In this document: one piece after another, positions 1 to 64,000 of the stretch | How the letters are laid out: every line of letters begins with the position of its first letter | How positions within the stretch are numbered: the stretch's first letter is position 1 | DNA from: an uncultured Bacteroidota bacterium | Lineage (GTDB): Bacteria > Bacteroidota > Bacteroidia > Flavobacteriales_D > Sanyastnellaceae | DNA length: 64,000 nucleotides | Direction of reading: 5' to 3' | Assembly: GCA_903932685.1 (NCBI GenBank) | Contig: CAIZGX010000064.1 | Location: 1-64,000, forward strand | Position numbers and translations under genes: made by a program | Notes under the pieces: model-generated | What the model saw: only the letters and a program-made list of their open reading frames with translations | Databases searched by the model: none | What the model was told of the DNA's origin: nothing

Positions 1-1612
1 GTTACGGTGATGCTTGTTGTTGCTGTGCATCCGTTCGCATCGGTAACCGTGTATGAATGTGTTCCTGCGCTTACTGTAAAGTTTCCAGTTCCAGTATATG
101 GACCAGTGCCGCCGTTTCCGGTTACAGTAATAGTTGCTGTTCCGCCGTTACACAAAATGCTTGTTGCTGTTGATCCAGCGGTAAGCGTTGTAGGTTCAGT
201 TACGGTGATGCTTGTTGTTGCTGTGCATCCGTTCGCATCGGTAACCGTGTATGAATGTGTTCCTGCGCTTACTGTAAAGTTTCCAGTTCCAGTATATGGA
301 CCAGTTCCGCCGTTTCCGGTTACAGTTACAGTCGCTGTTCCGCCGTTACACAATATGCTTGTTGCTGTTGATCCAGCAGTAAGCGTTGTCGGTTCAGTTA
401 CGGTGATGCTTGTTGTAGCTGTACATCCGTTCGCATCGGTAACAGTATATGAATGTGTTCCTGCGCTTACTGTGAACGTTCCAGTTCCAGTATATGGACC
501 AGTTCCGCCGTTTCCGGTTACGGTAACAGTCGCTGTTCCGCCGTTACACAAGATGCTTGTTGATGTTGATCCAGCGGTAAGCGTTGTCGGTTGAGTTACG
601 GTGATGCTTGTTGTTGCTGTGCATCCGTTAGCATCGGTAACCGTGTAGGAATATGTTCCTGCGCTTACTGTGAAGTTTCCAGTTCCAGTATATGGACCAG
701 TTCCCCCGTTTCCGGTTACGGTAACAGTGGCTGTTCCGCCGTTACACAAAATGCTTGTTGCTGTTGATCCAGCGGTAAGCGCTGTCGGTTCAGTTACGGT
801 GATGCTTGTTGTTGCTGTACATCCGTTCGCATCGGTAACCGTGTAAGAATGTGTTCCTGTGCTTACTGTGAACGTTCCGGTTCCGGTGTATGAACCTGTT
901 CCACCTACTGCTGATACAGTAACTGTTGCTGTTCCGCCGTTACACAAGATACTTGTTGCTGTTGAACCTGCAGTAAGAGTGGTTGGTTGAGTAACAGTAA
1001 TACTCGTCGTTGCTGTACATCCGTTAGCATCAGTAACCGTGTATGAATGTGTTCCTGCGCTGACTGTGAAGTTTCCAGTTCCAGTATATGGAGCAGTTCC
1101 GCCGTTTCCGGTTACGGTAACAGTCGCTGTTCCTCCGTTACACAAAATGCTTGTTGCTGTTGATCCAGCGGTAAGCGTTGTCGGTTCAGTTACGGTGATG
1201 CTTGTTGTTGCGGTACATCCGTTCGCATCGGTAACAGTATATGAATGTGTTCCTGCGCTCACTGTGTAAGATCCTGCACCCGCATAGCTTCCAACTCCTC
1301 CAGCTCCACTTACCGTGACAACCGAAGTTCCTCCATTACATAAAATCGGAGTTGAACTTGAAGTAGCAGTGGGTTGTGGGTTGTATTGAACAACTATGCT
1401 GTTTGATGTCGCTACTAGAGCTGGCTCAGTTACAGTAATGCTTGTTGTTGCTATCCAACCGTTCGCATCAGTTACAGTATAGTTATACGTTCCTGCGCTG
1501 ACAGTGAACGTTCCGGTTCCAGTGTATGGGGCAGTGCCTCCGTTTCCAGTTACAGTTACAGTGGCCAATCCGCCGTTGCATAAGATGCTTGTTGAACTCG
1601 AGCTTGCTGACA
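1..1612 (-). repeat. 198-bp tandem coding repeats (66-aa SprB units)
   Basis: The same phase recurs at 1, 199, 397, 595, 793, 991 and 1189, an exact 198-nt period. One further, more divergent unit starts at 1429 after a 42-nt insertion. Neighbouring copies differ at only a few positions, including silent sites, which points to recent unequal exchange or gene conversion. The array continues off the left edge, so copy number is unknown and collapse during assembly is possible. Confidence 0.9.
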
Positions 1613-2192
1613 AGGGATTAACAACATTAAAGGAAGCTCTATAATTAAGACCACCATTACTCGCATAGACCGTTCCGCCCAGACAGGTAACGCTTGCATC
1701 GCTGTATACTTCCAAGTAATAAGCCCCAGCTTGAAGACCGTTCAAGATATTCATAGTATTCGAAACAGAAGACCAAATTTGGTCCTGTCCACCGCAACCA
1801 TTGCTAAATCCTGAAGTATAAGGAAGAGCAACAGGTGTAAAAACTCCGGGTAATGCCGATGTCTCGTAAACTCTGTAGTAAAGAGAGGTGGCTGTTAGGT
1901 CGCACCCATTGCATTTCCAAACGTTATGCTCTGCACCCTTTAAAACAAGGTTGTTCGAACCTATTTCGAAGCTACCCAAGTTACTTCCAGCGAAATCTTG
2001 ATTCCCCGTTGATGCACTTAAATCATAGTAGGTATTAGCGCCTCCATTTAGACCAAGAACAACAAATGTAGAATTAAATCCAGCCGTTTGCCCGAAAGAA
2101 TTAGTCCAAATCATTGAACTAAAAACTACTGCCAGGAATAACTTCATCGCAGTTCGGTGACTATTCTGTATATTGAAAAATTGACTTTTCAT
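1..2192 (-). CDS. SprB-repeat surface adhesin, 3' part beyond the window
   Basis: The reading frame is open from the start at 2192 to the left edge, so the protein is at least 730 residues and its C-terminus is missing. A second in-frame ATG at 2147 gives a more compact signal peptide (MKLFLAVVFSSMIWTNSFGQ) and may be the true start. After a unique N-terminal domain of about 190 residues come at least eight SprB-type repeats of about 66 residues. Each carries LCNGG, a TVT-rich strand, the motif YTVTDANGC and TTSITVTEP. SprB repeats are known from gliding and surface adhesins exported by the type IX system, so an outer-surface location is inferred. The sorting domain would lie beyond the window. 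The gene follows another secreted protein on the same strand after 47 nt. Confidence 0.85.
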   Translation of the reverse strand, partial: MKSQFFNIQNSHRTAMKLFLAVVFSSMIWTNSFGQTAGFNSTFVVLGLNGGANTYYDLSASTGNQDFAGSNLGSFEIGSNNLVLKGAEHNVWKCNGCDLTATSLYYRVYETSALPGVFTPVALPYTSGFSNGCGGQDQIWSSVSNTMNILNGLQAGAYYLEVYSDASVTCLGGTVYASNGGLNYRASFNVVNPLSASSSSTSILCNGGLATVTVTGNGGTAPYTGTGTFTVSAGTYNYTVTDANGWIATTSITVTEPALVATSNSIVVQYNPQPTATSSSTPILCNGGTSVVTVSGAGGVGSYAGAGSYTVSAGTHSYTVTDANGCTATTSITVTEPTTLTAGSTATSILCNGGTATVTVTGNGGTAPYTGTGNFTVSAGTHSYTVTDANGCTATTSITVTQPTTLTAGSTATSILCNGGTATVTVSAVGGTGSYTGTGTFTVSTGTHSYTVTDANGCTATTSITVTEPTALTAGSTATSILCNGGTATVTVTGNGGTGPYTGTGNFTVSAGTYSYTVTDANGCTATTSITVTQPTTLTAGSTSTSILCNGGTATVTVTGNGGTGPYTGTGTFTVSAGTHSYTVTDANGCTATTSITVTEPTTLTAGSTATSILCNGGTATVTVTGNGGTGPYTGTGNFTVSAGTHSYTVTDANGCTATTSITVTEPTTLTAGSTATSILCNGGTATITVTGNGGTGPYTGTGNFTVSAGTHSYTVTDANGCTATTSITV

Positions 2193-2239
2193 GTAATTAT
2201 GAATCAATGGTTATAAAATTCTTTAGTTATGATTTTTTA

Positions 2240-5200
2240 TTATGGACAAACTGTCACACAAGAACCACTAGGAACCATTTTAACATTGATTACATCTCCA
2301 GGTAATAACCCCGAAGCAGAGTATGTTGATGCCGTTTCATTGAGAATAACCACCCCGTTTTTGTACCATTGATAAGTAGGATTCAACCCACCATTCACGG
2401 GTGTTGACGTAAACAACAGAACTCCGCCTGGACATGCCGTTGTTCCTGTTATGGAAACTGAGGCAGAGAGCAAAGGCAATTCAGTTACTACTACGGATGT
2501 TCTAGTCAAACTAGAGCATCCATTGCTTCCAATTTGCTCAACAAAATAATTTACTGTACCAATTGAAAGCGCTGTAGAGTTGCTGATGGCAACCCCTCCT
2601 ATTTCACCAGAGTACCAAGCAAAACTGGAACCAACCGCTCCCGAAACTTGCAGAGATGCAATTGTAGCGTTAGCTGTCTCACAAAAAACTTGAGGACTGG
2701 CTGCGGTTGGAGCACTCGGTGCAGCCAATACCGTGATAGTTCCAGTAGCATTCACACTGCCGAGTCCACCCGTAAGCGGAATAGAATAACTAAATACACC
2801 GGAAGCAGCAGGTGTGCCTGATATTGTAATGACATTTGAGCTCCAAGCAGCAGTAATCCCTGATGGTAATCCTGTGACAGCTCCAATACCTGTAGCACCT
2901 TGGGTGTTATGTGTTATTGAAGTCATTGCTGTTCCTTGACAAAGAGTTGGAGTGCTACTCGCCGCTGAAACTGCATTGAGTGTGGTGAAATTAGTTGTAA
3001 GAGACCAAGAGCTGGTCGATGACCCACAGTTCGCTCGGTAATAAACGTCGTAGGAAGTTCCTGCTTGCAGACCTATCAGTGTATAGGATGCATTTGGTGC
3101 AGATAAAGTAACAGTCTGGTTTGAAACCAATGTTCCTGATCCTAATGTAAAACCAGCCGGACCGTATTCAAAATCATAAGAAGTAGCTGACGAACAGTTT
3201 GTAGCCCAAGTTAGAGCGACCGAATTCGATGTTGGCGTTATGGTTGAAACCAATCCAGGTGATGGACAAGCGGGCGCCGCAGCAATAGTTATGGTATAAT
3301 CTTCAATTTCACCATAAAAATTAGATGTACAAGGCGTGACATTTATTCCGTTCGTTAAATACATTGCTCTAACGCGCAATCTGTGCGTTCCTGCTGGAGG
3401 TGTGCATGCCAATGTAATCGGGAAAGATGCTGATGAGCCTAAAACACCTACAATACCCGACCCTGCAACTTGTCCATTGGAATAACCGATTCGTTCTGTA
3501 ACGTTATCAAATACTCCATCATCATTGTAATCAATCCACGCCGCGTAACCCTCTGGATATTGGCCAGCATATACAGTGCAGCTATATGTGCTACTTGGCA
3601 ATAATGTGGTTGTGAGCAATGGGTCTGTTGTATAATCAGAATATCCGGTTAATCCACTAGGACAACCCGTCCCTGAGTTATTGTCGAGTGTATTTAATAC
3701 AACACGGGCTATAACATCCCCATCTGTGCAACCATAGGTTGTCACGGGTTGGCAATAACCTACATAAAAAGATCCTGCACCAGCCCACGAGCTTAAATCA
3801 CTAACTGAGCACACGCTCCTCACCCAGAAATAGTAGGTGCTGCCACTCGTCAGGGAGCTCAAATTCGCTGTCGTAACTCCCGCGGCTGTAGAACCTGATG
3901 GCGTTGTGCCAGCGGTTGGAGCAGTCGCAATGGTAGAATAAAAGTACTGATATCCGGAGGTTGGAGCAGGCGATGGCGCTGTCCAAGAGATTGTGGCAGA
4001 GTTTAATGAAAGCGGAGTTCCAACCAAGGCTGTAGGAGCCAGACATGAAGGCGGGGCAACAACAGTGACGGTATAATCTTCGAAACAAGCGTAAGTTAAA
4101 CCTGTTGCACATGCAGCTGGAACAACACCTGAATCATCACCACCAATTCTCATTCTGTAATTTGCGCCGATCACAGCAGAACCTGGAACAGTAAATGTTG
4201 CTACTAATGTATTGGGCGACACATCGCCCGAAACACCAGACCAAACAAGCTCACCAGCATCTGCAAAGTCCAAATCATTGTTCCAGTCAACATAAATCCC
4301 AGTCGTATATGGATAGAAATCTGTATTAAATGTCATTGATATTGTGGCAGATGAACTTTGTGCTAAACCACCGATTTGAGCAGAATAGTTACCGTAATTA
4401 TTCGCTTCAGCTCCAGTTGTATTGTTGACCGTCGGCCCTGTTCCAAATGTAACGTTCGTTATACCGGTGCCATCAACTGAACTTGAAGATGGAGTGCAAT
4501 ATCCCGTAAAAAAAGTACTAGAACCTGCCCAAGTGCTTGTGCCGGAACCACCGCAATTGCTTCTTACCCAATAGTAATAGGTCGTATTAGCGGTTAAACC
4601 TGTAATATTGGCTGTAACAACCCCTGCGCCTGTAGAACCTGATGGCGTTGTACCGGCTGTTGGAGCAGTAGCAATGGTAGAGTAAAAATATTCATATCCT
4701 GAAGCAGGCGCCGGTGATGCCGCTGACCAAGAAATTGTTGCAGATGTGCTTGTAATATTTGATGAAGTCAACGCGGAAGGGGCTGCACATGCCGGTGGGG
4801 CCGGAGGGGTCCAAGAAAATGTTCTGCCCGAAGAAGGCAACACGGTATTTGATAAAGTAAGTGTTGATGTATTTGCTGTTCCTGCAGCTGTTCCTGCCCA
4901 GGTGGTTGTGCTTGATCGGTTGTTATAATCTGTATTTGTGGATCCTCTTAAACCGATTTGATATGTTGTAGCCGTTGTACTTGTAGGTCCCTGTATATTA
5001 TAAACAATATTGATTGTATTAGTTGTTTCGTTTAATCTTATTTGAAAATTATATAACTCACCAAATGCTCCTGTTGTAGTATATCTTTGAAATCCTGTCC
5101 ATTGGACCACTAATGTCCTATTAGGTGATGTTCCTATAGTTTGAAATCTGATACCGAAGGTTGACCTACTAAATCTAAAATGAGATCCAGTACCATTCGA

Positions 5201-5884
5201 TGTTGCATTTGCAGAAATTGTTACTGTGGTTGCGGTTTTAGATAATACTGTGGCTCCGGCAGGAATACCACTACCACTTACTTTATCACCAACCAATATT
5301 AAAGATATATCACCACCAGTTACTGTAATAACCGCACTACCGGAAGTTCTATTTACTAATAACGATCCACGACCTATTAAATCATTACTCATCGCCGATA
5401 TAACATTATTCGATGTACCTGCAGATAACGGTAAATAATTAGTAATTGGTAATGACCCAAGTGATATAAATCCATTGGCATTAACCCCAAATTGGGTATA
5501 CGTTGCTCCATTATAAACAAAGTTAAATCCGATTGATTCTAATGCTGATGAACTATTATCATCTAAAAAATTTGTATTTGACCAACTTGTAAAGTTATCA
5601 TAATTAACACCTCCAGTTATTGGAGTATATGTTCCAGCGCTTTCAGAAAAAGTATATGAACTCACCTGCCCCCGAACACTTCCCCCAAAAAACAACAAAA
5701 GAGCAACAATCCCCAAAGTACGAAGGATAAATTTCTTCAATAAATTTTCAGATTGGTTCGTTGCTAGGGACTCGTTCAACTCAACGCTCGACACACTGTT
5801 TACGAGCAACGCAGAGGAATACACTGTCTTCATGCCAGCAGAGGGCAAAAAAGATTCATTAGCAAAAGTGAAAAAATTCAGCAT
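2240..5884 (-). CDS. Multidomain secreted protein with Fn3, GEVED and Ig-like domains
   Basis: This 1214-aa protein has a long N-terminus with a hydrophobic export segment at about residues 50-72 ([17 protein letters not shown]). The ATG at 5833, or a later alternative codon, could be the real start. Domain order: an N-terminal beta-rich domain (about 75-360); Fn3 (about 365-450); GEVED with [13 protein letters not shown] (about 455-610); a second Fn3 (about 612-700); a second GEVED-like domain with [13 protein letters not shown] (about 705-860); a third Fn3 (about 865-965); then Ig-like modules. The two first Fn3 domains share the string [19 protein letters not shown], suggesting internal duplication. 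It probably acts outside the cell as an adhesin. The C-terminus stops inside an Ig-like module and has no T9SS sorting domain, which is unusual for this type of protein. Confidence 0.8.
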
Positions 5885-6066
5885 AACGATTAATTTAGAT
5901 TAAGGTGCGACTAAGCTATGAAAAAAATCATTCGGATTTATAACAAAAATCATTTGAGTTAGAAAAACAAAAAAATTAACCCATTCTTTAAAGTATCGTT
6001 TCAAAAAAGAGACCGAAGCCTCTCTTAATTCCTAAACAAACTAAACTTAAACTAATTGTATTTACA

Positions 6067-6130
6067 AGGTCTACGAAGGTGCTTTGCAAGGACGCTTCGC
6101 GTAGCGACCTTCCAACGGACCCTTCAAAGA
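6067..6130. repeat. Mini-palindrome array, AGG/CCT separator
   Basis: Small odd palindromes TCTACGA, TGCTTTGCA and ACGCTTCGCGT are each preceded by AGG. After a switch, TCCAACGGA and TCAAAGA are each preceded by CCT or CCCT. It ends 2 nt before the pgk stop codon. The rest of 5885-6066 shows nothing I can name. Confidence 0.6.
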
Positions 6131-6132
6131 AT

Positions 6133-7323
6133 CTACACCGTAATCGCAGCAACCCCCGGCAACTCAATGCCTTCAAGAGATTCCAACATAGCACCGCCGC
6201 CGGTGCTCACGTAAGAGACTTCGTTGGCTAAGCCAAACTGATTAATAGCGGCTACAGAATCGCCGCCGCCAACAAGTGTGAACGATCCGTTCTTGGTGGC
6301 TTCAACCAAGGCGTTCGCAACGGCTATTGTACCGGCTGCAAAGGCCTCCATTTCAAACACACCCATAGGGCCATTCCACAAAACTGTTTTCGATTGTGCT
6401 ATGATAGAAGCGAAATGCTCCCTCGACTTCACTCCAATATCCAATCCCATCCAACCCGCTGGAATACTCGCTATGCTGCACTCCTTGTGATTCGCATCGG
6501 CCGCAAAGGCATCCGCAATAATCGCGTCGGTAGGCAAATACAAATTCACATTCTTGTTGCGCGCCATTTCCATCAACTCCAACGCCAAGGCCAGCTTGTC
6601 GTCTTCCACCAATGAACTTCCCACCTTTCCCTTCTGCGCTTTAATAAACGTAAACGCCATGCCTCCACCAATAATGATGTTGTCTACAGCGTTCATTAAA
6701 TTTTCCAAAATAGCAATCTTGCTGCTGACTTTACTTCCACCGATAATGGCGGTAACCGGAGAAGCATTGCCGTTCAATACGCGGTCAATACTCTTCACTT
6801 CGTCTTCCATTAAATAACCGAAATATTTATCTGTTGGAAAGAACTTCGCAATGACAGCCGTTGAAGCGTGCGCGCGGTGGGCTGTTCCGAATGCATCGTT
6901 CACATAGACATCTCCCAATTCTGCCAATTGACCGGCGAAGAATTCATCTCCGCCTTCTTCTTCTTTATAGAATCGTAAGTTTTCCAACAACAGAATTTCT
7001 CCTGCTTTCATTTTCTCCACTGCATGCTTCGCTTCTTCACCGACACAATTGCCAGCAAAAGCAACCGGCTTTCCCAAAACTTTTGAAACTTCTTGTTGAA
7101 TGTGCTTCAACGAAAATTTATCTTCTGGTCCGCCTTTCGGCCTTCCTAAATGTGACATCAAGATCACCTTCGCTCCGTCTGAAGACAACCTCAAAATGGT
7201 TTTCGCTGCTGCACGAATACGCGTATTATCTGTTACTTCGAACTTATCGTTCAAAGGAACATTGAAGTCCACGCGAACAAGCACCGCTTTGTTCGCAAAG
7301 GTGTGTTGATCAAGTTGATACAT
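6133..7323 (-). CDS. pgk: Phosphoglycerate kinase
   Basis: A 396-aa cytosolic glycolytic enzyme that transfers the acyl phosphate of 1,3-bisphosphoglycerate to ADP. Visible family marks are VRVDFNVPL near the N-terminus, the substrate-binding SHLGRPKG at about residue 58, the nucleotide-binding GGSKVSSK at about 195, and the C-terminal VGGGDSVAA and [13 protein letters not shown]. Length is normal for bacterial Pgk. The start MYQLDQHTF lies 2 nt after the efp stop, so the two genes are probably cotranscribed. Confidence 0.97.
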
Positions 7324-7325
7324 GA

Positions 7326-7892
7326 CTATTTCTTAACGCGCTCGTGATAATGTCCTGTTGAAGTGTCAATACGAATCTTGTCGCCCACTTCAATAAACAA
7401 TGGAACACGTACTTCAACATTCACATCAAGCATTGCTTTCTTCATTGCGTTTGTCGCAGTGTCTCCGCGCAATCCAGGCTCGGTGTAAGTCACCTCATAT
7501 TCAACCAATGTTGGAAGGTCGCACGACATAGGCGCTTCGTCTTCCGCATTGAACATAACCATACACACCATTCCTTCTTTCAAGAATTTCGGAGCGTTAA
7601 TCATGGTTGCGGGAATAGTGATCTGTTCGAAATCTTCCGAGTTCATGAAGTTATACTGATCGTCTTGAAATAAGAACTGATACTCGCGTGTTTCTATTCG
7701 AACCACATCCATCTTCACTCCAGAATTGAACGTATGATCAACGATTTTTCCGTTGCCCAAATTTTTGATTTTCGTTCTTACGAAAGCCGGACCTTTTCCT
7801 GGTTTAACGTGTAAGAACTCTATGATTTTCCAGATATGCGAATCCATTCTGAAACACATTCCATTGTGAATGTCTGCGGTAGTTGATGCCAT
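7326..7892 (-). CDS. efp: Translation elongation factor P
   Basis: A 188-aa, three-domain beta-barrel protein that binds between the ribosomal P and E sites and relieves stalling at polyproline stretches. The domain I loop reads KPGKGPAF, with a Lys at the position that is modified in many EF-Ps; I see no modification enzyme in the window. The C-terminal signature region [14 protein letters not shown] is intact. A -7-like box TATTTTTG lies at 7911-7918, giving a leader of roughly 10 nt. pgk follows after 2 nt. Confidence 0.97.
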
Positions 7893-7910
7893 TTTTATCT
7901 ATTATAAATT

Positions 7911-7918
7911 CAAAAATA
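7911..7918 (-). promoter_or_regulatory. Candidate -7 box of efp-pgk
   Basis: Reads TATTTTTG on the minus strand, matching the Bacteroidota consensus TAnnTTTG, 18 nt before the efp start codon. No convincing -33 TTTG was found. Confidence 0.4.
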
Positions 7919-7939
7919 TTTTATTCTCATTTCTTGTAT

Positions 7940-8001
7940 CCACTTTGTGGTCATCCAATTTTAATTGGTCATCACAATTTGTTGTGTCATCCGCGTCGCG
8001 G
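7940..8001. repeat. Mini-palindrome array, TCAT separator
   Basis: Four palindromes (CCACTTTGTGG, CCAATTTTAATTGG, CACAATTTGTTGTG and CCGCGTCGCGG) are joined by the exact word TCAT. It fills the gap between fabH and efp and ends 1 nt before the fabH stop codon. Confidence 0.75.
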
Positions 8002-8002
8002 G

Positions 8003-8983
8003 TTAGTACGCCCATTTCACGTAAATCGCTCCCCATGTGAATCCACCGCCAAATGCGGCAAGTACGAGGTTGTCTCCTTTTTTCAATTGAGATTCCCAAT
8101 CGCACAGACACAATGGAATGGTAGCACTGGTGGTGTTTCCGTATTTGCCAATGTTGATCATTACCTTCTCACTACCCACTCCCATGCGGCGTGCAGTGGC
8201 ATCGATAATTCTTAAGTTAGCTTGGTGAGGAACTAGCCACGCCACATCGTCGGCAGTTAAATTATTCTTCTCCATTATTTCAGCAGATACATCGGCCATT
8301 CCCATAACTGCGGCCTTAAATACAGGCTGTCCGTCTTGGTAAATGAAGTGTTCTCGATTTGCAACGGTTTCAGCGGTAGACGGATTAACCGACCCGCCAG
8401 ATTTTTGATATAAATAATGTCTTCCGTTTCCGTCTGTTTTCAGAATGCTATCCATGATTCCGTTGTCGTCGTCTGTTGGTTCTAGAAGCACTGCTCCTGC
8501 GCCATCTCCGAAAAGCACACATGTTGCGCGATCGGTGTAGTCAACAATGCTCGACATTTTGTCTGCACCTACTACAACTACTTTTTTACACTTTCCTGTT
8601 TCAATGAATTGCGAACCGGTTGCTACGGCAAAAAGAAATCCTGAACAGGCTGCACCTAAGTCATATCCCCACGCGTTTTTCGCTCCAATTTTGTCGCAAA
8701 TAATATTAGCCGTTGCTGGGAATAAATGGTCTGGAGTTACGGTTGCACAAATGAGCAAATCAATGTCCATTGGAGAAATCCCACGCTTTTCGCACAGCAC
8801 CTTCACGGCCTCAACAGCCATGTCGCTGGTGCCTAATCCTTCTCCTTTCAGAATGTGTCGCTCCGAAATACCTGTGCGCGAGCGAATCCACTCGTCGTTG
8901 GTGTCTACCATTTTCTCTAAATCGGCGTTCGTTAGAATGTCGGGGGGAAGGTAACCGCCTATTGCGGTAATGGCTGCTCTCAT
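8003..8983 (-). CDS. fabH: 3-oxoacyl-ACP synthase III (KAS III)
   Basis: A 326-aa enzyme that starts type II fatty acid synthesis by condensing acetyl-CoA (or branched acyl-CoA) with malonyl-ACP. The start [13 protein letters not shown] at 8983 is preferred over an upstream ATG at 9046, because the extra 21 residues lie in the repeat region and are not typical of FabH. The Cys-His-Asn triad is visible in [21 protein letters not shown] and GKYGNTTSA. The gene lies downstream of rpmF and the DUF177 gene, a common fatty-acid cluster arrangement. A plsX gene, often found here, is absent. Confidence 0.96.
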
Positions 8984-8992
8984 ATGGTTTGT

Positions 8993-9262
8993 AGATTGAA
9001 GATGCGAAGATAGGAAATGCTTCGCAAGATTCTTCGAAAGATGCAAATGCTATTGCAAGATGTTACACAAGATGCCTTCGGCAAGATGTTTAACAAGATA
9101 TCTTCGATAAGAAATAATGTAAAACACAAAAACCTCCGAATAGAATTACCTCTTTAAAAAGGCAATCTACCGAAGGTTCTACGGAACGTTCTACGATAAT
9201 ATCGTAATGGGTTCTATGAAATTCTACGGAACGTTCTACGAAGTTCTACGTTCGTAAACGAA
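8993..9262. repeat. Mini-palindrome array, AGA then TCT separator
   Basis: In the left part, palindromes TTCTTCGAA, TGTTACACA, TGCCTTCGGCA, TGTTTAACA and TATCTTCGATA are separated by AGA. In the right part (about 9173-9265), ACGGAACGT (twice), ACGATAATATCGT, ACGAAGT and an 18-nt palindrome at 9248-9265 follow TCT, the reverse complement of AGA. About 40 nt between them (9116-9155) are not clearly repetitive. The array touches the rpmF stop codon. Confidence 0.7.
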
Positions 9263-9264
9263 CG

Positions 9265-9450
9265 TTAGGCTTCTTTCTCTATGAGAACTTTTCCTTTGTA
9301 GTACAACTTTCCTTCATACCAGTGTGCGTGGTGGAAAAGGTGTGGTTGACCAGTAGTAGTACAAGTTGAAACATTTGGTGTTTCTAATTTGTAGTGCGTT
9401 CTGCGCTTTGCTTGACGCGTTTGGGAAATCCTGTGTTTGGGATGTGCCAT
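9265..9450 (-). CDS. rpmF: 50S ribosomal protein L32
   Basis: A 61-aa basic protein starting [17 protein letters not shown], the normal L32 N-terminus. It is a structural component of the large ribosomal subunit. The zinc-binding Cys pairs found in many L32 proteins are absent (the region reads [17 protein letters not shown]), which I recall as usual for Bacteroidota. It lies 18 nt after the DUF177 gene, the classic pairing. Confidence 0.95.
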
Positions 9451-9468
9451 GGGTTCTTATTTAAAAAG

Positions 9469-9999
9469 TTATTCTTCCTCGTCGGAAGGATCAAATTCAT
9501 CGGTATCAAAATCTTTCAAACCTTTCCAGATGCTGTCAGCGTCTTCTTCTACTCGGTAAGTATTTAGGGCGCCTAAGACAACTGGGTTACAGTCGGCTTC
9601 TTTGCTATGGATTCTTCTTGAAGGAAGAGCCAGCAAGGCCATTTCATACAAACGTCGCTTAATGTCTAATTGGTACTCACTTGGTCCAAGTATCCAAACA
9701 TCGTCTTCGTCGGTGTTTGTCTTGTCTCCAAATTTCACTAAAAGGTGATCAACGTTTTCAACATGAATCCAAGTATCTTCAGCACATCTGTCGCAGGGCA
9801 GTAAGACTTCTCCTTCCACTTGCAAATCGAGGATAAGCATGTTTTGTTTCTTGTCTAAAGTGCCTGTGACATTCAGTTTTGACTCTTGAATTTCACTGTC
9901 GGGAAAGTCTGCAAAGAACGTTTTGTCCAGTTGGAATTCTAACTCATGCGTTCCAATTTTCCAACCTGAAAAGTTCAGGATATAAAGTGAATCTTGCAT
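9469..9999 (-). CDS. DUF177 (YceD-like) protein
   Basis: A 176-aa protein of the YceD/DUF177 family, which is encoded just upstream of rpmF in most bacteria. YceD homologues are linked to 23S rRNA or ribosome assembly, but the role is not settled. The conserved CDRC motif lies at about residues 71-74 after LPCDRC, and the C-terminus is very acidic (DTDEFDPSDEEE). The gene heads a probable DUF177-rpmF-fabH unit and is divergent from accB. Confidence 0.9.
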   Translation of the reverse strand: MQDSLYILNFSGWKIGTHELEFQLDKTFFADFPDSEIQESKLNVTGTLDKKQNMLILDLQVEGEVLLPCDRCAEDTWIHVENVDHLLVKFGDKTNTDEDDVWILGPSEYQLDIKRRLYEMALLALPSRRIHSKEADCNPVVLGALNTYRVEEDADSIWKGLKDFDTDEFDPSDEEE

Positions 10000-10068
10000 A
10001 GATAGATTTTCAAAAGGAGGGCAAAGATACGTTTCTTTTTTGGAAAAACAAGATATTTACACACTTTA

Positions 10069-10320
10069 CACACTTTGTGTGATGACCACTAGCGTGGATG
10101 ACCTTCTTCGAAGGATAACGCAACATAGTTGCGATGACGGCGGAGCCGATGACCTTCTTCGAAGGATAACGCAACATAGTTGCGATGACAACTTCGTTGA
10201 TGACGATTTTCAATCGATGACGCTCCGCGAAGCGGTCATCCACGTTAGTGGTCATCGCGAAGTGTCATCCGGAACGGTCATCACGTAGTGTCATCACGTA
10301 GTGTCATCCCTTCGGGTCAT
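10069..10320. repeat. Mini-palindrome array, ATGA then TCAT separator
   Basis: This fills most of the 391-nt gap between the divergent DUF177 gene and accB. It starts with CACACTTTGTGTG. About nine units with GATGA (two degenerate to GATAA) are followed by seven units with TCATC. Palindromes include CCTTCTTCGAAGG, CGGCGGAGCCG, CAACTTCGTTG, CGATTTTCAATCG, CCGGAACGG and CCCTTCGGG. A block of about 35 nt is duplicated internally (near 10097 and 10148). Positions 10184-10241 are an exact inverted copy of 19582-19639. Confidence 0.85.
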
Positions 10321-10351
10321 CAAAAAAACGAGTTTTTTTGTCGATTTGACA

Positions 10352-10359
10352 TATATTTG
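10352..10359 (+). promoter_or_regulatory. Candidate -7 box of accBC
   Basis: TATATTTG matches the Bacteroidota -7 consensus TAnnTTTG, 31 nt before the accB start. A run of T ending in G lies upstream, but at a spacing shorter than usual for the -33 element. Confidence 0.45.
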
Positions 10360-10390
10360 CCCTCAATTCAAACGAAAAATTCAAAAAACG

Positions 10391-10867
10391 ATGAATATTA
10401 CTCAAATTCAAGATCTAATCAAATTCGTTGCTAAAAGTGGCGTAAGTGAGGTGGAAATCGAGCAAAAAGATTTCAAAATCACCATTAAGACCCCTGGAAA
10501 AGGAAAACAAGAATTCGTTCAAGTTGCTTCTGCACCCATGATGGCAGCGCCTGCTCAAATGGCTATGCCTACTGCTGCGCCTGCTCCAGTTGCTGCGGCT
10601 CCTGCTGCTGCGCCCGTTGCATCAAATCTTATTGAAATTAAAAGCCCAATGATTGGTACGTTTTACCGTTCGGCTTCTCCAGAAAAACCTGCATTCGTAG
10701 AAGTAGGTTCTGAAATTAAAGCTGGAGATAAGGTTTGTATTGTTGAAGCAATGAAGTTGTTCAACGAGATTGAATCTGAAGTTTCAGGTAGAATCGTGAA
10801 GATTTTGGTGAACGACATGTCACCTATCGAATTTGATCAGCCACTATTTTTGGTTGAACCAGCATAA
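10391..10867 (+). CDS. accB: Acetyl-CoA carboxylase biotin carboxyl carrier protein
   Basis: A 158-aa carrier of the acetyl-CoA carboxylase complex. The start MNITQIQDLIKFVAKSG at 10391 is chosen because the longer frame only translates the repeat array and promoter. The order is a short N-terminal domain, an Ala/Pro-rich linker (about residues 45-80), then the biotinyl domain. The biotin-accepting Lys sits in VEAMKLFNEIE (about residue 120). accC follows after 22 nt, so the two subunits are coexpressed. Confidence 0.97.
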   Translation: MNITQIQDLIKFVAKSGVSEVEIEQKDFKITIKTPGKGKQEFVQVASAPMMAAPAQMAMPTAAPAPVAAAPAAAPVASNLIEIKSPMIGTFYRSASPEKPAFVEVGSEIKAGDKVCIVEAMKLFNEIESEVSGRIVKILVNDMSPIEFDQPLFLVEPA

Positions 10868-10889
10868 TTGCACTTAAACACTACTTCTC

Positions 10890-12224
10890 ATGTTTAACAA
10901 AATATTAATCGCCAATCGCGGCGAGATTGCGCTACGTGTTATTCGCACATGCAAAGAAATGGGTATTAAAACGGTTGCTGTTTATTCAACAGCCGACCGC
11001 GATAGCCTTCATGTGCGTTTCGCAGATGAGGCCGTATGTATAGGCCCGCCTTCGAGCAAAGATTCTTATTTGAAGATTTCAAGCATTATTGCAGCTGCTG
11101 AAATTACCAATGCAGATGCTATTCACCCAGGATATGGTTTCCTTTCTGAAAACGCTACCTTCTCGAAAGTATGTAAAGAAAATGGAATCAAATTCATTGG
11201 CGCTTCTCCGGAAATGATCGATTCTATGGGAGATAAGTCTTCGGCAAAGCAGACTATGCGCGATGCCGGGGTTCCTACGATTCCAGGTAGCGATGGGCTG
11301 ATTGAAAGTCTTGAGCACGCGAAAGAATTGGCTGTTGGAATTGTTTATCCTGTTATCTTGAAAGCTACCGCAGGCGGTGGTGGAAAAGGTATGCGTGTGG
11401 TGAACAGCGAAGACGAAATGGAAAGCGCATGGGAAATGGTGAAGCGCGAAGCTGGCGCTGCCTTCGGAAACGACGGCATTTACATGGAGAAATTCGTAGT
11501 TGAACCTCGCCACATTGAAATTCAAATTGCAGGTGACCAATACGGAAAAGCGTGTCACCTTTCAGAACGCGATTGCTCTATTCAAAGAAGACATCAGAAG
11601 CTGGTTGAAGAAACCCCTTCTCCATATATGACCCCCGAATTGCGCGAGCGCATGGGCGAGGCTGCTATTAAAGCTGCCCTTGCTGTGGGATACGAAGGAG
11701 TTGGAACGGTAGAGTTTTTGGTCGACAAGGACCGCAACTTCTACTTCATGGAAATGAATACCCGTATTCAAGTAGAGCACACCATTACCGAAGAAGTAAT
11801 TGATTACGATTTGGTGAAGGAGCAAATAAAATTGGCTGCTGGCGAACCTATTTCAGGAAGAAATTACTACCCGACTATGCATGCGATTCAGTGTCGTATT
11901 AACGCTGAAGACCCGTATAAAAATTTCATGCCTTCTCCAGGCAAAATCACCGACTATCATTGTCCTGGCGGCCACGGTGTTCGCATAGATGCTCACGCCT
12001 ATGCTGGATACGTGATTCCCCCGTTCTATGATTCGATGATTTCGAAATTGATTACCGTTGCTCAAACACGTGAAGAAGCCATTGCGAAAATGCAACGCGC
12101 TTTGGACGAGTATATCATTGAAGGAATTAAGACAACGATTCCCTTCCACCAAAAACTCATGAAAGACGAGAAGTTCCGTTCAGGGGATTTCACGACGAAG
12201 TTTTTGGAAGATTGGACTATGTAA
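10890..12224 (+). CDS. accC: Acetyl-CoA carboxylase, biotin carboxylase subunit
   Basis: A 444-aa ATP-grasp enzyme that carboxylates the biotin on AccB in the first step of malonyl-CoA formation. Seen are the N-terminal [20 protein letters not shown], the glycine-rich ATP-binding loop [10 protein letters not shown] (about residue 164), the metal-binding [11 protein letters not shown], and the biotin carboxylase C-terminal domain. Length is normal. The last base of the stop codon is the first base of a palindrome array. In many relatives accBC follow fabH on the same strand; here they are on the opposite strand. Confidence 0.97.
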
Positions 12225-12472
12225 TCAGACTAGGTCTGATCAATCTGACTTCGTCAGATCAATTACTACGTAATCAATCCTGCGGATCAATTGCTGCGCA
12301 ATCAATCTTTCAGATTAATCCTAACGTAGAAATACTGCGCAAAAATCACATCAAGTTTAATCACAACGTGATTGATTGCTCCGCAATTGATCCGCAGGAT
12401 TGATCACAACGTGATTGATTGCTCCGCAATTGATCCGAAGGATTGATCACAACGTGATTGATTCTGCTTGCA
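12224..12472. repeat. Mini-palindrome array, CA then TG separator
   Basis: Between the convergent accC and lepA ends, perfect palindromes that begin and end in AT are joined by CA: ATCAGACTAGGTCTGAT, ATCTGACTTCGTCAGAT, ATTACTACGTAAT, ATCCTGCGGAT and ATTGCTGCGCAAT. After a less regular middle (about 12305-12365) the joiner becomes TG: ATCACAACGTGAT, ATTGCTCCGCAAT and ATCCGCAGGAT, repeated almost exactly a second time. It ends with CTGCTTGCAG, 5 nt before the lepA stop. Confidence 0.85.
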
Positions 12473-12477
12473 GAAGT

Positions 12478-14268
12478 TTAGCTATTCAGCTTCAACACCG
12501 CCAAAAACGCTGCTTGTGGAACTTCTACAGATCCAACTTGTCGCATGCGTTTCTTTCCTTCTTTTTGCTTTTCAAGAAGCTTGCGCTTACGCGAGATGTC
12601 ACCGCCATAACACTTTGCAGTAACGTCTTTACGCAAGGCGTTAATGGTTTCACGAGCAATGATTTTGGCGCCAATGGCAGCCTGAAGTGCTATTAAGAAT
12701 TGTTGTCTTGGGATTAACTCACGCAATTTCATGCAGATTTTCTTACCCAATTCGTATGCGTGATCTTTGTGAATAAGCGCACTTAAGGCGTCTACCTGTT
12801 CTCCGTTTAAGAGTATATCTAATTTCACCAACAAACTTTGTTGGTAGCCAATTCTAAAATAATCGAAGGAAGCATATCCTTTCGAAATAGTCTTTAAACG
12901 ATCATAGAAATCGAATACAATTTCTGCCAATGGCATTTCAAACGTTAGCTCAATGCGGTCAGTCGTGAGGTAAAGTTGGTTTTGCAACATGCCTCTTTTT
13001 TCAATACACAACGTCATAATTGCACCAATGTACTCTGTCTTAGTTATGATTTGTGCTTTAATAAACGGCTCTTCAACATAGTCTATTAAGTTCTGCTCTG
13101 GCAGTTCCGAAGGATTGTTGATCTCTAACTTTTCCCCCTTGGTTGTGTAACAGATGTAACTAACGTTCGGAACAGTTGTAATAACAGTCATGTTGAACTC
13201 ACGCTCCAAACGTTCTTGAATAATTTCCATGTGCAACATTCCTAAGAATCCGCAACGGAAACCAAATCCAAGTGCCGCCGAGCTTTCTGGCTCAAATACC
13301 AAAGACGCATCGTTCAACTGTAATTTTTCCATGCTCGCACGAAGCTCTTCGTACTCGTCTGTATCGACAGGATAAATTCCAGCGAATACCATCGGCTTCA
13401 CATCTTCGAAACCTTGAAGAGCTTCAGGAGAAGGGTTAGCAAGGGTTGTAATGGTATCGCCCACTTTTACTTCAGTGGCAGTTTTAATTCCAGAAATAAT
13501 ATAACCCACATCGCCGGCAGCAACAAAGTCGCGCGGCTTCAAGTCCATTCCCAAAACACCAACTTCATCTGCATAGTATTCTTTTCCTGTGCTCATGAAC
13601 TTCACCTTGTCTCCCTTGCGAAGAACGCCGTTCTTAATTCGGAAGTAAGCAATAATTCCGCGGAACGAATTGAACACTGAATCGAAAACCATTGCCTGCA
13701 AAGGGGCGTCAACTGTTCCAACCGGAGCAGGAATGCGGGCACAAATAGCATCCAAAATATCAGGAACACCCTCACCTGTTTTTCCGCTTGCGGCTAAAAT
13801 TTCATCCCGTTCGCAACCGATTAAATCTACAATCTGATCTTTCACCAACTCGGGGTCTGCGTTTGGAAGATCTATTTTATTTAAAATTGGAATGATGGTT
13901 AAATCGTTTTCCAATGCCAAGTACAAGTTTGAAATGGTCTGTGCTTGAATTCCCTGAGAGGCATCAACAATAAGAATGGCGCCTTCGCAAGAAGCAATGG
14001 CGCGAGAAACTTCGTAAGAAAAGTCAACGTGACCAGGCGTGTCGATCAAATTCAACACAAATTGTTCGTTGCCCACTTTGTGCAACATCTGAATAGCATG
14101 CGCCTTGATGGTAATGCCCTTCTCTCGCTCAAGATCCATGTCGTCGAGCGCCTGCGCCACCATCTTACGGTCTTCAATGGTCTTGGTAATTTGCAACATC
14201 CTATCTGCAAGGGTAGATTTCCCGTGATCAATGTGTGCAATGATGCAAAAATTTCGAATATTTTTCAT
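12478..14268 (-). CDS. lepA: Elongation factor 4 (LepA GTPase)
   Basis: A 596-aa translational GTPase that binds the ribosome and affects initiation or elongation under stress. The G motifs are AHIDHGKST (G1), DTPGHVDF (G3) and NKIDLP (G4). The LepA-specific C-terminal domain is present ([20 protein letters not shown]). The start [19 protein letters not shown] is the standard LepA N-terminus. It converges on accC and is divergent from the M43 protease gene. Confidence 0.97.
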
Positions 14269-14342
14269 GTTCTTTATAAGCGCTGCGAAGTTACGTCTAA
14301 AGCTAAGTATAAAACAATGAAAAGAAAATTCCCGAAAACAAA

Positions 14343-14372
14343 TTTGTTAAAGGGAACATTCGATTATTTTTG
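14343..14372 (+). promoter_or_regulatory. Candidate promoter of the M43 protease gene
   Basis: TTTG at 14343-14346, an 18-nt spacer, then TATTTTTG at 14365-14372 fit the Bacteroidota -33/-7 pattern. The ATG is only 6 nt downstream of the -7 box, so the mRNA may be leaderless. Confidence 0.55.
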
Positions 14373-14378
14373 TTGTCC

Positions 14379-16460
14379 ATGAAAATTTTGAAATCCATAT
14401 TTATTGCAATACTAGGACTTGTTGCAACAGGCGTTTTCGGTCAAGGCGAGCATTTGTATTGCAGTGAGCGTGAAAATCGCGTGCGTATGTTCGGTATGTA
14501 CCCCGAAGCCGAAGGAATCGCCCGTCGTGCAGGAGAAGCCCTTGAAACTTACACAGAAAATTTCGTTGATAATGCGCCCGAGCGCGGTTCACAAACCATT
14601 TATACCATTCCCGTTGTATTTCATGTCATTCATAACAACGGGTCAGAGAATATCTCTGACGACCAAATTTTAAATGGCCTTTCCATTTTGAATCGCGACT
14701 TCGCAATGTTAAATACAGACATCAGTCTTGTTGTCACGGCTTTTGAAAACATCACTGCCGATATTGGCATTGAATTCGTTCTCGCCACCAAAGACCCGAA
14801 TGGCAATTGTACACGAGGAATAAATAGAATTGTTTCAACACTTACCTCTGATGGTGGACAAGACATGAAAGATCTTATTATTTGGCCGCGTAATAAATAC
14901 CTAAATGTTTGGATATGTCTCGACGCCGCGGGTGCTGCTGGATATACGAATTTACCTGGAGACGTTGCGGGCTTTTGGGGTGCTGGCACAGACGGTATTG
15001 TCCTTCGTTCTGATTACATGGGTGCCATTGGAACAAGCACTTCCCAACGCAGTAGAACTCTCACCCATGAAGTAGGCCATTGGTTGAACCTATACCACAC
15101 ATGGGGCCCCGGTAACTCTCCTGGAGTTTCTACGAATTGTAATCAAGATGATAACGTAACAGATACTCCGAACACAATAGGCTGGACCACGTGTTCACTT
15201 ACAGGAAGTTCATGCGGAAACACGGTAGACAACGTGCAAAATTACATGGAATACTCGTACTGCTCGCGCATGTTCACAGAAGGTCAACGCACACGCATGC
15301 GCGCCGCCATTACGAGTAGCGTTGCTCAGCGCAGTAGCCTGATTACCGCTTCAAATTTGTTGGCCACAGGAGTAACAAATCCTGCACTTTGTGTTGCCGA
15401 TTTCGAATTCAATAAAAATATATTGTGCGCTGGAGACAGCGTGACTTTCAACGATATTTCTTATCACGGAATAACTTCTTGGAATTGGAATTTCGGAGAC
15501 GGTGTAACATTGGTTGGAAGCGATCCTGCTGTTCACCAAAATCCAATACACACCTACAACACACCTGGAACTTTCACCGTAACTCTTACGGTTAGCAACG
15601 GTGCAGATCAACTTTCAAAAACGTATTCAAACGTTATTACTGTGTTAGGCGGTGGTGGAATTAACACCCCATTGATGGAAGGTTTTGAAGGAACATGGCC
15701 TTCAAACAATTGGTTTGTAAACAACCCAGACCTTGACGAAACATGGCAAGTGGTTACTACTAATTACAGTGGTGCTAACGGATTAAAACTTGCTAATTTC
15801 ACTAGTGAGTCCGGACATGTAGACGAATTCATCTCGAACACGTTCGACATGAGCGCGATGGACACCATTTTCGTGAGTTATAAATGGGCCTATGCAAATC
15901 GTGTGAACGAGACTGATGATCGTCTCCGCGTTAGTGCATCAGGAGATTGCGGAGCGTCTTGGACACTTGCTCGAATTCGCAAAGGCACAACTAACTTACC
16001 TACCCGAACAGGAACTAACTTGGCCTTCACCCCAAGCGGCATTGACCAATGGAGCGGTGAAACGCTTACGCTAACCGCTCAGAACTACATGACCGAAAAT
16101 TTCCAATTAAAATATGAATTCATCAGTTATGGTGGAAATAATATTTATCTCGATGACATTAACATCACTGTTGTTGATACGCTTGGAAATTTCATTGAAA
16201 TTACCGAGTCTCCACTCGAAATAAATTTATTCCCTAATCCTGCAAATGATGCTACAACTCTAGTTTTGGGAAGTACTGCTCACAGAAAAACTGAGGTAAC
16301 CTTATTCAATTCAGCCGGAGATTTAGTTGACCGAATCTTCAGCGGAAACCTAAGTGTAGGCACCCACAATTTCGAGATTGCAAAACAACCTGCTGGTTTC
16401 TACATTGTTCAAATTCAAAGCGGAAACTCAGTGATACATCGAAAACTTATTTTCGAATAA
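14379..16460 (+). CDS. T9SS-secreted M43-type metalloprotease with PKD domain
   Basis: A 693-aa secreted protease. The start [22 protein letters not shown] at 14379 is a clean signal peptide. The zinc motif [11 protein letters not shown] (HExxHxxGxxH type, with N in place of the usual Gly) lies at about residue 231, followed by a Met-turn region ([10 protein letters not shown]), as in pappalysin-like M43 enzymes. Next come a PKD domain (about 340-425; SWNWNFGDG), a jelly-roll-like module, and a type A sorting domain at the C-terminus starting NLFPNP and ending in VIHRKLIFE. Export across the outer membrane by the type IX system and release or lipid anchoring are inferred from that domain. Confidence 0.92.
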
Positions 16461-16492
16461 GCTTTCGTTGAACAAACTTGGCTCGTGTTTGT

Positions 16493-16500
16493 TAACTTTG
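16493..16500 (+). promoter_or_regulatory. Candidate -7 box of dxs
   Basis: TAACTTTG matches TAnnTTTG and sits 6 nt before the dxs ATG. The best upstream TTG (16468-16470) is 22 nt away, slightly long. Confidence 0.45.
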
Positions 16501-16506
16501 TTTAAT

Positions 16507-18444
16507 ATGTCGACATTCACTCCAGGCCCTCTTCTCGCTCAATTCGATAATCCAATTGCCTTACGCAACGGGTTAAAAGACGAGCAACTCAAACAATTGT
16601 GTACAGAACTTCGTCAGTACATTGTTGACATCGTTTCTGAAAAAGGCGGACACTTCGGCGCAAGTTTAGGTGTGGTTGAAATGACCGTTGCCCTTCACTA
16701 TGTTTTCGAAACGCCATACGATCAATTGATTTGGGATGTTGGACACCAAGCCTACGGACACAAAATTCTCACCGGAAGACGAGACAATTTCCACACAAAT
16801 AGAGTTTACAAAGGTCTTTCCGGCTTCCCGAAAAGAAGCGAAAGCGAATACGACACGTTTGGGGTTGGGCACAGTTCCACTTCAATTTCTGCAGCTATTG
16901 GAATGGCCGTTGCCAGCAAAGTAAAAGAAGAAAAAGACCGTCAGGTAATTGCAGTTATTGGCGACGGAGCTATGACTGCAGGTTTGGCCTTCGAAGGCTT
17001 GAATCACGGGTCTACAGCGGATTGCAATGTACTTGTTGTGTTGAACGACAATTGCATGAGCATTGACCCGAACGTAGGAGCGTTGAAGGAATATTTAACG
17101 GACATTACAACTTCGCACACCTACAACAAGGTGAAAGACGACGTGTGGCAATTGCTTGGAAAGGTTTCGAAATTCGGACCGAATGCGCAACACATTGCAC
17201 ATAAAATTTCAGAAGCACTGAAAGGCACATTAATCAAAGAAAGCAATTATTTCGAATCGTTGAAGTGGAGATACTTCGGTCCAATTGACGGACACGATGT
17301 GGATTATATGGTGAAGGTGATGCGCGATTTGAAAGACATCCCTGGACCCAAGATTCTACACTGTGTTACGAAGAAAGGAAAAGGCTACGCTCCAGCTGAA
17401 GCGGGCTCTCCGACGAAGTGGCACGCGCCGGGACTCTTCAACAAAGAGACGGGAGAAATTGTTAAAGTTGTTCCTAAGAGTCCGCAACCGCCGTTGTACC
17501 AAGATGTCTTCGGACATACCATTATTGAATTAGCAGAGAAGAACGAAAAGATTGTAGGTGTTACACCTGCCATGCCTAGCGGATGTTCCTTGAAGTTGAT
17601 GATGGAGGCTATGCCTAAGCGTGCCTTCGACGTGGGAATTGCAGAGCAACACGCGGTTACTTTTTCTGCGGGAATGGCTACGCAAGGACTTGTTCCTTTC
17701 TGTAATATTTATTCGAGCTTTATGCAACGCGCCTATGACCAAGTCATTCACGACGTTGCCATTCAAAAATTAAATGTCGTTTTCTGTTTAGATCGCGGCG
17801 GATTGGTTGGTGCCGACGGTCCTACCCACCACGGATCCTACGACTTAGCCTACATGCGCTGCATTCCTAATATGATTGTTTCAAGCCCAATGAACGAAAG
17901 TGAATTGCGCGATTTAATGTTCACCGGACAGCTTCCAGATCAAGGTCCTTTCAGCATTCGTTATCCGAGAGGTAACGGTGTCATGACCGACTGGAAAACC
18001 CCTATGAAAGAAATTAAAGTAGGAACCGGAAGGAAGATTAAATCTGGAGACGACGTTGCTATTTTAACAATAGGCCCAATTGGAAATTACGCTGTGAAGG
18101 CATGTGAAGCATTAGCTGAGCAAGGCATTTCAGCTGCTCATTACGACATGCGTTTTGCGAAACCGATTGATGAATTAATGCTTCATGAAGTATTCGGTAA
18201 ATTCAAGCATGTGATTACGGTGGAAGACGGATGTGTTCAAGGTGGAATGGGAAGTGCTGTGATTGAATTCATGGCAGACAACGGTTACACGGCTCAAGTG
18301 AAGCGTTTGGGAATTCCTGATCAATACATAGAACACGGAACACAAGATCAGCTCTATGCAGAATGTGGTTACGATGTAGCCGGAATGGTTCGCACAGCAG
18401 TTGAATTGGTTGGAAATCAAGCAGCACAATCTTTAGGCGCGTGA
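16507..18444 (+). CDS. dxs: 1-deoxy-D-xylulose-5-phosphate synthase
   Basis: A 645-aa thiamine-diphosphate enzyme that joins pyruvate and glyceraldehyde-3-phosphate, the first step of the MEP isoprenoid pathway. The start [12 protein letters not shown] at 16507 is chosen over an upstream TTG at 16468. Seen are [16 protein letters not shown], the TPP-binding [16 protein letters not shown]...LNDNCMSI region, the acid/base Glu in [15 protein letters not shown], and the transketolase C-terminal domain. Length fits the family. The next gene overlaps its stop by 4 nt, suggesting translational coupling. Confidence 0.97.
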
Positions 18445-19244
18445 TCAATTCTTCCAACGGACAAATTCTTCACTATTCAATATTCAATCACGACAGCTCG
18501 AATGAATGGGTAACCTTCATTCACGGTGCTGGAGGAAGCAGCGCCATCTGGTTCAAGCAGATAAGAGCATTTCAAAAACACTTCAATGTGTTGCTCATTG
18601 ATTTGCGCGGACACGGTCAATCGAAAAATGTTCGTCCGCTTAAAAAAGAGAAATACAACTTCGAAGAAATAGGCAACGAAGTCATTGAAGTATTGGAACA
18701 TTTGAAAATCAAATGCACGCACTTCGTTGGCATTTCCATGGGAACCATTGTCATTCGTGACATTAGCGAACGGGCCACTTCTTTGGTAAAATCCATGATC
18801 TTGGCTGGCGCCACTATGAAACTGAATGTACGCGGACAGTTTCTCATGCGATTTGGGCAAACCTTTAAGTCGTTAATTCCTTATCTCATTTTATACAGAC
18901 TTTTCGCCTTCATCATTATGCCGAAGAAAAGCAATTCGGAAGCGCGAAACCTATTCATTCGCGAAGCGAAAAAACTCGAGCAAACCGAATTCAAAAAGTG
19001 GTTCGGATTGGTTACTCAAGTAAATCCGCTTCTTTCTTCCTTCCGAAAAAAAGAAACTCCCGCAAAGACGCTATACGTTATGGGCGCAGAAGACCATATG
19101 TTTCTTCCTTCCATAAAAAAACTCGCTATGCGATTCTCTTCCTCTGAACTCATCGTTGTTCCCAACAGCGGACACGTGGTGAATATTGAGAAGCCGGTGG
19201 AGTTTAATGAGATTTGTATTTCATTCCTTCACGCTTCGCGATGA
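18441..19244 (+). CDS. Alpha/beta-fold hydrolase
   Basis: A 267-aa alpha/beta hydrolase of unknown substrate. The GTG start overlaps the dxs TGA (GTGA). Seen are the oxyanion loop HGAGGSS, a DLRGHGQS motif, the nucleophile elbow GISMGT (Ser at about residue 97), the acid GAEDHMF and the catalytic His in [11 protein letters not shown]. The coupling to dxs is suggestive but does not identify a function. The last codons form CGCTTCGCG and the stop TGA lies within the first ATGA word of a repeat array, so the array appears to have replaced or trimmed the 3' end. Confidence 0.88.
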
Positions 19245-19667
19245 CCCATAACCGCTTCGCGGATGACCCTATGGGATGACCACTGCGTGGATGACCCTAA
19301 GGGATGACCACCGCGTGGATGACCACTGCGTGGATGACCCTATGGGATGACCGCTTCGCGGATGACCCTATGGGATGACCACTGCGTGGATGACCGTTCC
19401 GGATGACCACCGCGTGGATGACCGTTCCGGATGACCACCGCGTGGATGACCCTATGGGATGACCACTGCGTGGATGACCCTATGGGATGACCACTACGTG
19501 GATGACCCTAAAGGATGACCACCGCGTGGATGACCGTTCCGGATGACCACTACGTGGATGACCCTGCGGGATGACCGTTCCGGATGACCGCTTCGCGGAG
19601 CGTCATCGATTGAAAATCGTCATCAACGAAGTTGTCATCACAACGTGTTGTGTCATCGGCTCCGCCG
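19232..19667. repeat. Long mini-palindrome array, ATGA then TCAT separator
   Basis: This occupies the whole 442-nt gap between the hydrolase and TonB receptor genes. There are 25 GATGACC units followed by 4 TCATC units. The palindromes come from a small set: CCCTATGGG, CCACTGCGTGG, CCACCGCGTGG, CCGTTCCGG, CCGCTTCGCGG, CCCTAAGGG, CCCTGCGGG and CCACTACGTGG. In the reverse part they are CGATTGAAAATCG, CAACGAAGTTG, CACAACGTGTTGTG and CGGCTCCGCCG. The order of units looks shuffled, not simply periodic. Positions 19582-19639 are the inverted copy of 10184-10241. Confidence 0.9.
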
Positions 19668-19674
19668 TTTTGAT

Positions 19675-19682
19675 TATCTTTG
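19675..19682 (+). promoter_or_regulatory. Candidate -7 box of the TonB receptor gene
   Basis: TATCTTTG matches TAnnTTTG and lies only 4 nt before the ATG at 19687. It begins just after the palindrome array ends. Confidence 0.45.
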
Positions 19683-19686
19683 AAAA

Positions 19687-21999
19687 ATGCGTTTCCGCCT
19701 TATCCTTTTCTTAACAATTCTTGCGACTTCGCTTTCGGCGCAGACATTAAAAGTTCGCATTTTCGACGAAACCTCTCGCGAGCCGTTGCCCGGTGCAATG
19801 GTATTTTCAAACAGAGTGACCATTGGTGTTACCGATCTTTCAGGAACTTCCAAATTGAATAAAGCAGATATCCTCGATTCAATAAGCATTCTGCATATTG
19901 GTCATTCAGACAGCACATTCGCAATAACGAATGACATGTATGAAAAGGGGGTGACTATCTTCTTGAAAGCTCAGAGTTCTTCAACCGGAACCGTTGTTAT
20001 TGGCTCTTCGCGCTACTTGCAAGCGCTCGAATTGCAAACGCTCAGTATCGACGTTATCAAAGCAACTGAACTTATTCAGCGTATTACTCCTGATTTGGCG
20101 AAGGCAGCAGAGCGACTTCCAGGGCTTACGATTATAGACGGACAAGCGAGTATTCGCGGGGGAAGTGGATATGCCTTCGGAGCAGGAACTCGCGTGCTGC
20201 TTATTGTAGACAATCAGCCACTCATAACAGCAGATCGCAACGACATTAAATGGAACTATGTTCCACTTGAATTGGCTGAACAAATTGAAGTGGTGAAAGG
20301 CGCGTCGTCTGTGCAATACGGAAGCGCTGCGTTAAACGGAGTAATACATGTCCGCACGGCCTATCCTGGAAAAGAACCTGAAACATTTGTTTCGACGTTT
20401 GGAACGACATACGACAAACCGCGCGACGCATCTATGGCATGGTGGACAGGCAATCGCATACCCTATCAAAGCGGTTTGCAGTTTCGTCACAAAGAACGTT
20501 TGAAGAACGGAATTGATTTCGTTATAGGTGGAAATGTATTGCGCAGTGTGGGTTGGTTAAATGGCGAATACGAAGACCGCGAACGCATTTCTTTTCGAAC
20601 AAGAAAAATCTGGAAGAATGGAAGAAGAAGTGCAGGTTTAGATGGAAACATCATGCATCAAAAACAAGGATTCTTTTTTATGTGGAAGGGAACCGGAACG
20701 GATTCTTATTTACCATACAGCACGACGACTCTTTTAAACTTAAACGACCTCTGGGCCAACATTGATCCGTGGTTCACAGCCTTCGATAAAAAAGCGAACA
20801 AGCACACCCTTCGTGGAAGATATTACTACACGCTTCAAGTGGGAGGAAAAGACTGGTATCCGGCTACTAACTTAATTAGTACTGAATACCAATTTCAACA
20901 CAACACCCAATCGAAAGGGACTTTAGTGACTGGATTAACCGGCACGCAATTCTTCTTCGATGATGGCGGTTTAGGTGGAAGGCATGCAGGAAATTTCGCA
21001 GGAGCTTATGTGCAGTTCGATCAGCCCTGGAAGAAATTTCAATTCAGCGCAGGAGCACGCATGGAACTGTTCCGTTTAGACGCTATGGTTGTGCGTTCTA
21101 TGCCCGTAGGAAGAGCGGGTATTAATTATGAAGCTGGCAAGAACACTTTCCTTCGCGCTTCGTTCGGACAAGGCTTCCGTTTCCCTTCTCCAGTTGAACG
21201 CTTCGTAAATACCAATCTCGACATCATTCGCATTTATCCTAATCCCAATCTGCTTCCAGAACAAGGATGGGGTGCGGAAATTGGCGTGAAACAGAAAATA
21301 AAAATAGGAGAATGGAATGCATCAGCTGACGCGGCTTTGTTCTTGACCCGCTACAAAAACTTACTTGAATTTTCGTTTGATCAATGGGGATTGCCTACCG
21401 ACCCTTTGTTCGGATTTGGATTTAAGAGTATAAACATTACTGAAGCACAAATCGGAGGTATTGAACTTGCGCTAAATGGCGACAGCTACATTGGTGATTG
21501 GAAAGTTAATCTCGGTGGAGGATATACGTATATCTGTCCGGTTGACATGAACATTGCACCTGAATTGAAATCACTTCTCCCCTATGCAAAATACGCCGTG
21601 CAATCCTTCGCATCCGACGAACGCGGCGCAGGAACGCCTATCTTGAAGTATCGCTACCGCCACATGGGCAAGTTCAACATTGACGCACAATCTCCGGAAG
21701 GGTTCACCATTGGCGCGGGAATAAGAGCCTACAGTTACATGGAGAAAGTCGATTCTATTTTCGAAATCTTCGTTCCAGGCTTGGCACAATTCAGAAAAGA
21801 CTTCAGTGGACCTTCGGCCATCATAGATCTTCGCGGTGGATACATTAAGAACGGCCATCGCTTCACCCTTCAGATTACCAACATCACCAACGCCTTCGTA
21901 ACCATTCGTCCTGCGAAGCCAGAGGCTCCGAGAGGGTTTATGTTTCAATATGCCTTAACGCTTAACAGGAAGAAGTCTAAATCAGAGATTCGCACTTAA
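19687..21999 (+). CDS. TonB-dependent outer-membrane receptor
   Basis: A 770-aa outer-membrane receptor. The signal peptide MRFRLILFLTILATSLSAQ is followed by a carboxypeptidase-regulatory-like beta domain (about 20-100), the plug (about 115-225, with IRGGSGYAFG, VLLIVDNQPLI and EVVKGASSVQYGSAALNGVI) and a beta-barrel ending in an aromatic-rich strand (MFQYALTLNRKK). Such receptors import siderophores, vitamins or glycans using TonB energy. No partner lipoprotein (SusD-type) or binding protein is adjacent, so the substrate is unknown. Length is normal. Confidence 0.93.
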   Translation: MRFRLILFLTILATSLSAQTLKVRIFDETSREPLPGAMVFSNRVTIGVTDLSGTSKLNKADILDSISILHIGHSDSTFAITNDMYEKGVTIFLKAQSSSTGTVVIGSSRYLQALELQTLSIDVIKATELIQRITPDLAKAAERLPGLTIIDGQASIRGGSGYAFGAGTRVLLIVDNQPLITADRNDIKWNYVPLELAEQIEVVKGASSVQYGSAALNGVIHVRTAYPGKEPETFVSTFGTTYDKPRDASMAWWTGNRIPYQSGLQFRHKERLKNGIDFVIGGNVLRSVGWLNGEYEDRERISFRTRKIWKNGRRSAGLDGNIMHQKQGFFFMWKGTGTDSYLPYSTTTLLNLNDLWANIDPWFTAFDKKANKHTLRGRYYYTLQVGGKDWYPATNLISTEYQFQHNTQSKGTLVTGLTGTQFFFDDGGLGGRHAGNFAGAYVQFDQPWKKFQFSAGARMELFRLDAMVVRSMPVGRAGINYEAGKNTFLRASFGQGFRFPSPVERFVNTNLDIIRIYPNPNLLPEQGWGAEIGVKQKIKIGEWNASADAALFLTRYKNLLEFSFDQWGLPTDPLFGFGFKSINITEAQIGGIELALNGDSYIGDWKVNLGGGYTYICPVDMNIAPELKSLLPYAKYAVQSFASDERGAGTPILKYRYRHMGKFNIDAQSPEGFTIGAGIRAYSYMEKVDSIFEIFVPGLAQFRKDFSGPSAIIDLRGGYIKNGHRFTLQITNITNAFVTIRPAKPEAPRGFMFQYALTLNRKKSKSEIRT

Positions 22000-22004
22000 G
22001 CGTT

Positions 22005-22194
22005 AGATACTTCGTAAGATGTTTCACAAGATTCTGCGAAAGAAGCTTCGCTAGATAATTGCTTGCCGAAGGCATCTTTTGGAAAATCTTGTGCTACATC
22101 TTTTAAAAAATCGTTTGTAACATCTTGTACTACATCTTTTGAAAAATCTTACGAAGTATCTTACGAAGTATCTTGTGAAACATCTTTCGAAGAA
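22005..22194. repeat. Mini-palindrome array, AGA then TCT separator
   Basis: This fills the gap between the TonB receptor gene and tdk. In the left part TACTTCGTA, TGTTTCACA and TTCTGCGAA follow AGA. In the right part TGTGCTACA, TGTACTACA, TACGAAGTA (twice), TGTGAAACA and TTCGAAGAA follow TCT. It is the same separator class as 8993-9262. It ends 17 nt before the tdk start. Confidence 0.75.
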
Positions 22195-22197
22195 TTG

Positions 22198-22205
22198 TAT
22201 CTTTG
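22198..22205 (+). promoter_or_regulatory. Candidate -7 box of tdk
   Basis: TATCTTTG matches TAnnTTTG, 6 nt before the tdk ATG and directly after the palindrome array. Confidence 0.45.
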
Positions 22206-22211
22206 ACTCCC

Positions 22212-22787
22212 ATGTTTTTAGAAAACACCGTAAATAGAGGAAGAAGCGCCGGCTGGATTGAAGTCGTGTGTGGAAGTATGTTTTCTGGAAAAACGGAAGA
22301 GTTAATTCGTCGTTTAAGACGCGCGGAATTCGCGAAAATGAACGTAGAAATTTTCAAACCGAAATTAGATGTTCGCTACAGCGAAGAGGAAGTGGTGAGT
22401 CATGTGGGAACAACTATTCGATCTACGCCTGTTGAACATTCATCTCAAATTTTATTGCTTGCTTCGACTGCAGAAGTGATTGGTATTGATGAAGCACAAT
22501 TCTTCGACGATGGACTTCCGGAAGTGTGCAATCAGTTGGCGAACATGGGTGTTCGCGTTATTGTTGCGGGATTAGACATGGATTATACGGGCAAGCCTTT
22601 CGGACCTATGCCGCATTTGTTAGCCATTGCTGAATATGTGACGAAGGTTCATGCTATCTGTGTTGAAACAGGTCAATTGGCGCATTACTCGCACAGAATT
22701 ATTGAAGGCGACAAACAAGTTCAATTGGGTGAAAAGGAATCGTACGTTCCGCTTTCACGAGCTGCGTTTGTTAAGAAGCAGAAATAA
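22212..22787 (+). CDS. tdk: Thymidine kinase
   Basis: A 191-aa type II thymidine kinase that phosphorylates thymidine for salvage. The start [19 protein letters not shown] at 22212 is the first ATG in frame. The P-loop [14 protein letters not shown] is at about residue 24, the Walker B-like IDEAQFF at about 95, and the lasso region follows [12 protein letters not shown]. The usual paired zinc cysteines of the C-terminal half are reduced to one ([15 protein letters not shown]), as I recall for many Bacteroidota enzymes. The 3' end overlaps the convergent alaS by 17 nt. Confidence 0.94.
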
Positions 22788-25380
22788 AATCATTTGCCAA
22801 TTGCAAAGCCGCCGGCAATCCTGCTTCATCGCTTCCTCCAGCGGTTGCGAAGAACGGCTGTCCGCCCCCGCCTCCTTTAATGGCTTTCGCCCATTCACGA
22901 ACGAGTTGACCCGCATTCCATTTTTTATCGTTCACCAACGAATCGCTTAGAGCCAATGAAATTGTTGGCTTACCAGCAGAAACATTCGCCAATAAAATGA
23001 ATGCATTTGGAATTTCTGATTTCAATTGGAAACAAATATCCTTGATCGCATTAGCGTCTAAATCTACTTGATCAATCAAGACACTCATTCCATTTTTCTC
23101 TGTGAACTTCTCCTTCAACACGCCTTTCATTTGCATGGCTTTTTCGTGCTTCAAAGCGTCCAATTCTTTTTCCAACAAAGAAAATTTGCTTAGTAAATCT
23201 TCTACTGCCTTGCTTGCGTTTTTGTTTTTCACCAACGAACGAACCGCTTCCAGTTCGTTGCGTTCTTCTTCCAACAACGCATCTACCGCATCGGCTGTAA
23301 TGGCTTCAATTCTTCGAATACCCGCAGCAACCGCAGCTTCCGATGTTATCTGGAATGAACGAATATCGCTGGTCTTCTGAACGTGCGTTCCTCCGCACAA
23401 TTCAACGCTGTTTCCGAATTGAATAACACGAACCGTTGACCCGTATTTTTCACCAAACAACATCATGGCACCTTGTGCTTTCGCCTCGTCCATGGTTGCG
23501 TTTCTATTTTCATTCAATGGGAAAGCTGCACGAATGCGGCTGTTCACCAATTGCTCTACTTGCTTCAATTCGTCGTCGGTCATTTTCGCGAAATGCGAAA
23601 AGTCGAAACGCAAATAATCAGCATTCACCAACGATCCTTTTTGCTCTACGTGCGTTCCCAACACCTCGCGCAATGCCTCGTGTAGCAGGTGCGTTACGCT
23701 GTGATTACGTTGTGAGCTTTCACGCTTCGTGCGATCTACAACCGCAGTAAAAGTTGCGTTCACATTCTCTGGAAGTTGCTCTACAAAATGAACACTTAGG
23801 TTGTTTTCTTTCTTGGTGTCTATAACAGCAATGCTCTCGTTTATGGTTTTCAAAACTCCCGTGTCTCCCACTTGTCCTCCGCCTTCAGCGTAGAACGGAG
23901 TATTGCTCAACACCAATTGAAAACTCTCTTTTCCTTTCGCTTTAATCTTTCTGTATTTCAGAATTTTCGTTTCGCATTCCAACGAATCGTATCCAACAAA
24001 TGTCGGATCTCCTGCTTGCAATTCAACCCAGTCGTCCGTCTCTAATTTCGTAGCACTGCGACTGCGTTCTTTTTGCTTGGCCAATTCTTCTTCGAATCCT
24101 GCAGCATCGACTCCCACTCCCTTTTCAGAAGCAATTAACGAGGTTAAATCGAAGGGGAATCCGAAGGTGTCGTACAATTCAAAAACTGTTTTTCCATCTA
24201 GCACTTCCGCACCTTTGCTTAAGTGATCATCTAACAATTGAATGCCTTTGTCGAGTGTGCGCAAGAAGCTTTCTTCTTCCTCACGAATCACACGCTTCAC
24301 TAAATCTTTGTTGGAAACAATTTCAGGGAAGAAACCGCCCATTTCTGCTGCAAGGACATCTACCAATTCAAAAATGAATGGATCCTTTCTGTTCAGGAAA
24401 CTATATCCGTAACGAATGGCTCTGCGCAAGATTCTTCGGATCACATATCCCGCTCCACCGCTTGCAGGAAGTTGTCCGTCTGCAATGGTAAACGACACCG
24501 CGCGAACGTGGTCTGCAATAACGCGAATGGCAATGTCTTGTTTGGAATCGCTACGTGTATAAGCCACACCCGATGTTTTCGAAATGCGCTCAATCAACGG
24601 CGAGAAGACATCGGTGTCGTAGTTCGATTGTTTGCCTTGAAGGGCAACACACAAACGTTCGAAGCCCATTCCGGTATCTACGTGTTTGTTTGGAAGGGGC
24701 TCTAACTCTCCGCTTGATTTGCGATTGAATTGCATGAACACGTTGTTCCAAATTTCAATCACTTGCGGATGGCTATCGTTCACCAATATTTTTCCATCGA
24801 CTTTCGCACGCTCTTCGTCGGTACGAATGTCAATGTGAATTTCGCTACACGGACCGCAAGGACCCGTTTCGCCCATTTCCCAAAAATTGTCTTTTTTATT
24901 TCCTTTTAAAATTCTGTCTTCCGCAATGCAGCGTTTCCAGATGTCGAAAGCCTCTTGATCGAATTCCAATCCTTCTTTTTCATCACCTTCGAAGACGGTC
25001 ACATACAATCTGTCTTTTGGAAGTTTGTACACTTCGGTTAACAGCTCCCATGCCCAGGTAATGGCCTCTTCCTTGAAATAATCTCCGAACGACCAGTTGC
25101 CCAACATTTCGAACATGGTGTGGTGGTAGGTATCTACGCCTACCTCTTCCAAGTCGTTGTGCTTTCCGCTAACGCGAAGACACTTCTGAGAGTTCGCAAT
25201 GCGCTTGTGCTCTATGGTGCCGTGGCCTAGAAATAAATCTTTGAACTGATTCATTCCGGCGTTGGTGAACATAAGCGTTGGATCGCCCTTCACCACAATG
25301 GGTGCCGACGAAACAATGTGGTGACCTTTCGATTTAAAAAAGTCTAAAAAGGTTTGGCGAATCTCTTGAGCTGTCATCAT
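22771..25380 (-). CDS. alaS: Alanyl-tRNA synthetase
   Basis: An 869-aa enzyme that charges tRNA-Ala. The start at 25380 ([20 protein letters not shown]) is chosen over an upstream ATG at 25491, which would run through the divergent gene. Catalytic class II motifs lie in the first 450 residues, followed by the editing domain with the zinc motif [11 protein letters not shown] and [12 protein letters not shown]. The C-terminal C-Ala domain has the Gly-rich [16 protein letters not shown]. Length is normal. It is convergent with tdk and divergent from the M23 peptidase. Confidence 0.97.
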
Positions 25381-25385
25381 GCGCG

Positions 25386-25393
25386 CAAATTTA
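25386..25393 (-). promoter_or_regulatory. Candidate -7 box of alaS
   Basis: Reads TAAATTTG on the minus strand, a match to TAnnTTTG, 5 nt before the alaS start. A near match, TAAATTCG at 25431-25438, faces the M23 gene 6 nt before its ATG, so the 64-nt gap may hold two back-to-back promoters. Confidence 0.45.
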
Positions 25394-25444
25394 CATCTCA
25401 CAAGGGAAGAAGCGATTAAAAAAAGTAACGTAAATTCGCAAGGC

Positions 25445-26404
25445 ATGAAGAAATTCAAGTACAAATACATCTTCAATCCGAATACCCTCAATTACGAGGC
25501 TATAACTTATACCATTCGGGATTACGCTTGGATTGTCACGCGCTATTTGCTTGCAGGCGTGGTATTGGGTGGTATTGGTATTGTACTTTATGCGTCTTTC
25601 TTCAAAGACCCTGAGACTGATCAGCTCGAGAAAAAGATTAATTATCTGGAAACGCAAATTGAAACGTTCAACCGTAAGATTGACACCTTGGAATTGTTTG
25701 CCACAGATCTAGAACGAAGAGATGAAAATGTGTATCGTTCTATCTTCGGAGCTGAGCCATACGCCCGCAAGTTCACAGGGCTTTCATCAAAAACACACAA
25801 CGACTTCGCTACTGATAAAGACGTTGAAGAAACGTTGTTTCGTATTCGCAAACTGCAAGACATGTTCGTGAGTCAGAGTAAGTCCTACGAAGAAATTTAT
25901 TCGTTGGCACGCGGACAAGACGCCATGCTTCAGAGCATTCCTGCCATTCAACCTATTTCAAACAAAGACTTGGAGCGTATCTCTTCCGGATTCGGATATC
26001 GTATTCACCCCATTTACAAAGTGGCTAAACTTCACACTGGATTGGATTTCACAGCCGACATTGGAACTGAAATTTATGCCACCGGAGACGGCGTTGTTGA
26101 AAAAACGGAAAGTATTTATACGGGGTATGGAAATAACGCTGTAATCCAGCATGGATACGGGTATCAGTCGCTTTATGCTCACATGAGTAAAATCCTTGTT
26201 AGACAAGGCGAAAAAGTCCGAAGAGGTCAATTGATAGGGCTTGTAGGCAATACGGGGGCATCTACGGGTCCGCACTTGCATTATGAAGTTATTAGAAACG
26301 GTCAAAAAGTAGATCCGGCGTTTTACTTTTACAACGACATTACGCCAGAGCAGTACGAAGAGGTATTGCAGCGTGCTGCCAATGCCAACCAAAGTTTCGA
26401 CTAA
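25445..26404 (+). CDS. M23 family metallopeptidase, membrane-anchored
   Basis: A 319-aa cell-envelope protein. One transmembrane helix (about 32-54; LLAGVVLGGIGIVLYASFF) is followed by a coiled coil (about 60-90) and a LytM/M23 domain at the C-terminus. The zinc ligands HTGLDFTAD and HLHYEV and the YAHMS segment are all present, so the domain looks catalytically competent and is expected to cut peptidoglycan cross-links. The start at 25445 avoids overlap with alaS. It precedes the MerR-type gene by 2 nt. Confidence 0.92.
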   Translation: MKKFKYKYIFNPNTLNYEAITYTIRDYAWIVTRYLLAGVVLGGIGIVLYASFFKDPETDQLEKKINYLETQIETFNRKIDTLELFATDLERRDENVYRSIFGAEPYARKFTGLSSKTHNDFATDKDVEETLFRIRKLQDMFVSQSKSYEEIYSLARGQDAMLQSIPAIQPISNKDLERISSGFGYRIHPIYKVAKLHTGLDFTADIGTEIYATGDGVVEKTESIYTGYGNNAVIQHGYGYQSLYAHMSKILVRQGEKVRRGQLIGLVGNTGASTGPHLHYEVIRNGQKVDPAFYFYNDITPEQYEEVLQRAANANQSFD

Positions 26405-26406
26405 TT

Positions 26407-26736
26407 ATGTCTAAGACCTTCGAAATAGAAAAAATTTATTTTAGCATCTCTGAGGTTGCTGAAATGTTCGATGTGAATGCTTCTCTTCTTCGTTTTTGGG
26501 AAAAAGAATTTCCGCAATTGCAACCGCGCAAGAACAGCAAGGGCAATCGTATTTATTCCAAGAAAGACATTGAGTTGTTCAAGAAGATTCACGAATTGGT
26601 GCGTGTGCAAGGATTCACGCTGGAAGGCGCTAAGAATGCGCTTCGTCAGAAAGTAAACGAGACCGATGGAGCCGCTATTCAAGCGCGTTTAATTCGCGTT
26701 CGTTCTGAATTAGTGAGTATTTTAAGCAGTTTGTAA
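26407..26736 (+). CDS. MerR-family transcriptional regulator
   Basis: A 109-aa regulator with an N-terminal MerR winged helix-turn-helix (about residues 9-75: FSISEVAEMFDVNASLLRFWEKEFPQL, then the wing NRIYSKKDIELFKKIH). There is no cysteine effector pocket and only a short C-terminal helix, so no ligand can be assigned. Homologues of this compact form are widespread in Bacteroidota. It sits 2 nt after the M23 peptidase gene and probably shares its transcript. Confidence 0.88.
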   Translation: MSKTFEIEKIYFSISEVAEMFDVNASLLRFWEKEFPQLQPRKNSKGNRIYSKKDIELFKKIHELVRVQGFTLEGAKNALRQKVNETDGAAIQARLIRVRSELVSILSSL

Positions 26737-26768
26737 AAACAAACGAACGCGTGGCTTGTTTCTAAGTC

Positions 26769-27050
26769 ATGTTATCTGAAACAGACATTGATCGAATCAT
26801 TGAAATGGCGTGGGAAGACCGCACGCCATTCGACGCTATTACCGCGCAGTTCGGCGTTAGCGAAGCAGAAGTTATTGCGCTTATGCGCAAAGAAATGAAG
26901 GCTACCTCCTTCCGCATGTGGCGCGCCCGTGTGCAAGGAAGAGCAACAAAACACGTGATGCTTCGGACAGAGTCGCTGAACGACGACAGTCGATTCAAAT
27001 GCACCCGCCAGCGAAGCGTTTCCAACAATAAAATTTCCAAAAGGAAATGA
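26769..27050 (+). CDS. TIGR03643 / DUF2805 family protein
   Basis: A 93-aa basic protein beginning MLSETDIDRIIEMAWEDRTPFDAI, which I recognise as the TIGR03643 (DUF2805) family of unknown function. The N-terminal half looks helix-turn-helix-like (IEMAWEDRTPFDAITAQFGVSEAEVIALM). The C-terminus is Arg/Lys-rich. It overlaps the photolyase-related gene by 4 nt (ATGA), and such pairing is common for this family, so a joint role in light response or DNA repair is plausible but unproven. Confidence 0.8.
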   Translation: MLSETDIDRIIEMAWEDRTPFDAITAQFGVSEAEVIALMRKEMKATSFRMWRARVQGRATKHVMLRTESLNDDSRFKCTRQRSVSNNKISKRK

Positions 27051-28501
27051 AGATAGGCTTGGTCTTTCCGCACCAACTGTTCGAAGAGCACGAACTCTTC
27101 CGTTCGTGCGATTGTCTTTTGCTTATTGAAGAACCACTCTTCTTTTCACAATACCCCTTCCACAAGAAAAAAATAATCTTGCATCGCGCAAGCATGAAAG
27201 CCTTTCTGGAAGAGCAATGCAGAACTTCTTCCAACTGGAAATACATTCCACACGACGAAGCCTCTTCCCTTCAAATTGAAAATGAATTGAAGTCTTTGCG
27301 GTCGACGGAATTGTTGTGGATCGACACGGTTGATTTCAACCTGGAAAAAAAAATAAACAAGTGGGCGCAACGATTAAGCCTTGCGACGAAGCGATTCGAT
27401 TCACCGAATTTTTACAATACAGAAGAAGAGTTGAAGGCGTACTTCAACAAGAAAAAATTCTTCTTGAATGACTTTTATATTCACGAAAGAAAGAAGCGAA
27501 AAATTCTATTGAGACCCAACGAAGAACCTGTTGGTGGCAAGTGGACTTTCGACACCGATAACCGCGCAAAAGCCCCGAAGGGCATGCAATTTCCAGAACC
27601 GTTTTCTTCAACACAAAATGAATTTGTTGTTGAAGCAACTGTCTACGTAGAAGCGCATTTCGCAAAGCACGTGGGCACGTCCGAGAACTTCATTTACGCC
27701 GTTACAAGAGACGAAGCGAAAGCGGCTTTGCGCTATTTCATTCAACATAAAATAAATGAATACGGCACCTACCAAGATGCCATTGTTCCGCAAGAAGCGT
27801 GGCTCTTTCATTCCATTATTTCTCCCTATTTAAACATAGGACTACTTACTCCGCAAGAGTGCGTTCAAGCGGCGTTAGATTCGAATGCCGGGATGAATAA
27901 TGTGGAAGGATTCGTGCGTCAGGTTTTGGGATGGCGCGAATTCATTCGTGCGGTGTATGTGTTGAAGGGCGTGCAAGAACGTACTTCGAATTTCTTTCAA
28001 CACAATCGAAAATTACCGAATGGGTTTTGGGAAGGAGAAACCGGTATTCGTCCCATTGACGACTGTTTGAAAGGCCTTCGTGAAAACGCGTATTCGCATC
28101 ACATTGAGCGATTAATGCTGTTGGGGAATTTCATGCTGTTGAGCGAAGTTCATCCGCATGAAGTGTACGAGTGGTTCATGACCTACTACATAGATGCTTA
28201 CGATTGGGTTATGGTTCCGAATGTATACGGTATGTCGCAGTTTGCAGACGGCGGGCTCATGAGCACGAAGCCGTACATGAGTGGTTCAAATTACATTTAT
28301 AAAATGAGCAACTACAAAAAGGGCGAGCCGTGGGAGAAGATTTGGGACGCGCTGTTTTGGAATTTCATTGAACGCAACACCCCTTTCCTTGCGAGGAATT
28401 ATCGCTTGAGTATGATGGTGGCTTTGCTGAACAAAATGGACGGGCAAAAAAAACAAGGGCACTTGGCCCTTGCTCAATCTTTTTTGAATAAAGAGAATTA
28501 A
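27047..28501 (+). CDS. Cryptochrome/photolyase-related flavoprotein (FeS-BCP group)
   Basis: A 484-aa member of the deoxyribodipyrimidine photolyase-related group (COG3046), which includes (6-4) photolyases such as PhrB. Seen are the N-terminal Rossmann part beginning MKIGLVFPHQLFEEH and the FAD-binding C-terminal half with FVRQVLGWREFIRAVY, AYSHHIERLMLLGNFMLL and the YDWVMVPNVYGMSQFADGG stretch. PhrB-type enzymes hold a 4Fe-4S cluster with four cysteines. Here only DDC (about residue 344) remains, and the segment MSNYKKGEPWEKIWDALFW has none. Either the cluster was lost or the protein works differently. It converges on a 51-aa CxxC gene. Confidence 0.88.
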   Translation: MKIGLVFPHQLFEEHELFRSCDCLLLIEEPLFFSQYPFHKKKIILHRASMKAFLEEQCRTSSNWKYIPHDEASSLQIENELKSLRSTELLWIDTVDFNLEKKINKWAQRLSLATKRFDSPNFYNTEEELKAYFNKKKFFLNDFYIHERKKRKILLRPNEEPVGGKWTFDTDNRAKAPKGMQFPEPFSSTQNEFVVEATVYVEAHFAKHVGTSENFIYAVTRDEAKAALRYFIQHKINEYGTYQDAIVPQEAWLFHSIISPYLNIGLLTPQECVQAALDSNAGMNNVEGFVRQVLGWREFIRAVYVLKGVQERTSNFFQHNRKLPNGFWEGETGIRPIDDCLKGLRENAYSHHIERLMLLGNFMLLSEVHPHEVYEWFMTYYIDAYDWVMVPNVYGMSQFADGGLMSTKPYMSGSNYIYKMSNYKKGEPWEKIWDALFWNFIERNTPFLARNYRLSMMVALLNKMDGQKKQGHLALAQSFLNKEN

Positions 28502-28653
28502 GATCCGCAGTACAGACAGCCTTCGTCGGCGTCTTCCATTTCACCTGTGCCGTGCACTAGGCGCTTCACTTCGTTTTCTACATCTGCTTCAGACCAGGTA
28601 GGATTTACCGCCTTAATGCGTGCTTTTAAGAATAAGTATTCGTTCGATTCCAT
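28498..28653 (-). CDS. Small 51-aa protein with C-terminal CxxC
   Basis: The minus-strand frame from ATG at 28653 to TAA at 28498-28500 encodes 51 residues starting MESNEYLFLKARIKAVNP and ending DEGCLYCGS. The middle is acidic and helical in character. The 3' end overlaps the convergent photolyase-like gene by 3 nt. I do not recognise the family. The clean CxxC at the extreme C-terminus suggests metal or redox binding. Coding is plausible from the sensible amino-acid mix but not proven. Confidence 0.55.
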   Translation of the reverse strand: MESNEYLFLKARIKAVNPTWSEADVENEVKRLVHGTGEMEDADEGCLYCGS

Positions 28654-28816
28654 AAGAGTGTTGTTTTGGTAAGAGGAAGTTACAAAGGTGAATATGAAGC
28701 CCGTGTTAAGTCGAATTGACTTACTAACACAGCTCGGTTCACGGACATCTATCTGCTGATTATCAACGAAAAAACCCGTGGATAATCTGTAACTTCGAAA
28801 TCCAAATTAGATTACC
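28654..28816. other. acs leader with two inverted repeats
   Basis: The gap before acs holds an interrupted hairpin built on GTGTTAAGTC and GACTTACTAACAC (about 28702-28730), and GATTATC paired with GATAATC (about 28758-28789). Both lie upstream of the acs start and could be regulatory RNA or protein sites. No known riboswitch was recognised. Confidence 0.3.
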
Positions 28817-30721
28817 ATGCAACGAATTGAATCGTTTGAACAATATGAATTAGCCTATTCTGAGAGTATTTCAAATCCAGATAAATTCTGGGGTGAAATA
28901 GCTCAATCTTTTTCATGGAAAAAGAAATGGGATACAGTTTTATCTGGAACTTTCGCAGATGCCAAAACTCGTTGGTTCGACGGTGGTGAATTGAACATTA
29001 CTGAAAACTTACTCGACAGACATTTAGCTGAACGCGGCGATCAAGTGGCTCTTATTTGGGAACCGAATGAACGTTCGGTTCAAGCTCGCTCATTCACGTA
29101 TTCCGATCTACACAAGGAAGTTTGTATTGCAGCAGAAATGCTTCGCACATTGGGTGTAAACAAAGGAGATCGCGTTTGCATCTACATGAGCATGGTGCCT
29201 GAATTGGTGTTCAGCGTTTTGGCCTGTGCGCGTATTGGCGCGGTGCACTCGGTTATCTTCGGTGGATTCAGCGCACGCAGCATTGCAGATCGCGTAGACG
29301 ATGCTGAAGCAGATTTTGTGATAACCATGGACGGCGGTCTTCGAGGTAACAAAACCATTCCATTGAAATCGGTAGTTGACGAAGCATTGACTTCAACCAG
29401 AAAAATAAAAAATGTGTTGGTGTTCAATTACCTCAATCTTCCAATTGCAAAAAATGAAATGGATGTCGATTGGAATGAATTGAAGGAACGTGTTCTTTCC
29501 AACAATAATTACATGAAGCCCGGAGAGACGCTTCAGTCTGAAGATCCGTTGTTCATCTTGTACACAAGCGGTTCTACAGGTAAACCGAAAGGCGTTGTGC
29601 ACAGCACCGCGGGATACATGGTGTGGACAGCCTATACTTTTTTGAATGTGTTTCAATACGAAAAAGGAGATATTCATTTTTGTACTGCCGATATTGGATG
29701 GGTTACAGGACACAGCTATTTAATCTACGGACCGCTGTTGAATGGCGCTACCTCATTGATGTTCGAAGGCATACCTACTTATCCGGATGCTGGAAGATTT
29801 TGGGACATTGTAGCGAAACACAAAGTGAGTATTTTCTATACTGCACCTACTGCCATTCGTAGTTTAATGTCGGCCGGAGATGAATTCTTAGAAGGAAAAG
29901 ACTTGTCTTCGTTGCGCATACTCGGAAGTGTTGGCGAACCCATTAACGAAGAAGCTTGGAATTGGTATCACGATAAAATTGGAAAAGGAAATTGTCCGGT
30001 AGTCGATACTTTTTGGCAAACGGAAACAGGCGGCGTAATGATTTCAAGCTTAGCTGGAGTAACACCCTCGAAACCGGTGTTTGCCACCTTGCCTATGCCT
30101 GGGGTTCTTCCTGTTTTGTTAGACGATAAAGGGAATGAAATTCTTGAAAACGATTTAACCGGAAACCTGTGTTTCAAGCAGTCCTGGCCTTCGATGATTC
30201 GAACGACTTATGGCGATCACGAGCGTTGTATTTTGAATTACTTCAGCACGTATAAAAATTATTACTTCACAGGTGATGGCGCTTACCGCGATGAGAACGG
30301 CATGTATCGTTTAGCGGGAAGGGTTGACGATGTGTTGAATGTAAGTGGACACCGCATAGGAACCGCGGAAGTAGAGAACGCCATTAATCATACGCCTGGA
30401 GTTATTGAAAGCGCGGTGGTGGGGTATCCGCATGACATCAAAGGGCAAGGGATCTTCGCGTTTGTGATTTGTAATACGCACCATCATTTAGAAGATCATG
30501 AACAAATTCATGCGATAACCAAAACAGTAAGTGAGCAGATTGGACCGATTGCGAAGCCTGATAAAATTATCCTTGTTACTGGGCTTCCGAAAACGCGAAG
30601 TGGAAAGATTATGCGTCGCATTTTGCGGAAAATTGCGGAAGGAGAATTTGATGCTATTGGTGATACTACAACACTGCTCGACCCTTCCGTTATTCAAGAA
30701 ATTATTGACAAAGCGAGATAA
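28817..30721 (+). CDS. acs: Acetate--CoA ligase (acetyl-CoA synthetase)
   Basis: A 634-aa AMP-forming enzyme that activates acetate to acetyl-CoA. Seen are the P-loop-like LYTSGSTGKPKGVVHS (about residue 250), the TFWQTETGG motif, the hinge region GRVDDVLNVSGHRIG, and the C-terminal catalytic Lys in KTRSGKIMRRILRK, the usual site of acetylation control. Length is normal for Acs. A transporter-like membrane protein follows after 20 nt and may supply substrate. Confidence 0.96.
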   Translation: MQRIESFEQYELAYSESISNPDKFWGEIAQSFSWKKKWDTVLSGTFADAKTRWFDGGELNITENLLDRHLAERGDQVALIWEPNERSVQARSFTYSDLHKEVCIAAEMLRTLGVNKGDRVCIYMSMVPELVFSVLACARIGAVHSVIFGGFSARSIADRVDDAEADFVITMDGGLRGNKTIPLKSVVDEALTSTRKIKNVLVFNYLNLPIAKNEMDVDWNELKERVLSNNNYMKPGETLQSEDPLFILYTSGSTGKPKGVVHSTAGYMVWTAYTFLNVFQYEKGDIHFCTADIGWVTGHSYLIYGPLLNGATSLMFEGIPTYPDAGRFWDIVAKHKVSIFYTAPTAIRSLMSAGDEFLEGKDLSSLRILGSVGEPINEEAWNWYHDKIGKGNCPVVDTFWQTETGGVMISSLAGVTPSKPVFATLPMPGVLPVLLDDKGNEILENDLTGNLCFKQSWPSMIRTTYGDHERCILNYFSTYKNYYFTGDGAYRDENGMYRLAGRVDDVLNVSGHRIGTAEVENAINHTPGVIESAVVGYPHDIKGQGIFAFVICNTHHHLEDHEQIHAITKTVSEQIGPIAKPDKIILVTGLPKTRSGKIMRRILRKIAEGEFDAIGDTTTLLDPSVIQEIIDKAR

Positions 30722-30741
30722 TTTTTTTGTAATTTCACTGC

Positions 30742-32154
30742 ATGAGGCGGAGGATATTTTCAACGGACAAAAAGAGCAGTTCTTTCCTAATTATTGGGGC
30801 GCTCATTCCGAGTTCTGGGTTGTTTGTTGTAAACAGTCTCTTCGCAAGTTCAGCTAATAACAGCGAACTACTTGTTCTTTATTTTCAGTCTGTCATTGCG
30901 GTAGTTTTTGGAGCCGTTTTTTTTGCCCCGGCGTGGGGACGTATGCCTTTGAAAACGGAGGGGGAACTCATTCCATATCGATTCATAGGTAAAGGAACGG
31001 TTTCCTTGTCAAAGTTTAGAGGGCTTTATTTGGGCCTACTTATACTGCCTTTGGCCAAGGCTGTGAGCATTCAACCGCTGTCTGAATATCTTTTCTCTGA
31101 CTCGAGTAGCCAGCACAATTTCACGCTATTCACGCTCGCTCTTTTAGTCTTGAATATATTTTTCAATACGCTTTACAATCGCATTCGTATTGACGCCGTC
31201 ATTGGCTACTCTACATTCCTTGTTGCCATTTTTTACTTGGTCATTCAACTTGCTTCAGGATCAAGTTTCTCTAGTCATCCGGAAAATCACCTCGCCACTT
31301 GGGCCAATGATTTAAATCTCAAAACCGTTCTATTTTCAATTGGTTTACTTTGGTGGTTTGCCACCATTGTTGATTTACCCGACATGCGAGGACAACTTTT
31401 ACTGACGCTTAAAAACGGAAGCGAATCAAGAAGAAACGTGATTTTTTCTTTTATCATTTCATATTTCATACAGGGCATTCTTCTCACCTTTCCTTTGATT
31501 TATCATTCAACAACTGATTGGAGTTGGATCAACAGTTTGTTTATTGCATTTATAATTATGAATGCCTTTCAGGCTATGTTCAGCGCGAACCACTGGGGTG
31601 CTAGCTTGATTTATGCAGGGGTCATTCGGCCTATGCTGTCCAACGACAACAATGAGAAAGCTATTGGCATGGGCTCTATGTTCGCGGGGTTAGTTATAAC
31701 ATCACTTTGGCTATTTGCTGGTAAAACCACCTCCGAGCTATTTGCAGCAATTTTTCTATTTACAGCGGGTGTTGGCCCTGTGTTTATCGTTCGATGGTTT
31801 TGGTCGAAGGTGAATGCGCAAACTGTTCTTTCGGCCATGATTGGCGCTCCGTTCATTTGGATCCTTTGGTTGTTGTTGAAACAAGTTGGAGTGTCTCCTT
31901 TCTTAGTTCAATCACTGGGGGTTTCTGAAACCTTTATGGATATATTAATTCCAGGCCTATTGAATACGATTGTCTGGTTAACAACACTCATGCTTACTCA
32001 AAACAAGGAGGAAGAACTTCACGCCAAGCAATGGATAAAAGAAGTTGGGATTTTGAACGAATTTAAAAGCGGAAAAAACTGGCTTTTATTTGTTGGCTTA
32101 ACGCTTCTTTCAGGATTGATTTTGTTTGGGCCGTCGTTGGTTTTGAGTAGATAA
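30742..32154 (+). CDS. Multi-pass membrane protein, sodium:solute symporter-like
   Basis: A 470-aa very hydrophobic protein with about 12-13 predicted transmembrane segments. Its spacing and segments such as IPYRFIGKGTVSLSKFRGLYLG and AGVIRPMLSNDN resemble divergent Na+/solute symporters of Bacteroidota, but no signature is clear enough for a firm family call. It is 20 nt after acs, so uptake of acetate or another short-chain acid is a reasonable guess. Base use is more AT-rich from here to about 35.9 kb than in the preceding genes. Confidence 0.6.
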   Translation: MRRRIFSTDKKSSSFLIIGALIPSSGLFVVNSLFASSANNSELLVLYFQSVIAVVFGAVFFAPAWGRMPLKTEGELIPYRFIGKGTVSLSKFRGLYLGLLILPLAKAVSIQPLSEYLFSDSSSQHNFTLFTLALLVLNIFFNTLYNRIRIDAVIGYSTFLVAIFYLVIQLASGSSFSSHPENHLATWANDLNLKTVLFSIGLLWWFATIVDLPDMRGQLLLTLKNGSESRRNVIFSFIISYFIQGILLTFPLIYHSTTDWSWINSLFIAFIIMNAFQAMFSANHWGASLIYAGVIRPMLSNDNNEKAIGMGSMFAGLVITSLWLFAGKTTSELFAAIFLFTAGVGPVFIVRWFWSKVNAQTVLSAMIGAPFIWILWLLLKQVGVSPFLVQSLGVSETFMDILIPGLLNTIVWLTTLMLTQNKEEELHAKQWIKEVGILNEFKSGKNWLLFVGLTLLSGLILFGPSLVLSR

Positions 32155-32189
32155 ACAACCAACGAAATTTCGCCGGTTTTTGGGTGGCT

Positions 32190-32214
32190 AAAACCAACTT
32201 TAATTGGTTTCTTT
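32190..32214 (+). terminator. Weak hairpin after the transporter gene
   Basis: AAACCAA and TTGGTTT form a 7-bp stem with a 6-nt loop, followed by CTTT only. The T-run is short, so termination is uncertain. Confidence 0.3.
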
Positions 32215-32316
32215 AAGATTAAACTCTTCTTGTAAAGGATGATTATGAAAAAACATTTTCTTATTCGTAAACATTAAAATAAAATCAATCATCTTTACGT
32301 CCACAATAACAAATCT

Positions 32317-33534
32317 ATGAACAGCAAAAATTCACTTCTTTTTTATTTCATGTTTTTTACCGCTTTAATCCTTGTTGGGTGTAGAAAAGATGAATTAGAT
32401 AACAACCCAATTCAATCGATAAAAATTGCCGCTTTGATTTCTGAAACAGGTGAATTAGCCAATTTAGGGCTAAGCTCAAGAGCAGCCATACAAATCGCTG
32501 TTAATGAAATTAACAATGATTTTTCTCAAAGAAATATTCCCTTCAGATTCGATTTGGAAGTGTATAACACTCAATTAAATCCACAACTTGCTTTAAGCGC
32601 CATGGAATCAGTAGCAAATAGTGGTTGTAAAATCGTTATTGGACCACTATCTAGCGCAGAACTGCAAGAAGTAAAGCCGATTGCCGATAGCCTAGGAATT
32701 CTTGTTGTGAGTCCATCAAGTACAGCCAACTCACTATCCATCCCCAATGACATGATTTTCAGATTTGTTCCAGGTGATCAAATCGCTGGGAAGGCAATAG
32801 CCAATACCATGACACAGCAAGGAAAACAAGCAATAATTGCTATTTCTAGAAATGACATTGGAAGTCTTGGACTAAGAAACGCCGTAACGACTTACTTCAC
32901 TGCTTCGGGTGGACAAGTTATTATTGAAGATACTTTCGATGGAACTACGACCGATTTTACCCAAGTGCTGGCAAATGTAAAAAATCAAATTATCAATTTA
33001 TCTTCTTCCTATCCAATCAACGAAATTGGTGTGATTACCACGTCCTTTGACGAATCTATTTTCCTATTTAATCAAGCAGCAAGCGATCCTGTGTTGTACA
33101 GTGTCGACTGGTACGGTGGAGATGGTTTTTATAAAAACCAATCCTTAATATCAAACACATTGGCCTCTCAATTCGCAGTAAATTCTAATTTCTTCAGTCT
33201 TGGCTTCAGCCTTCCTGAAGGAAATAGTCTTCAATATTCTAGCTTAATTGCTCAAATTGTCTCCATGAGTGGTTTTCAGGCTGATGCTTTTACGTTTTGT
33301 TCTTATGATATTATGAAAGTATTAGGAAAAATGATTGAGGGAAATTGCGGAATTCCAGCAGGATCTCAAAATTTAAAAGATAAATTCTTTGAAGTTGCTG
33401 TTCAACACAATGGGGTGACAGGAATAACTGCCCTAAACGAAAACGGAGATAGAGAAAATGGGATTTTCGATTATTGGGGAGTGCAAGACAATGGAGGCAC
33501 TTACCAATGGTATTTCATTGGGAAATCAGAATAA
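32317..33534 (+). CDS. Periplasmic-binding-protein-like lipoprotein (Peripla_BP_6 type)
   Basis: A 405-aa lipoprotein. The signal peptide ends in the lipobox ILVGC (Cys at about residue 22). The rest has the type I binding fold of branched-chain amino-acid binding proteins: IKIAALISETGELANLGLSSRAAIQIAVNEIN, then IGPLSSAELQEVKPIAD and VVSPSSTANSLS. No ABC permease or ATPase is nearby, so it may act as a stand-alone sensor or envelope binding protein. Ligand unknown. The gene stands alone between gaps of 162 and 232 nt. Confidence 0.85.
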   Translation: MNSKNSLLFYFMFFTALILVGCRKDELDNNPIQSIKIAALISETGELANLGLSSRAAIQIAVNEINNDFSQRNIPFRFDLEVYNTQLNPQLALSAMESVANSGCKIVIGPLSSAELQEVKPIADSLGILVVSPSSTANSLSIPNDMIFRFVPGDQIAGKAIANTMTQQGKQAIIAISRNDIGSLGLRNAVTTYFTASGGQVIIEDTFDGTTTDFTQVLANVKNQIINLSSSYPINEIGVITTSFDESIFLFNQAASDPVLYSVDWYGGDGFYKNQSLISNTLASQFAVNSNFFSLGFSLPEGNSLQYSSLIAQIVSMSGFQADAFTFCSYDIMKVLGKMIEGNCGIPAGSQNLKDKFFEVAVQHNGVTGITALNENGDRENGIFDYWGVQDNGGTYQWYFIGKSE

Positions 33535-33584
33535 CATCTCAATTATTTCTGTAAGGAAGAAAGATAGAAATCAATAATTAGCAT

Positions 33585-33673
33585 AGCCTTTTGCTTGATC
33601 TAACGGCATTAGTCATTATTCTCAGAATCTTCGAACTGAACTTTTCATTTTATTCTGAGTAGACAAAAAGGCT
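33585..33673. other. Nested inverted repeats upstream of the SPFH gene
   Basis: An outer pair AGCCTTTTG (33585-33593) and CAAAAAGGCT (33664-33673, one extra A) encloses an inner pair CTCAGAAT (33621-33628) and ATTCTGAG (33652-33659). This may be a structured RNA or a terminator of the preceding gene with an upstream arm. The rest of the 232-nt gap shows only AT-rich sequence. Confidence 0.35.
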
Positions 33674-33754
33674 TTAGAAAATTAAGTCAATTCACACTAA
33701 TTTCCTTGCCTTATCCATAAACCTGAAAAGTCTTAAATTCTCTTTAGAATTAAG

Positions 33755-33762
33755 TACATTTG
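33755..33762 (+). promoter_or_regulatory. Candidate -7 box of the SPFH operon
   Basis: TACATTTG matches TAnnTTTG and lies 4 nt before the ATG at 33767. No good -33 element was seen. Confidence 0.45.
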
Positions 33763-33766
33763 TGGT

Positions 33767-34843
33767 ATGGCAATTATTGATGTACTCAAATACGACGGAC
33801 CAAATAACACTTTGGTTTGGAAATGGCGTTCAACTTCAAACGAGTCTAGAGAGGAAGAACTTAGACTAGGGACGCAACTCGTTGTTAATCAATCACAGGA
33901 AGCTTGCTTTGTTAAAGGGGGACAACTTTTGGACGTATTTGGCCCTGGCACACATACCCTTTCTGCCAAAAATCTACCCATTCTTTCAAATATTATAGGG
34001 TTGGCTTTCGGTGGCGAAAGCCCGTTCAAAGCAGAAGTCTATTTTATCAATAAATCTGTTTCTATGGATGCAAAATTCGGTTTGCTCCCATTTAACATGA
34101 TGGAACCCAATTTTAAAATTCCCATACCCATTACAAGTAGAGGAAGTTTTGCTCTTACTGTCAATGACTCAAAGCTTTTCCTTAATAGAATTGTTGGAAC
34201 AGTGCCCGATTTTGAGACAAGAACATTGTCGCAGTATTTCAGAGGTGTAATAGTAGAAAGCACCAAAAATGCCATAACTAAAATTGCTCGAGAACAAAAC
34301 TTAAGTCCAATGGAACTTGAGTCAATTGTTTTCGAAGTAGCAAATGCAGTAAAGGGGTTACTCGCAACGACTTTAATGGATTATGGATTGGATTTACGAT
34401 TATTTAATATTGAAGCAATTCCAATCATTGACGACGATCCCAAAGTCAAGAAAATAATCGAGGATTATCAGCGTATAATGTCTGAGGATACAGAAGAGAG
34501 AATGCGCCTTAAAAGAAGGTCAGAAAATCTTGATGTTTATCGCGTAGAGAGAAGTTTTGACACGTCCGAAAAAGTGGCCGAAAACATGGGAGGGGGTCTT
34601 GGTGAAGGGGGGAATCTTATAGGCACTATGATTGGCATGGGCATGGTAAACCCAATTGCAAATCAAATGGGAAGCATTATGCAAGGAAGCGTGGCGGGGG
34701 TGAATAATGCAGCTTCCAACAATCATGACAACGATGAAGTTTTTGAGGATCTAAAAAAACTCGGTGAACTCAAAGCTTCTGGCATACTAACAGACGATGA
34801 ATTCAACGCCAAGAAAAAGGAATTATTAAGTAAATTAAAATAA
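33767..34843 (+). CDS. SPFH-domain protein with C-terminal SHOCT motif
   Basis: A 358-aa protein of the YdjI-like SPFH group (virion core protein-like). The N-terminal half matches MAIIDVLKYDGPNNTLVWKWRS and LVVNQSQEACFVKGGQLLDVFGPGTHTL; the SPFH fold spans about 20-230 and is followed by a helical part and a Gly/Met-rich stretch (about 275-320). The C-terminus is a SHOCT module (ELKASGILTDDEFNAKKKELL), usually an oligomerisation or membrane-targeting element. Bacterial SPFH proteins organise membrane microdomains. A DUF805 membrane protein with a zinc ribbon follows after 7 nt. Confidence 0.85.
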   Translation: MAIIDVLKYDGPNNTLVWKWRSTSNESREEELRLGTQLVVNQSQEACFVKGGQLLDVFGPGTHTLSAKNLPILSNIIGLAFGGESPFKAEVYFINKSVSMDAKFGLLPFNMMEPNFKIPIPITSRGSFALTVNDSKLFLNRIVGTVPDFETRTLSQYFRGVIVESTKNAITKIAREQNLSPMELESIVFEVANAVKGLLATTLMDYGLDLRLFNIEAIPIIDDDPKVKKIIEDYQRIMSEDTEERMRLKRRSENLDVYRVERSFDTSEKVAENMGGGLGEGGNLIGTMIGMGMVNPIANQMGSIMQGSVAGVNNAASNNHDNDEVFEDLKKLGELKASGILTDDEFNAKKKELLSKLK

Positions 34844-34850
34844 CAAAGCA

Positions 34851-35495
34851 ATGGAGCGTTTATTTTCATTTCTGCGGAGCCCATTTAGTTTTCAAGGTCG
34901 CTATAGTCAAATACAATATGTAATAAGTTTGCTTATTACCGGCGTTGCTATTCCTATATCTATTGGTCTATCTGTTTTGAGTTCTGAATTATTTGTGAGC
35001 AGCGCAGATTTGGAAGAATCGCAAAAAGAACTAGACAATTTATTTCTTGACATCGAGGATATGTCGGAAGATGAATTTAGCGAAAGGTATGAATATCTTC
35101 AATCCATGAATGATTATTATTCTGACGATTTTTACGAAACTAGAGAAAATACATCGATCGCTGTATTTTCATTGTTAATAATACTACCAGCGATTTTTTT
35201 ATTCGCCTCAGGCACCAAAAGAAGTCACGACATTGGAGATTCTGGTTTACTTCAAATAGCATTTCCCCTGTACATTTTTGTTCTACTTCTCAAAAAATCA
35301 GAAGAAAAAGATAATCAATATGGGCCATATTCTAAACCAATAAGAGCCGATAAAAAAAATGAAAATAAACCAATTGAGCAAAATTCAACCGCTGATAATG
35401 TAAGTGTGATTATTCCTGAAATTTGCCCACATTGCAAAAGTCCAAATGCTAAAAGAATTAGGATTTGTGAATGGTGCGGGAGTCAGATAATCTAA
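34851..35495 (+). CDS. DUF805 membrane protein with C-terminal zinc ribbon
   Basis: A 214-aa protein. The N-terminus FSFQGRYSQIQYVISLLI and the later KRSHDIGDSGLLQIAFPLYIF are the two DUF805 signatures, with about four membrane segments. A long acidic insert (about 45-95, SADLEESQKELDNLF...) separates the first and second parts. The C-terminus carries a zinc ribbon CPHCKSPN...CEWCG (about residues 190-210). The Zn ribbon fits membrane-stress or SPFH-linked modules. Function unknown. It belongs to an operon with the SPFH gene. Confidence 0.82.
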   Translation: MERLFSFLRSPFSFQGRYSQIQYVISLLITGVAIPISIGLSVLSSELFVSSADLEESQKELDNLFLDIEDMSEDEFSERYEYLQSMNDYYSDDFYETRENTSIAVFSLLIILPAIFLFASGTKRSHDIGDSGLLQIAFPLYIFVLLLKKSEEKDNQYGPYSKPIRADKKNENKPIEQNSTADNVSVIIPEICPHCKSPNAKRIRICEWCGSQII

Positions 35496-35514
35496 AAACT
35501 AAAATCCCTATTAA

Positions 35515-35853
35515 ATGAAAAATACTATCCTTTTTATTGGCGGAGTTTTACTCATTCTGAATTCTCTATTTGGACTTATCTTAAGTTTCTATCCAACCAC
35601 CAATTGGCTCCTAGGTGACTTGAGCATTGCTCTAACCTCTGCACTATTTTATATAACCTACAACAGCAAAACCGCTGATGGATTTAAAATAGGCTACACC
35701 CTCTTGTTTGCATTTACTGGTCTTATCCGATTTATTTGCGCTATACTTTCACCAGATGAATTCACCAATAATATAGCATTGATTGTATTCATCTGTTTAA
35801 TAGGTGCGGAAGGGTTTTTCTTGTTTCTAGGCAACGCGCTAAAAAACAAATAA
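35515..35853 (+). CDS. Small four-helix membrane protein
   Basis: A 112-aa protein, almost entirely four hydrophobic segments (about 5-25, 33-50, 57-77 and 88-108). I do not recognise a family. It lies 19 nt after the DUF805 gene and just before a strong terminator, so it closes the SPFH-DUF805 operon and is probably a membrane partner of unknown role. Confidence 0.65.
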   Translation: MKNTILFIGGVLLILNSLFGLILSFYPTTNWLLGDLSIALTSALFYITYNSKTADGFKIGYTLLFAFTGLIRFICAILSPDEFTNNIALIVFICLIGAEGFFLFLGNALKNK

Positions 35854-35880
35854 TCCATTCTTCATATTTAATAATGCAAA

Positions 35881-35907
35881 AGCCCAACAGATTGTTGGGC
35901 TTTTTTT
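35881..35907 (+). terminator. Rho-independent terminator of the SPFH operon
   Basis: AGCCCAACA and TGTTGGGCT form a 9-bp stem with a 3-nt loop, followed by a run of seven T. It may also serve the minus-strand tRNA-Ser. Confidence 0.85.
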
Positions 35908-35918
35908 ATTGATCTATG

Positions 35919-36003
35919 CGGAGAGAGAGGGATTCGAACCCTCGGTACCTTTCAATACACACGCTTTCCAAGCGTGCTCGATCGACCACTCTGACATCTC
36001 TCC
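35919..36003 (-). tRNA. tRNA-Ser (GGA)
   Basis: On the minus strand the 85-nt sequence begins GGAGAGATGTCAGAGTGGTC and ends TCTCTCC plus discriminator G. The anticodon loop is CTTGGAAAG with GGA, reading UCC. It has the long variable arm of class II tRNAs and the T-loop GTTCGAATC. CCA is not encoded. Confidence 0.95.
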
Positions 36004-36020
36004 TCAAAAAATTTGAATTG

Positions 36021-36056
36021 CAAATATAGGTGAATTGAAATAAATGATTATATTTG
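36021..36056. promoter_or_regulatory. Divergent promoters of two tRNA genes
   Basis: TATATTTG occurs once per strand, at 36021-36028 (minus, 17 nt before tRNA-Ser) and 36049-36056 (plus, 10 nt before tRNA-Phe). Both match the -7 consensus TAnnTTTG. Clear -33 elements were not found. Confidence 0.5.
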
Positions 36057-36066
36057 CCCCCGCTTC

Positions 36067-36139
36067 GGTGCCATAGCTCAGTTGGTAGAGCAAAGGACTG
36101 AAAATCCTTGTGTCCCAGGTTCGAATCCCGGTGGCACCA
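36067..36139 (+). tRNA. tRNA-Phe (GAA)
   Basis: A 73-nt cloverleaf. The acceptor GGTGCCA pairs with TGGCACC, the D-arm is AGCTCAGTTGGTAGAGC, the anticodon stem-loop GGACTGAAAATCC carries GAA, and the T-loop is GTTCGAATC. The discriminator is A and CCA is not encoded. Confidence 0.96.
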
Positions 36140-36146
36140 CTGAAGA

Positions 36147-36174
36147 AAAACCCATTCAAACGAATGGGTTTTTT
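36147..36174 (+). terminator. Terminator of tRNA-Phe
   Basis: AAACCCATTC and GAATGGGTTT form a long stem with a 4-nt loop, followed by T residues. Confidence 0.8.
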
Positions 36175-36179
36175 ATTTG

Positions 36180-36361
36180 ATGACAATACCACTAAGTGGA
36201 TGACACAACACGTTGTGATGACCGCGATGCGGATGACGCTGCGCGATGACCCTACGGGATGACACAACACGTTGTGATGACGCTGCGCGATGACCCTACG
36301 GGATGACACAACACGTTGTGATGACGCTGCGCGATGACCCTATGGGATGACCGCTTCGCGG
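36180..36361. repeat. Mini-palindrome array, ATGA separator, entering a coding 3' end
   Basis: Twelve GATGA units carry CACAACACGTTGTG, CGCTGCGCG, CCCTACGGG, CCCTATGGG, CCGCGATGCGG and CCGCTTCGCGG. A three-unit block of about 44 nt is repeated nearly three times. There is no switch to TCAT in this array. The right end covers the last codons and the stop of the minus-strand SGNH gene. Confidence 0.88.
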
Positions 36362-37272
36362 AAAGTTGTGTTGTGAAGAAGAAACTGATTATACAACTCT
36401 ACCCCTTGCTGATTCAAATGCGAAAGGTCGGCAAACTCATTTACACCAAAGCCTTCGGTATAATAGGTTAGATCGATGTAAGGAACACCAAGGCGTTCGA
36501 TAAGCGGAGTGAAGCGGGATAAAAATTTCTCGTGATAATTACGAAGTCCCGGTGATGCCGGTAACGCATGACTGCACAATACAATGCGCTTACCATCGGA
36601 TTGCATTTGCTTAATCATTGTTTCGAATACCACGAACATTTCTTCGTTCGCATCGAAGACAGAGTCGTTCAAAGGCTCAACAGCATACAAGATTCCTTTC
36701 TTCTCGCAGAAGCCATTTTTAATGTAGTCGGTATTCGGAGCTTCGTCTTTCACATTCAAGCTAGCTAATCGGACCGCAAGGGCATTTAGGGTGTACATCT
36801 TCACTTCTTGCTTCACCAAGGCAAAGGCGGCAGCATTTGTAGCTACGTTCTGAATCAAACGCATGTTACTCTCGGTTCCTTCCAACTCGAACACCGGATC
36901 GTACACATCTAAAATGAAAACATCGGCTCGGTCTCTCAAATATTCATTGTACAACACCAACGAGCCTTTCGCATTTTGCGCGCTGGTTCCTGCATTGAAC
37001 AACGATACCCCTGCCTGCTCGAAGATGCGCGGATCATAGCCCCTGTAAGCATGAGAAGAGCCCAGAACAATTGCATCGTATTTCGTTGGGTTGGAAGTTA
37101 AATCGCGCATCATCTGCAACTCTTGCCCACCGTTGCGTTGCAAATTTGGGACGAAGAACAACGACATTCTTCGATCGATCAGTTGAACATTCGAAAAAAT
37201 GAAAATCGCCCCAGCGTATATCACACACGCTGCAAGCAAGACCTTCAAACTATTTCGAACAATCAATTTCAT
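36340..37272 (-). CDS. SGNH-hydrolase-like membrane protein, MBOAT partner
   Basis: A 310-aa protein with one N-terminal membrane helix (about 9-27) and a periplasmic SGNH-like domain. LGSSHAYRGYDP provides the GDS-type Ser block and LSHLNQQG the C-terminal Asp/His block (DLSHLN). Such proteins act with MBOAT acyltransferases in adding or removing acyl groups on surface glycans, as AlgX/AlgJ do with AlgI. It overlaps the MBOAT gene by 1 nt (TAATG). The last codons (REAVIP and the stop) are supplied by the repeat array, so the C-terminus differs from what the ancestor had. Confidence 0.8.
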   Translation of the reverse strand: MKLIVRNSLKVLLAACVIYAGAIFIFSNVQLIDRRMSLFFVPNLQRNGGQELQMMRDLTSNPTKYDAIVLGSSHAYRGYDPRIFEQAGVSLFNAGTSAQNAKGSLVLYNEYLRDRADVFILDVYDPVFELEGTESNMRLIQNVATNAAAFALVKQEVKMYTLNALAVRLASLNVKDEAPNTDYIKNGFCEKKGILYAVEPLNDSVFDANEEMFVVFETMIKQMQSDGKRIVLCSHALPASPGLRNYHEKFLSRFTPLIERLGVPYIDLTYYTEGFGVNEFADLSHLNQQGVELYNQFLLHNTTFREAVIP

Positions 37273-38681
37273 TAAAACTGGAAATATATAAAATCAACTT
37301 TTCCCCATTGTCCAAACAACGCCAAACAAGCCAACAGCACAGCGAATAACCATACCTTCCGATTGGAACCCATTGCCCGTGTTCCCATTACAATCTCGGT
37401 AACCTTTCTATCGATAAGCACAAACACAACCAACAACAAGATCTTTCCAATGATGACCGCTCCGTTTAACGGGACAAACACCGACGGAAGAAATCCAGGC
37501 TGCGACTGAAACGTTACTATTCCTTTTATAATCGCTGTTGCTTGCTCAAATGAACTTGATCGGAAAAATATCCAAAGAAAAGAAACACCCCCAAACGTTA
37601 ATACTGTTCCAAGCCACACTTTCAATTTCCCTTCCCACCGAACGTTCATTCGGTTTTCTAACACCAACCATAGTCCGTGCGCCATTCCCCAAACCACGAA
37701 GGTCCAATTCGCGCCGTGCCAGAATCCGCTTATGGCGAAGACAATGAACAAGTTCAACGACGTGCGCGCTGCACCCTTTCTATTTCCACCCAAAGGAATG
37801 TACACGTAATCTCGGAACCACGTGGAAAGCGAGATGTGCCATTTCGACCAAAACATTCCGACACCTGTGGAACGATAAGGTAACTTGAAATTTTCCATGA
37901 GTCGGAATCCCATTACTCGTGCTGCTCCAATGGCAATATCGCTGTACCCACTAAAATCGCAATAGATCTGAAAGCTGAAGAAGACCACTGCAATGCTCAA
38001 ATACATCCATGAGACTGCGCCTGCGTGTTCGTAGACCGGAGAAACAAACTGCGCCAAATTATCTGCAATAACCACCTTCTTGAACATTCCCCACACGATG
38101 CGTTGCATTCCAGCAGAAACATTCGAGTAAGTGAGCGAATGCCTTTCACGAAATTGATGCAAGACATTCTGCGGTCGCTCAATGGGTCCGGCAACCAATT
38201 GCGGATAAAACATGACATACAGCGAATAAATTCCGAAATGCCTCTCGGCCTTTTGGTTGCCACGATACACTTCCACCACATAACTTAAACTCTGAAAGGT
38301 GTGGAAGGAAAGCCCAATGGGCAGAAGAATGCTAAGCGTATTCAACGAATAATTCCATCCGATTAACTGTGCAATACCGTTGAAATTACCGATGAAAAAA
38401 TTGAAGTACTTGAACACCGCTAAAATCAATATCGTGCTGATGATGCTTCCAATTAACCAACGTCGTGCCTGGGGCTTCGAACTTTTTTCAATTTGAATGG
38501 CAGCTATATAATCGACTAAGATGGTAGCCAATAAAATAAAAATATACACCGGGACAAAAAACATGTAGAACACACAACTCGCTATGAGAAGCATGAGCCA
38601 ACGCCACTGATGCGGCAGTATGAAATACAATGCTGTTACAATGGGGAAAAATAAAAAGAACTCAATGGAATTGAATAGCAT
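37272..38681 (-). CDS. MBOAT-family O-acyltransferase
   Basis: A 469-aa inner-membrane protein with about 10-12 helices, similar to AlgI. The conserved catalytic His lies in FAISGFWHGANWTFVVWG (about residue 320), and the upstream YSDIAIGAARVMGF and WHISLSTWFRDYVYIPLGG signatures are intact. It transfers acyl groups across the membrane to a sugar polymer or lipid. Its neighbours are an SGNH protein and a GT4 glycosyltransferase with gaps of 1 nt or less, so a surface-glycan acylation unit is likely. Confidence 0.93.
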   Translation of the reverse strand: MLFNSIEFFLFFPIVTALYFILPHQWRWLMLLIASCVFYMFFVPVYIFILLATILVDYIAAIQIEKSSKPQARRWLIGSIISTILILAVFKYFNFFIGNFNGIAQLIGWNYSLNTLSILLPIGLSFHTFQSLSYVVEVYRGNQKAERHFGIYSLYVMFYPQLVAGPIERPQNVLHQFRERHSLTYSNVSAGMQRIVWGMFKKVVIADNLAQFVSPVYEHAGAVSWMYLSIAVVFFSFQIYCDFSGYSDIAIGAARVMGFRLMENFKLPYRSTGVGMFWSKWHISLSTWFRDYVYIPLGGNRKGAARTSLNLFIVFAISGFWHGANWTFVVWGMAHGLWLVLENRMNVRWEGKLKVWLGTVLTFGGVSFLWIFFRSSSFEQATAIIKGIVTFQSQPGFLPSVFVPLNGAVIIGKILLLVVFVLIDRKVTEIVMGTRAMGSNRKVWLFAVLLACLALFGQWGKVDFIYFQF

Positions 38682-38682
38682 T

Positions 38683-39792
38683 TTATTTTTTGTGTTGAAG
38701 AGTTTGTTGAATGCTCTCCCACATCAGCTCTGCTGCTTTGTCCCATGTGTATGTATGCTCGCGCATGATAGGGATACGCTGTCCCTGTTCAATCTTGACA
38801 ATGGCCTCTGCAATTTCAGAGACCTCAGTTGGATTCACGAAGAACGCCGATCCGTTTGAAACCTCCTCCATAACTGTTCCTTTGGAAGCAACTACAGGAA
38901 CGCCACATGCTTCCGCTTCAATCAGCGGGATTCCGAATCCTTCATAAAGACTCGGAAAAACTAGCCCTTCCGCTGCCGACATGAGCAAAGGAAGATCAGC
39001 AGTATGCACGTGTCCTAAAAACCGAATGTTCGTTCGGTAGTTGATTTTAGCCAAGGCAGCATCCAATTCCGGGTAATGCCAAAACTTGTTTCCCGCTATG
39101 ACCAAGGAAGATTCAACGCCTTGTTCTACAGCAGCGTTGAATGCCTCAACCACCCGGTGTACGTTCTTTCTAGGGTGCAGCGCACCGACGAATAAAAAGT
39201 ATTTTTTTCCTTGCGAAAATTTATCTCGAATGACTTCTTTCTTGTGTTCCTCTGCTATAGCAAACGTGTGGTCTATGCCGTTGCAAAGTACGTCAATAGC
39301 GGTTTCTGGAACGTTGAACATTTTCGAAATGTCTACTCTACTGAATTCACTCACGGTTGCCAAGCGTGTGCTCAGCTTCACGAAATCTGTTGTTCGACTG
39401 TTCCAGTAGTTCGCATACTTCTTCGGCATGAACTCGGGGTAGTGCACGAAGTTGATATCATGAATAACGGTGAGCTGCGGTACTGGACATCTGCGCGAGG
39501 CGTGTGCATCTGGAGAAACAAAAACATCTGCCTTTATTTTTTTCAAAACAAAAGGCACGCTGTAATCGAACCACCAATCGAATAACCAAGGTCTGCGCGC
39601 AGGAGGAAAAACGCGATGTTGAATCACATTCTTTCCAAACTGCCAATGATCGTCTTTCTTCCTATCGCTTAGTAAATGAAATTCGTGCTCGGGAAATCTG
39701 CGCGCCAATCGCTTTACCGTCTCGAACGTAAATCGACCAATGCCTTCCAGCTTGCCAGGAATAAGCAATCGGGTATTAATGGCAATGCGCAC
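38683..39792 (-). CDS. Glycosyltransferase family 4 protein
   Basis: A 369-aa GT-B fold glycosyltransferase. The N-terminal start is MRIAINTRLLIPGKLEGIGRF. The donor-binding part has FVGALHPRKNVHRVVEAF and the E-x7-E motif in EGFGIPLIEAEACGVPVVAS (about residue 285). It transfers a sugar from an activated donor to a growing glycan or lipid. It lies 1 nt upstream of the MBOAT gene. Acceptor and sugar cannot be told. Confidence 0.92.
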   Translation of the reverse strand: MRIAINTRLLIPGKLEGIGRFTFETVKRLARRFPEHEFHLLSDRKKDDHWQFGKNVIQHRVFPPARRPWLFDWWFDYSVPFVLKKIKADVFVSPDAHASRRCPVPQLTVIHDINFVHYPEFMPKKYANYWNSRTTDFVKLSTRLATVSEFSRVDISKMFNVPETAIDVLCNGIDHTFAIAEEHKKEVIRDKFSQGKKYFLFVGALHPRKNVHRVVEAFNAAVEQGVESSLVIAGNKFWHYPELDAALAKINYRTNIRFLGHVHTADLPLLMSAAEGLVFPSLYEGFGIPLIEAEACGVPVVASKGTVMEEVSNGSAFFVNPTEVSEIAEAIVKIEQGQRIPIMREHTYTWDKAAELMWESIQQTLQHKK

Positions 39793-39804
39793 CCCGGAAG
39801 AAAA

Positions 39805-40770
39805 TTAAAGCAGTTGTGAAACGATCTTCTCTACCGAATAGCCATCGGCTTCAGCCTTGTAGTTGCGTACAATACGGTGGCGAAGAATTGGAAGAGCTAC
39901 GGCTCTCACATCTTCGATGTCTGGACTGTATTTTCCGTTCAACGCGGCATTCACCTTCGCTCCAACAATTAAAAATTGTGAAGCACGAGGTCCAGCACCC
40001 CAGCTGAGGTATTGATTTGCTAGAGGGTCAGCATTTTCTCTATTTGGACGTGTCTTCGCAACCAAGCGAACAGCATACTCAATTACATTATCAGGTACCG
40101 GCATCTTACGAATCAGCTGCTGATAGAACTGAATTTCTTCAGATGAAATAACGGGAGAAAGTGTTTGTGACACTCCTGATGTTGTTTGCTTCACAATAAC
40201 CAACTCTTCTGCTAAGGTTGGATAGTCGACCCAAATGTTAAACATGAAACGGTCTAACTGCGCTTCTGGCAGAGGATATGTTCCTTCCTGCTCAATAGGG
40301 TTCTGTGTAGCCAAAACGAAAAATGGCGAAGGCAATATGTGTGTTACACCGCCTGCAGTTACGCGACGCTCTTGCATGGCTTCCAACAAAGCACTTTGTG
40401 TTTTCGGTGGCGTACGGTTAATCTCATCGGCCAAAATAATGTTCGAAAACAAAGGGCCTTTGATGAATTTAAACTGACGTGATTCATCTAAAATTTCAGA
40501 GCCAATGATATCGCTCGGCATTAAGTCGGGCGTGAATTGAATACGATTGAAAGACAATCCCAATACTTGCGAAAGCGTGTTCACCAAAAGTGTTTTGGCT
40601 AACCCGGGTACACCCACAAGCAAGCAGTGACCATTTCCCAAAATTGAAATAATGACGTCGCGCACGGCTTCGTCTTGTCCAACCATAACCTTTTGAATCT
40701 CAAATTTTAGTGCGTTGTATTTTTCATTCAACGCATCTAGAGCTTCTGCATCTGATGTAAATGTGTTCAT
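39805..40770 (-). CDS. MoxR-family AAA+ ATPase
   Basis: A 321-aa ATPase starting MNTFTSDAEALDALNEKYNA at 40770, just after the SurA-like gene (4 nt). An upstream ATG would read through that gene. The Walker A motif GVPGLAKT is at about residue 49, Walker B ILADEINR at about 112, sensor ATQNPIEQEGTYPLPEAQLDRF at about 155, and a C-terminal lid domain follows. MoxR proteins act as chaperones for metal or protein-complex assembly, often with VWA proteins. No VWA partner is visible here. Confidence 0.95.
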   Translation of the reverse strand: MNTFTSDAEALDALNEKYNALKFEIQKVMVGQDEAVRDVIISILGNGHCLLVGVPGLAKTLLVNTLSQVLGLSFNRIQFTPDLMPSDIIGSEILDESRQFKFIKGPLFSNIILADEINRTPPKTQSALLEAMQERRVTAGGVTHILPSPFFVLATQNPIEQEGTYPLPEAQLDRFMFNIWVDYPTLAEELVIVKQTTSGVSQTLSPVISSEEIQFYQQLIRKMPVPDNVIEYAVRLVAKTRPNRENADPLANQYLSWGAGPRASQFLIVGAKVNAALNGKYSPDIEDVRAVALPILRHRIVRNYKAEADGYSVEKIVSQLL

Positions 40771-40774
40771 GATA

Positions 40775-42118
40775 TTATTTTTTATTCCAGTTGAATTGAA
40801 ACGTACAGTTTTTAAACTGATCGTCCATGAATGAATAATTTTTCTTAAGAGCTTTTCCAACCCAAATGTCGGTTGCATTTTGGCGTTCAATACTTTCCGT
40901 TTTCGCTTGGAACAATTCATAGTCCTGCTCCATATTCGCTCTGTGTGCGGCAAGACGAGCGTCTAACTGGTAGATCACATATGCGTCTTTTCCATTTGGC
41001 TGCTTGGCTAATTGCGGTTCCGACAATTCTCCTTCTTTCAATCTAGACAAGGTCAAATTTAATTCCGCAGAAAGTGTTGCCACATCGTGACGCGTGCCTC
41101 CTGTTTGCATATTCATGATTTTTCCAGCCTGATTTTTCGTTTCTTCATCGGTGCTGAATCTTGCTGCGGCCGCATTGAATGAAATCTTTTTTGCCTTCAA
41201 TTCATTATAGACAGAATCTATTTGTGCTTTGCATCTATTGAAATCTTCGTCCTTAATTTTTGGAGACATTAGAATGTGACAAGCTCTGTAATACTCACCG
41301 CGTTTTTCCACCACTTTCACAAAGTGATATCCATAGGTAGATTTAAAAACAGGAGAATAATTCCCTTCATCTGTAGTAAAAACGGCAGACTCATATTCCG
41401 GAACAAAGCTTCCCTTTTTTATCATGTCGTAACAACCCCCTTTGAATTTCGACCCCGGATCTTCGCTGTGTCTGCGGGCTTGAATAGTCATACTTGTGCG
41501 TCCTGAAGCAATGTCGTTTCGCACACTGTCTAGGAATTGAATCACCTGTTGGTTCTCGCTTTCGGGAATAAGTGGCGCAATAACTATTTGTGAATATTGA
41601 ACTTGCTCACCAATGAGCGGAAGTGAATCTACCGGAAGAGATTGATAATACTTCAAGACTTGTGAAGGTGTGATTTTCACATTCTTCGTGATTTCATCTT
41701 GTTTCTTTTGGGTAAGCAATTGATCGCGAATCATTTCGAAAAAATCTACTTTCAGCTGCGAAATTGGTTTGCCGTAGTATGTTTCAAATTGTTCTACGCT
41801 GCCCAACATTTCTATGAAATAGGTGATTCTTTTTTCAACCTGTGCGTTTACTTCGCCGTCTGTAACCTCGACACTGTCTACCTTGGCTTGATGCAACAAA
41901 AGTTTTTGATACATCAAATTTTCAAAAATCGAGCATTCCTTTTCTGCAGCAAGTTGTGACTTCCCTTGGGTTAATTCGAATTTAGCGTTTTCAAAATCCG
42001 ACAGAAGAACAACTTCAGCACCCACACCTCCAATAATTTTATCTATGGTTTTTCCAGGCTGCGCCCATGAAAGGAAAGACAGCATCGCAAACACCAACCC
42101 CAAAAAACCTTTTTTCAT
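40775..42118 (-). CDS. SurA-like periplasmic peptidyl-prolyl isomerase
   Basis: A 447-aa exported protein. The signal peptide is MKKGFLGLVFAMLSFLSWAQ. A SurA N-like helical domain (about 20-160) is followed by two parvulin-type segments with EYESAVFTTDEGNYSPVFKSTYGYHFVKVVEKRGE and HILMSPKIKDEDFNRC. It is expected to escort outer-membrane proteins through the periplasm. It is one of three related genes in a row with gaps of 2-4 nt. Confidence 0.9.
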   Translation of the reverse strand: MKKGFLGLVFAMLSFLSWAQPGKTIDKIIGGVGAEVVLLSDFENAKFELTQGKSQLAAEKECSIFENLMYQKLLLHQAKVDSVEVTDGEVNAQVEKRITYFIEMLGSVEQFETYYGKPISQLKVDFFEMIRDQLLTQKKQDEITKNVKITPSQVLKYYQSLPVDSLPLIGEQVQYSQIVIAPLIPESENQQVIQFLDSVRNDIASGRTSMTIQARRHSEDPGSKFKGGCYDMIKKGSFVPEYESAVFTTDEGNYSPVFKSTYGYHFVKVVEKRGEYYRACHILMSPKIKDEDFNRCKAQIDSVYNELKAKKISFNAAAARFSTDEETKNQAGKIMNMQTGGTRHDVATLSAELNLTLSRLKEGELSEPQLAKQPNGKDAYVIYQLDARLAAHRANMEQDYELFQAKTESIERQNATDIWVGKALKKNYSFMDDQFKNCTFQFNWNKK

Positions 42119-42122
42119 TCGC

Positions 42123-42953
42123 TTATTGTTCTAATTTACCTTCAGATTTTGCCTGATCGTAAAGTCCGTTTCTCATTTTTTGCAAGAGCTCTTGCTTTCG
42201 TATGTTCAGCAAGATACTTGCAATATTGCTTCGAACCATTTCCAGTGGCGACGAATCGCCAGGCAGAAGGTAAGAACCAATTTTCACCCAAATTATTTCA
42301 CCATTGAAATTAATCTGTTGTGTGGAAGTTGCTTGGGTAATAAACTGCGAACGGTCTGCTATTGCTAATGGAATGAGCTGCGCAAATTGCTCCCAATTGA
42401 CGTATGTAGAATAGTTGTAATAATGCTTCGCTCCAACCTGAACACAAAAAGCTTCCCATGTTGCAATATCGTCAGAAGCAAAAGCGGTAGACATATTCTT
42501 AACGTCTTTTGATTTTTCTGGAAGAGAGCAAAATTTAAGTTGAATGAAATGCTCATTCACTTTCATTGAACTCTTATTGGCCTCGTAATACGTTTGAATT
42601 TGCTCGTCTGTAACGACGGTATCCATGTTCTTCTTAATCCAATCTTGCTCGTATGAATAAATGAGTAGCGACTTTCTGTAGTCTTCAATTCTGCGCTCTA
42701 CCGCAAGCTTTTCTTCCTCTGAAATTTTTTCAGCTTCTTGAAGTACCAACGCGTCTTTCAACCAAGACTGAATAATTTCCTGTGCGAGCGCGGTCGAATC
42801 TTCCGCCGAAATGTTGTTTGGAATACGCTCACGCAACTCCTCCATTGTCAATACTGCATCTCCCAAATGCGCAACGGCATCGGGCGTTGAATTACCGCAA
42901 CTGCCTATAATTACGACACAAAGTGCTGCTATTAAAAAATGTGCAGCCTTCAT
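42123..42953 (-). CDS. Lipoprotein with SurA/PpiC N-like domain
   Basis: A 276-aa lipoprotein. The lipobox is VVIIGSC (Cys at about residue 19). The helical body resembles the SurA N-terminal chaperone domain (AVAHLGDAVLTMEELRERIP, then a long helix pair). No complete parvulin catalytic domain is visible, so it may be a chaperone without isomerase activity. It lies between two PpiC genes and is probably cotranscribed with them and guaB. Confidence 0.75.
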   Translation of the reverse strand: MKAAHFLIAALCVVIIGSCGNSTPDAVAHLGDAVLTMEELRERIPNNISAEDSTALAQEIIQSWLKDALVLQEAEKISEEEKLAVERRIEDYRKSLLIYSYEQDWIKKNMDTVVTDEQIQTYYEANKSSMKVNEHFIQLKFCSLPEKSKDVKNMSTAFASDDIATWEAFCVQVGAKHYYNYSTYVNWEQFAQLIPLAIADRSQFITQATSTQQINFNGEIIWVKIGSYLLPGDSSPLEMVRSNIASILLNIRKQELLQKMRNGLYDQAKSEGKLEQ

Positions 42954-42955
42954 GT

Positions 42956-44938
42956 TTACTTCGCAATTGAATGAAGAACTTCTGTATTAACCTTGTAGGT
43001 GTGAGTCTTGCGCAGTTCTTCCACCCACATTTTGTCGAGGAAGTTTTGATACTCCGAAGTTACAAGTCCACGAGATTCAGATAGTTTCTTTGGAGACTTG
43101 TTCAACAACTCTTCAATGTCAACGACCAGAACTTGTCCGTTCATTGGAACATTCACACTTAATCCTTCCGTCCACTTAATTTTTCCTAACACCTCGCGAT
43201 CTTCACGTGCGAATAGGCCTCCCTCTGTTTGAAGGTTCAGCTGCGTACCTTGATTCAATTCTGCAGCCGCTTCAGATGGAGACTTTCCAGACTCAAGCAT
43301 CTTGCGAAGTTTGTTCGCGATTTCATCATTGGCGCATGTGTAAATCACCACTTCCGCGCGGTCTGGCCACATGAAGTTTGCCTTGTTTGCTTCGAAATAA
43401 GAATTCAATCCAACAGTGTCCTTCACGGCTTTCGACCAAACCAATTGATCTGTTAATTCAAACAACAAAATACCTTCACGGTATTCCTTCATTAACAGAC
43501 GAAAGGCAGGATACTTCCCTTCCAAGTGTGCATCTTCTTCACGCATAAGTTTGTCTTCAGCAAACATCTTTGCCTCATACTTCACGTAGTCTACCGGATT
43601 CAAATTCGTGTTTGCTCCTTTGCGAGTAATCATGGTTTGATAGAAGTCGTTCACGGTGTATTTCGTTCCAGAAACTTCACAGAACACTTTTTTCAATAGG
43701 CCTTTGCTAGCTTTCAACTGACCTACATACGTGCTGCTATCTGCCTTTGACGCAAGCTTGTTGATGCACTTCTGGTTATAAACGAAGTTGTATTCTTTTC
43801 CAATTTTCGAAAGGAATGAGTTCTTTGTTTTTTCAGCGCGAGCATCTTTCGAAACTTTTGCTTTGATGTCTTTCGACATGGATTCGAAGGAAGCCAAGGG
43901 CTTGTAGCCTAATCGTTTCACAATGTGCCAACCATAAGAAGTCTTGAACGGACGAGACACATCACCGTCTGCTTTCAATGCATAAGACGCTTCTTCGAAT
44001 TCAGAAACCATCTTGTTCGTTCCGAACCAAGGAAGTTCTCCGCCTTTGTTCTTCGTTGTAACGTCTTCGCTATATAGCGCACACAATTCTTGGAAGGTTT
44101 GTTTTCCTTCTAAAGCTTTTTGATAGATTTCGTTGATTTTGGCTTCTGAAGCGTCGTTCGCGTCTTCTTTCTTCGGCTTCACCATAATGTGTGCAACATG
44201 AATTTCTCCGCGTGCAGAACGACGTCCTGTTACTTTCAATAAGTGATAACCGTATTGAGTACGCACGGGCATGGTTATTTCACCAATCTTGGTATTGTAT
44301 GCAGCTGATTCAAACGGATAAACCATTTGGAAGGCAGTGAAATATCCAAGATCTCCGTTGTTCTTCTCAACTGATTTGTCGGTGCTGTATTTTTTTGCAG
44401 CCGATTCGAAAGACTCTCCAGCAAGAATCTTCTTGCGGATATCCATAATCTTATTGTAAGCCTTCAACGTATCAGCAGCCAAAGCGTTTGGCTTGCATTC
44501 AATAAGCAAGTGACTTGCACGAACTTCTTCTTGCAAATGCGAATAGGCCTCTTGCATAAGTTCGTCTAATTTTTCTTGATCGGTTAAGTACGGACGAGCC
44601 AATTGCGCGCGGTATCCTTGCAATTCATATTTGAATTTGCTTACGGTGTCTAAACCGGCAGCCTTTGCGGCATGCACTTTCAATTTAAAGTTGATGAATA
44701 GTTCCATGTATTCATCGAGTGATGCTTTTGTTACAACCGAATCGCGGTTGTTCTTTCTGAAAATGTTCTCGAATTCTTCCAACGAAACATCTTCACCGTC
44801 TACGCTTAGAACAACGGCAGATGGAACAGCAGCGGCCTTTTGTATGGGTTGCGCATTCGCACTTAACCAGGCTGTGCAAGTGAGCAAAACGCTTAAAAGT
44901 AGAACTTTTGTAAAACGCATATGGGTTGAATTAAACAT
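42956..44938 (-). CDS. Periplasmic peptidyl-prolyl isomerase with two PpiC domains
   Basis: A 660-aa exported protein. The ATG at 44920 gives the cleaner signal peptide MRFTKVLLLSVLLTCTAWLSANAQ; the ATG at 44938 follows guaB by 2 nt. Two PpiC repeats are clear: VRASHLLIECK...YPFESAAYNTKIGEITMPVRTQYGYHLLKV, and IHVAHIMVKPK...SYALKADGDVSRPFKTSYGWHIVKRLG. The C-terminal half is helical with a further SurA-like part. It is a probable outer-membrane-protein chaperone, downstream of guaB. Confidence 0.92.
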   Translation of the reverse strand: MFNSTHMRFTKVLLLSVLLTCTAWLSANAQPIQKAAAVPSAVVLSVDGEDVSLEEFENIFRKNNRDSVVTKASLDEYMELFINFKLKVHAAKAAGLDTVSKFKYELQGYRAQLARPYLTDQEKLDELMQEAYSHLQEEVRASHLLIECKPNALAADTLKAYNKIMDIRKKILAGESFESAAKKYSTDKSVEKNNGDLGYFTAFQMVYPFESAAYNTKIGEITMPVRTQYGYHLLKVTGRRSARGEIHVAHIMVKPKKEDANDASEAKINEIYQKALEGKQTFQELCALYSEDVTTKNKGGELPWFGTNKMVSEFEEASYALKADGDVSRPFKTSYGWHIVKRLGYKPLASFESMSKDIKAKVSKDARAEKTKNSFLSKIGKEYNFVYNQKCINKLASKADSSTYVGQLKASKGLLKKVFCEVSGTKYTVNDFYQTMITRKGANTNLNPVDYVKYEAKMFAEDKLMREEDAHLEGKYPAFRLLMKEYREGILLFELTDQLVWSKAVKDTVGLNSYFEANKANFMWPDRAEVVIYTCANDEIANKLRKMLESGKSPSEAAAELNQGTQLNLQTEGGLFAREDREVLGKIKWTEGLSVNVPMNGQVLVVDIEELLNKSPKKLSESRGLVTSEYQNFLDKMWVEELRKTHTYKVNTEVLHSIAK

Positions 44939-44940
44939 GA

Positions 44941-46500
<1,560 letters not shown>

Positions 46501-46520
46501 TTGTTTGAGGAAAGTGGAAC

Positions 46521-50499
<3,979 letters not shown>

Positions 50500-50502
50500 A
50501 TA

Positions 50503-51078
50503 CTAACGCACTTCTTCGAATACTTCGTTTACACTTTCTTCGAGTGCATTCAATTCGTTGAGTACTTCATTGAGTGAATCAGCAGGAACGGGTTGGGAAG
50601 ATCCTTTCCAAGAAGACACAACAGCTTTCACTTTATGAATAGCATCTTGGATGCGTGCTTTTGCTAATTTCCATTTATTCGTCTTAGCATCTGAATCACC
50701 CGAGTGGATATTCATTTCGTAGCGTTCAGCGGCGTTGAGCAAGCAAACGCGCAGGTCGTTTTCGTTCCAAGGTTTTGCAACGTAGCGATAAACTTGTCCA
50801 CGATTGATTGCGTCTATCACGGCCTCTATATCGGCGTATCCCGTTACTAAGATTCTCACGGCGTCAGGAAAGTCGTTGAGTGTAAGTTCAAAGAATTCTA
50901 CACCACTGAGCTCAGGCATTTTCTGGTCGGAAAGAATAATGGGAACTTCATTCGCGTTCAGATAAGCCACAGCTTCCTGAGGAGAAGTGGTTGTGAATAC
51001 ATCGAATTCTCTGCGGAATAGCGCTTTGAAAGCGATAAGGTTATTTTCTTCGTCGTCGAGGTAAAGTACTTTTATCAT
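50503..51078 (-). CDS. Response regulator with canonical receiver domain
   Basis: A 191-aa protein. The receiver domain (about 1-120) has the acid pair D8-D9 (LYLDDEENN), the phospho-acceptor D51 (ILSDQKMP), T79 (LVTGYAD) and K102 (VAKPWN), so it looks phosphorylatable. After it comes a helical tail of about 70 residues with no recognised DNA-binding or enzymatic domain. It follows the histidine kinase gene after 15 nt and is its probable partner. It is similar to the degenerate receiver at 56662-57153. Confidence 0.9.
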   Translation of the reverse strand: MIKVLYLDDEENNLIAFKALFRREFDVFTTTSPQEAVAYLNANEVPIILSDQKMPELSGVEFFELTLNDFPDAVRILVTGYADIEAVIDAINRGQVYRYVAKPWNENDLRVCLLNAAERYEMNIHSGDSDAKTNKWKLAKARIQDAIHKVKAVVSSWKGSSQPVPADSLNEVLNELNALEESVNEVFEEVR

Positions 51079-51093
51079 AAACCTAATTGGATC

Positions 51094-53175
51094 TTAGTTA
51101 GCGACTGGTAAAGTTATAAGAAAAGTGGTCCCGTCGGTAGCGCTACTTGTGAACGAAAGATGACCGTTGTGTTCACCGACGATTCCAGCTGCAATTCCTA
51201 GACCAAGTCCAGTTCCTTCTCCCACGTCTTTTGTTGTGAAAAAAGGCTCGAATATTTTGTCTTGGATTTCTGTTGGAATTCCCTTTCCGTTGTCTTGAAT
51301 TTCAACGCAAATTTTATTATCGTTGAAGTAAGAGCGTACGTTTATTATTCGGTCAATCGGTTGTCTATTCGGAAGGCGTGTGGCTTGAACTGCGTTAGTC
51401 ACGAGATTCATGAAGACTTGCGAAAGTTTTCCTGGGTAGCAATATGTTTTCGGAATATTTTCTCCCAATTCCACATTGAGTGTTACCTCTGCCTTGGTCA
51501 TGTTTTTCATAACCACGAGTGTCGAGTTCAGGCATTCGTTGATGTCTGCTAAGATGAGTTCACTTCTGTCCATTCGTGAGAATACACGAAGTCCTTTTAC
51601 TATTTCGGCGGTGCGTTTCGAACCATCTTCAATACCGTTCAAGAGTTGTTGAATTTCTTTTTTGAGATACTCTACATCTAGTTTTACGTATTGACTTTTC
51701 AGGTGATTTATCTGTTCAAGGAGGTCTTTGTTTTCATCTATTTCCGCAAGCTGCGAGAGCAGTTCTAGAATTTCATCGATGTCTCGTTTCAGGGGTCCCA
51801 CATTCGATTGAACGAAGTTGATGGGATTGTTTATTTCGTGTGCGATACCTGCCGTCATTTGTCCGATTGACGCCAATTTTTCCGACTCAACCAGTTGTTG
51901 TTGTGTCATGCGTAGATTGTTCATGGCGGTATGCAGTTCGGTGTTTCTGTTTTCGAGATCTGCGGTTCTTTCGTGCACTTTTTTCTCGAGTTGAACATTC
52001 TGTTCTGTCACGAGTCTTTCATTTTCCTTCATGGCAACGAAGGCTTGTTGTTGTGAAAGTTCTTTTTCTTGTTTCAGCACATTAATTCGATCTGCCAGTG
52101 CAAACGACAGCAGCAGAATTTCCACCACCGAACCCACGGGTAATGCGAAGTTTGTGAAGGCGTTGAAGGGGAGGATGCCGAAATTTCTTAATGCATATAA
52201 TGTGAGGCCAATAATAAAAATTACCCAAGCAGTTATAAAGTACCTCGCAGGTTTATAGCCTTGCTTAATCGCTTTGACTGAAGCGAAAATCAAAATCAAA
52301 GCTGATAATGCCCCTGCATTTAATATTATTTGAGTGGTATTATGAAATCCGAAAAATGCTAATACAATTGCGATTAAGTAAAGGAGCTTGAAAAAGTTTA
52401 GTATACTGTTAATTCTTGGGGCATATTGAGCTGTTTTGATAAAATTCTGCGCGAAGAAAATTGTCGCCAATCCACTTAAGCCAGGGACTATTGAACCCAG
52501 TAAAATATTTATACTTCCTGAAAAATTGAAAATATATTTCGAGGAAAATCCAAACAAAACAAGCTGTGTATATCCAACAGTGAAAATGTAAAAAATGTAA
52601 AGTAAGTAAACAGAATCCCTCACAGAAAAAAACACAAAAAGATTGTAAATGAACATAGAAAGTATCATTCCTAAATAAATAGCAAAAATCAAATCTATGT
52701 TTTCGTAATCATTTAATAATTCTTTTGACTCTTGAATGCTCAGTGGAATAAGTAACTGATCCGAACTCCTCACTTTTAAATAAAAATCTACAATATTATC
52801 ATTTGACTTCTCAATATTAACGGCGTTACCGGAAATATTATACTCTCTTAAAAACAATGGTATTTTCTCTCCAGAACTTCTCTGGTAAACAGTATCAGAA
52901 GTCACCTGAAAAACTTCGACGTCGTCTATTATTGGATTTGCAACATGCAATACTTTCTGGTTATTCCAAAAAGCACTATCAACATTGAACTTCCAATGAA
53001 TAACATAAGTTCCACTTTTCAATCCTAAATTTACAATTGTTCCATTAACATTGTTGAATTTTCCAATTTTCCAATTTTCCAAACTAGAGTTTTCAGGAAA
53101 TTCAGCATAGCCTATTTGTGATAAACTATCAGCAGAAATAGAAACTAAAAAAAATAACAAAAGTAAATATCTCAT
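51094..53175 (-). CDS. Hybrid 7TMR-DISM sensor histidine kinase
   Basis: A 693-aa membrane kinase. The signal peptide is followed by a 7TMR-DISM extracellular domain (about 25-155), seven transmembrane segments (about 163-370), a coiled-coil linker (about 378-420), then the dimerisation and catalytic domains. The H-box reads ASIGQMTAGIAHEINNPINF (about residue 445). The ATPase boxes are VFMNLVTNAVQ (N), DNGKGIP (G1), FEPFFTT (F) and GEGTGLGLGIAAGIV (G2). DISM domains are thought to bind carbohydrates or small molecules. It overlaps the acyltransferase-like gene by 4 nt (ATGA). Confidence 0.92.
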   Translation of the reverse strand: MRYLLLLFFLVSISADSLSQIGYAEFPENSSLENWKIGKFNNVNGTIVNLGLKSGTYVIHWKFNVDSAFWNNQKVLHVANPIIDDVEVFQVTSDTVYQRSSGEKIPLFLREYNISGNAVNIEKSNDNIVDFYLKVRSSDQLLIPLSIQESKELLNDYENIDLIFAIYLGMILSMFIYNLFVFFSVRDSVYLLYIFYIFTVGYTQLVLFGFSSKYIFNFSGSINILLGSIVPGLSGLATIFFAQNFIKTAQYAPRINSILNFFKLLYLIAIVLAFFGFHNTTQIILNAGALSALILIFASVKAIKQGYKPARYFITAWVIFIIGLTLYALRNFGILPFNAFTNFALPVGSVVEILLLSFALADRINVLKQEKELSQQQAFVAMKENERLVTEQNVQLEKKVHERTADLENRNTELHTAMNNLRMTQQQLVESEKLASIGQMTAGIAHEINNPINFVQSNVGPLKRDIDEILELLSQLAEIDENKDLLEQINHLKSQYVKLDVEYLKKEIQQLLNGIEDGSKRTAEIVKGLRVFSRMDRSELILADINECLNSTLVVMKNMTKAEVTLNVELGENIPKTYCYPGKLSQVFMNLVTNAVQATRLPNRQPIDRIINVRSYFNDNKICVEIQDNGKGIPTEIQDKIFEPFFTTKDVGEGTGLGLGIAAGIVGEHNGHLSFTSSATDGTTFLITLPVAN

Positions 53176-53888
53176 TTTTCGATTTGATAATGTATAGTCG
53201 TCAGTCCATCTCCAATAATTTCATCTATTTTCAATATAGGGTTCAATCTAATTTCATTAATTTTCAGTCTTTCAATTTCATCTGAATCTGTCATTTCTAA
53301 AATATTGGGCTGATGTGTAATGTGTGCATATTGATTAGCACCAGCGTAAAAAATCTTTCCTCCTTCCCCCAATGATTCAACGAGCCGGAAACCGTATTTA
53401 TGTGAAATCCTATATGTAAAAGCCGAGCAAAGAGCAATCATCTCACTATAACCCAACAAGCCTCCAAGAGCAATTGCACTCCTGATGCTGTATACACTAC
53501 CGATTCCCAACCCAGCGACTGCAACCGAATTCCATAAACCGCACAATTCTGCTACAGGTCCTTTTCGGCTTTTCAAATATTCATTGAGATTAGGCACATC
53601 CTCACCAACAGCGCTTTGAATTGGAAGCTCCAATTTCGAACCTAACAATTGTAACCTTGAGCCGCCATATGTAATTTTCCTGTCGATTGATTCAATAATT
53701 ATTACGTGGGTACCTGGGTCAAACATCCATTCCTCGGTGGAACTTGTCAACTTAAAACCAAAAGCTTCTAAAACTCCCAAATGTCCTTCTCTAAATCGTA
53801 TACAACTTTCCAGATCGTCCACCGCCCTGAAACTTCTAATTGAAATTTCACTCAAGTGCTTTTCTGGAGAGTTGATGTTATAGCCCAT
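53172..53888 (-). CDS. GNAT-fold acyltransferase, LuxI/FeeM-like
   Basis: A 238-aa protein. It has an acyltransferase-like layout: SIRSFRAVDDLESCIRFREGHLG, then DPGTHVIIIES and YGGSRLQ, a conserved GPVAELCGLWNSVAVAGLGIG block, and LCSAFTYRISHKYGFRLVESLG. This resembles GNAT/autoinducer-synthase folds such as N-acyl amino acid synthases, but I cannot tell substrate or whether it is catalytic. It overlaps the ThiF-like gene by 11 nt and the kinase gene by 4 nt, an unusually tight coupling, so it probably works in the same pathway. Confidence 0.65.
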   Translation of the reverse strand: MGYNINSPEKHLSEISIRSFRAVDDLESCIRFREGHLGVLEAFGFKLTSSTEEWMFDPGTHVIIIESIDRKITYGGSRLQLLGSKLELPIQSAVGEDVPNLNEYLKSRKGPVAELCGLWNSVAVAGLGIGSVYSIRSAIALGGLLGYSEMIALCSAFTYRISHKYGFRLVESLGEGGKIFYAGANQYAHITHQPNILEMTDSDEIERLKINEIRLNPILKIDEIIGDGLTTIHYQIEK

Positions 53889-54906
53889 GAACTCCCAGTT
53901 TCTGTTGCAAATCCATAAAATACCTACCTGAAGGAATTTTATTTCCTAGTAAAATGTTCCTTGCCGCTATAGTAACTGTCGCCCCCCCGTGAAAGACATC
54001 ACTAGCCAATTGGGGCCAAGTATCAATAGACTTTCCTATCTCTAGCATAGATTCAACGCCACGCTTGGAGGCTTCGGATAAATCTATAAACCTCATTAAA
54101 ACAGCACTAGAATTCTCAAGCATTAAACTCTCAATTTCTGACTCGTCAATTTTTCCATGAAATATTGGCTCCGAATCATTTTGATAGTTCTCTACATCAA
54201 GCAAACCTCTATCACTAGTTTCCATCAATAACGGAATTCTTTGCTTTCTCGCCATTACCCGCAAGAGCAACTTAATGTTTCCACTATCACATTCGTCAAC
54301 AACTAAATCTAGATTAGCATTACCCATGAAAAAATCTTCGACATTATTTGAATTTACTCCTTCTTCAAAAACCTGTATATTCAAATATGGATCAATCTCC
54401 AGAGCCCAACGCTTTGCGATTACAACTTTCGATAATCCAATATCACACAGTCTGAATGGTAACCTATTTAAATTTGACATTGACAGAGTGTCAAAGTCAG
54501 CAATTTTATAATTCTCAGCCACTCTCTCCATTATCATTGTGAGAAAAACCGAAAATCCAACAGACATACCAACCACACCTATTGTTTTACTGGATAATCT
54601 CTCTTGCTCATCCTTTGTAATTTTATTTCTATTGCGAGAGGTCCTTAATTCTACAAATTCCGCCTTCTCTAAAATTTTCAAAGCTCTGTTATTCCAAGGA
54701 AAGTATACCCAATTGCCATATTCCGGATTTGCAGAAATAAAACTCTTCGCTTCATCAATACCATTTGTCTTCTTAAGACTTCTGATACAATACAGTTCTT
54801 CTAGTTGGCCTTCCAACAAATCAATCTCTTGTAAGTCCGGGTATAGAATTTTAATCGATTGAATTTCATTCGATTGAGTTTTGAGCGAAAAAAGCTTTAT
54901 GTCCAA
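53878..54906 (-). CDS. ThiF/E1-like adenylyltransferase, MoeY-like
   Basis: A 342-aa protein. It starts with TTG at 54906 because no ATG lies in frame before the conserved domain. After a unique N-terminal part (about 1-105), an E1-like Rossmann domain follows: IGVVGMSVGFS (nucleotide loop), IADFDTLSMSNLNRLPF (Asp and Asn/Arg for ATP), then VVDECDSGNIKLLLRVMARK. This pattern matches the ThiF half of Rv1355c/MoeY-like proteins, which in others carry a nitroreductase domain after it; here the protein ends early and a GNAT gene follows. It probably adenylates a carboxyl group of an unknown acceptor. Confidence 0.75.
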   Translation of the reverse strand: MDIKLFSLKTQSNEIQSIKILYPDLQEIDLLEGQLEELYCIRSLKKTNGIDEAKSFISANPEYGNWVYFPWNNRALKILEKAEFVELRTSRNRNKITKDEQERLSSKTIGVVGMSVGFSVFLTMIMERVAENYKIADFDTLSMSNLNRLPFRLCDIGLSKVVIAKRWALEIDPYLNIQVFEEGVNSNNVEDFFMGNANLDLVVDECDSGNIKLLLRVMARKQRIPLLMETSDRGLLDVENYQNDSEPIFHGKIDESEIESLMLENSSAVLMRFIDLSEASKRGVESMLEIGKSIDTWPQLASDVFHGGATVTIAARNILLGNKIPSGRYFMDLQQKLGVHGL

Positions 54907-54968
54907 AGTAAATAATATTACCGCAAGAAAATCAAATTATTGCAGTCAATAACTTAGATTTATGGCTT

Positions 54969-54980
54969 GTTGTGCACAAC
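54969..54980. promoter_or_regulatory. Perfect 12-bp palindrome in the divergent promoter region
   Basis: GTTGTGCACAAC reads the same on both strands. It lies in the 89-nt gap between the ThiF operon and the 54996 gene, 16 nt before the latter's ATG. It is a candidate operator for a dimeric regulator. Confidence 0.4.
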
Positions 54981-54995
54981 TCAAAGTTTATTTTA

Positions 54996-56099
54996 ATGCC
55001 TAAACCAAACAAAAAATCCACTTCGACAATTTCATTTCCAACTTGGAAAGAAATCATTCATTCATTTATTGACGAAAACTCAAAAAAAGAAAGTTTCAAA
55101 TTAAGTGAATTCAAAAGTAAAATAGAATTCTTTCAGTCGAATGCAAGGGTTATTACAGATGACATGGCGAATAAGAGCGTCTCACTTGCAATGCAGATGA
55201 TGATTGGAGCAGCTGGTGAATATGTTCCCGGCGAAACACTTGACAGTATTATTCCCAGAATTAAAGAAGCGGGGTTTTCAAGTAATGAGTTTTATACCGT
55301 ATTTGACTTGCTCAATTCTAATTATTGTATCAAGGATGAAACGATAAATGAAAAACTTGGTATAAAGCCAGAAAATTTCGAACTATATCATCTTTTAGGA
55401 ATCTCCGGACATCCCTTTAAAGTCCACGAAGAAGACCTTCCTCATTTTATTCGATGGGCTGGTGTTGCTTTTCTACTATTCTCTCTTCCAGGTTTTACTT
55501 TCCAATCAAATAAAGATCATTTTATAATAAAATTCAGAGTGAATGTATCCTCCTCTGAAATTCCAGAAATAGCAGAACTCAGATATGTCACTCTTGAGAA
55601 AAAATGTTTTCTGAGCAATGATAGCGTCGGTAACAACGAATTCATTCCGAGATATCACTTTGACAGATGGTCAATAATTCCAAGTAATGAAGATCTCTTC
55701 GTTAAACCTCAATTCGTTTCTGACTTTCAACAAAGTACATTTATGAATGGTCTGAACTATCTCTTCAATGCATCATTACTCAATTTTCCTATCAAATATC
55801 TATTAATGCTAGAAGAAAGAATTCTTCAAGATAGGAACAAGGGGATCTCTAATGAAATTAACAGAAATATTTCCGAGCATGCCGGAATAGAATCTTCTTT
55901 CGACGAATATCAAATCGGAGATTACATGGCAAAAACTATTCGGCCTAAGCTTACCGAATTAGTCCAAAAATGGGACTCCTCACATTCTTCAAAAAGTATT
56001 GAAAACGATAACCAAGCAATCCACCAAGCGCAAAAGCTAGGTCTGCTGCCGATACCTGAGAAAATTAAGACGCTGATCTATTCGAGGGTGGGAGAGTAA
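54996..56099 (+). CDS. Unrecognised 367-aa protein of the signalling island
   Basis: The start MPKPNKKSTSTISFPTWKEI at 54996 is the first ATG; a GTG at 54972 lies within the palindrome. The protein is soluble, with a helical N-terminal part, a middle section that may be PAS-like (DLPHFIRWAGVAFLLFSLPGFTF, KFRVNVSS, RYVTLEKKCFL, PRYHFDRWSII) and a helical C-terminus. I recall similar segments in the N-terminal parts of some Bacteroidota regulators, but no DNA-binding domain follows. It is divergent from the ThiF operon and upstream of an XRE gene. Base use is AT-rich. Confidence 0.6.
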   Translation: MPKPNKKSTSTISFPTWKEIIHSFIDENSKKESFKLSEFKSKIEFFQSNARVITDDMANKSVSLAMQMMIGAAGEYVPGETLDSIIPRIKEAGFSSNEFYTVFDLLNSNYCIKDETINEKLGIKPENFELYHLLGISGHPFKVHEEDLPHFIRWAGVAFLLFSLPGFTFQSNKDHFIIKFRVNVSSSEIPEIAELRYVTLEKKCFLSNDSVGNNEFIPRYHFDRWSIIPSNEDLFVKPQFVSDFQQSTFMNGLNYLFNASLLNFPIKYLLMLEERILQDRNKGISNEINRNISEHAGIESSFDEYQIGDYMAKTIRPKLTELVQKWDSSHSSKSIENDNQAIHQAQKLGLLPIPEKIKTLIYSRVGE

Positions 56100-56101
56100 T
56101 C

Positions 56102-56162
56102 TTTTCGAAAATTTCGAAAAACAATTTTAATGGAGTTTTGAATCCTGAGTTTTGGGAAAACT
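56102..56162. promoter_or_regulatory. Inverted repeats in the XRE gene leader
   Basis: TTTTCGAAAATTTCGAAAA (56102-56120) is nearly self-complementary, and AGTTTTGGGAAAACT (56148-56162) is a palindrome with a 3-nt centre. Either could be an operator for the XRE regulator that follows at 56178. Confidence 0.35.
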
Positions 56163-56177
56163 AAAACCAAATCTCCT

Positions 56178-56639
56178 ATGAAAGCTGTTTTCAGAAACTC
56201 AAACTACCCTAAGCTTAAACAACTAAGAATGCTCTACTCTTTCAAACAAGAGTACATCGCAGATCAACTGGGAATCTCACAGTCGGAATACAGCCGTCTC
56301 GAAAACGGACAACGACACGTTAAAATCGATGACTTCAAAAAACTAGCGCAACTCTATCGCGTTACTCCAGCACTACTTATGGTGTCGGAAGCATACGCCC
56401 ATGTCGATGTAGAAAAAATTAAAGCCGAAGTCGTTGAAGAGACAAACGCCATTACAAAACGCATGATGGAAGAGAATGCTATTCTTCAATCCAGACTTGA
56501 TGAAGCGATACATACTACCCAAACCCTGCTCAAAGCTATAGCGGAACTTCAAAATAAAAAGCCCCGAATCACCCATGATTCCTACAATTCTAAAAATAGT
56601 TCCCGAAAAACGAAACCTAAAAAAAACATTGAGCGTTAA
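56178..56639 (+). CDS. XRE-family helix-turn-helix protein
   Basis: A 153-aa regulator. The helix-turn-helix (about 13-67) reads LKQLRMLYSFKQEYIADQLGISQSEYSRLENGQ, a standard Cro/C1 fold. It is followed by a coiled coil (about 78-125) and a basic tail. It probably binds DNA as a dimer or multimer. It lies 78 nt after the unknown gene and 22 nt before the receiver gene. Confidence 0.9.
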   Translation: MKAVFRNSNYPKLKQLRMLYSFKQEYIADQLGISQSEYSRLENGQRHVKIDDFKKLAQLYRVTPALLMVSEAYAHVDVEKIKAEVVEETNAITKRMMEENAILQSRLDEAIHTTQTLLKAIAELQNKKPRITHDSYNSKNSSRKTKPKKNIER

Positions 56640-56661
56640 ACAGAGACGAAATACTTCAACT

Positions 56662-57153
56662 ATGAAACATTCAAACACTCCCACCAATACAACCAGCTCA
56701 ATGGTAAATGTTCTTTGCTTAGATAACGACGCGATGGTACTTCATTCCTTCAAATCACTTTTCGGTAACGATTACAATGTGTTCACTGCAACTGATCCAT
56801 TCGATGCATATAACATTATGCAGTCAGAAAACATACACGTTGTCCTTTCCAATTTAGAAATGCCAAGTATGTCAGGAACAAACTTCCTTCAACGTATGGC
56901 ACAAGAATTTCCAAAAGCTCAACGCATTTTGCTTGCAGGTAATATAACCGCTGAAGCCATGTTAAGTGCCATCAATCAAGCTCGCGTATTTCGCGTAATC
57001 ACTAAGCCCTTCAACAAGGAAGAAATGAACGAAACGCTGCAATCTGCTTTCAAAAACTATCAGGAAATGGCAGATAAAGAAAATTCAATCAAGCGTCTTG
57101 AAAAACAAAACGCGCAATTCGAGTTTTTACTACGTCAACAAATGCTGTCGTAA
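56662..57153 (+). CDS. Degenerate receiver-domain protein (pseudo-receiver)
   Basis: A 163-aa protein; ATG codons at 56575 and 56701 are alternative starts. The receiver fold is clear and resembles the 50503 protein, but key residues differ. The acid pair is D21-N22-D23 (LCLDNDAM), the phospho-acceptor position is N64 (VLSNLEMP), and the Thr/Ser switch is A92 (LLAGNIT). Lys115 (ITKPFN) is kept. It cannot be phosphorylated in the usual way and probably works by protein binding. A coiled coil (about 130-160) ends the protein. No output domain is present. Confidence 0.88.
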   Translation: MKHSNTPTNTTSSMVNVLCLDNDAMVLHSFKSLFGNDYNVFTATDPFDAYNIMQSENIHVVLSNLEMPSMSGTNFLQRMAQEFPKAQRILLAGNITAEAMLSAINQARVFRVITKPFNKEEMNETLQSAFKNYQEMADKENSIKRLEKQNAQFEFLLRQQMLS

Positions 57154-57177
57154 CCTCTACAAATTCAATATAAAAAG

Positions 57178-57198
57178 AAGGGCCACATGGCCCTTTTT
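57178..57198. terminator. Bidirectional terminator
   Basis: AAGGGCC and GGCCCTT form a 7-bp stem around ACAT, with five T after it on the plus strand and a T-rich stretch on the minus strand. It separates the pseudo-receiver gene and the minus-strand TIGR02757 gene. Confidence 0.8.
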
Positions 57199-57974
57199 CA
57201 TTTTTCAAATCCTGCTTCCGACAAACCAAACAACGCGAAGTCATACTTCACCGGATCTTCAGAATCGTATAAACGAAGATTGAAATCCAATTCTTCAACC
57301 GCTTTCCAATCCGATTGGGAGCGCAACAATAACCCAAACATACGCGCTGTTCTTCCCGAATGGACGTCGAGAGGAATGGACAATTGCGAAGAACTTATTC
57401 CATTCCATAATCCGAAGTCTACTCCTCGATTATCGCTACGTACCATCCACCGCAAAAACATGTTGATGCGCTTTGCCGTGCTATTCCTTTCCGGACTAGC
57501 AATGTGCTTCAAGGCCCGGTGCGATTCACTTCCAACAAAAATGTTTCTAAAATATTCTATGCCTTCCCTCGACCCGCCAAGAGAAAATCCCTTGGTGAAA
57601 AGCGTTTCCATTCCACCTTCTTCAACATAAATTCTTCGTAACGACTTTACGAAAAATTCAACATCTTCCTTCATGAACGTTCGATGAATAGAGGGCTTCC
57701 AACTTTTGAAGTCTTTCGGCTGCGCATTCAAAACAAAATCAAAAGGCGTCTGATCCATGTATTCCATGAGTCGATTCGCGCTAATTAAAATAGATTTCCG
57801 ATTGCCCCAACTGATTGTGGCCGTTAGAAACGCAGCAATTTCAATGTCTTCTTTTCGAGTGAATGAATGCGGAATACTTATCGGATCTTCTTCAATGAAA
57901 GAACGTCGGTTGTATTTATCTACCGAACGTTCGAGCGCCTCGCGCAATTCTTCACTTGCCTCCGGTGAATACAT
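57198..57974 (-). CDS. TIGR02757 family protein
   Basis: A 258-aa protein. The start MYSPEASEELREALERSVDKYN at 57974 is preferred, since longer versions read back through the DUF4159 gene. Conserved pieces include EEDPISIPHSFTRKEDIEIAAFLTATISWGNRKSI and RMNMFLRWMVRSDNRGVDFGLW-like segments (KRINMFLRWMVRSDNRGVD), matching TIGR02757 (DUF2400). The function is unknown; the fold may relate to helix-hairpin-helix DNA glycosylases. It overlaps the DUF4159 gene by 23 nt. Confidence 0.85.
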   Translation of the reverse strand: MYSPEASEELREALERSVDKYNRRSFIEEDPISIPHSFTRKEDIEIAAFLTATISWGNRKSILISANRLMEYMDQTPFDFVLNAQPKDFKSWKPSIHRTFMKEDVEFFVKSLRRIYVEEGGMETLFTKGFSLGGSREGIEYFRNIFVGSESHRALKHIASPERNSTAKRINMFLRWMVRSDNRGVDFGLWNGISSSQLSIPLDVHSGRTARMFGLLLRSQSDWKAVEELDFNLRLYDSEDPVKYDFALFGLSEAGFEK

Positions 57975-58617
57975 ACTGCAAGAGATTCGCTCCCATTTGT
58001 AAGGCCTTGGTGCGCGCAGCTTCCGAGTCTTTATGGACATTCGAGTCTTCCCAGCCATCGCCCAAGTCACATTCGAAATCGTAGAACACAACCAAACGAT
58101 TTTCTATGAAAATCCCCAAGCCTTGCGGCGCCTTATTGTCGTGCTCGTGTATCTTCGGTAAGCCTGAATTGAACTCGTATTTCTGATGATAAATCGGATG
58201 ACCGAAAGGAATCTCCAAAAATTCAGCATCTGGAAAAACTTTCTTCATCTCTCTTCGAATGAATTTGTCTAATCCATAATTATCTGAAATGTGCAGGAAA
58301 CCACCACTTAGCAGATACAGTCGAAGATTTTCAACGTCGGCGCTCGAAAAAACAACATTGCCGTGTCCTGTCATGTGCACAAACGGATAGTTGAACAATT
58401 CCGCACTTCCCACTTCCACATAAGGTGTTTCTTTAGCCACGCTCATCTTCAATTCGCGATTCACAAATGAAACCAAATTGAGCAGGCTAGTAGGATTCGC
58501 GTAATAGTCCCCGCCCCCTTTGTATTTCAAAACAGCAATCTGATACGATTGTCCGATTGCCGCATTGGCAAGGACATTCAAACAGAAAATAAAAATAATT
58601 TTTCTTAAAAATTTCAT
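57952..58617 (-). CDS. DUF4159 domain protein, exported
   Basis: A 221-aa protein. The signal peptide is MKFLRKIIFIFCLNVLANAAIGQ. The mature part carries YKGGGDYYANPTSL, then FVHMTGHGNVVFSSADVENLRLYLLSGGFLHISDNYG and the IPFGHPIYHQKYEFNSGLP block, as in DUF4159 proteins. The fold is thought to be related to class I glutamine amidotransferases, but I see no obvious catalytic Cys. It is encoded between pabA/trpG and TIGR02757, a common Bacteroidota neighbourhood. Confidence 0.85.
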   Translation of the reverse strand: MKFLRKIIFIFCLNVLANAAIGQSYQIAVLKYKGGGDYYANPTSLLNLVSFVNRELKMSVAKETPYVEVGSAELFNYPFVHMTGHGNVVFSSADVENLRLYLLSGGFLHISDNYGLDKFIRREMKKVFPDAEFLEIPFGHPIYHQKYEFNSGLPKIHEHDNKAPQGLGIFIENRLVVFYDFECDLGDGWEDSNVHKDSEAARTKALQMGANLLQYVFTGGK

Positions 58618-58620
58618 ACT

Positions 58621-59202
58621 CTAAATTGAATAAATCCAGTTTTTCATCATGTGCATTCCTTCTTTCGTCAATACCGATTCTGGATGAAACTGAACAGCCA
58701 TTAAAGGTAATACTTTGTGTTGAATAGACATTACCAATCCGCTGGAATTCCTCGATGTTATTTCGAAGGAAGAAGGAAGAAATTCATTGTCTATAACCCA
58801 GCTGTGGTAATGTCCCACTTGAAAATGATTGGGTAATCCTGTAAACAAAATAGACTCACCCACTTTTTGAACCTCTGAAGAAACACCGTGAAGAACGTGA
58901 TCAAGGTTCTTTAATTTCCCTCCGTCGTGAAGTGCCATAGCTTGACACCCCAAGCAAATTCCTAACATGGGAATTCGTTCCCAAAACGTGGCAATGAACT
59001 TCATTAGATCTCCGGATTCTTCGGGCAATCCAGGGCCTGGAGAAAGCACAGCCGCATCGTAATTCAACACCTCTTCCCATGGAATCTCATTGTTTCGAAC
59101 CACACGAACCGTTGTGTTTAAGGCCTCGCAATAATGCACGAGATTGTACGTGAACGAATCGAAGTTATCTATGAATAGTATGTTCTTATTTGTGTGTTCC
59201 AC
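58621..59202 (-). CDS. pabA: Anthranilate/aminodeoxychorismate synthase glutamine amidotransferase
   Basis: A 193-aa class I glutamine amidotransferase subunit. The nucleophile is Cys in MLGICLGCQAMAL (about residue 80). The His-Glu pair is in QFHPESVLT near the C-terminus. The N-terminal ILFIDNFDSFTYNLVHYCEAL is diagnostic. It supplies ammonia for folate or tryptophan synthesis; with no trpE or pabB nearby, which role it has is unclear, and trpG is an equally fair name. Confidence 0.92.
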   Translation of the reverse strand: MEHTNKNILFIDNFDSFTYNLVHYCEALNTTVRVVRNNEIPWEEVLNYDAAVLSPGPGLPEESGDLMKFIATFWERIPMLGICLGCQAMALHDGGKLKNLDHVLHGVSSEVQKVGESILFTGLPNHFQVGHYHSWVIDNEFLPSSFEITSRNSSGLVMSIQHKVLPLMAVQFHPESVLTKEGMHMMKNWIYSI

Positions 59203-59242
59203 CTTTTATGTCGAAGTTTGAAAAAACTACGCAACATTACGA

Positions 59243-59623
59243 ATGAAAACCGCAATTGAATCAAAAAAAGTACCTGCACCCATTGGTCCATACAGCCAAG
59301 CTGTTGTTGCAAATGGTATGGTCTATACAAGCGGACAAATTGCCATTGATCCATATACAGGCGAGTACACACCTGCAGACATTCAAGCAGAAACAGAACT
59401 CGTCATGAAAAATTTAGAAGCGTTACTTGAGGCCTCTGGCGCAGATTTCAGCTCTGTAGTGAAGACAAGTATCTTCTTGCAAAGCATGTCAGACTTTGCC
59501 GAAGTAAATGCGGTATATGCGAAGTATATGTCGGCTCCATTTCCAGCCAGAGAAACCGTGGAAGTAGCTAAACTTCCGAAGAGTGCCAAGGTTGAAATTA
59601 GTATGATCTCAATTGTAAAATAA
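59243..59623 (+). CDS. ridA: RidA-family enamine/imine deaminase
   Basis: A 126-aa trimeric enzyme of the Rid/YjgF family that removes reactive enamines made by PLP enzymes. Seen are the N-terminal APIGPYSQAVVANGMVYTSGQIAIDP, the catalytic Arg in PFPARETVEVAKLP, and the C-terminal VEISMISIV. Length is standard. Divergent from pabA by 40 nt. Confidence 0.95.
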   Translation: MKTAIESKKVPAPIGPYSQAVVANGMVYTSGQIAIDPYTGEYTPADIQAETELVMKNLEALLEASGADFSSVVKTSIFLQSMSDFAEVNAVYAKYMSAPFPARETVEVAKLPKSAKVEISMISIVK

Positions 59624-59781
59624 TGATACTTAAAAAAATTCTTCACTACCTGAACCCTTCGAATCTTTTCAAAAAAGAGCAAGGCGACATTAACCTACGC
59701 ATGATGCATGGGATTAATAAAATTTCTATTCTTGTTTTTGTGGTTGCGCTAACCGTATTGGTTATTCGTTGGATGAAGTAA
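59623..59781 (+). CDS. Small membrane protein, DUF6728-like
   Basis: A 52-aa frame whose ATG overlaps the ridA stop (TAATG). It reads MILKKILHYLNPSNLFKK, then NLRMMHGINKISIL and one membrane helix (about 33-48). The RMMHGINKISI segment resembles small Bacteroidota DUF6728 proteins as I remember them. The stop abuts the convergent gldD stop. Coding is likely from the overlap and sensible sequence. Confidence 0.65.
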   Translation: MILKKILHYLNPSNLFKKEQGDINLRMMHGINKISILVFVVALTVLVIRWMK

Positions 59782-60384
59782 TTACTTCCAGCGCATGGTT
59801 TCAATCATGTGCACCACATCTTCACGCATAAAATTCAAGCATGGCGCGAGTGAATCGGCATTGGGCTTGTTGCGGAAATAAAGGACTCCACGCATGAAGT
59901 GGTTCAAACTGTCGGTAACAAAAAACTGCAGCTGTGATGCAGCTTCTCCCTCTAAATCGTAGATGATTCCATACATCTTGGTAGAATCTATTCGCACCTG
60001 CGTTCTGCGAATGGCTGTGGCTTTTACCTCGTGCATTAAGGTGAAATCATACGCCTTCGAAATGTGCTTTTCCAAATCGTTGTTTACGGGAAAGTAAGAG
60101 CAATAAACGGTGGCATGAAGACGCGGAATAAACATGTTGAACCAACAACCCATATTGCCCTCCTCCGAAGGAACATTTTCAATTTTCGCGTAGTTAGGAA
60201 CCTCGAAAGAAACTGGACACTGGCTATCGTACTGGGTGTATTTTTTTTCTGGAAAATCTATTCGGAAGTATGATTTTTTCCTTGGAACCGGAATACCTTC
60301 TGACATGAAGAAATAGTACAAACCACCTGCCGCTATCAAAACAGATAACGATAAAATAATCAAGCGTCTGTATCTCTTAAGCAT
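59782..60384 (-). CDS. gldD: Gliding motility protein GldD
   Basis: A 200-aa protein. The start MLKRYRRLIILSLSVLIAAGG at 60384 is chosen because it gives an 8-nt overlap with gldE. The mature part carries PRKKSYFRIDFPEKKY, CWFNMFIPRLHATVYCSYFP and FFVTDSLNHFMRGVLYF, all GldD-like. Usual GldD proteins are lipoproteins, but I see no lipobox Cys after the hydrophobic segment, so here it may stay anchored by its membrane helix. GldD is needed for gliding and type IX secretion in Flavobacterium. Confidence 0.9.
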   Translation of the reverse strand: MLKRYRRLIILSLSVLIAAGGLYYFFMSEGIPVPRKKSYFRIDFPEKKYTQYDSQCPVSFEVPNYAKIENVPSEEGNMGCWFNMFIPRLHATVYCSYFPVNNDLEKHISKAYDFTLMHEVKATAIRRTQVRIDSTKMYGIIYDLEGEAASQLQFFVTDSLNHFMRGVLYFRNKPNADSLAPCLNFMREDVVHMIETMRWK

Positions 60385-61681
60385 AGCGTTTCGCTTTAAC
60401 GCGACTAATTTTTCTGTTGTCTGCTGATTCAATTGTGAATTCAAAACTGCCAAACTGCCAAGTCTCACCTCGCTTCGGAATTCTTCCCATTTGCTCGACA
60501 ATGAATCCGCCTAGCGTCGTGCTGTCCCCGCGTGAAGCTTCGAAATCGTCGCCATCCATATCGTAAACACGGTACATATCAATCAACGGTATTTTCGCTA
60601 CAAACAGAATGTTTTTCTCATCGAGTTGCGACCATAAAATTTCACTTTGATCATCGAACTCATCCTTCACCTCGCCTACTATTTCTTGAAGTATATCTTG
60701 AAGAGTTACAATACCTGACGTTCCTCCATATTCATCTGCCACAATAGCCATATGCATTTTGTCGCGTTGAAACTCGGTTAACAAATCATCTACTTGCTTA
60801 CTTTCCGGAACGAAGAACGCCTTGCGCTGCAAGCTCTCCCAATTGAATTCTTCTTTGTCTATATGGGGAAGTAAATCCTTCGCATACAAGACTCCAGTCA
60901 CTGAATCGAGCTTTTCATTCGCCACAACAAATCGCGAGTATCCAGAAGATTCCACACGTTGAATAACGGTCTTGAACGACTCTCCTAAAAACAAGCAAAC
61001 TATATCTACACGTGGCGTCATAATCTGCACCACTTCGTTATCACCAAAGGTTACAATGCCTTCTAAAATCCGATGTTCTTCTTCGGAACGATTGTCATCG
61101 GAGGTCAACTCTAACGCATGTCCAAGCTCATCTACCGAAATGTTTCCGCCTTGCTGATTTTGATCGCTTTCAAACCACTTTCCTGCGGTAGTTAACACCC
61201 ATATCACAGGAGAAAATACTTTGTCTAGTACAACGAACAGAAACGCAAAACGCTTCGCTAGCTTTATGTTATTCGCTGTTGCGTATACCTTAGGAATAAC
61301 CTCTCCGAACAAGACAATAATTGTAGTTACTCCTACAACATTAATTAATCCAACAACCCAAGGCTCAAGCGCTGTTCCTTCAAACCACATGTCGAACAAA
61401 ATCGTAGACACGAGTACCACCGCTATGTTCACCATGTTGTTGCCTATTAGCACCGAGGCTAACAATCGCTTCGTCGCGATTTCTGGAGTTGGATGTTCGA
61501 GCAGGCGAATAACATTTTTAGATTGACTGTCCGTCGCGTTTTCAAGGTCTTTCCGCTGAACTGGAGAAAGCGAAAAAATAGCCACTTCCGAGCTCGACAT
61601 AATTGCACTACAAGACAAAAGCAACAGCACGAGCAACAAAGGGCCCGCGCTGTTTAACAAGATCACACTATTGAATTCCAT
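60377..61681 (-). CDS. gldE: GldE, CNNM/CorC-family membrane protein
   Basis: A 434-aa protein with an N-terminal CNNM domain (about 1-190, four membrane segments, STILFDMWFEGTALEPWVVGLINVVGV), two CBS domains (about 205-340, VQIMTPRVDIVCLF; DKMHMAIVADEYGGTSGIVTLQDILQEIVGEV) and a C-terminal CorC/HlyC domain. The position upstream of gldD and downstream of ssb identifies it as GldE. It may transport or sense divalent cations; its role in gliding is genetic, not biochemical. Confidence 0.93.
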   Translation of the reverse strand: MEFNSVILLNSAGPLLLVLLLLSCSAIMSSSEVAIFSLSPVQRKDLENATDSQSKNVIRLLEHPTPEIATKRLLASVLIGNNMVNIAVVLVSTILFDMWFEGTALEPWVVGLINVVGVTTIIVLFGEVIPKVYATANNIKLAKRFAFLFVVLDKVFSPVIWVLTTAGKWFESDQNQQGGNISVDELGHALELTSDDNRSEEEHRILEGIVTFGDNEVVQIMTPRVDIVCLFLGESFKTVIQRVESSGYSRFVVANEKLDSVTGVLYAKDLLPHIDKEEFNWESLQRKAFFVPESKQVDDLLTEFQRDKMHMAIVADEYGGTSGIVTLQDILQEIVGEVKDEFDDQSEILWSQLDEKNILFVAKIPLIDMYRVYDMDGDDFEASRGDSTTLGGFIVEQMGRIPKRGETWQFGSFEFTIESADNRKISRVKAKRYA

Positions 61682-61735
61682 TCTTTACATTACCAATATG
61701 TTTGTAAAGGTAGCGAAAGAAAAAAAACGGGAAGA

Positions 61736-62128
61736 TCAGAATTCAGTTTCTTCCACCATTTCGGTGTTAGTAGGAACTGATTCTTCCTTCTTGGTGTTGC
61801 TGAGGAGTTGAACATCTTCGGCAAACACTTCCAAAACGGTACGGTCGTCGCCGGTCTTCGATTTATAGGAACGAGAGCGCAGCTTTCCTTCCACGTAAAC
61901 CAACATACCCTTTTTCAAGTACTGTTCGGTAAATGTTAAACTCGACGTTCTTCGCACAACAATGTTGTGCCACTCCGTCTGTTCTTGTCTTTCTCCTTTG
62001 GCGTCCTTCCAAATCTCTTTGGTTGCCATGGAGAAGTTCGCAAGTTTGCCTCCGTTGTCGAAGGTCTTGACTTCTGGGTTTCTACCCAGGTGACCCACTA
62101 GGATCACTTTGTTGATGGTGTTTGACAT
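61736..62128 (-). CDS. ssb: Single-stranded DNA-binding protein
   Basis: A 130-aa OB-fold protein. The start is MSNTINKVILVGHLGRNPEVK, with the WHNIVVRRTSS and GKLRSRSYKSKTGDDRTVLEVFAEDVQLL segments. The C-terminus ends MVEETEF, a short acidic tip that recruits partners. It lies between gldE and mutY, as in other Flavobacteriia. Confidence 0.95.
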   Translation of the reverse strand: MSNTINKVILVGHLGRNPEVKTFDNGGKLANFSMATKEIWKDAKGERQEQTEWHNIVVRRTSSLTFTEQYLKKGMLVYVEGKLRSRSYKSKTGDDRTVLEVFAEDVQLLSNTKKEESVPTNTEMVEETEF

Positions 62129-62200
62129 AAAAATAAATTTTAGTTATGGCCCAAAACTATTTCAGTCAAACACCCTCGAAAAGCAATGCTTATGCGGTTT

Positions 62201-63238
62201 TCATATATGAATCTCTTTAACGTACTTCATAAGCAACGCTGAAATACCTGTTTTCAAAAGCTCTTCAGTGTTTTTTGTTGAAGGGAATTCGTCGGGCATA
62301 TTTCGACATAAGCAACTGAAAAATTGCGCTGAAATCTTTCGGTGACTGAGCACGTGTGTGTAAATACTGTCTTTCTTCCATGTGACATTTTGGGTGGAAG
62401 GGAAGCGTTTTTGGAATTCGAGAAGCACTTCTTCTTCGCTCAAAGGAACCTTCGATTCAACAAAAGGAAAATCGTAAAGGCCAGCCCAAACGCCCGATTC
62501 CGGTCGTTTCTTCACTATATAACCTGAAGGCATTTCTATTGCCGCGTAGTACAAAAACAACGGCTCTACTTTCGTTTTAGAAGCCTTAACTGGAAAGTTT
62601 GAAACGGTTTGTGCGCTCCGGGCCGCGCAGTTCTGGGCAAGCGGACATTCGGAACACTTCGGATTCTTCGGCGTGCAGACCGTGGCGCCCAGTTCCATCA
62701 TGGCCTGATTGAAGTCGGCTGGGGCGTGAGCAGGAATCCATTCATTTAGCAACAATTGAAACGTCTTTCTCGTGGTACCCTTGTCAATGGGAAGATCAGA
62801 CGCTAAAAAGCGAGTGATCACGCGGAAAACGTTTCCATCTAAAACAGCAACGCGTTCGTTAAAGGCGAACGAAGCAATTGCCGCAGCGGTATAAGGACCA
62901 ATGCCTTTCAATTCAAGAAGTGAAGTATAGGTTGAAGGGAAATTTCCCAATTCTTCAATTTTTTTTGCTGTCGCGTGCAAATTTCTTCCACGACTGTAAT
63001 AGCCCAATCCTTGCCACAGCGAAAGCACCTCATCTTGGTCTGCATTGGCCAAATCGTTTACGGTAGGATAATGCCCTAAAAGCTTGTGATAGTAAGCCAT
63101 TCCTTGATCTACCCTCGTTTGTTGAAGAATGACTTCCGAGAGCCAAATGGCATAGGGATCGTTCGTGTTTCGCCACGGCAAATCGCGCTTCTCTCTGTTA
63201 TACCACTCCAATAAGGCGGTTGTGTCGCGCGAATTCAT
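62201..63238 (-). CDS. mutY: A/G-specific adenine glycosylase
   Basis: A 345-aa enzyme that removes adenine mispaired with 8-oxoguanine. The start MNSRDTTALLEWYNREKRDLPWR at 63238 is preferred over an upstream ATG at 63307 inside the divergent gene's promoter region. Seen are the helix-hairpin-helix LLELKGIGPYTAAAIASFA with catalytic Asp in VLDGNVFRV, the 4Fe-4S motif C-x6-C-x2-C-x5-C (CTPKNPKCSECPLAQNC), and a C-terminal NUDIX-like domain. Length is normal. Confidence 0.96.
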   Translation of the reverse strand: MNSRDTTALLEWYNREKRDLPWRNTNDPYAIWLSEVILQQTRVDQGMAYYHKLLGHYPTVNDLANADQDEVLSLWQGLGYYSRGRNLHATAKKIEELGNFPSTYTSLLELKGIGPYTAAAIASFAFNERVAVLDGNVFRVITRFLASDLPIDKGTTRKTFQLLLNEWIPAHAPADFNQAMMELGATVCTPKNPKCSECPLAQNCAARSAQTVSNFPVKASKTKVEPLFLYYAAIEMPSGYIVKKRPESGVWAGLYDFPFVESKVPLSEEEVLLEFQKRFPSTQNVTWKKDSIYTHVLSHRKISAQFFSCLCRNMPDEFPSTKNTEELLKTGISALLMKYVKEIHI

Positions 63239-63248
63239 AAGGCAATCG

Positions 63249-63278
63249 TTTGATTTTAAGATTTTAGACGTATATTTG
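63249..63278 (+). promoter_or_regulatory. Promoter of the HU-like gene
   Basis: TTTG at 63249-63252, an 18-nt spacer, and TATATTTG at 63271-63278 form a full Bacteroidota promoter. The start codon is 44 nt further on. Confidence 0.65.
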
Positions 63279-63322
63279 CAGCCCCAAAATTGAGAAAAGA
63301 AAATCAAACAAAACGGAATAAG

Positions 63323-63622
63323 ATGACGAAAGCGGATATTGTAACAGAAATTTCGAATAAAACGGGAATTGACAGAAACGACGTGTTAGCGATAGTAGAA
63401 GGATTCATGGGCACTGTGAAGAAATCTATGGAAGCAGGAGAGAATGTGTATTTAAGAGGATTTGGAAGCTTCATCGTAAAGAAGAGAGCTGCGAAATTGG
63501 GAAGAAATATCTTGGCTAAAACCACGGTAACTATTCCTGCTCATAACATTCCAGCATTCAAGCCAGCGAAAGAGTTTGTTGATGCTGTGAAAGAAAAAGT
63601 GAAGGTTGCAGAGAATGCGTAA
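63323..63622 (+). CDS. HU/IHF-family DNA-binding protein
   Basis: A 99-aa nucleoid protein starting MTKADIVTEISNKTGIDRNDV at 63323. The beta-arm region GENVYLRGFGSFIVKKRAAKLGRN is standard, and the intercalating Pro lies in VTIPAHNIPAFKPAKEF. It bends DNA as a dimer. Following it is a TPR protein whose start overlaps its stop by 8 nt. Confidence 0.93.
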   Translation: MTKADIVTEISNKTGIDRNDVLAIVEGFMGTVKKSMEAGENVYLRGFGSFIVKKRAAKLGRNILAKTTVTIPAHNIPAFKPAKEFVDAVKEKVKVAENA

Positions 63623-64000
63623 ATCGTATCTCATAGCCCTTATTATTAGTGTTGCCCTTGGGCTTATCGTTCTTTTTTTATTATTTCCCACTCAACCGAA
63701 GTCGGCCGTAGATAAGGCGAATAGCCCTATAGCAGACAGCGTGAAGATTCAACAAGCGATTGAGCTAGTTAACGGACCACAACCTATGCAGGGCATACAA
63801 ATGCTTCTGTCTATGGTAGAAGAAAATCCGAAAAATGTTGAAGCTCATTTCGTACTTGGTGAATTTGCTATTCGCTCGGGCCAAATGGAAAAAGCGGTTG
63901 CAAGATTCAATACAATTATTGAACTTCAACCACAAAATACATTAGCCTATATTTACAAAGGCGAAGCGTTAATGCAAATGGATAGCTTGCCTGCGGCCCT
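63615..64000 (+). CDS. TPR protein, 5' part only
   Basis: The ATG at 63615 overlaps the HU-like stop by 8 nt, and the frame is open to the right edge (128 codons plus two bases). It reads MRKSYLIALIISVALGLIVLF (membrane anchor or signal), then a tetratricopeptide-repeat region (NPKNVEAHFVLGEFAIRSGQMEKAVARFNTIIELQPQN). Its likely role is a periplasmic scaffold. The HU-TPR pair before an RNase G gene is familiar in Bacteroidota, but the latter is outside the window. Confidence 0.85.
   Translation, partial: MRKSYLIALIISVALGLIVLFLLFPTQPKSAVDKANSPIADSVKIQQAIELVNGPQPMQGIQMLLSMVEENPKNVEAHFVLGEFAIRSGQMEKAVARFNTIIELQPQNTLAYIYKGEALMQMDSLPAA

Follow-up and report, generated by a model that had tools for sequence, protein, structure and literature searches.

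Short intergenic palindromes that are clustered, arranged in inverted pairs and present in many copies, often downstream of genes, are portrayed in the literature on REP, BIME and REPIN sequences and their RAYT partners (PMC3733652, PMC3116915, PMC6006769), and the hairpin arrays reported here share these traits. The 23S rRNA IVS, called selfish in a report on Coxiella, carries an S23/IVP gene in the loop of a stem formed by its complementary ends (PMC4990558). Mitochondrial repetitive hairpin-forming, or double-hairpin, elements (PMC2800124) are similar in being dispersed intergenic hairpins that are thought to be mobile, but they are organellar. At the level of single units, the arrays resemble d(GNA)-loop DNA mini-hairpins such as d(GCGAAGC), with GNA or TNC loops in 106 of the 180 distinct odd-length hairpins (distinct hairpins were counted, not repeated units) and GCGAAGC contained in the array centre. 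To our knowledge such mini-hairpins are known as a biophysical motif and not as arrays, and we know of no mitochondrial hairpin element with constant linker classes or a conserved switch centre. CRISPR arrays, with constant repeats and unique, non-palindromic spacers, differ from the arrays described here, whose variable parts form hairpins and turn up again at other loci.

The window, a 64,000-nt stretch of contig CAIZGX010000064.1 from an uncultured Bacteroidota bacterium, contains two arrays of the ATGA/TCAT class that share a long inverted match. Array 1 (10069–10340) lies between the divergent genes yceD (9469–9999, minus strand) and accB (from 10391, plus strand), and array 2 (19232–19667) is flanked by a hydrolase gene and a TonB-receptor-like gene; these and all other gene names are presumptive, having been assigned by eye, except for PF05635 and PF01797. 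An array is a run of 3–6-bp hairpins alternating with a constant class word, which in the ATGA class is GATGAC and, past the centre, GTCATC. In arrays 1 and 2 the hairpin loops are mostly of 3 nt and the separator is ATGA to the left of the centre and TCAT to its right; the class word is read inward from both ends and is therefore replaced by its reverse complement once the centre is passed. Array 2 begins within the hydrolase ORF, whose final codons and stop are provided by the array's first hairpin and linker (19232–19244).

A parser that looks for hairpins spaced by a constant word, and which preselects palindromes, recovered 10 arrays with three or more units from the window, compared with 0, 0, 0, 0 and 1 in five Markov shuffles. 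Three linker classes (ATGA, AGA, and CA) were found in the window and three more (AGG, ATTC, and CCTC) elsewhere in the genus, with an AGG-class centre, CGCTTCGCGTAGCG, located in the window too by the centre-word search (6093–6106, plus strand). Parsed arrays include one of the AGA class with 6 hairpin units (9027–9112, plus strand), a two-armed CA/TG-class array between accC and lepA (12241–12460), and a two-armed AGA/TCT-class array between the TonB-receptor-like gene and a tdk-like gene (22005–22185). The ATGA/TCAT class is also represented by a short array with three GTCATC words between efp and fabH (7940–8001) and, after a tRNA gene, by an ATGA array of single polarity (36179–36363, plus strand). 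The closing base pair is fixed within a class (ATGA, 304/304, C-G; AGG, 84/84; AGA, 168/172), and the linker and this pair are the only constant parts of the ATGA class, which alone has 78 distinct hairpin sequences.

As had been claimed in a sequence-only reading of the window, positions 10184–10241 are the letter-for-letter reverse complement of 19582–19639, a match of 58 nt between sites ~9.4 kb apart that grows to 63 nt with one mismatch (10179–10241 and 19582–19644). The five palindromes counted in that reading are instead two arm hairpins (CAACTTCGTTG and CGATTTTCAATCG) and the centre, making three hairpin units. On the plus strand, the array-1 copy (10184–10241) consists of GATGAC, hairpin AACTTCGTT, GATGAC, hairpin GATTTTCAATC, GATGAC, the centre, and GTCATC C, and the array-2 copy (19582–19639) is its exact equivalent on the minus strand. 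The 25-nt centre, at which the polarity switches, occupies 10216–10240 in array 1, where it reads GATGAC-CGCTTCGCGGAGC-GTCATC on the minus strand, and 19583–19607 in array 2, where the same layout is found on the plus strand. A search of the bacterium’s own genome, as that reading had proposed, returned only these two places at full length, followed by partial matches on contigs C4 (81%) and C62 (83%).

It is extremely improbable that the match reflects an assembly artefact or chance. The genome is an 84-contig draft and arrays do break contigs elsewhere (G001 C16 and G004 C12 both end in arrays), but the doubt raised earlier about the assembly is weakened by the placement of both arrays in one 137-kb contig and by the presence of the same outer units in relatives at both sites, the ends of array 1 and array 2 matching genome G004 on both outer sides. 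When the hairpin units were permuted within each of the two arrays 500 times, the longest common stretch averaged 23.7 nt and was at most 42 nt, compared with the 58 nt observed.

The ATGA-to-TCAT switch point, previously described as common to both arrays, is indeed shared by them but is not limited to them, as many other loci carry it. The GATGAC-13 nt-GTCATC centre occurs at 13 places in five of the nine genomes of the genus (G000, which is the window genome, and G001, G004, G005, and G008), 11 of which have identical 13 inner letters. The reverse polarity, GTCATC..GATGAC, was found at 9 places, approximately the control level, none of which is an array centre by eye, and ATGA therefore reads inward in all arms. 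The centre word CGCTTCGCGNAGCG had 42 strand matches in eight of the nine genomes, compared with 1 for the reversed control, and the centre CGCTTCGCG-N-AGCG is common to two linker classes, with N = G alongside ATGA and N = T alongside AGG (AAGG). Among the 33 deduplicated rows listed for the centre word, 10 fall in ATGA arrays (all N = G) and 18 in AGG arrays (all N = T), one is a near-AGG case, and the remaining four are two palindromes on both strands, outside arrays. In the ATGA class the centre word is preceded by C and in the AGG class by A, so that the outer pair covaries (C-G, A-T); this speaks for the hairpin XCGC-TTC-GCGX’. A DNA energy model prefers CGCT paired with AGCG, beneath paired linkers, and either fold is possible. 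A second type of ATGA centre (GCGGAC..GTCAC) was seen at L122 and L104 11600–11800, in G004 and G003.

The same 58 letters thus appear at two sites, inverted relative to each other, because each site has a copy of the conserved centre of one repeat family; the 58-mer is not a private duplication but the centre of a dispersed two-armed array family. GATGAC triplets spaced 5–20 nt apart number 107 in the bacterium’s own genome, compared with 0 for the reversed pattern, and are present in eight of the nine genomes of the genus, with none in G007. The array family is genus-specific. Pattern matches inspected in nine genomes of the wider family were not hairpin arrays but Asp-rich-looking repeats, and two genomes of the order (G053 and G057) match the triplet pattern, at the pattern level only. 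Named Bacteroidota loci around dxs yielded 11 array calls compared with 7 in shuffles and therefore carry no array signal. The genus tree, built on nine genes with missing data, has weak nodes (48–94).

According to the sequence-only reading, recombination between the copies would invert the 10.2–19.6 kb block, a model in which a local inverted duplication makes this 9.4-kb block invertible. The two copies are inverted and exact, and the lineage does have a 2-kb inversion that ends on one side at array 1, but the segment running from accB to the TonB-receptor-like gene is unchanged in order and orientation in G004 and G006, each of which covers the two junctions. G001 and G003 span only parts of the block and are collinear as well. 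Further, 58 nt is short for homologous recombination. Two observations had been named in advance as together telling against the idea, namely that relatives lack the inversion and that further copies do not exist; the relatives show no inversion, yet the module is present at many other loci. The 9.4-kb inversion is rejected on the collinearity of G004 and G006, a local duplication of this kind is very improbable, and the inverted 58-mer can be accounted for without phase-variable inversion.

The 2-kb inversion is a different and older event that ends at the array-1 site, the yceD-fabH block being turned round between efp and accB in the window. The outgroup order is fabH, accB, and accC on one strand (16/16 loci), and G007 has pgk and efp, followed by yceD, fabH, and accB on the other strand. 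One breakpoint of the inversion falls at the site of the short array (7940–8001) and the other at that of array 1; as the array classes there differ between species, the arrays cannot be claimed as its cause. Measured against G007 and all of the outgroups compared, the inverted segment is the yceD-rpmF-fabH block (7893–10390), with both breakpoints at array sites.

Core modules of the family are dispersed among numerous unrelated loci, in several species. The array-2 site of G004 has an uninterrupted 117 nt identical to the window, including the whole 58-mer, while the genes neighbouring array 2 are only about 84–86% identical between the two genomes. Array 2 of G006 has outer and neighbouring units in common with the window and lacks the 58-mer, and array 1 of G004 shares both outer ends with the window, has a different centre, and also lacks it. 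The presence of the 58-mer at the array-2 site of G004, together with its absence from the array-1 site there, supports copying between arrays, in agreement with the earlier suggestion that units are copied or moved between loci. Based on the presence and absence of the 58-mer at both sites in G004 and G006, the array-1 copy is probably the younger, having come from array 2 or from one of its sister arrays, the alternative being a loss of the 58-mer in G004. Other non-orthologous arrays, in G004 and G008, have exact stretches in common of 91 nt (G004 C19 and G008 C82), 80 nt, and 72 nt. The intergenic site at accB is occupied by different classes in different species: the window genome and G004 have ATGA there, G003, G005, and G008 have AGA, and G006 has AGG.

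In matched arrays of related species, pairs that share ancestry and whose units were preselected as palindromic (perfect stems were demanded of the CA class), changed bases amounted to 44 of 1404 in stems and 131 of 473 in loops, and to 18 of 396 and 28 of 173, respectively, when the CA class was excluded. Of 702 stem pairs, 676 were unchanged, 17 had changed on both sides with pairing kept, eight had changed on one side, and one otherwise. As single-stranded DNA, array 1 (10066–10340) folds far better than shuffles (z = −8.8), while the 58-mer alone has no unusual fold (z = −0.87). The arrays could be a DNA or RNA structure selected by the host, such as a terminator, an insulator, or a protector of mRNA ends, with gene conversion as the only source of sharing between loci. 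The conservation of stems relative to loops, the array-2 arm that has stayed identical between less similar genes, the array ends that adjoin stop codons, and the prevalence of GNA and TNC loops, the former of which give DNA hairpins extra stability, are all consistent with such selection. Nevertheless it seems rather unlikely, given that 5 of the 26 placed arrays, array 1 included, lie between divergent genes, that the class at one site has been replaced between species, and that the only terminator-like hits (GC hairpin and T run) in arrays 1 and 2 are two on the minus strand of array 1, with none on the plus strand of either array. Terminator hits across the region totalled 17, compared with 13.9 expected, and the search of arrays 1 and 2 lends no support to a role as Rho-independent terminators.

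Genes encoding PF05635 (23S_rRNA_IVP, S23) number 28 and are distributed across eight of the nine genomes of the genus; G007, which lacks ATGA arrays, has none, and none was reported on the contig of the window. Flanking arrays, defined as at least three units within 350 nt of the gene, were present on both sides of 11 of the 28 IVP genes, on one side of 9, and on neither side of 8, compared with 4, 35, and 64, respectively, of 103 control genes from the same genus. Orthologous IVP loci are not independent, and once these were merged, arrays occurred on both sides at 6 of 9 IVP sites (5 of 9 without the doubtful site L303) and at 4 of the 103 controls. Inverted words common to both flanks exceeded the 99th percentile of shuffles at 20 of 25 loci of the genus and direct words at 8 of 25, three of the 28 loci having been dropped for flanks that were too short. 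IVP genes are common in Bacteroidota and were present in 39 of 60 genomes of the order. At this level arrays flanked both sides at 2 of 29 IVP loci, and the flank-word test was not significant (4/28 inverted, 3/28 direct).

Four genomes have an IVP ORF within the array region at the accB site (L285 in G008, L292 in G003, L295 in G001, and L302 in G006), with AGG-type IVPs in AGG arrays (G001 and G006) and AGA-type IVPs in AGA arrays (G003 and G008). Among the loci listed, each clade of the IVP protein tree goes with one linker class; further clades go with the GAAT, GAGG, and CA types, and the classes of weaker clades (TTAC-like, GTTG-like, and purine-rich) were read by eye. The ATGA-type IVP is known from two loci, both in G004, and G000 has none (best match, 37% identity) despite more than 100 ATGA triplets. 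At one of the loci in G004 (L304), the ATGA-type IVP gene is situated inside one arm and not at the centre, the order being ATGA arm, gene, ATGA arm, core, and TCAT arm.

The arrays diverge from REP, BIME, and REPIN sequences in having a constant short linker and a variable hairpin, several linker classes per genome, and one centre across classes. The GTAG or CGTC tag of REP sequences is absent from the foot of the hairpins, where GATGAC closes the units of the ATGA class and AGA, AGG, CA, ATTC, and CCTC serve in the others, and the diversity of hairpins leaves no common consensus hairpin. A REP-type family moved by the Y1 (IS200-like) transposase of the genus would account for arrays that are intergenic, palindromic, clustered, and inverted in arrangement, and a PF01797 (Y1) gene lies on the same contig just outside the window (C64:70559–70900) and in four of the nine genomes. 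The gene is absent, however, from the other five, several of which are incomplete but which include G003 (96% complete, 49 triplets), and its flanks have their own, different palindromes and no GATGAC arrays. No clear RAYT-type partner was found, the Y1_Tnp genes being subclass-1.2-like by eye on the motifs DHVH, WQ, and YIQNQKNHH, and transposases of this subclass lack IS-type end structures according to PMC6006769. Coupled with a linker unlike either tag, this makes a Y1-driven REP family quite improbable; as a partner of the arrays, the Y1 transposase is a weak candidate in view of its patchy presence and the unlike flanks.

The resemblance to the 23S rRNA IVS lies in complementary ends around an ORF, evident in the inverted flank words, and in the encoding of PF05635, the latter for gene-bearing relatives of the arrays only. 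Arrays 1 and 2 differ in being located between protein genes and not in a 23S rRNA helix, and the family differs in arms that are arrays of mini-hairpins and in many copies without a gene. Removal from RNA by RNase III is a further trait of the rRNA IVS. The lack of the REP tag and of a consensus hairpin, together with a location outside 23S rRNA, sets the array family apart from both REP sequences and the rRNA IVS, though by analogy it may work like the latter. No function for the IVP outside rRNA was stated in the literature searched, and no linker-hairpin arrays with IVP genes were described in that literature, outside of which lie most subscription journals.

Because the arrays resemble the plan of the 23S rRNA IVS, the 58-mer is best placed at the core of a family that is linked to the IVP and probably selfish. 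We consider it reasonably probable that it represents the core conserved between two members of a two-armed hairpin-array family that are IVP-linked, gene-less derivatives and have spread between loci. The full element would have an IVP gene between two inverted arms; these would form a branched stem whose loop contains the gene or lies close to it, as in the 23S rRNA IVS. Gene-less arrays, including both in the window, would derive from it and would have spread either by inserting at new sites or through gene conversion from one array to another. The 58-mer would probably have reached array 1 as an inverted copy made from array 2 or from a sister of it. We infer that the arrays are mobile or transpose, that the IVP has a role in this, and that they fold in the cell; neither a target-site duplication nor a clean empty site was found for the arrays. 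A more far-reaching proposal, offered tentatively, is a new class of selfish elements, each with a four-helix-bundle IVP and its own linker word, which would spread as hairpin arrays around a common centre (shared by two classes) and whose classes would compete for and replace each other at intergenic sites, protein and word together; the 58-mer would then be a gene-less core of the ATGA class. If every IVP has a linker word of its own, the DNA or RNA that the protein targets could be read directly from the genome, and the arrays would show how palindrome-rich intergenic DNA grows, spreads, and swaps between bacterial loci. Elsewhere in the window, positions 1–1290 contain 198-nt tandem repeats (~6.4 copies) within a long ORF.

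Follow-up and report, generated by a model that had tools for sequence, protein, structure and literature searches.

A four-gene operon of a freshwater Flavobacteriales bacterium that appears to make and sense an oxazolone-type molecule

We analyzed a stretch of 64,000 nucleotides (the window) from a freshwater Flavobacteriales bacterium, in which four overlapping genes appear to make and sense an acylated amino-acid (oxazolone-type) molecule. Overall, our data indicate that these genes probably form a self-contained system of small-molecule signalling whose specificity cassettes are interchangeable, the sensor recognizing the product of its own enzymes. An earlier note on this DNA had proposed a self-contained signalling unit made by the enzymes and the kinase, and, on genomic evidence, the linkage of the genes and the co-exchange of sensor and enzymes support this proposal. 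The four open reading frames were confirmed, all on the minus strand, and they overlap or lie within 15 nt of one another, as the note had stated: the ThiF and GNAT genes overlap by 11 nt and the GNAT and kinase genes by 4 nt, and a gap of 15 nt separates the kinase and receiver genes in the window sequence. The features of the locus are listed below.

54906-53878 (-): ThiF/E1-like cyclase, 342 aa, the first gene of the operon
53888-53172 (-): acyltransferase, GNAT-like (FeeM/LuxI-like predicted fold), 238 aa, no Pfam/NCBIfam match
53175-51094 (-): sensor histidine kinase, 693 aa, from Pfam, H-box and TM predictions
51078-50503 (-): receiver protein, 191 aa, Pfam Response_reg 9.2e-15
52220..53175 (-): codons 1 to ~318 of the kinase gene, the variable sensor part, delimited by an identity drop and a DNA break against the sister species G008
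54972..56099 (+): divergent PAS-like regulator gene 'up375' (375 aa), AF2 pLDDT 85
52220..56013: specificity cassette, with no alignable counterpart in the sister species G008 and with collinear flanks

The first protein has a Pfam ThiF match (4.9e-19) and a much stronger match to NF005901, the Rv1355c family (3.5e-107 over residues 25-337, 359 bits). This match covers the ThiF half alone, in agreement with the earlier description of an E1-like protein of the Rv1355c type without its nitroreductase half, and because that half is missing, the score falls below the full-length equivalog cut-off of 476 bits. Rv1355c is TrzS, which together with the acyltransferase TrzA yields N-acyl tryptazolones; its ThiF domain performs the ATP-dependent cyclization of N-acyl tryptophan, and its flavin domain desaturates (PMC12856293). 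The window ThiF is ~38-41% identical to TrzS-type cyclases, the value for the actinobacterial Rv1355c-family proteins L189 and L190 being ~38%. The ATP-site residues R88/R91, G113, D137, D139, N145, N147, R148, K160 and D207 are invariant across 33 homologues, Patescibacteria included, and are also common to the actinobacterial Rv1355c proteins. D207, in the motif DECD, aligns with EECD of the latter (D202 in L189), the numbering here being that of the window protein and not that of the published TrzS, for which Asp217 is given as the catalytic residue (PMC12856293). Members of the ThiF superfamily mostly adenylate protein C-termini, and the PDB sequence matches of the window protein are such enzymes; it might thus activate a protein or peptide (E1/MoeB/ThiF-like or RiPP-like), the acyltransferase being a separate GNAT that acts on it. 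We regard this as very improbable: Rv1355c/TrzS, which acts on an N-acyl amino acid (PMC12856293), is the best-matching family by a wide margin, and the window ThiF has three Cys, of which not one occupies an invariant column of the family.

The second protein, the GNAT-like one, gave no Pfam or NCBIfam match up to E=1, autoinducer-synthase models included, and no meaningful match was obtained when the protein and its 41-member profile were compared with PDB sequences. A structure was therefore sought by prediction: the AF2 model from 41 aligned sequences (pLDDT 90, pTM 0.89) has FeeM (2g0b) as its nearest PDB structure (Foldseek 1e-7, Z 16.5, 176 residues, 3.0 A), although the two share only 11-14% sequence identity. 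The next structural matches are AHL synthases such as BjaI, EsaI, LasI, TofI and MesI, among other GNATs. The GNAT/LuxI-like character claimed for the second gene is thus borne out at the level of predicted fold, which resembles the N-acyl amino acid synthase FeeM and the LuxI-type AHL synthases. The nearest structures of TyzA, according to its authors, are likewise FeeM and BjaI (PMC10404671). The acyltransferase profile also matched the TrzS neighbour of a Rhodococcus plasmid (L190:5797-6555; hhalign E 1.1e-6, 195 columns), and no match was found to the TrzS neighbours of Streptomyces (L188) and Mycolicibacterium (L189). From the model, we predict that the acyltransferase is an N-acyl amino acid synthase. 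Because of the ThiF family, the FeeM-like fold and the Rhodococcus profile match, both operon enzymes can be assigned, at the level of homology and modelling, to oxazolone-type N-acyl amino acid chemistry.

In the mechanism that we propose, the FeeM-fold acyltransferase, judged by fold and homology, would join an acyl group to an amino acid. By homology to TrzS and TyzB, the ThiF protein would then spend ATP to adenylate the carboxylate of the N-acyl amino acid and close a 5(4H)-oxazolone. The desaturase (nitroreductase half) was sought across the window's genome, which is 96% complete, and was not found; the predicted product would thus be a saturated oxazolone or a hydrolyzed or aminolyzed derivative, and this prediction is uncertain because the genome lacks the desaturase of the characterized oxazolone pathways. 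The cyclized, saturated intermediate is still formed by TrzS when oxygen is low or when its oxidase domain is disabled (PMC12856293), so that a saturated oxazolone is a reasonable putative product. The nitroreductase half is present in 11 of the 114 genomes of the window's family, mostly fused to ThiF, and such fusions occur in genera g2, g3, g8, g9, g11 and g35. Genome G030, unlike the rest of its genus, has a ThiF-nitroreductase fusion and two copies of the PAS-like gene (L105:3693-4829 and 5983-7101) by the operon. On a plasmid of Streptomyces sp. NBC_01431 (L191:5122-8036), a 622-aa ThiF-family protein adjoins a beta-ketoacyl-ACP synthase III and not a GNAT.

The closest characterized systems are similar in their enzymes. 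In TrzAS of Mycobacterium and Rhodococcus (Rv1356c-Rv1355c), a ThiF domain of the same family adjoins an acyltransferase, whereas the window lacks the nitroreductase/flavin oxidase half and its unit includes a kinase and a receiver. The TrzAS loci have c-di-GMP genes nearby and no described receptor; Kleetz et al. noted those around trzAS in M. tuberculosis (PMC12856293), and on the Rhodococcus plasmid pN9T4-1 (L190:4877-6555) a GGDEF-domain gene adjoins the acyltransferase and TrzS. TyzACB of M. tuberculosis and OxzAB of Pseudoalteromonas rubra, both of which make tyrazolones, likewise combine a FeeM/BjaI-like acyltransferase with a ThiF cyclase (PMC10404671); in contrast, the window ThiF has Rv1355c/TrzS as its best family, a desaturase is missing, and a kinase and a receiver are linked. 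FeeM itself is the best structural match of the acyltransferase model, at the low identity given above. We know of no kinase linked to FeeM.

The kinase chain consists of a signal peptide, DISMED2, 7TM, HisKA and HATPase_c, with the H-box at residue 438, and the receiver protein of a receiver domain and a coil of ~70 aa, with no known output domain. Pfam (7TMR-DISMED2, 7TMR-DISM_7TM, HisKA and HATPase_c; Response_reg) confirmed the DISM-domain kinase and receiver that had been read from the sequence. The phospho-acceptor of the receiver is probably Asp51 in DQKMP. The product of the enzymes would reach the extracellular DISMED2 and/or the 7TM part of the co-transcribed kinase, and the kinase would pass the signal to the receiver in a phosphorelay. 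Several genera have the receiver fused to a HisKA and HATPase_c of its own (361 aa; L080:11588-12673, L105:12519-13604 and others), which suggests a phosphorelay.

The divergently encoded 375-aa protein has a central part with a predicted PAS fold (3h9w, Z 9.7, 108 residues, 2.5 A). Its top structural match, 3clo, extends over a longer stretch (Z 10.7), but with an rmsd of 9.8 A and a Foldseek value of 1.7e-3; 3clo, from Bacteroides, is a regulator whose DNA-binding domain is of the LuxR kind. Judging from the model, the protein is probably a PAS-containing regulator with a putative DNA-binding part. It is perhaps a cytoplasmic receptor for the operon's molecule, and may act as a second receptor or as an autoregulator. 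Next to its gene, outside the cassette, lie an XRE-type regulator gene and an overlapping second receiver gene (56178-57153), which are 81-97% identical within the genus and could partner the output-less receiver downstream.

The linkage of the four genes extends well beyond the window. In the window's family, ThiF is found in 99 of 114 genomes and the GNAT in 96 of 114; in an even sample of Bacteroidota, ThiF is found in 11 of 395. Acyltransferase, kinase and receiver lie nearby on the same strand in 88 of the 106 Bacteroidota ThiF loci, and the remaining 18 each meet a contig end within 2.9 kb downstream. The enzymes are thus not unlinked from the kinase in relatives, and the four-gene set is far beyond chance, because it is present in every Bacteroidota relative with a long enough contig. 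Four loci from other families (L142, L143, L147 and L149) have the gene order GNAT-ThiF instead of ThiF-GNAT, yet the genes are still linked, which indicates that the linkage has outlived rearrangement. In genus g1, and in no other, an RND/MMPL-family transporter gene (47965-50499) lies convergent to the operon, and mmpL9 adjoins the tyz cluster of M. tuberculosis. We considered this neighbour as an exporter of the product and rejected it owing to its restriction to that genus; the likeness to mmpL9 is probably a coincidence.

A comparison between the window and the sister species G008 (locus L091) revealed an exchanged block. The DNA of the two is collinear on both sides (85.8% identity over 46541-52220 and 83.8% over 56013-62596), and from 52220 to 56013 it is unalignable except for 105 bases. 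The block comprises nearly all of the PAS-like gene, ThiF, GNAT and kinase residues 1-320. Within it, identity is 41% for ThiF, 28% for GNAT, 41% for the PAS-like 375-aa protein, and mostly 25-45%, with 11% in one block, for kinase residues 1-320. Kinase residues 321-680 are 80-98% identical and the last 13 residues 69%; the receiver is 94% identical, the flanking MMPL and GDH proteins are 95-96% identical, and the flanks of the PAS-like gene have 82-87% DNA identity. By hydropathy, the break within the kinase gene falls around TM6 to TM7, close to the last transmembrane helix. The receiver is 94-95% identical in four members of the genus, the swapped one included.

The distribution of the cassettes does not follow kinship. 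Judged by their flanks (95.4% and 91.7%), G006 and G008 are sisters, but the cassette of G006 is that of the window; G012, whose upstream flank (89.9%) places it closest to the window, has a G008-type cassette, with 77% and 71% identity to G008 for the two cassette genes on its contig. Therefore, cassette and species histories disagree. Where sister species have flanks of 92-95% identity and blocks that cannot be aligned, the kinase core and receiver are still 90-99% identical. A second case was found in genus g5, where loci L078 and L085 have 95% identity in both flanks, 94% in the kinase core and 99% in the receiver domain, and only 35% in ThiF, 31% in GNAT, 27% in the 375-aa protein and 31% in the sensor. 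This exchange is independent of that in the window's genus, and the PAS-like gene belongs to the cassette in both. Mis-assembly was considered as the cause of the break and rejected: no reading frame is disrupted, the G008-type cassette recurs in a separate assembly, that of G012, and the same break is seen in g5.

Across 36 locus pairs with a kinase core identity of at least 85%, sensor and enzymes were all low in 6 (GNAT at most 31%) and all high in 30 (GNAT at least 67%); mixed pairs, in which sensor and enzymes are discordant, were not found among these 36. The 6 low pairs represent two events, so the pattern is clean and the independent cases are few. When every pair among the 60 complete loci was included, GNAT had a partial correlation of 0.14 with the sensor, not above its value of 0.34 with the kinase core. 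In our view, the correlation with the sensor is weak because most pairs are saturated at low identity, and the close-core pairs are the informative ones.

That sensor and enzymes are exchanged together is no proof by itself that they recognize one molecule, because contiguous genes recombine together and homologous recombination would tend to resolve in the conserved kinase core. However, at the agr and ComQXP pherotype loci of Firmicutes, the signal genes and the N-terminal sensor of the receptor vary as one unit, on a kinase core that stays the same. This pheromone-locus pattern is matched in two genera here, in which several highly diverged cassettes share a constant core and end at the sensor/transmitter junction, although the signals of agr and ComQXP are peptides and the window has small-molecule enzymes in a Bacteroidota host. 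The window system shares with quorum-sensing synthase-receptor pairs both a stable linkage and the co-variation of enzymes with the sensor domain. The sequences show that the enzymes, the PAS-like protein and the kinase sensor constitute an exchangeable cassette on a constant kinase core and receiver, an arrangement that is best explained if the sensor recognizes the product of its own enzymes. Enzymes and sensor swapped as one cassette are what would be expected of a private chemical language.

The same exchange would suit rival antibiotics too. Antibiotic clusters also pair synthesis genes with a dedicated kinase, and the enzymes could make an antimicrobial or stress-related N-acyl amino acid or oxazolone, with the kinase as its regulator or self-protection sensor and not as a communication receptor. 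Sub-inhibitory antibiotics induce oxazolones in proteobacteria, a tie to oxidative stress exists for the oxazolones of M. tuberculosis, and N-acyl tyrosines can act as antimicrobials (PMC12856293). Nevertheless, we consider this unlikely, as the conserved unit includes neither an immunity gene nor a transporter, its constant partners are the kinase and receiver only, and the RND/MMPL gene downstream is a neighbour in one genus.

The occurrence of the cyclase in a second phylum also supports signalling by the product of the operon. A TrzS-type cyclase was found in 46 of 380 sampled Patescibacteria genomes, and we examined 46 Patescibacteria loci, namely 40 from that sample and six found first. 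In 39 of these 46, a histidine kinase lies within 4 genes of ThiF on the same strand, two genes downstream in 26. Kinases account for 40 of the 347 genes within 4 positions of the Patescibacteria ThiF and for 0 of the 181 genes farther out in the same loci. In the two kinases scanned, the sensor is HisKA_7TM and differs from that of the window. If the product of the cyclase had nothing to do with the kinase, the pairing of the enzyme with an unrelated multi-TM sensor kinase would be hard to explain. Domains of the DISMED2 type are commonly regarded as binding ligands or carbohydrates that serve as external cues, and a kinase and enzymes in one operon fit simple regulation; the kinase might thus sense an outside cue and control enzymes that modify a membrane lipid or metabolite, without the product being its ligand. 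We assign a small probability to this reading, which gives no reason to expect that, in two genera, the sensor half alone of the kinase should vary along with the enzymes, or that the cyclase should occur beside an unrelated 7TM kinase in another phylum.

Synthase-kinase-receiver layouts are known in principle. In the CqsA/CqsS and LqsA/LqsS quorum-sensing systems, the synthase gene adjoins a multi-TM histidine kinase and a receiver, as in the window; the CqsA and LqsA synthases are unrelated to the ThiF and FeeM-like enzymes, and their signals are alpha-hydroxyketones. The enzymes are known as well, and the new element is the tie between oxazolone-type synthases and a receptor kinase. A literature search on oxazolones with quorum sensing and kinases, on FeeM with kinases and on quorum sensing in Patescibacteria, which left subscription papers mostly uncovered, yielded no earlier account of oxazolone-type synthases tied to a receptor kinase. 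The authors of the TrzAS study regarded the physiological function of oxazolones as a major unresolved question and noted only a resemblance to signalling molecules (PMC12856293). Here, oxazolone-type enzymes are firmly linked to a receptor kinase across a bacterial family, and in a second phylum to a kinase with another sensor, and they are exchanged along with the sensor domain, so the signal hypothesis becomes directly testable with a defined receptor. If it holds, it would add a new class of small molecules to communication in Bacteroidota, where few systems are known.

We give roughly even chances to a broader proposal, in which oxazolone-type N-acyl amino acid derivatives are pheromones and TrzS-type cyclases mark a broad synthase-receptor family, comprising the exchangeable Flavobacteriales cassettes and a parallel Patescibacteria version, with another 7TM kinase, that draws on the metabolism of aromatic or branched amino acids. 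If the pheromone reading is true, it would provide a receptor-based precedent for the mycobacterial oxazolones. The Patescibacteria loci suggest a route of chemical communication in that phylum. A PaaK/LuxE-like ligase lies within 4 genes of the cyclase in 41 of them, a separate nitroreductase or alpha/beta hydrolase often stands between cyclase and kinase, and genes for an aromatic amino acid lyase (PF00221, 5e-155) or for a Leu/Phe-type dehydrogenase are found in addition at some loci. Conserved clusters of PaaK/LuxE-like ligase, TrzS-type ThiF, nitroreductase or alpha/beta hydrolase and multi-TM kinase (L007, L009, L012 and L192-L231), in some cases with the lyase or dehydrogenase gene ahead of them, may represent Patescibacteria signalling systems. 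At a further locus (L008:7947-9911), the ThiF cyclase is fused to an alpha/beta hydrolase and followed by two tandem 7TM histidine kinases, the fusion protein thus combining the maker and a possible breaker of one ring.
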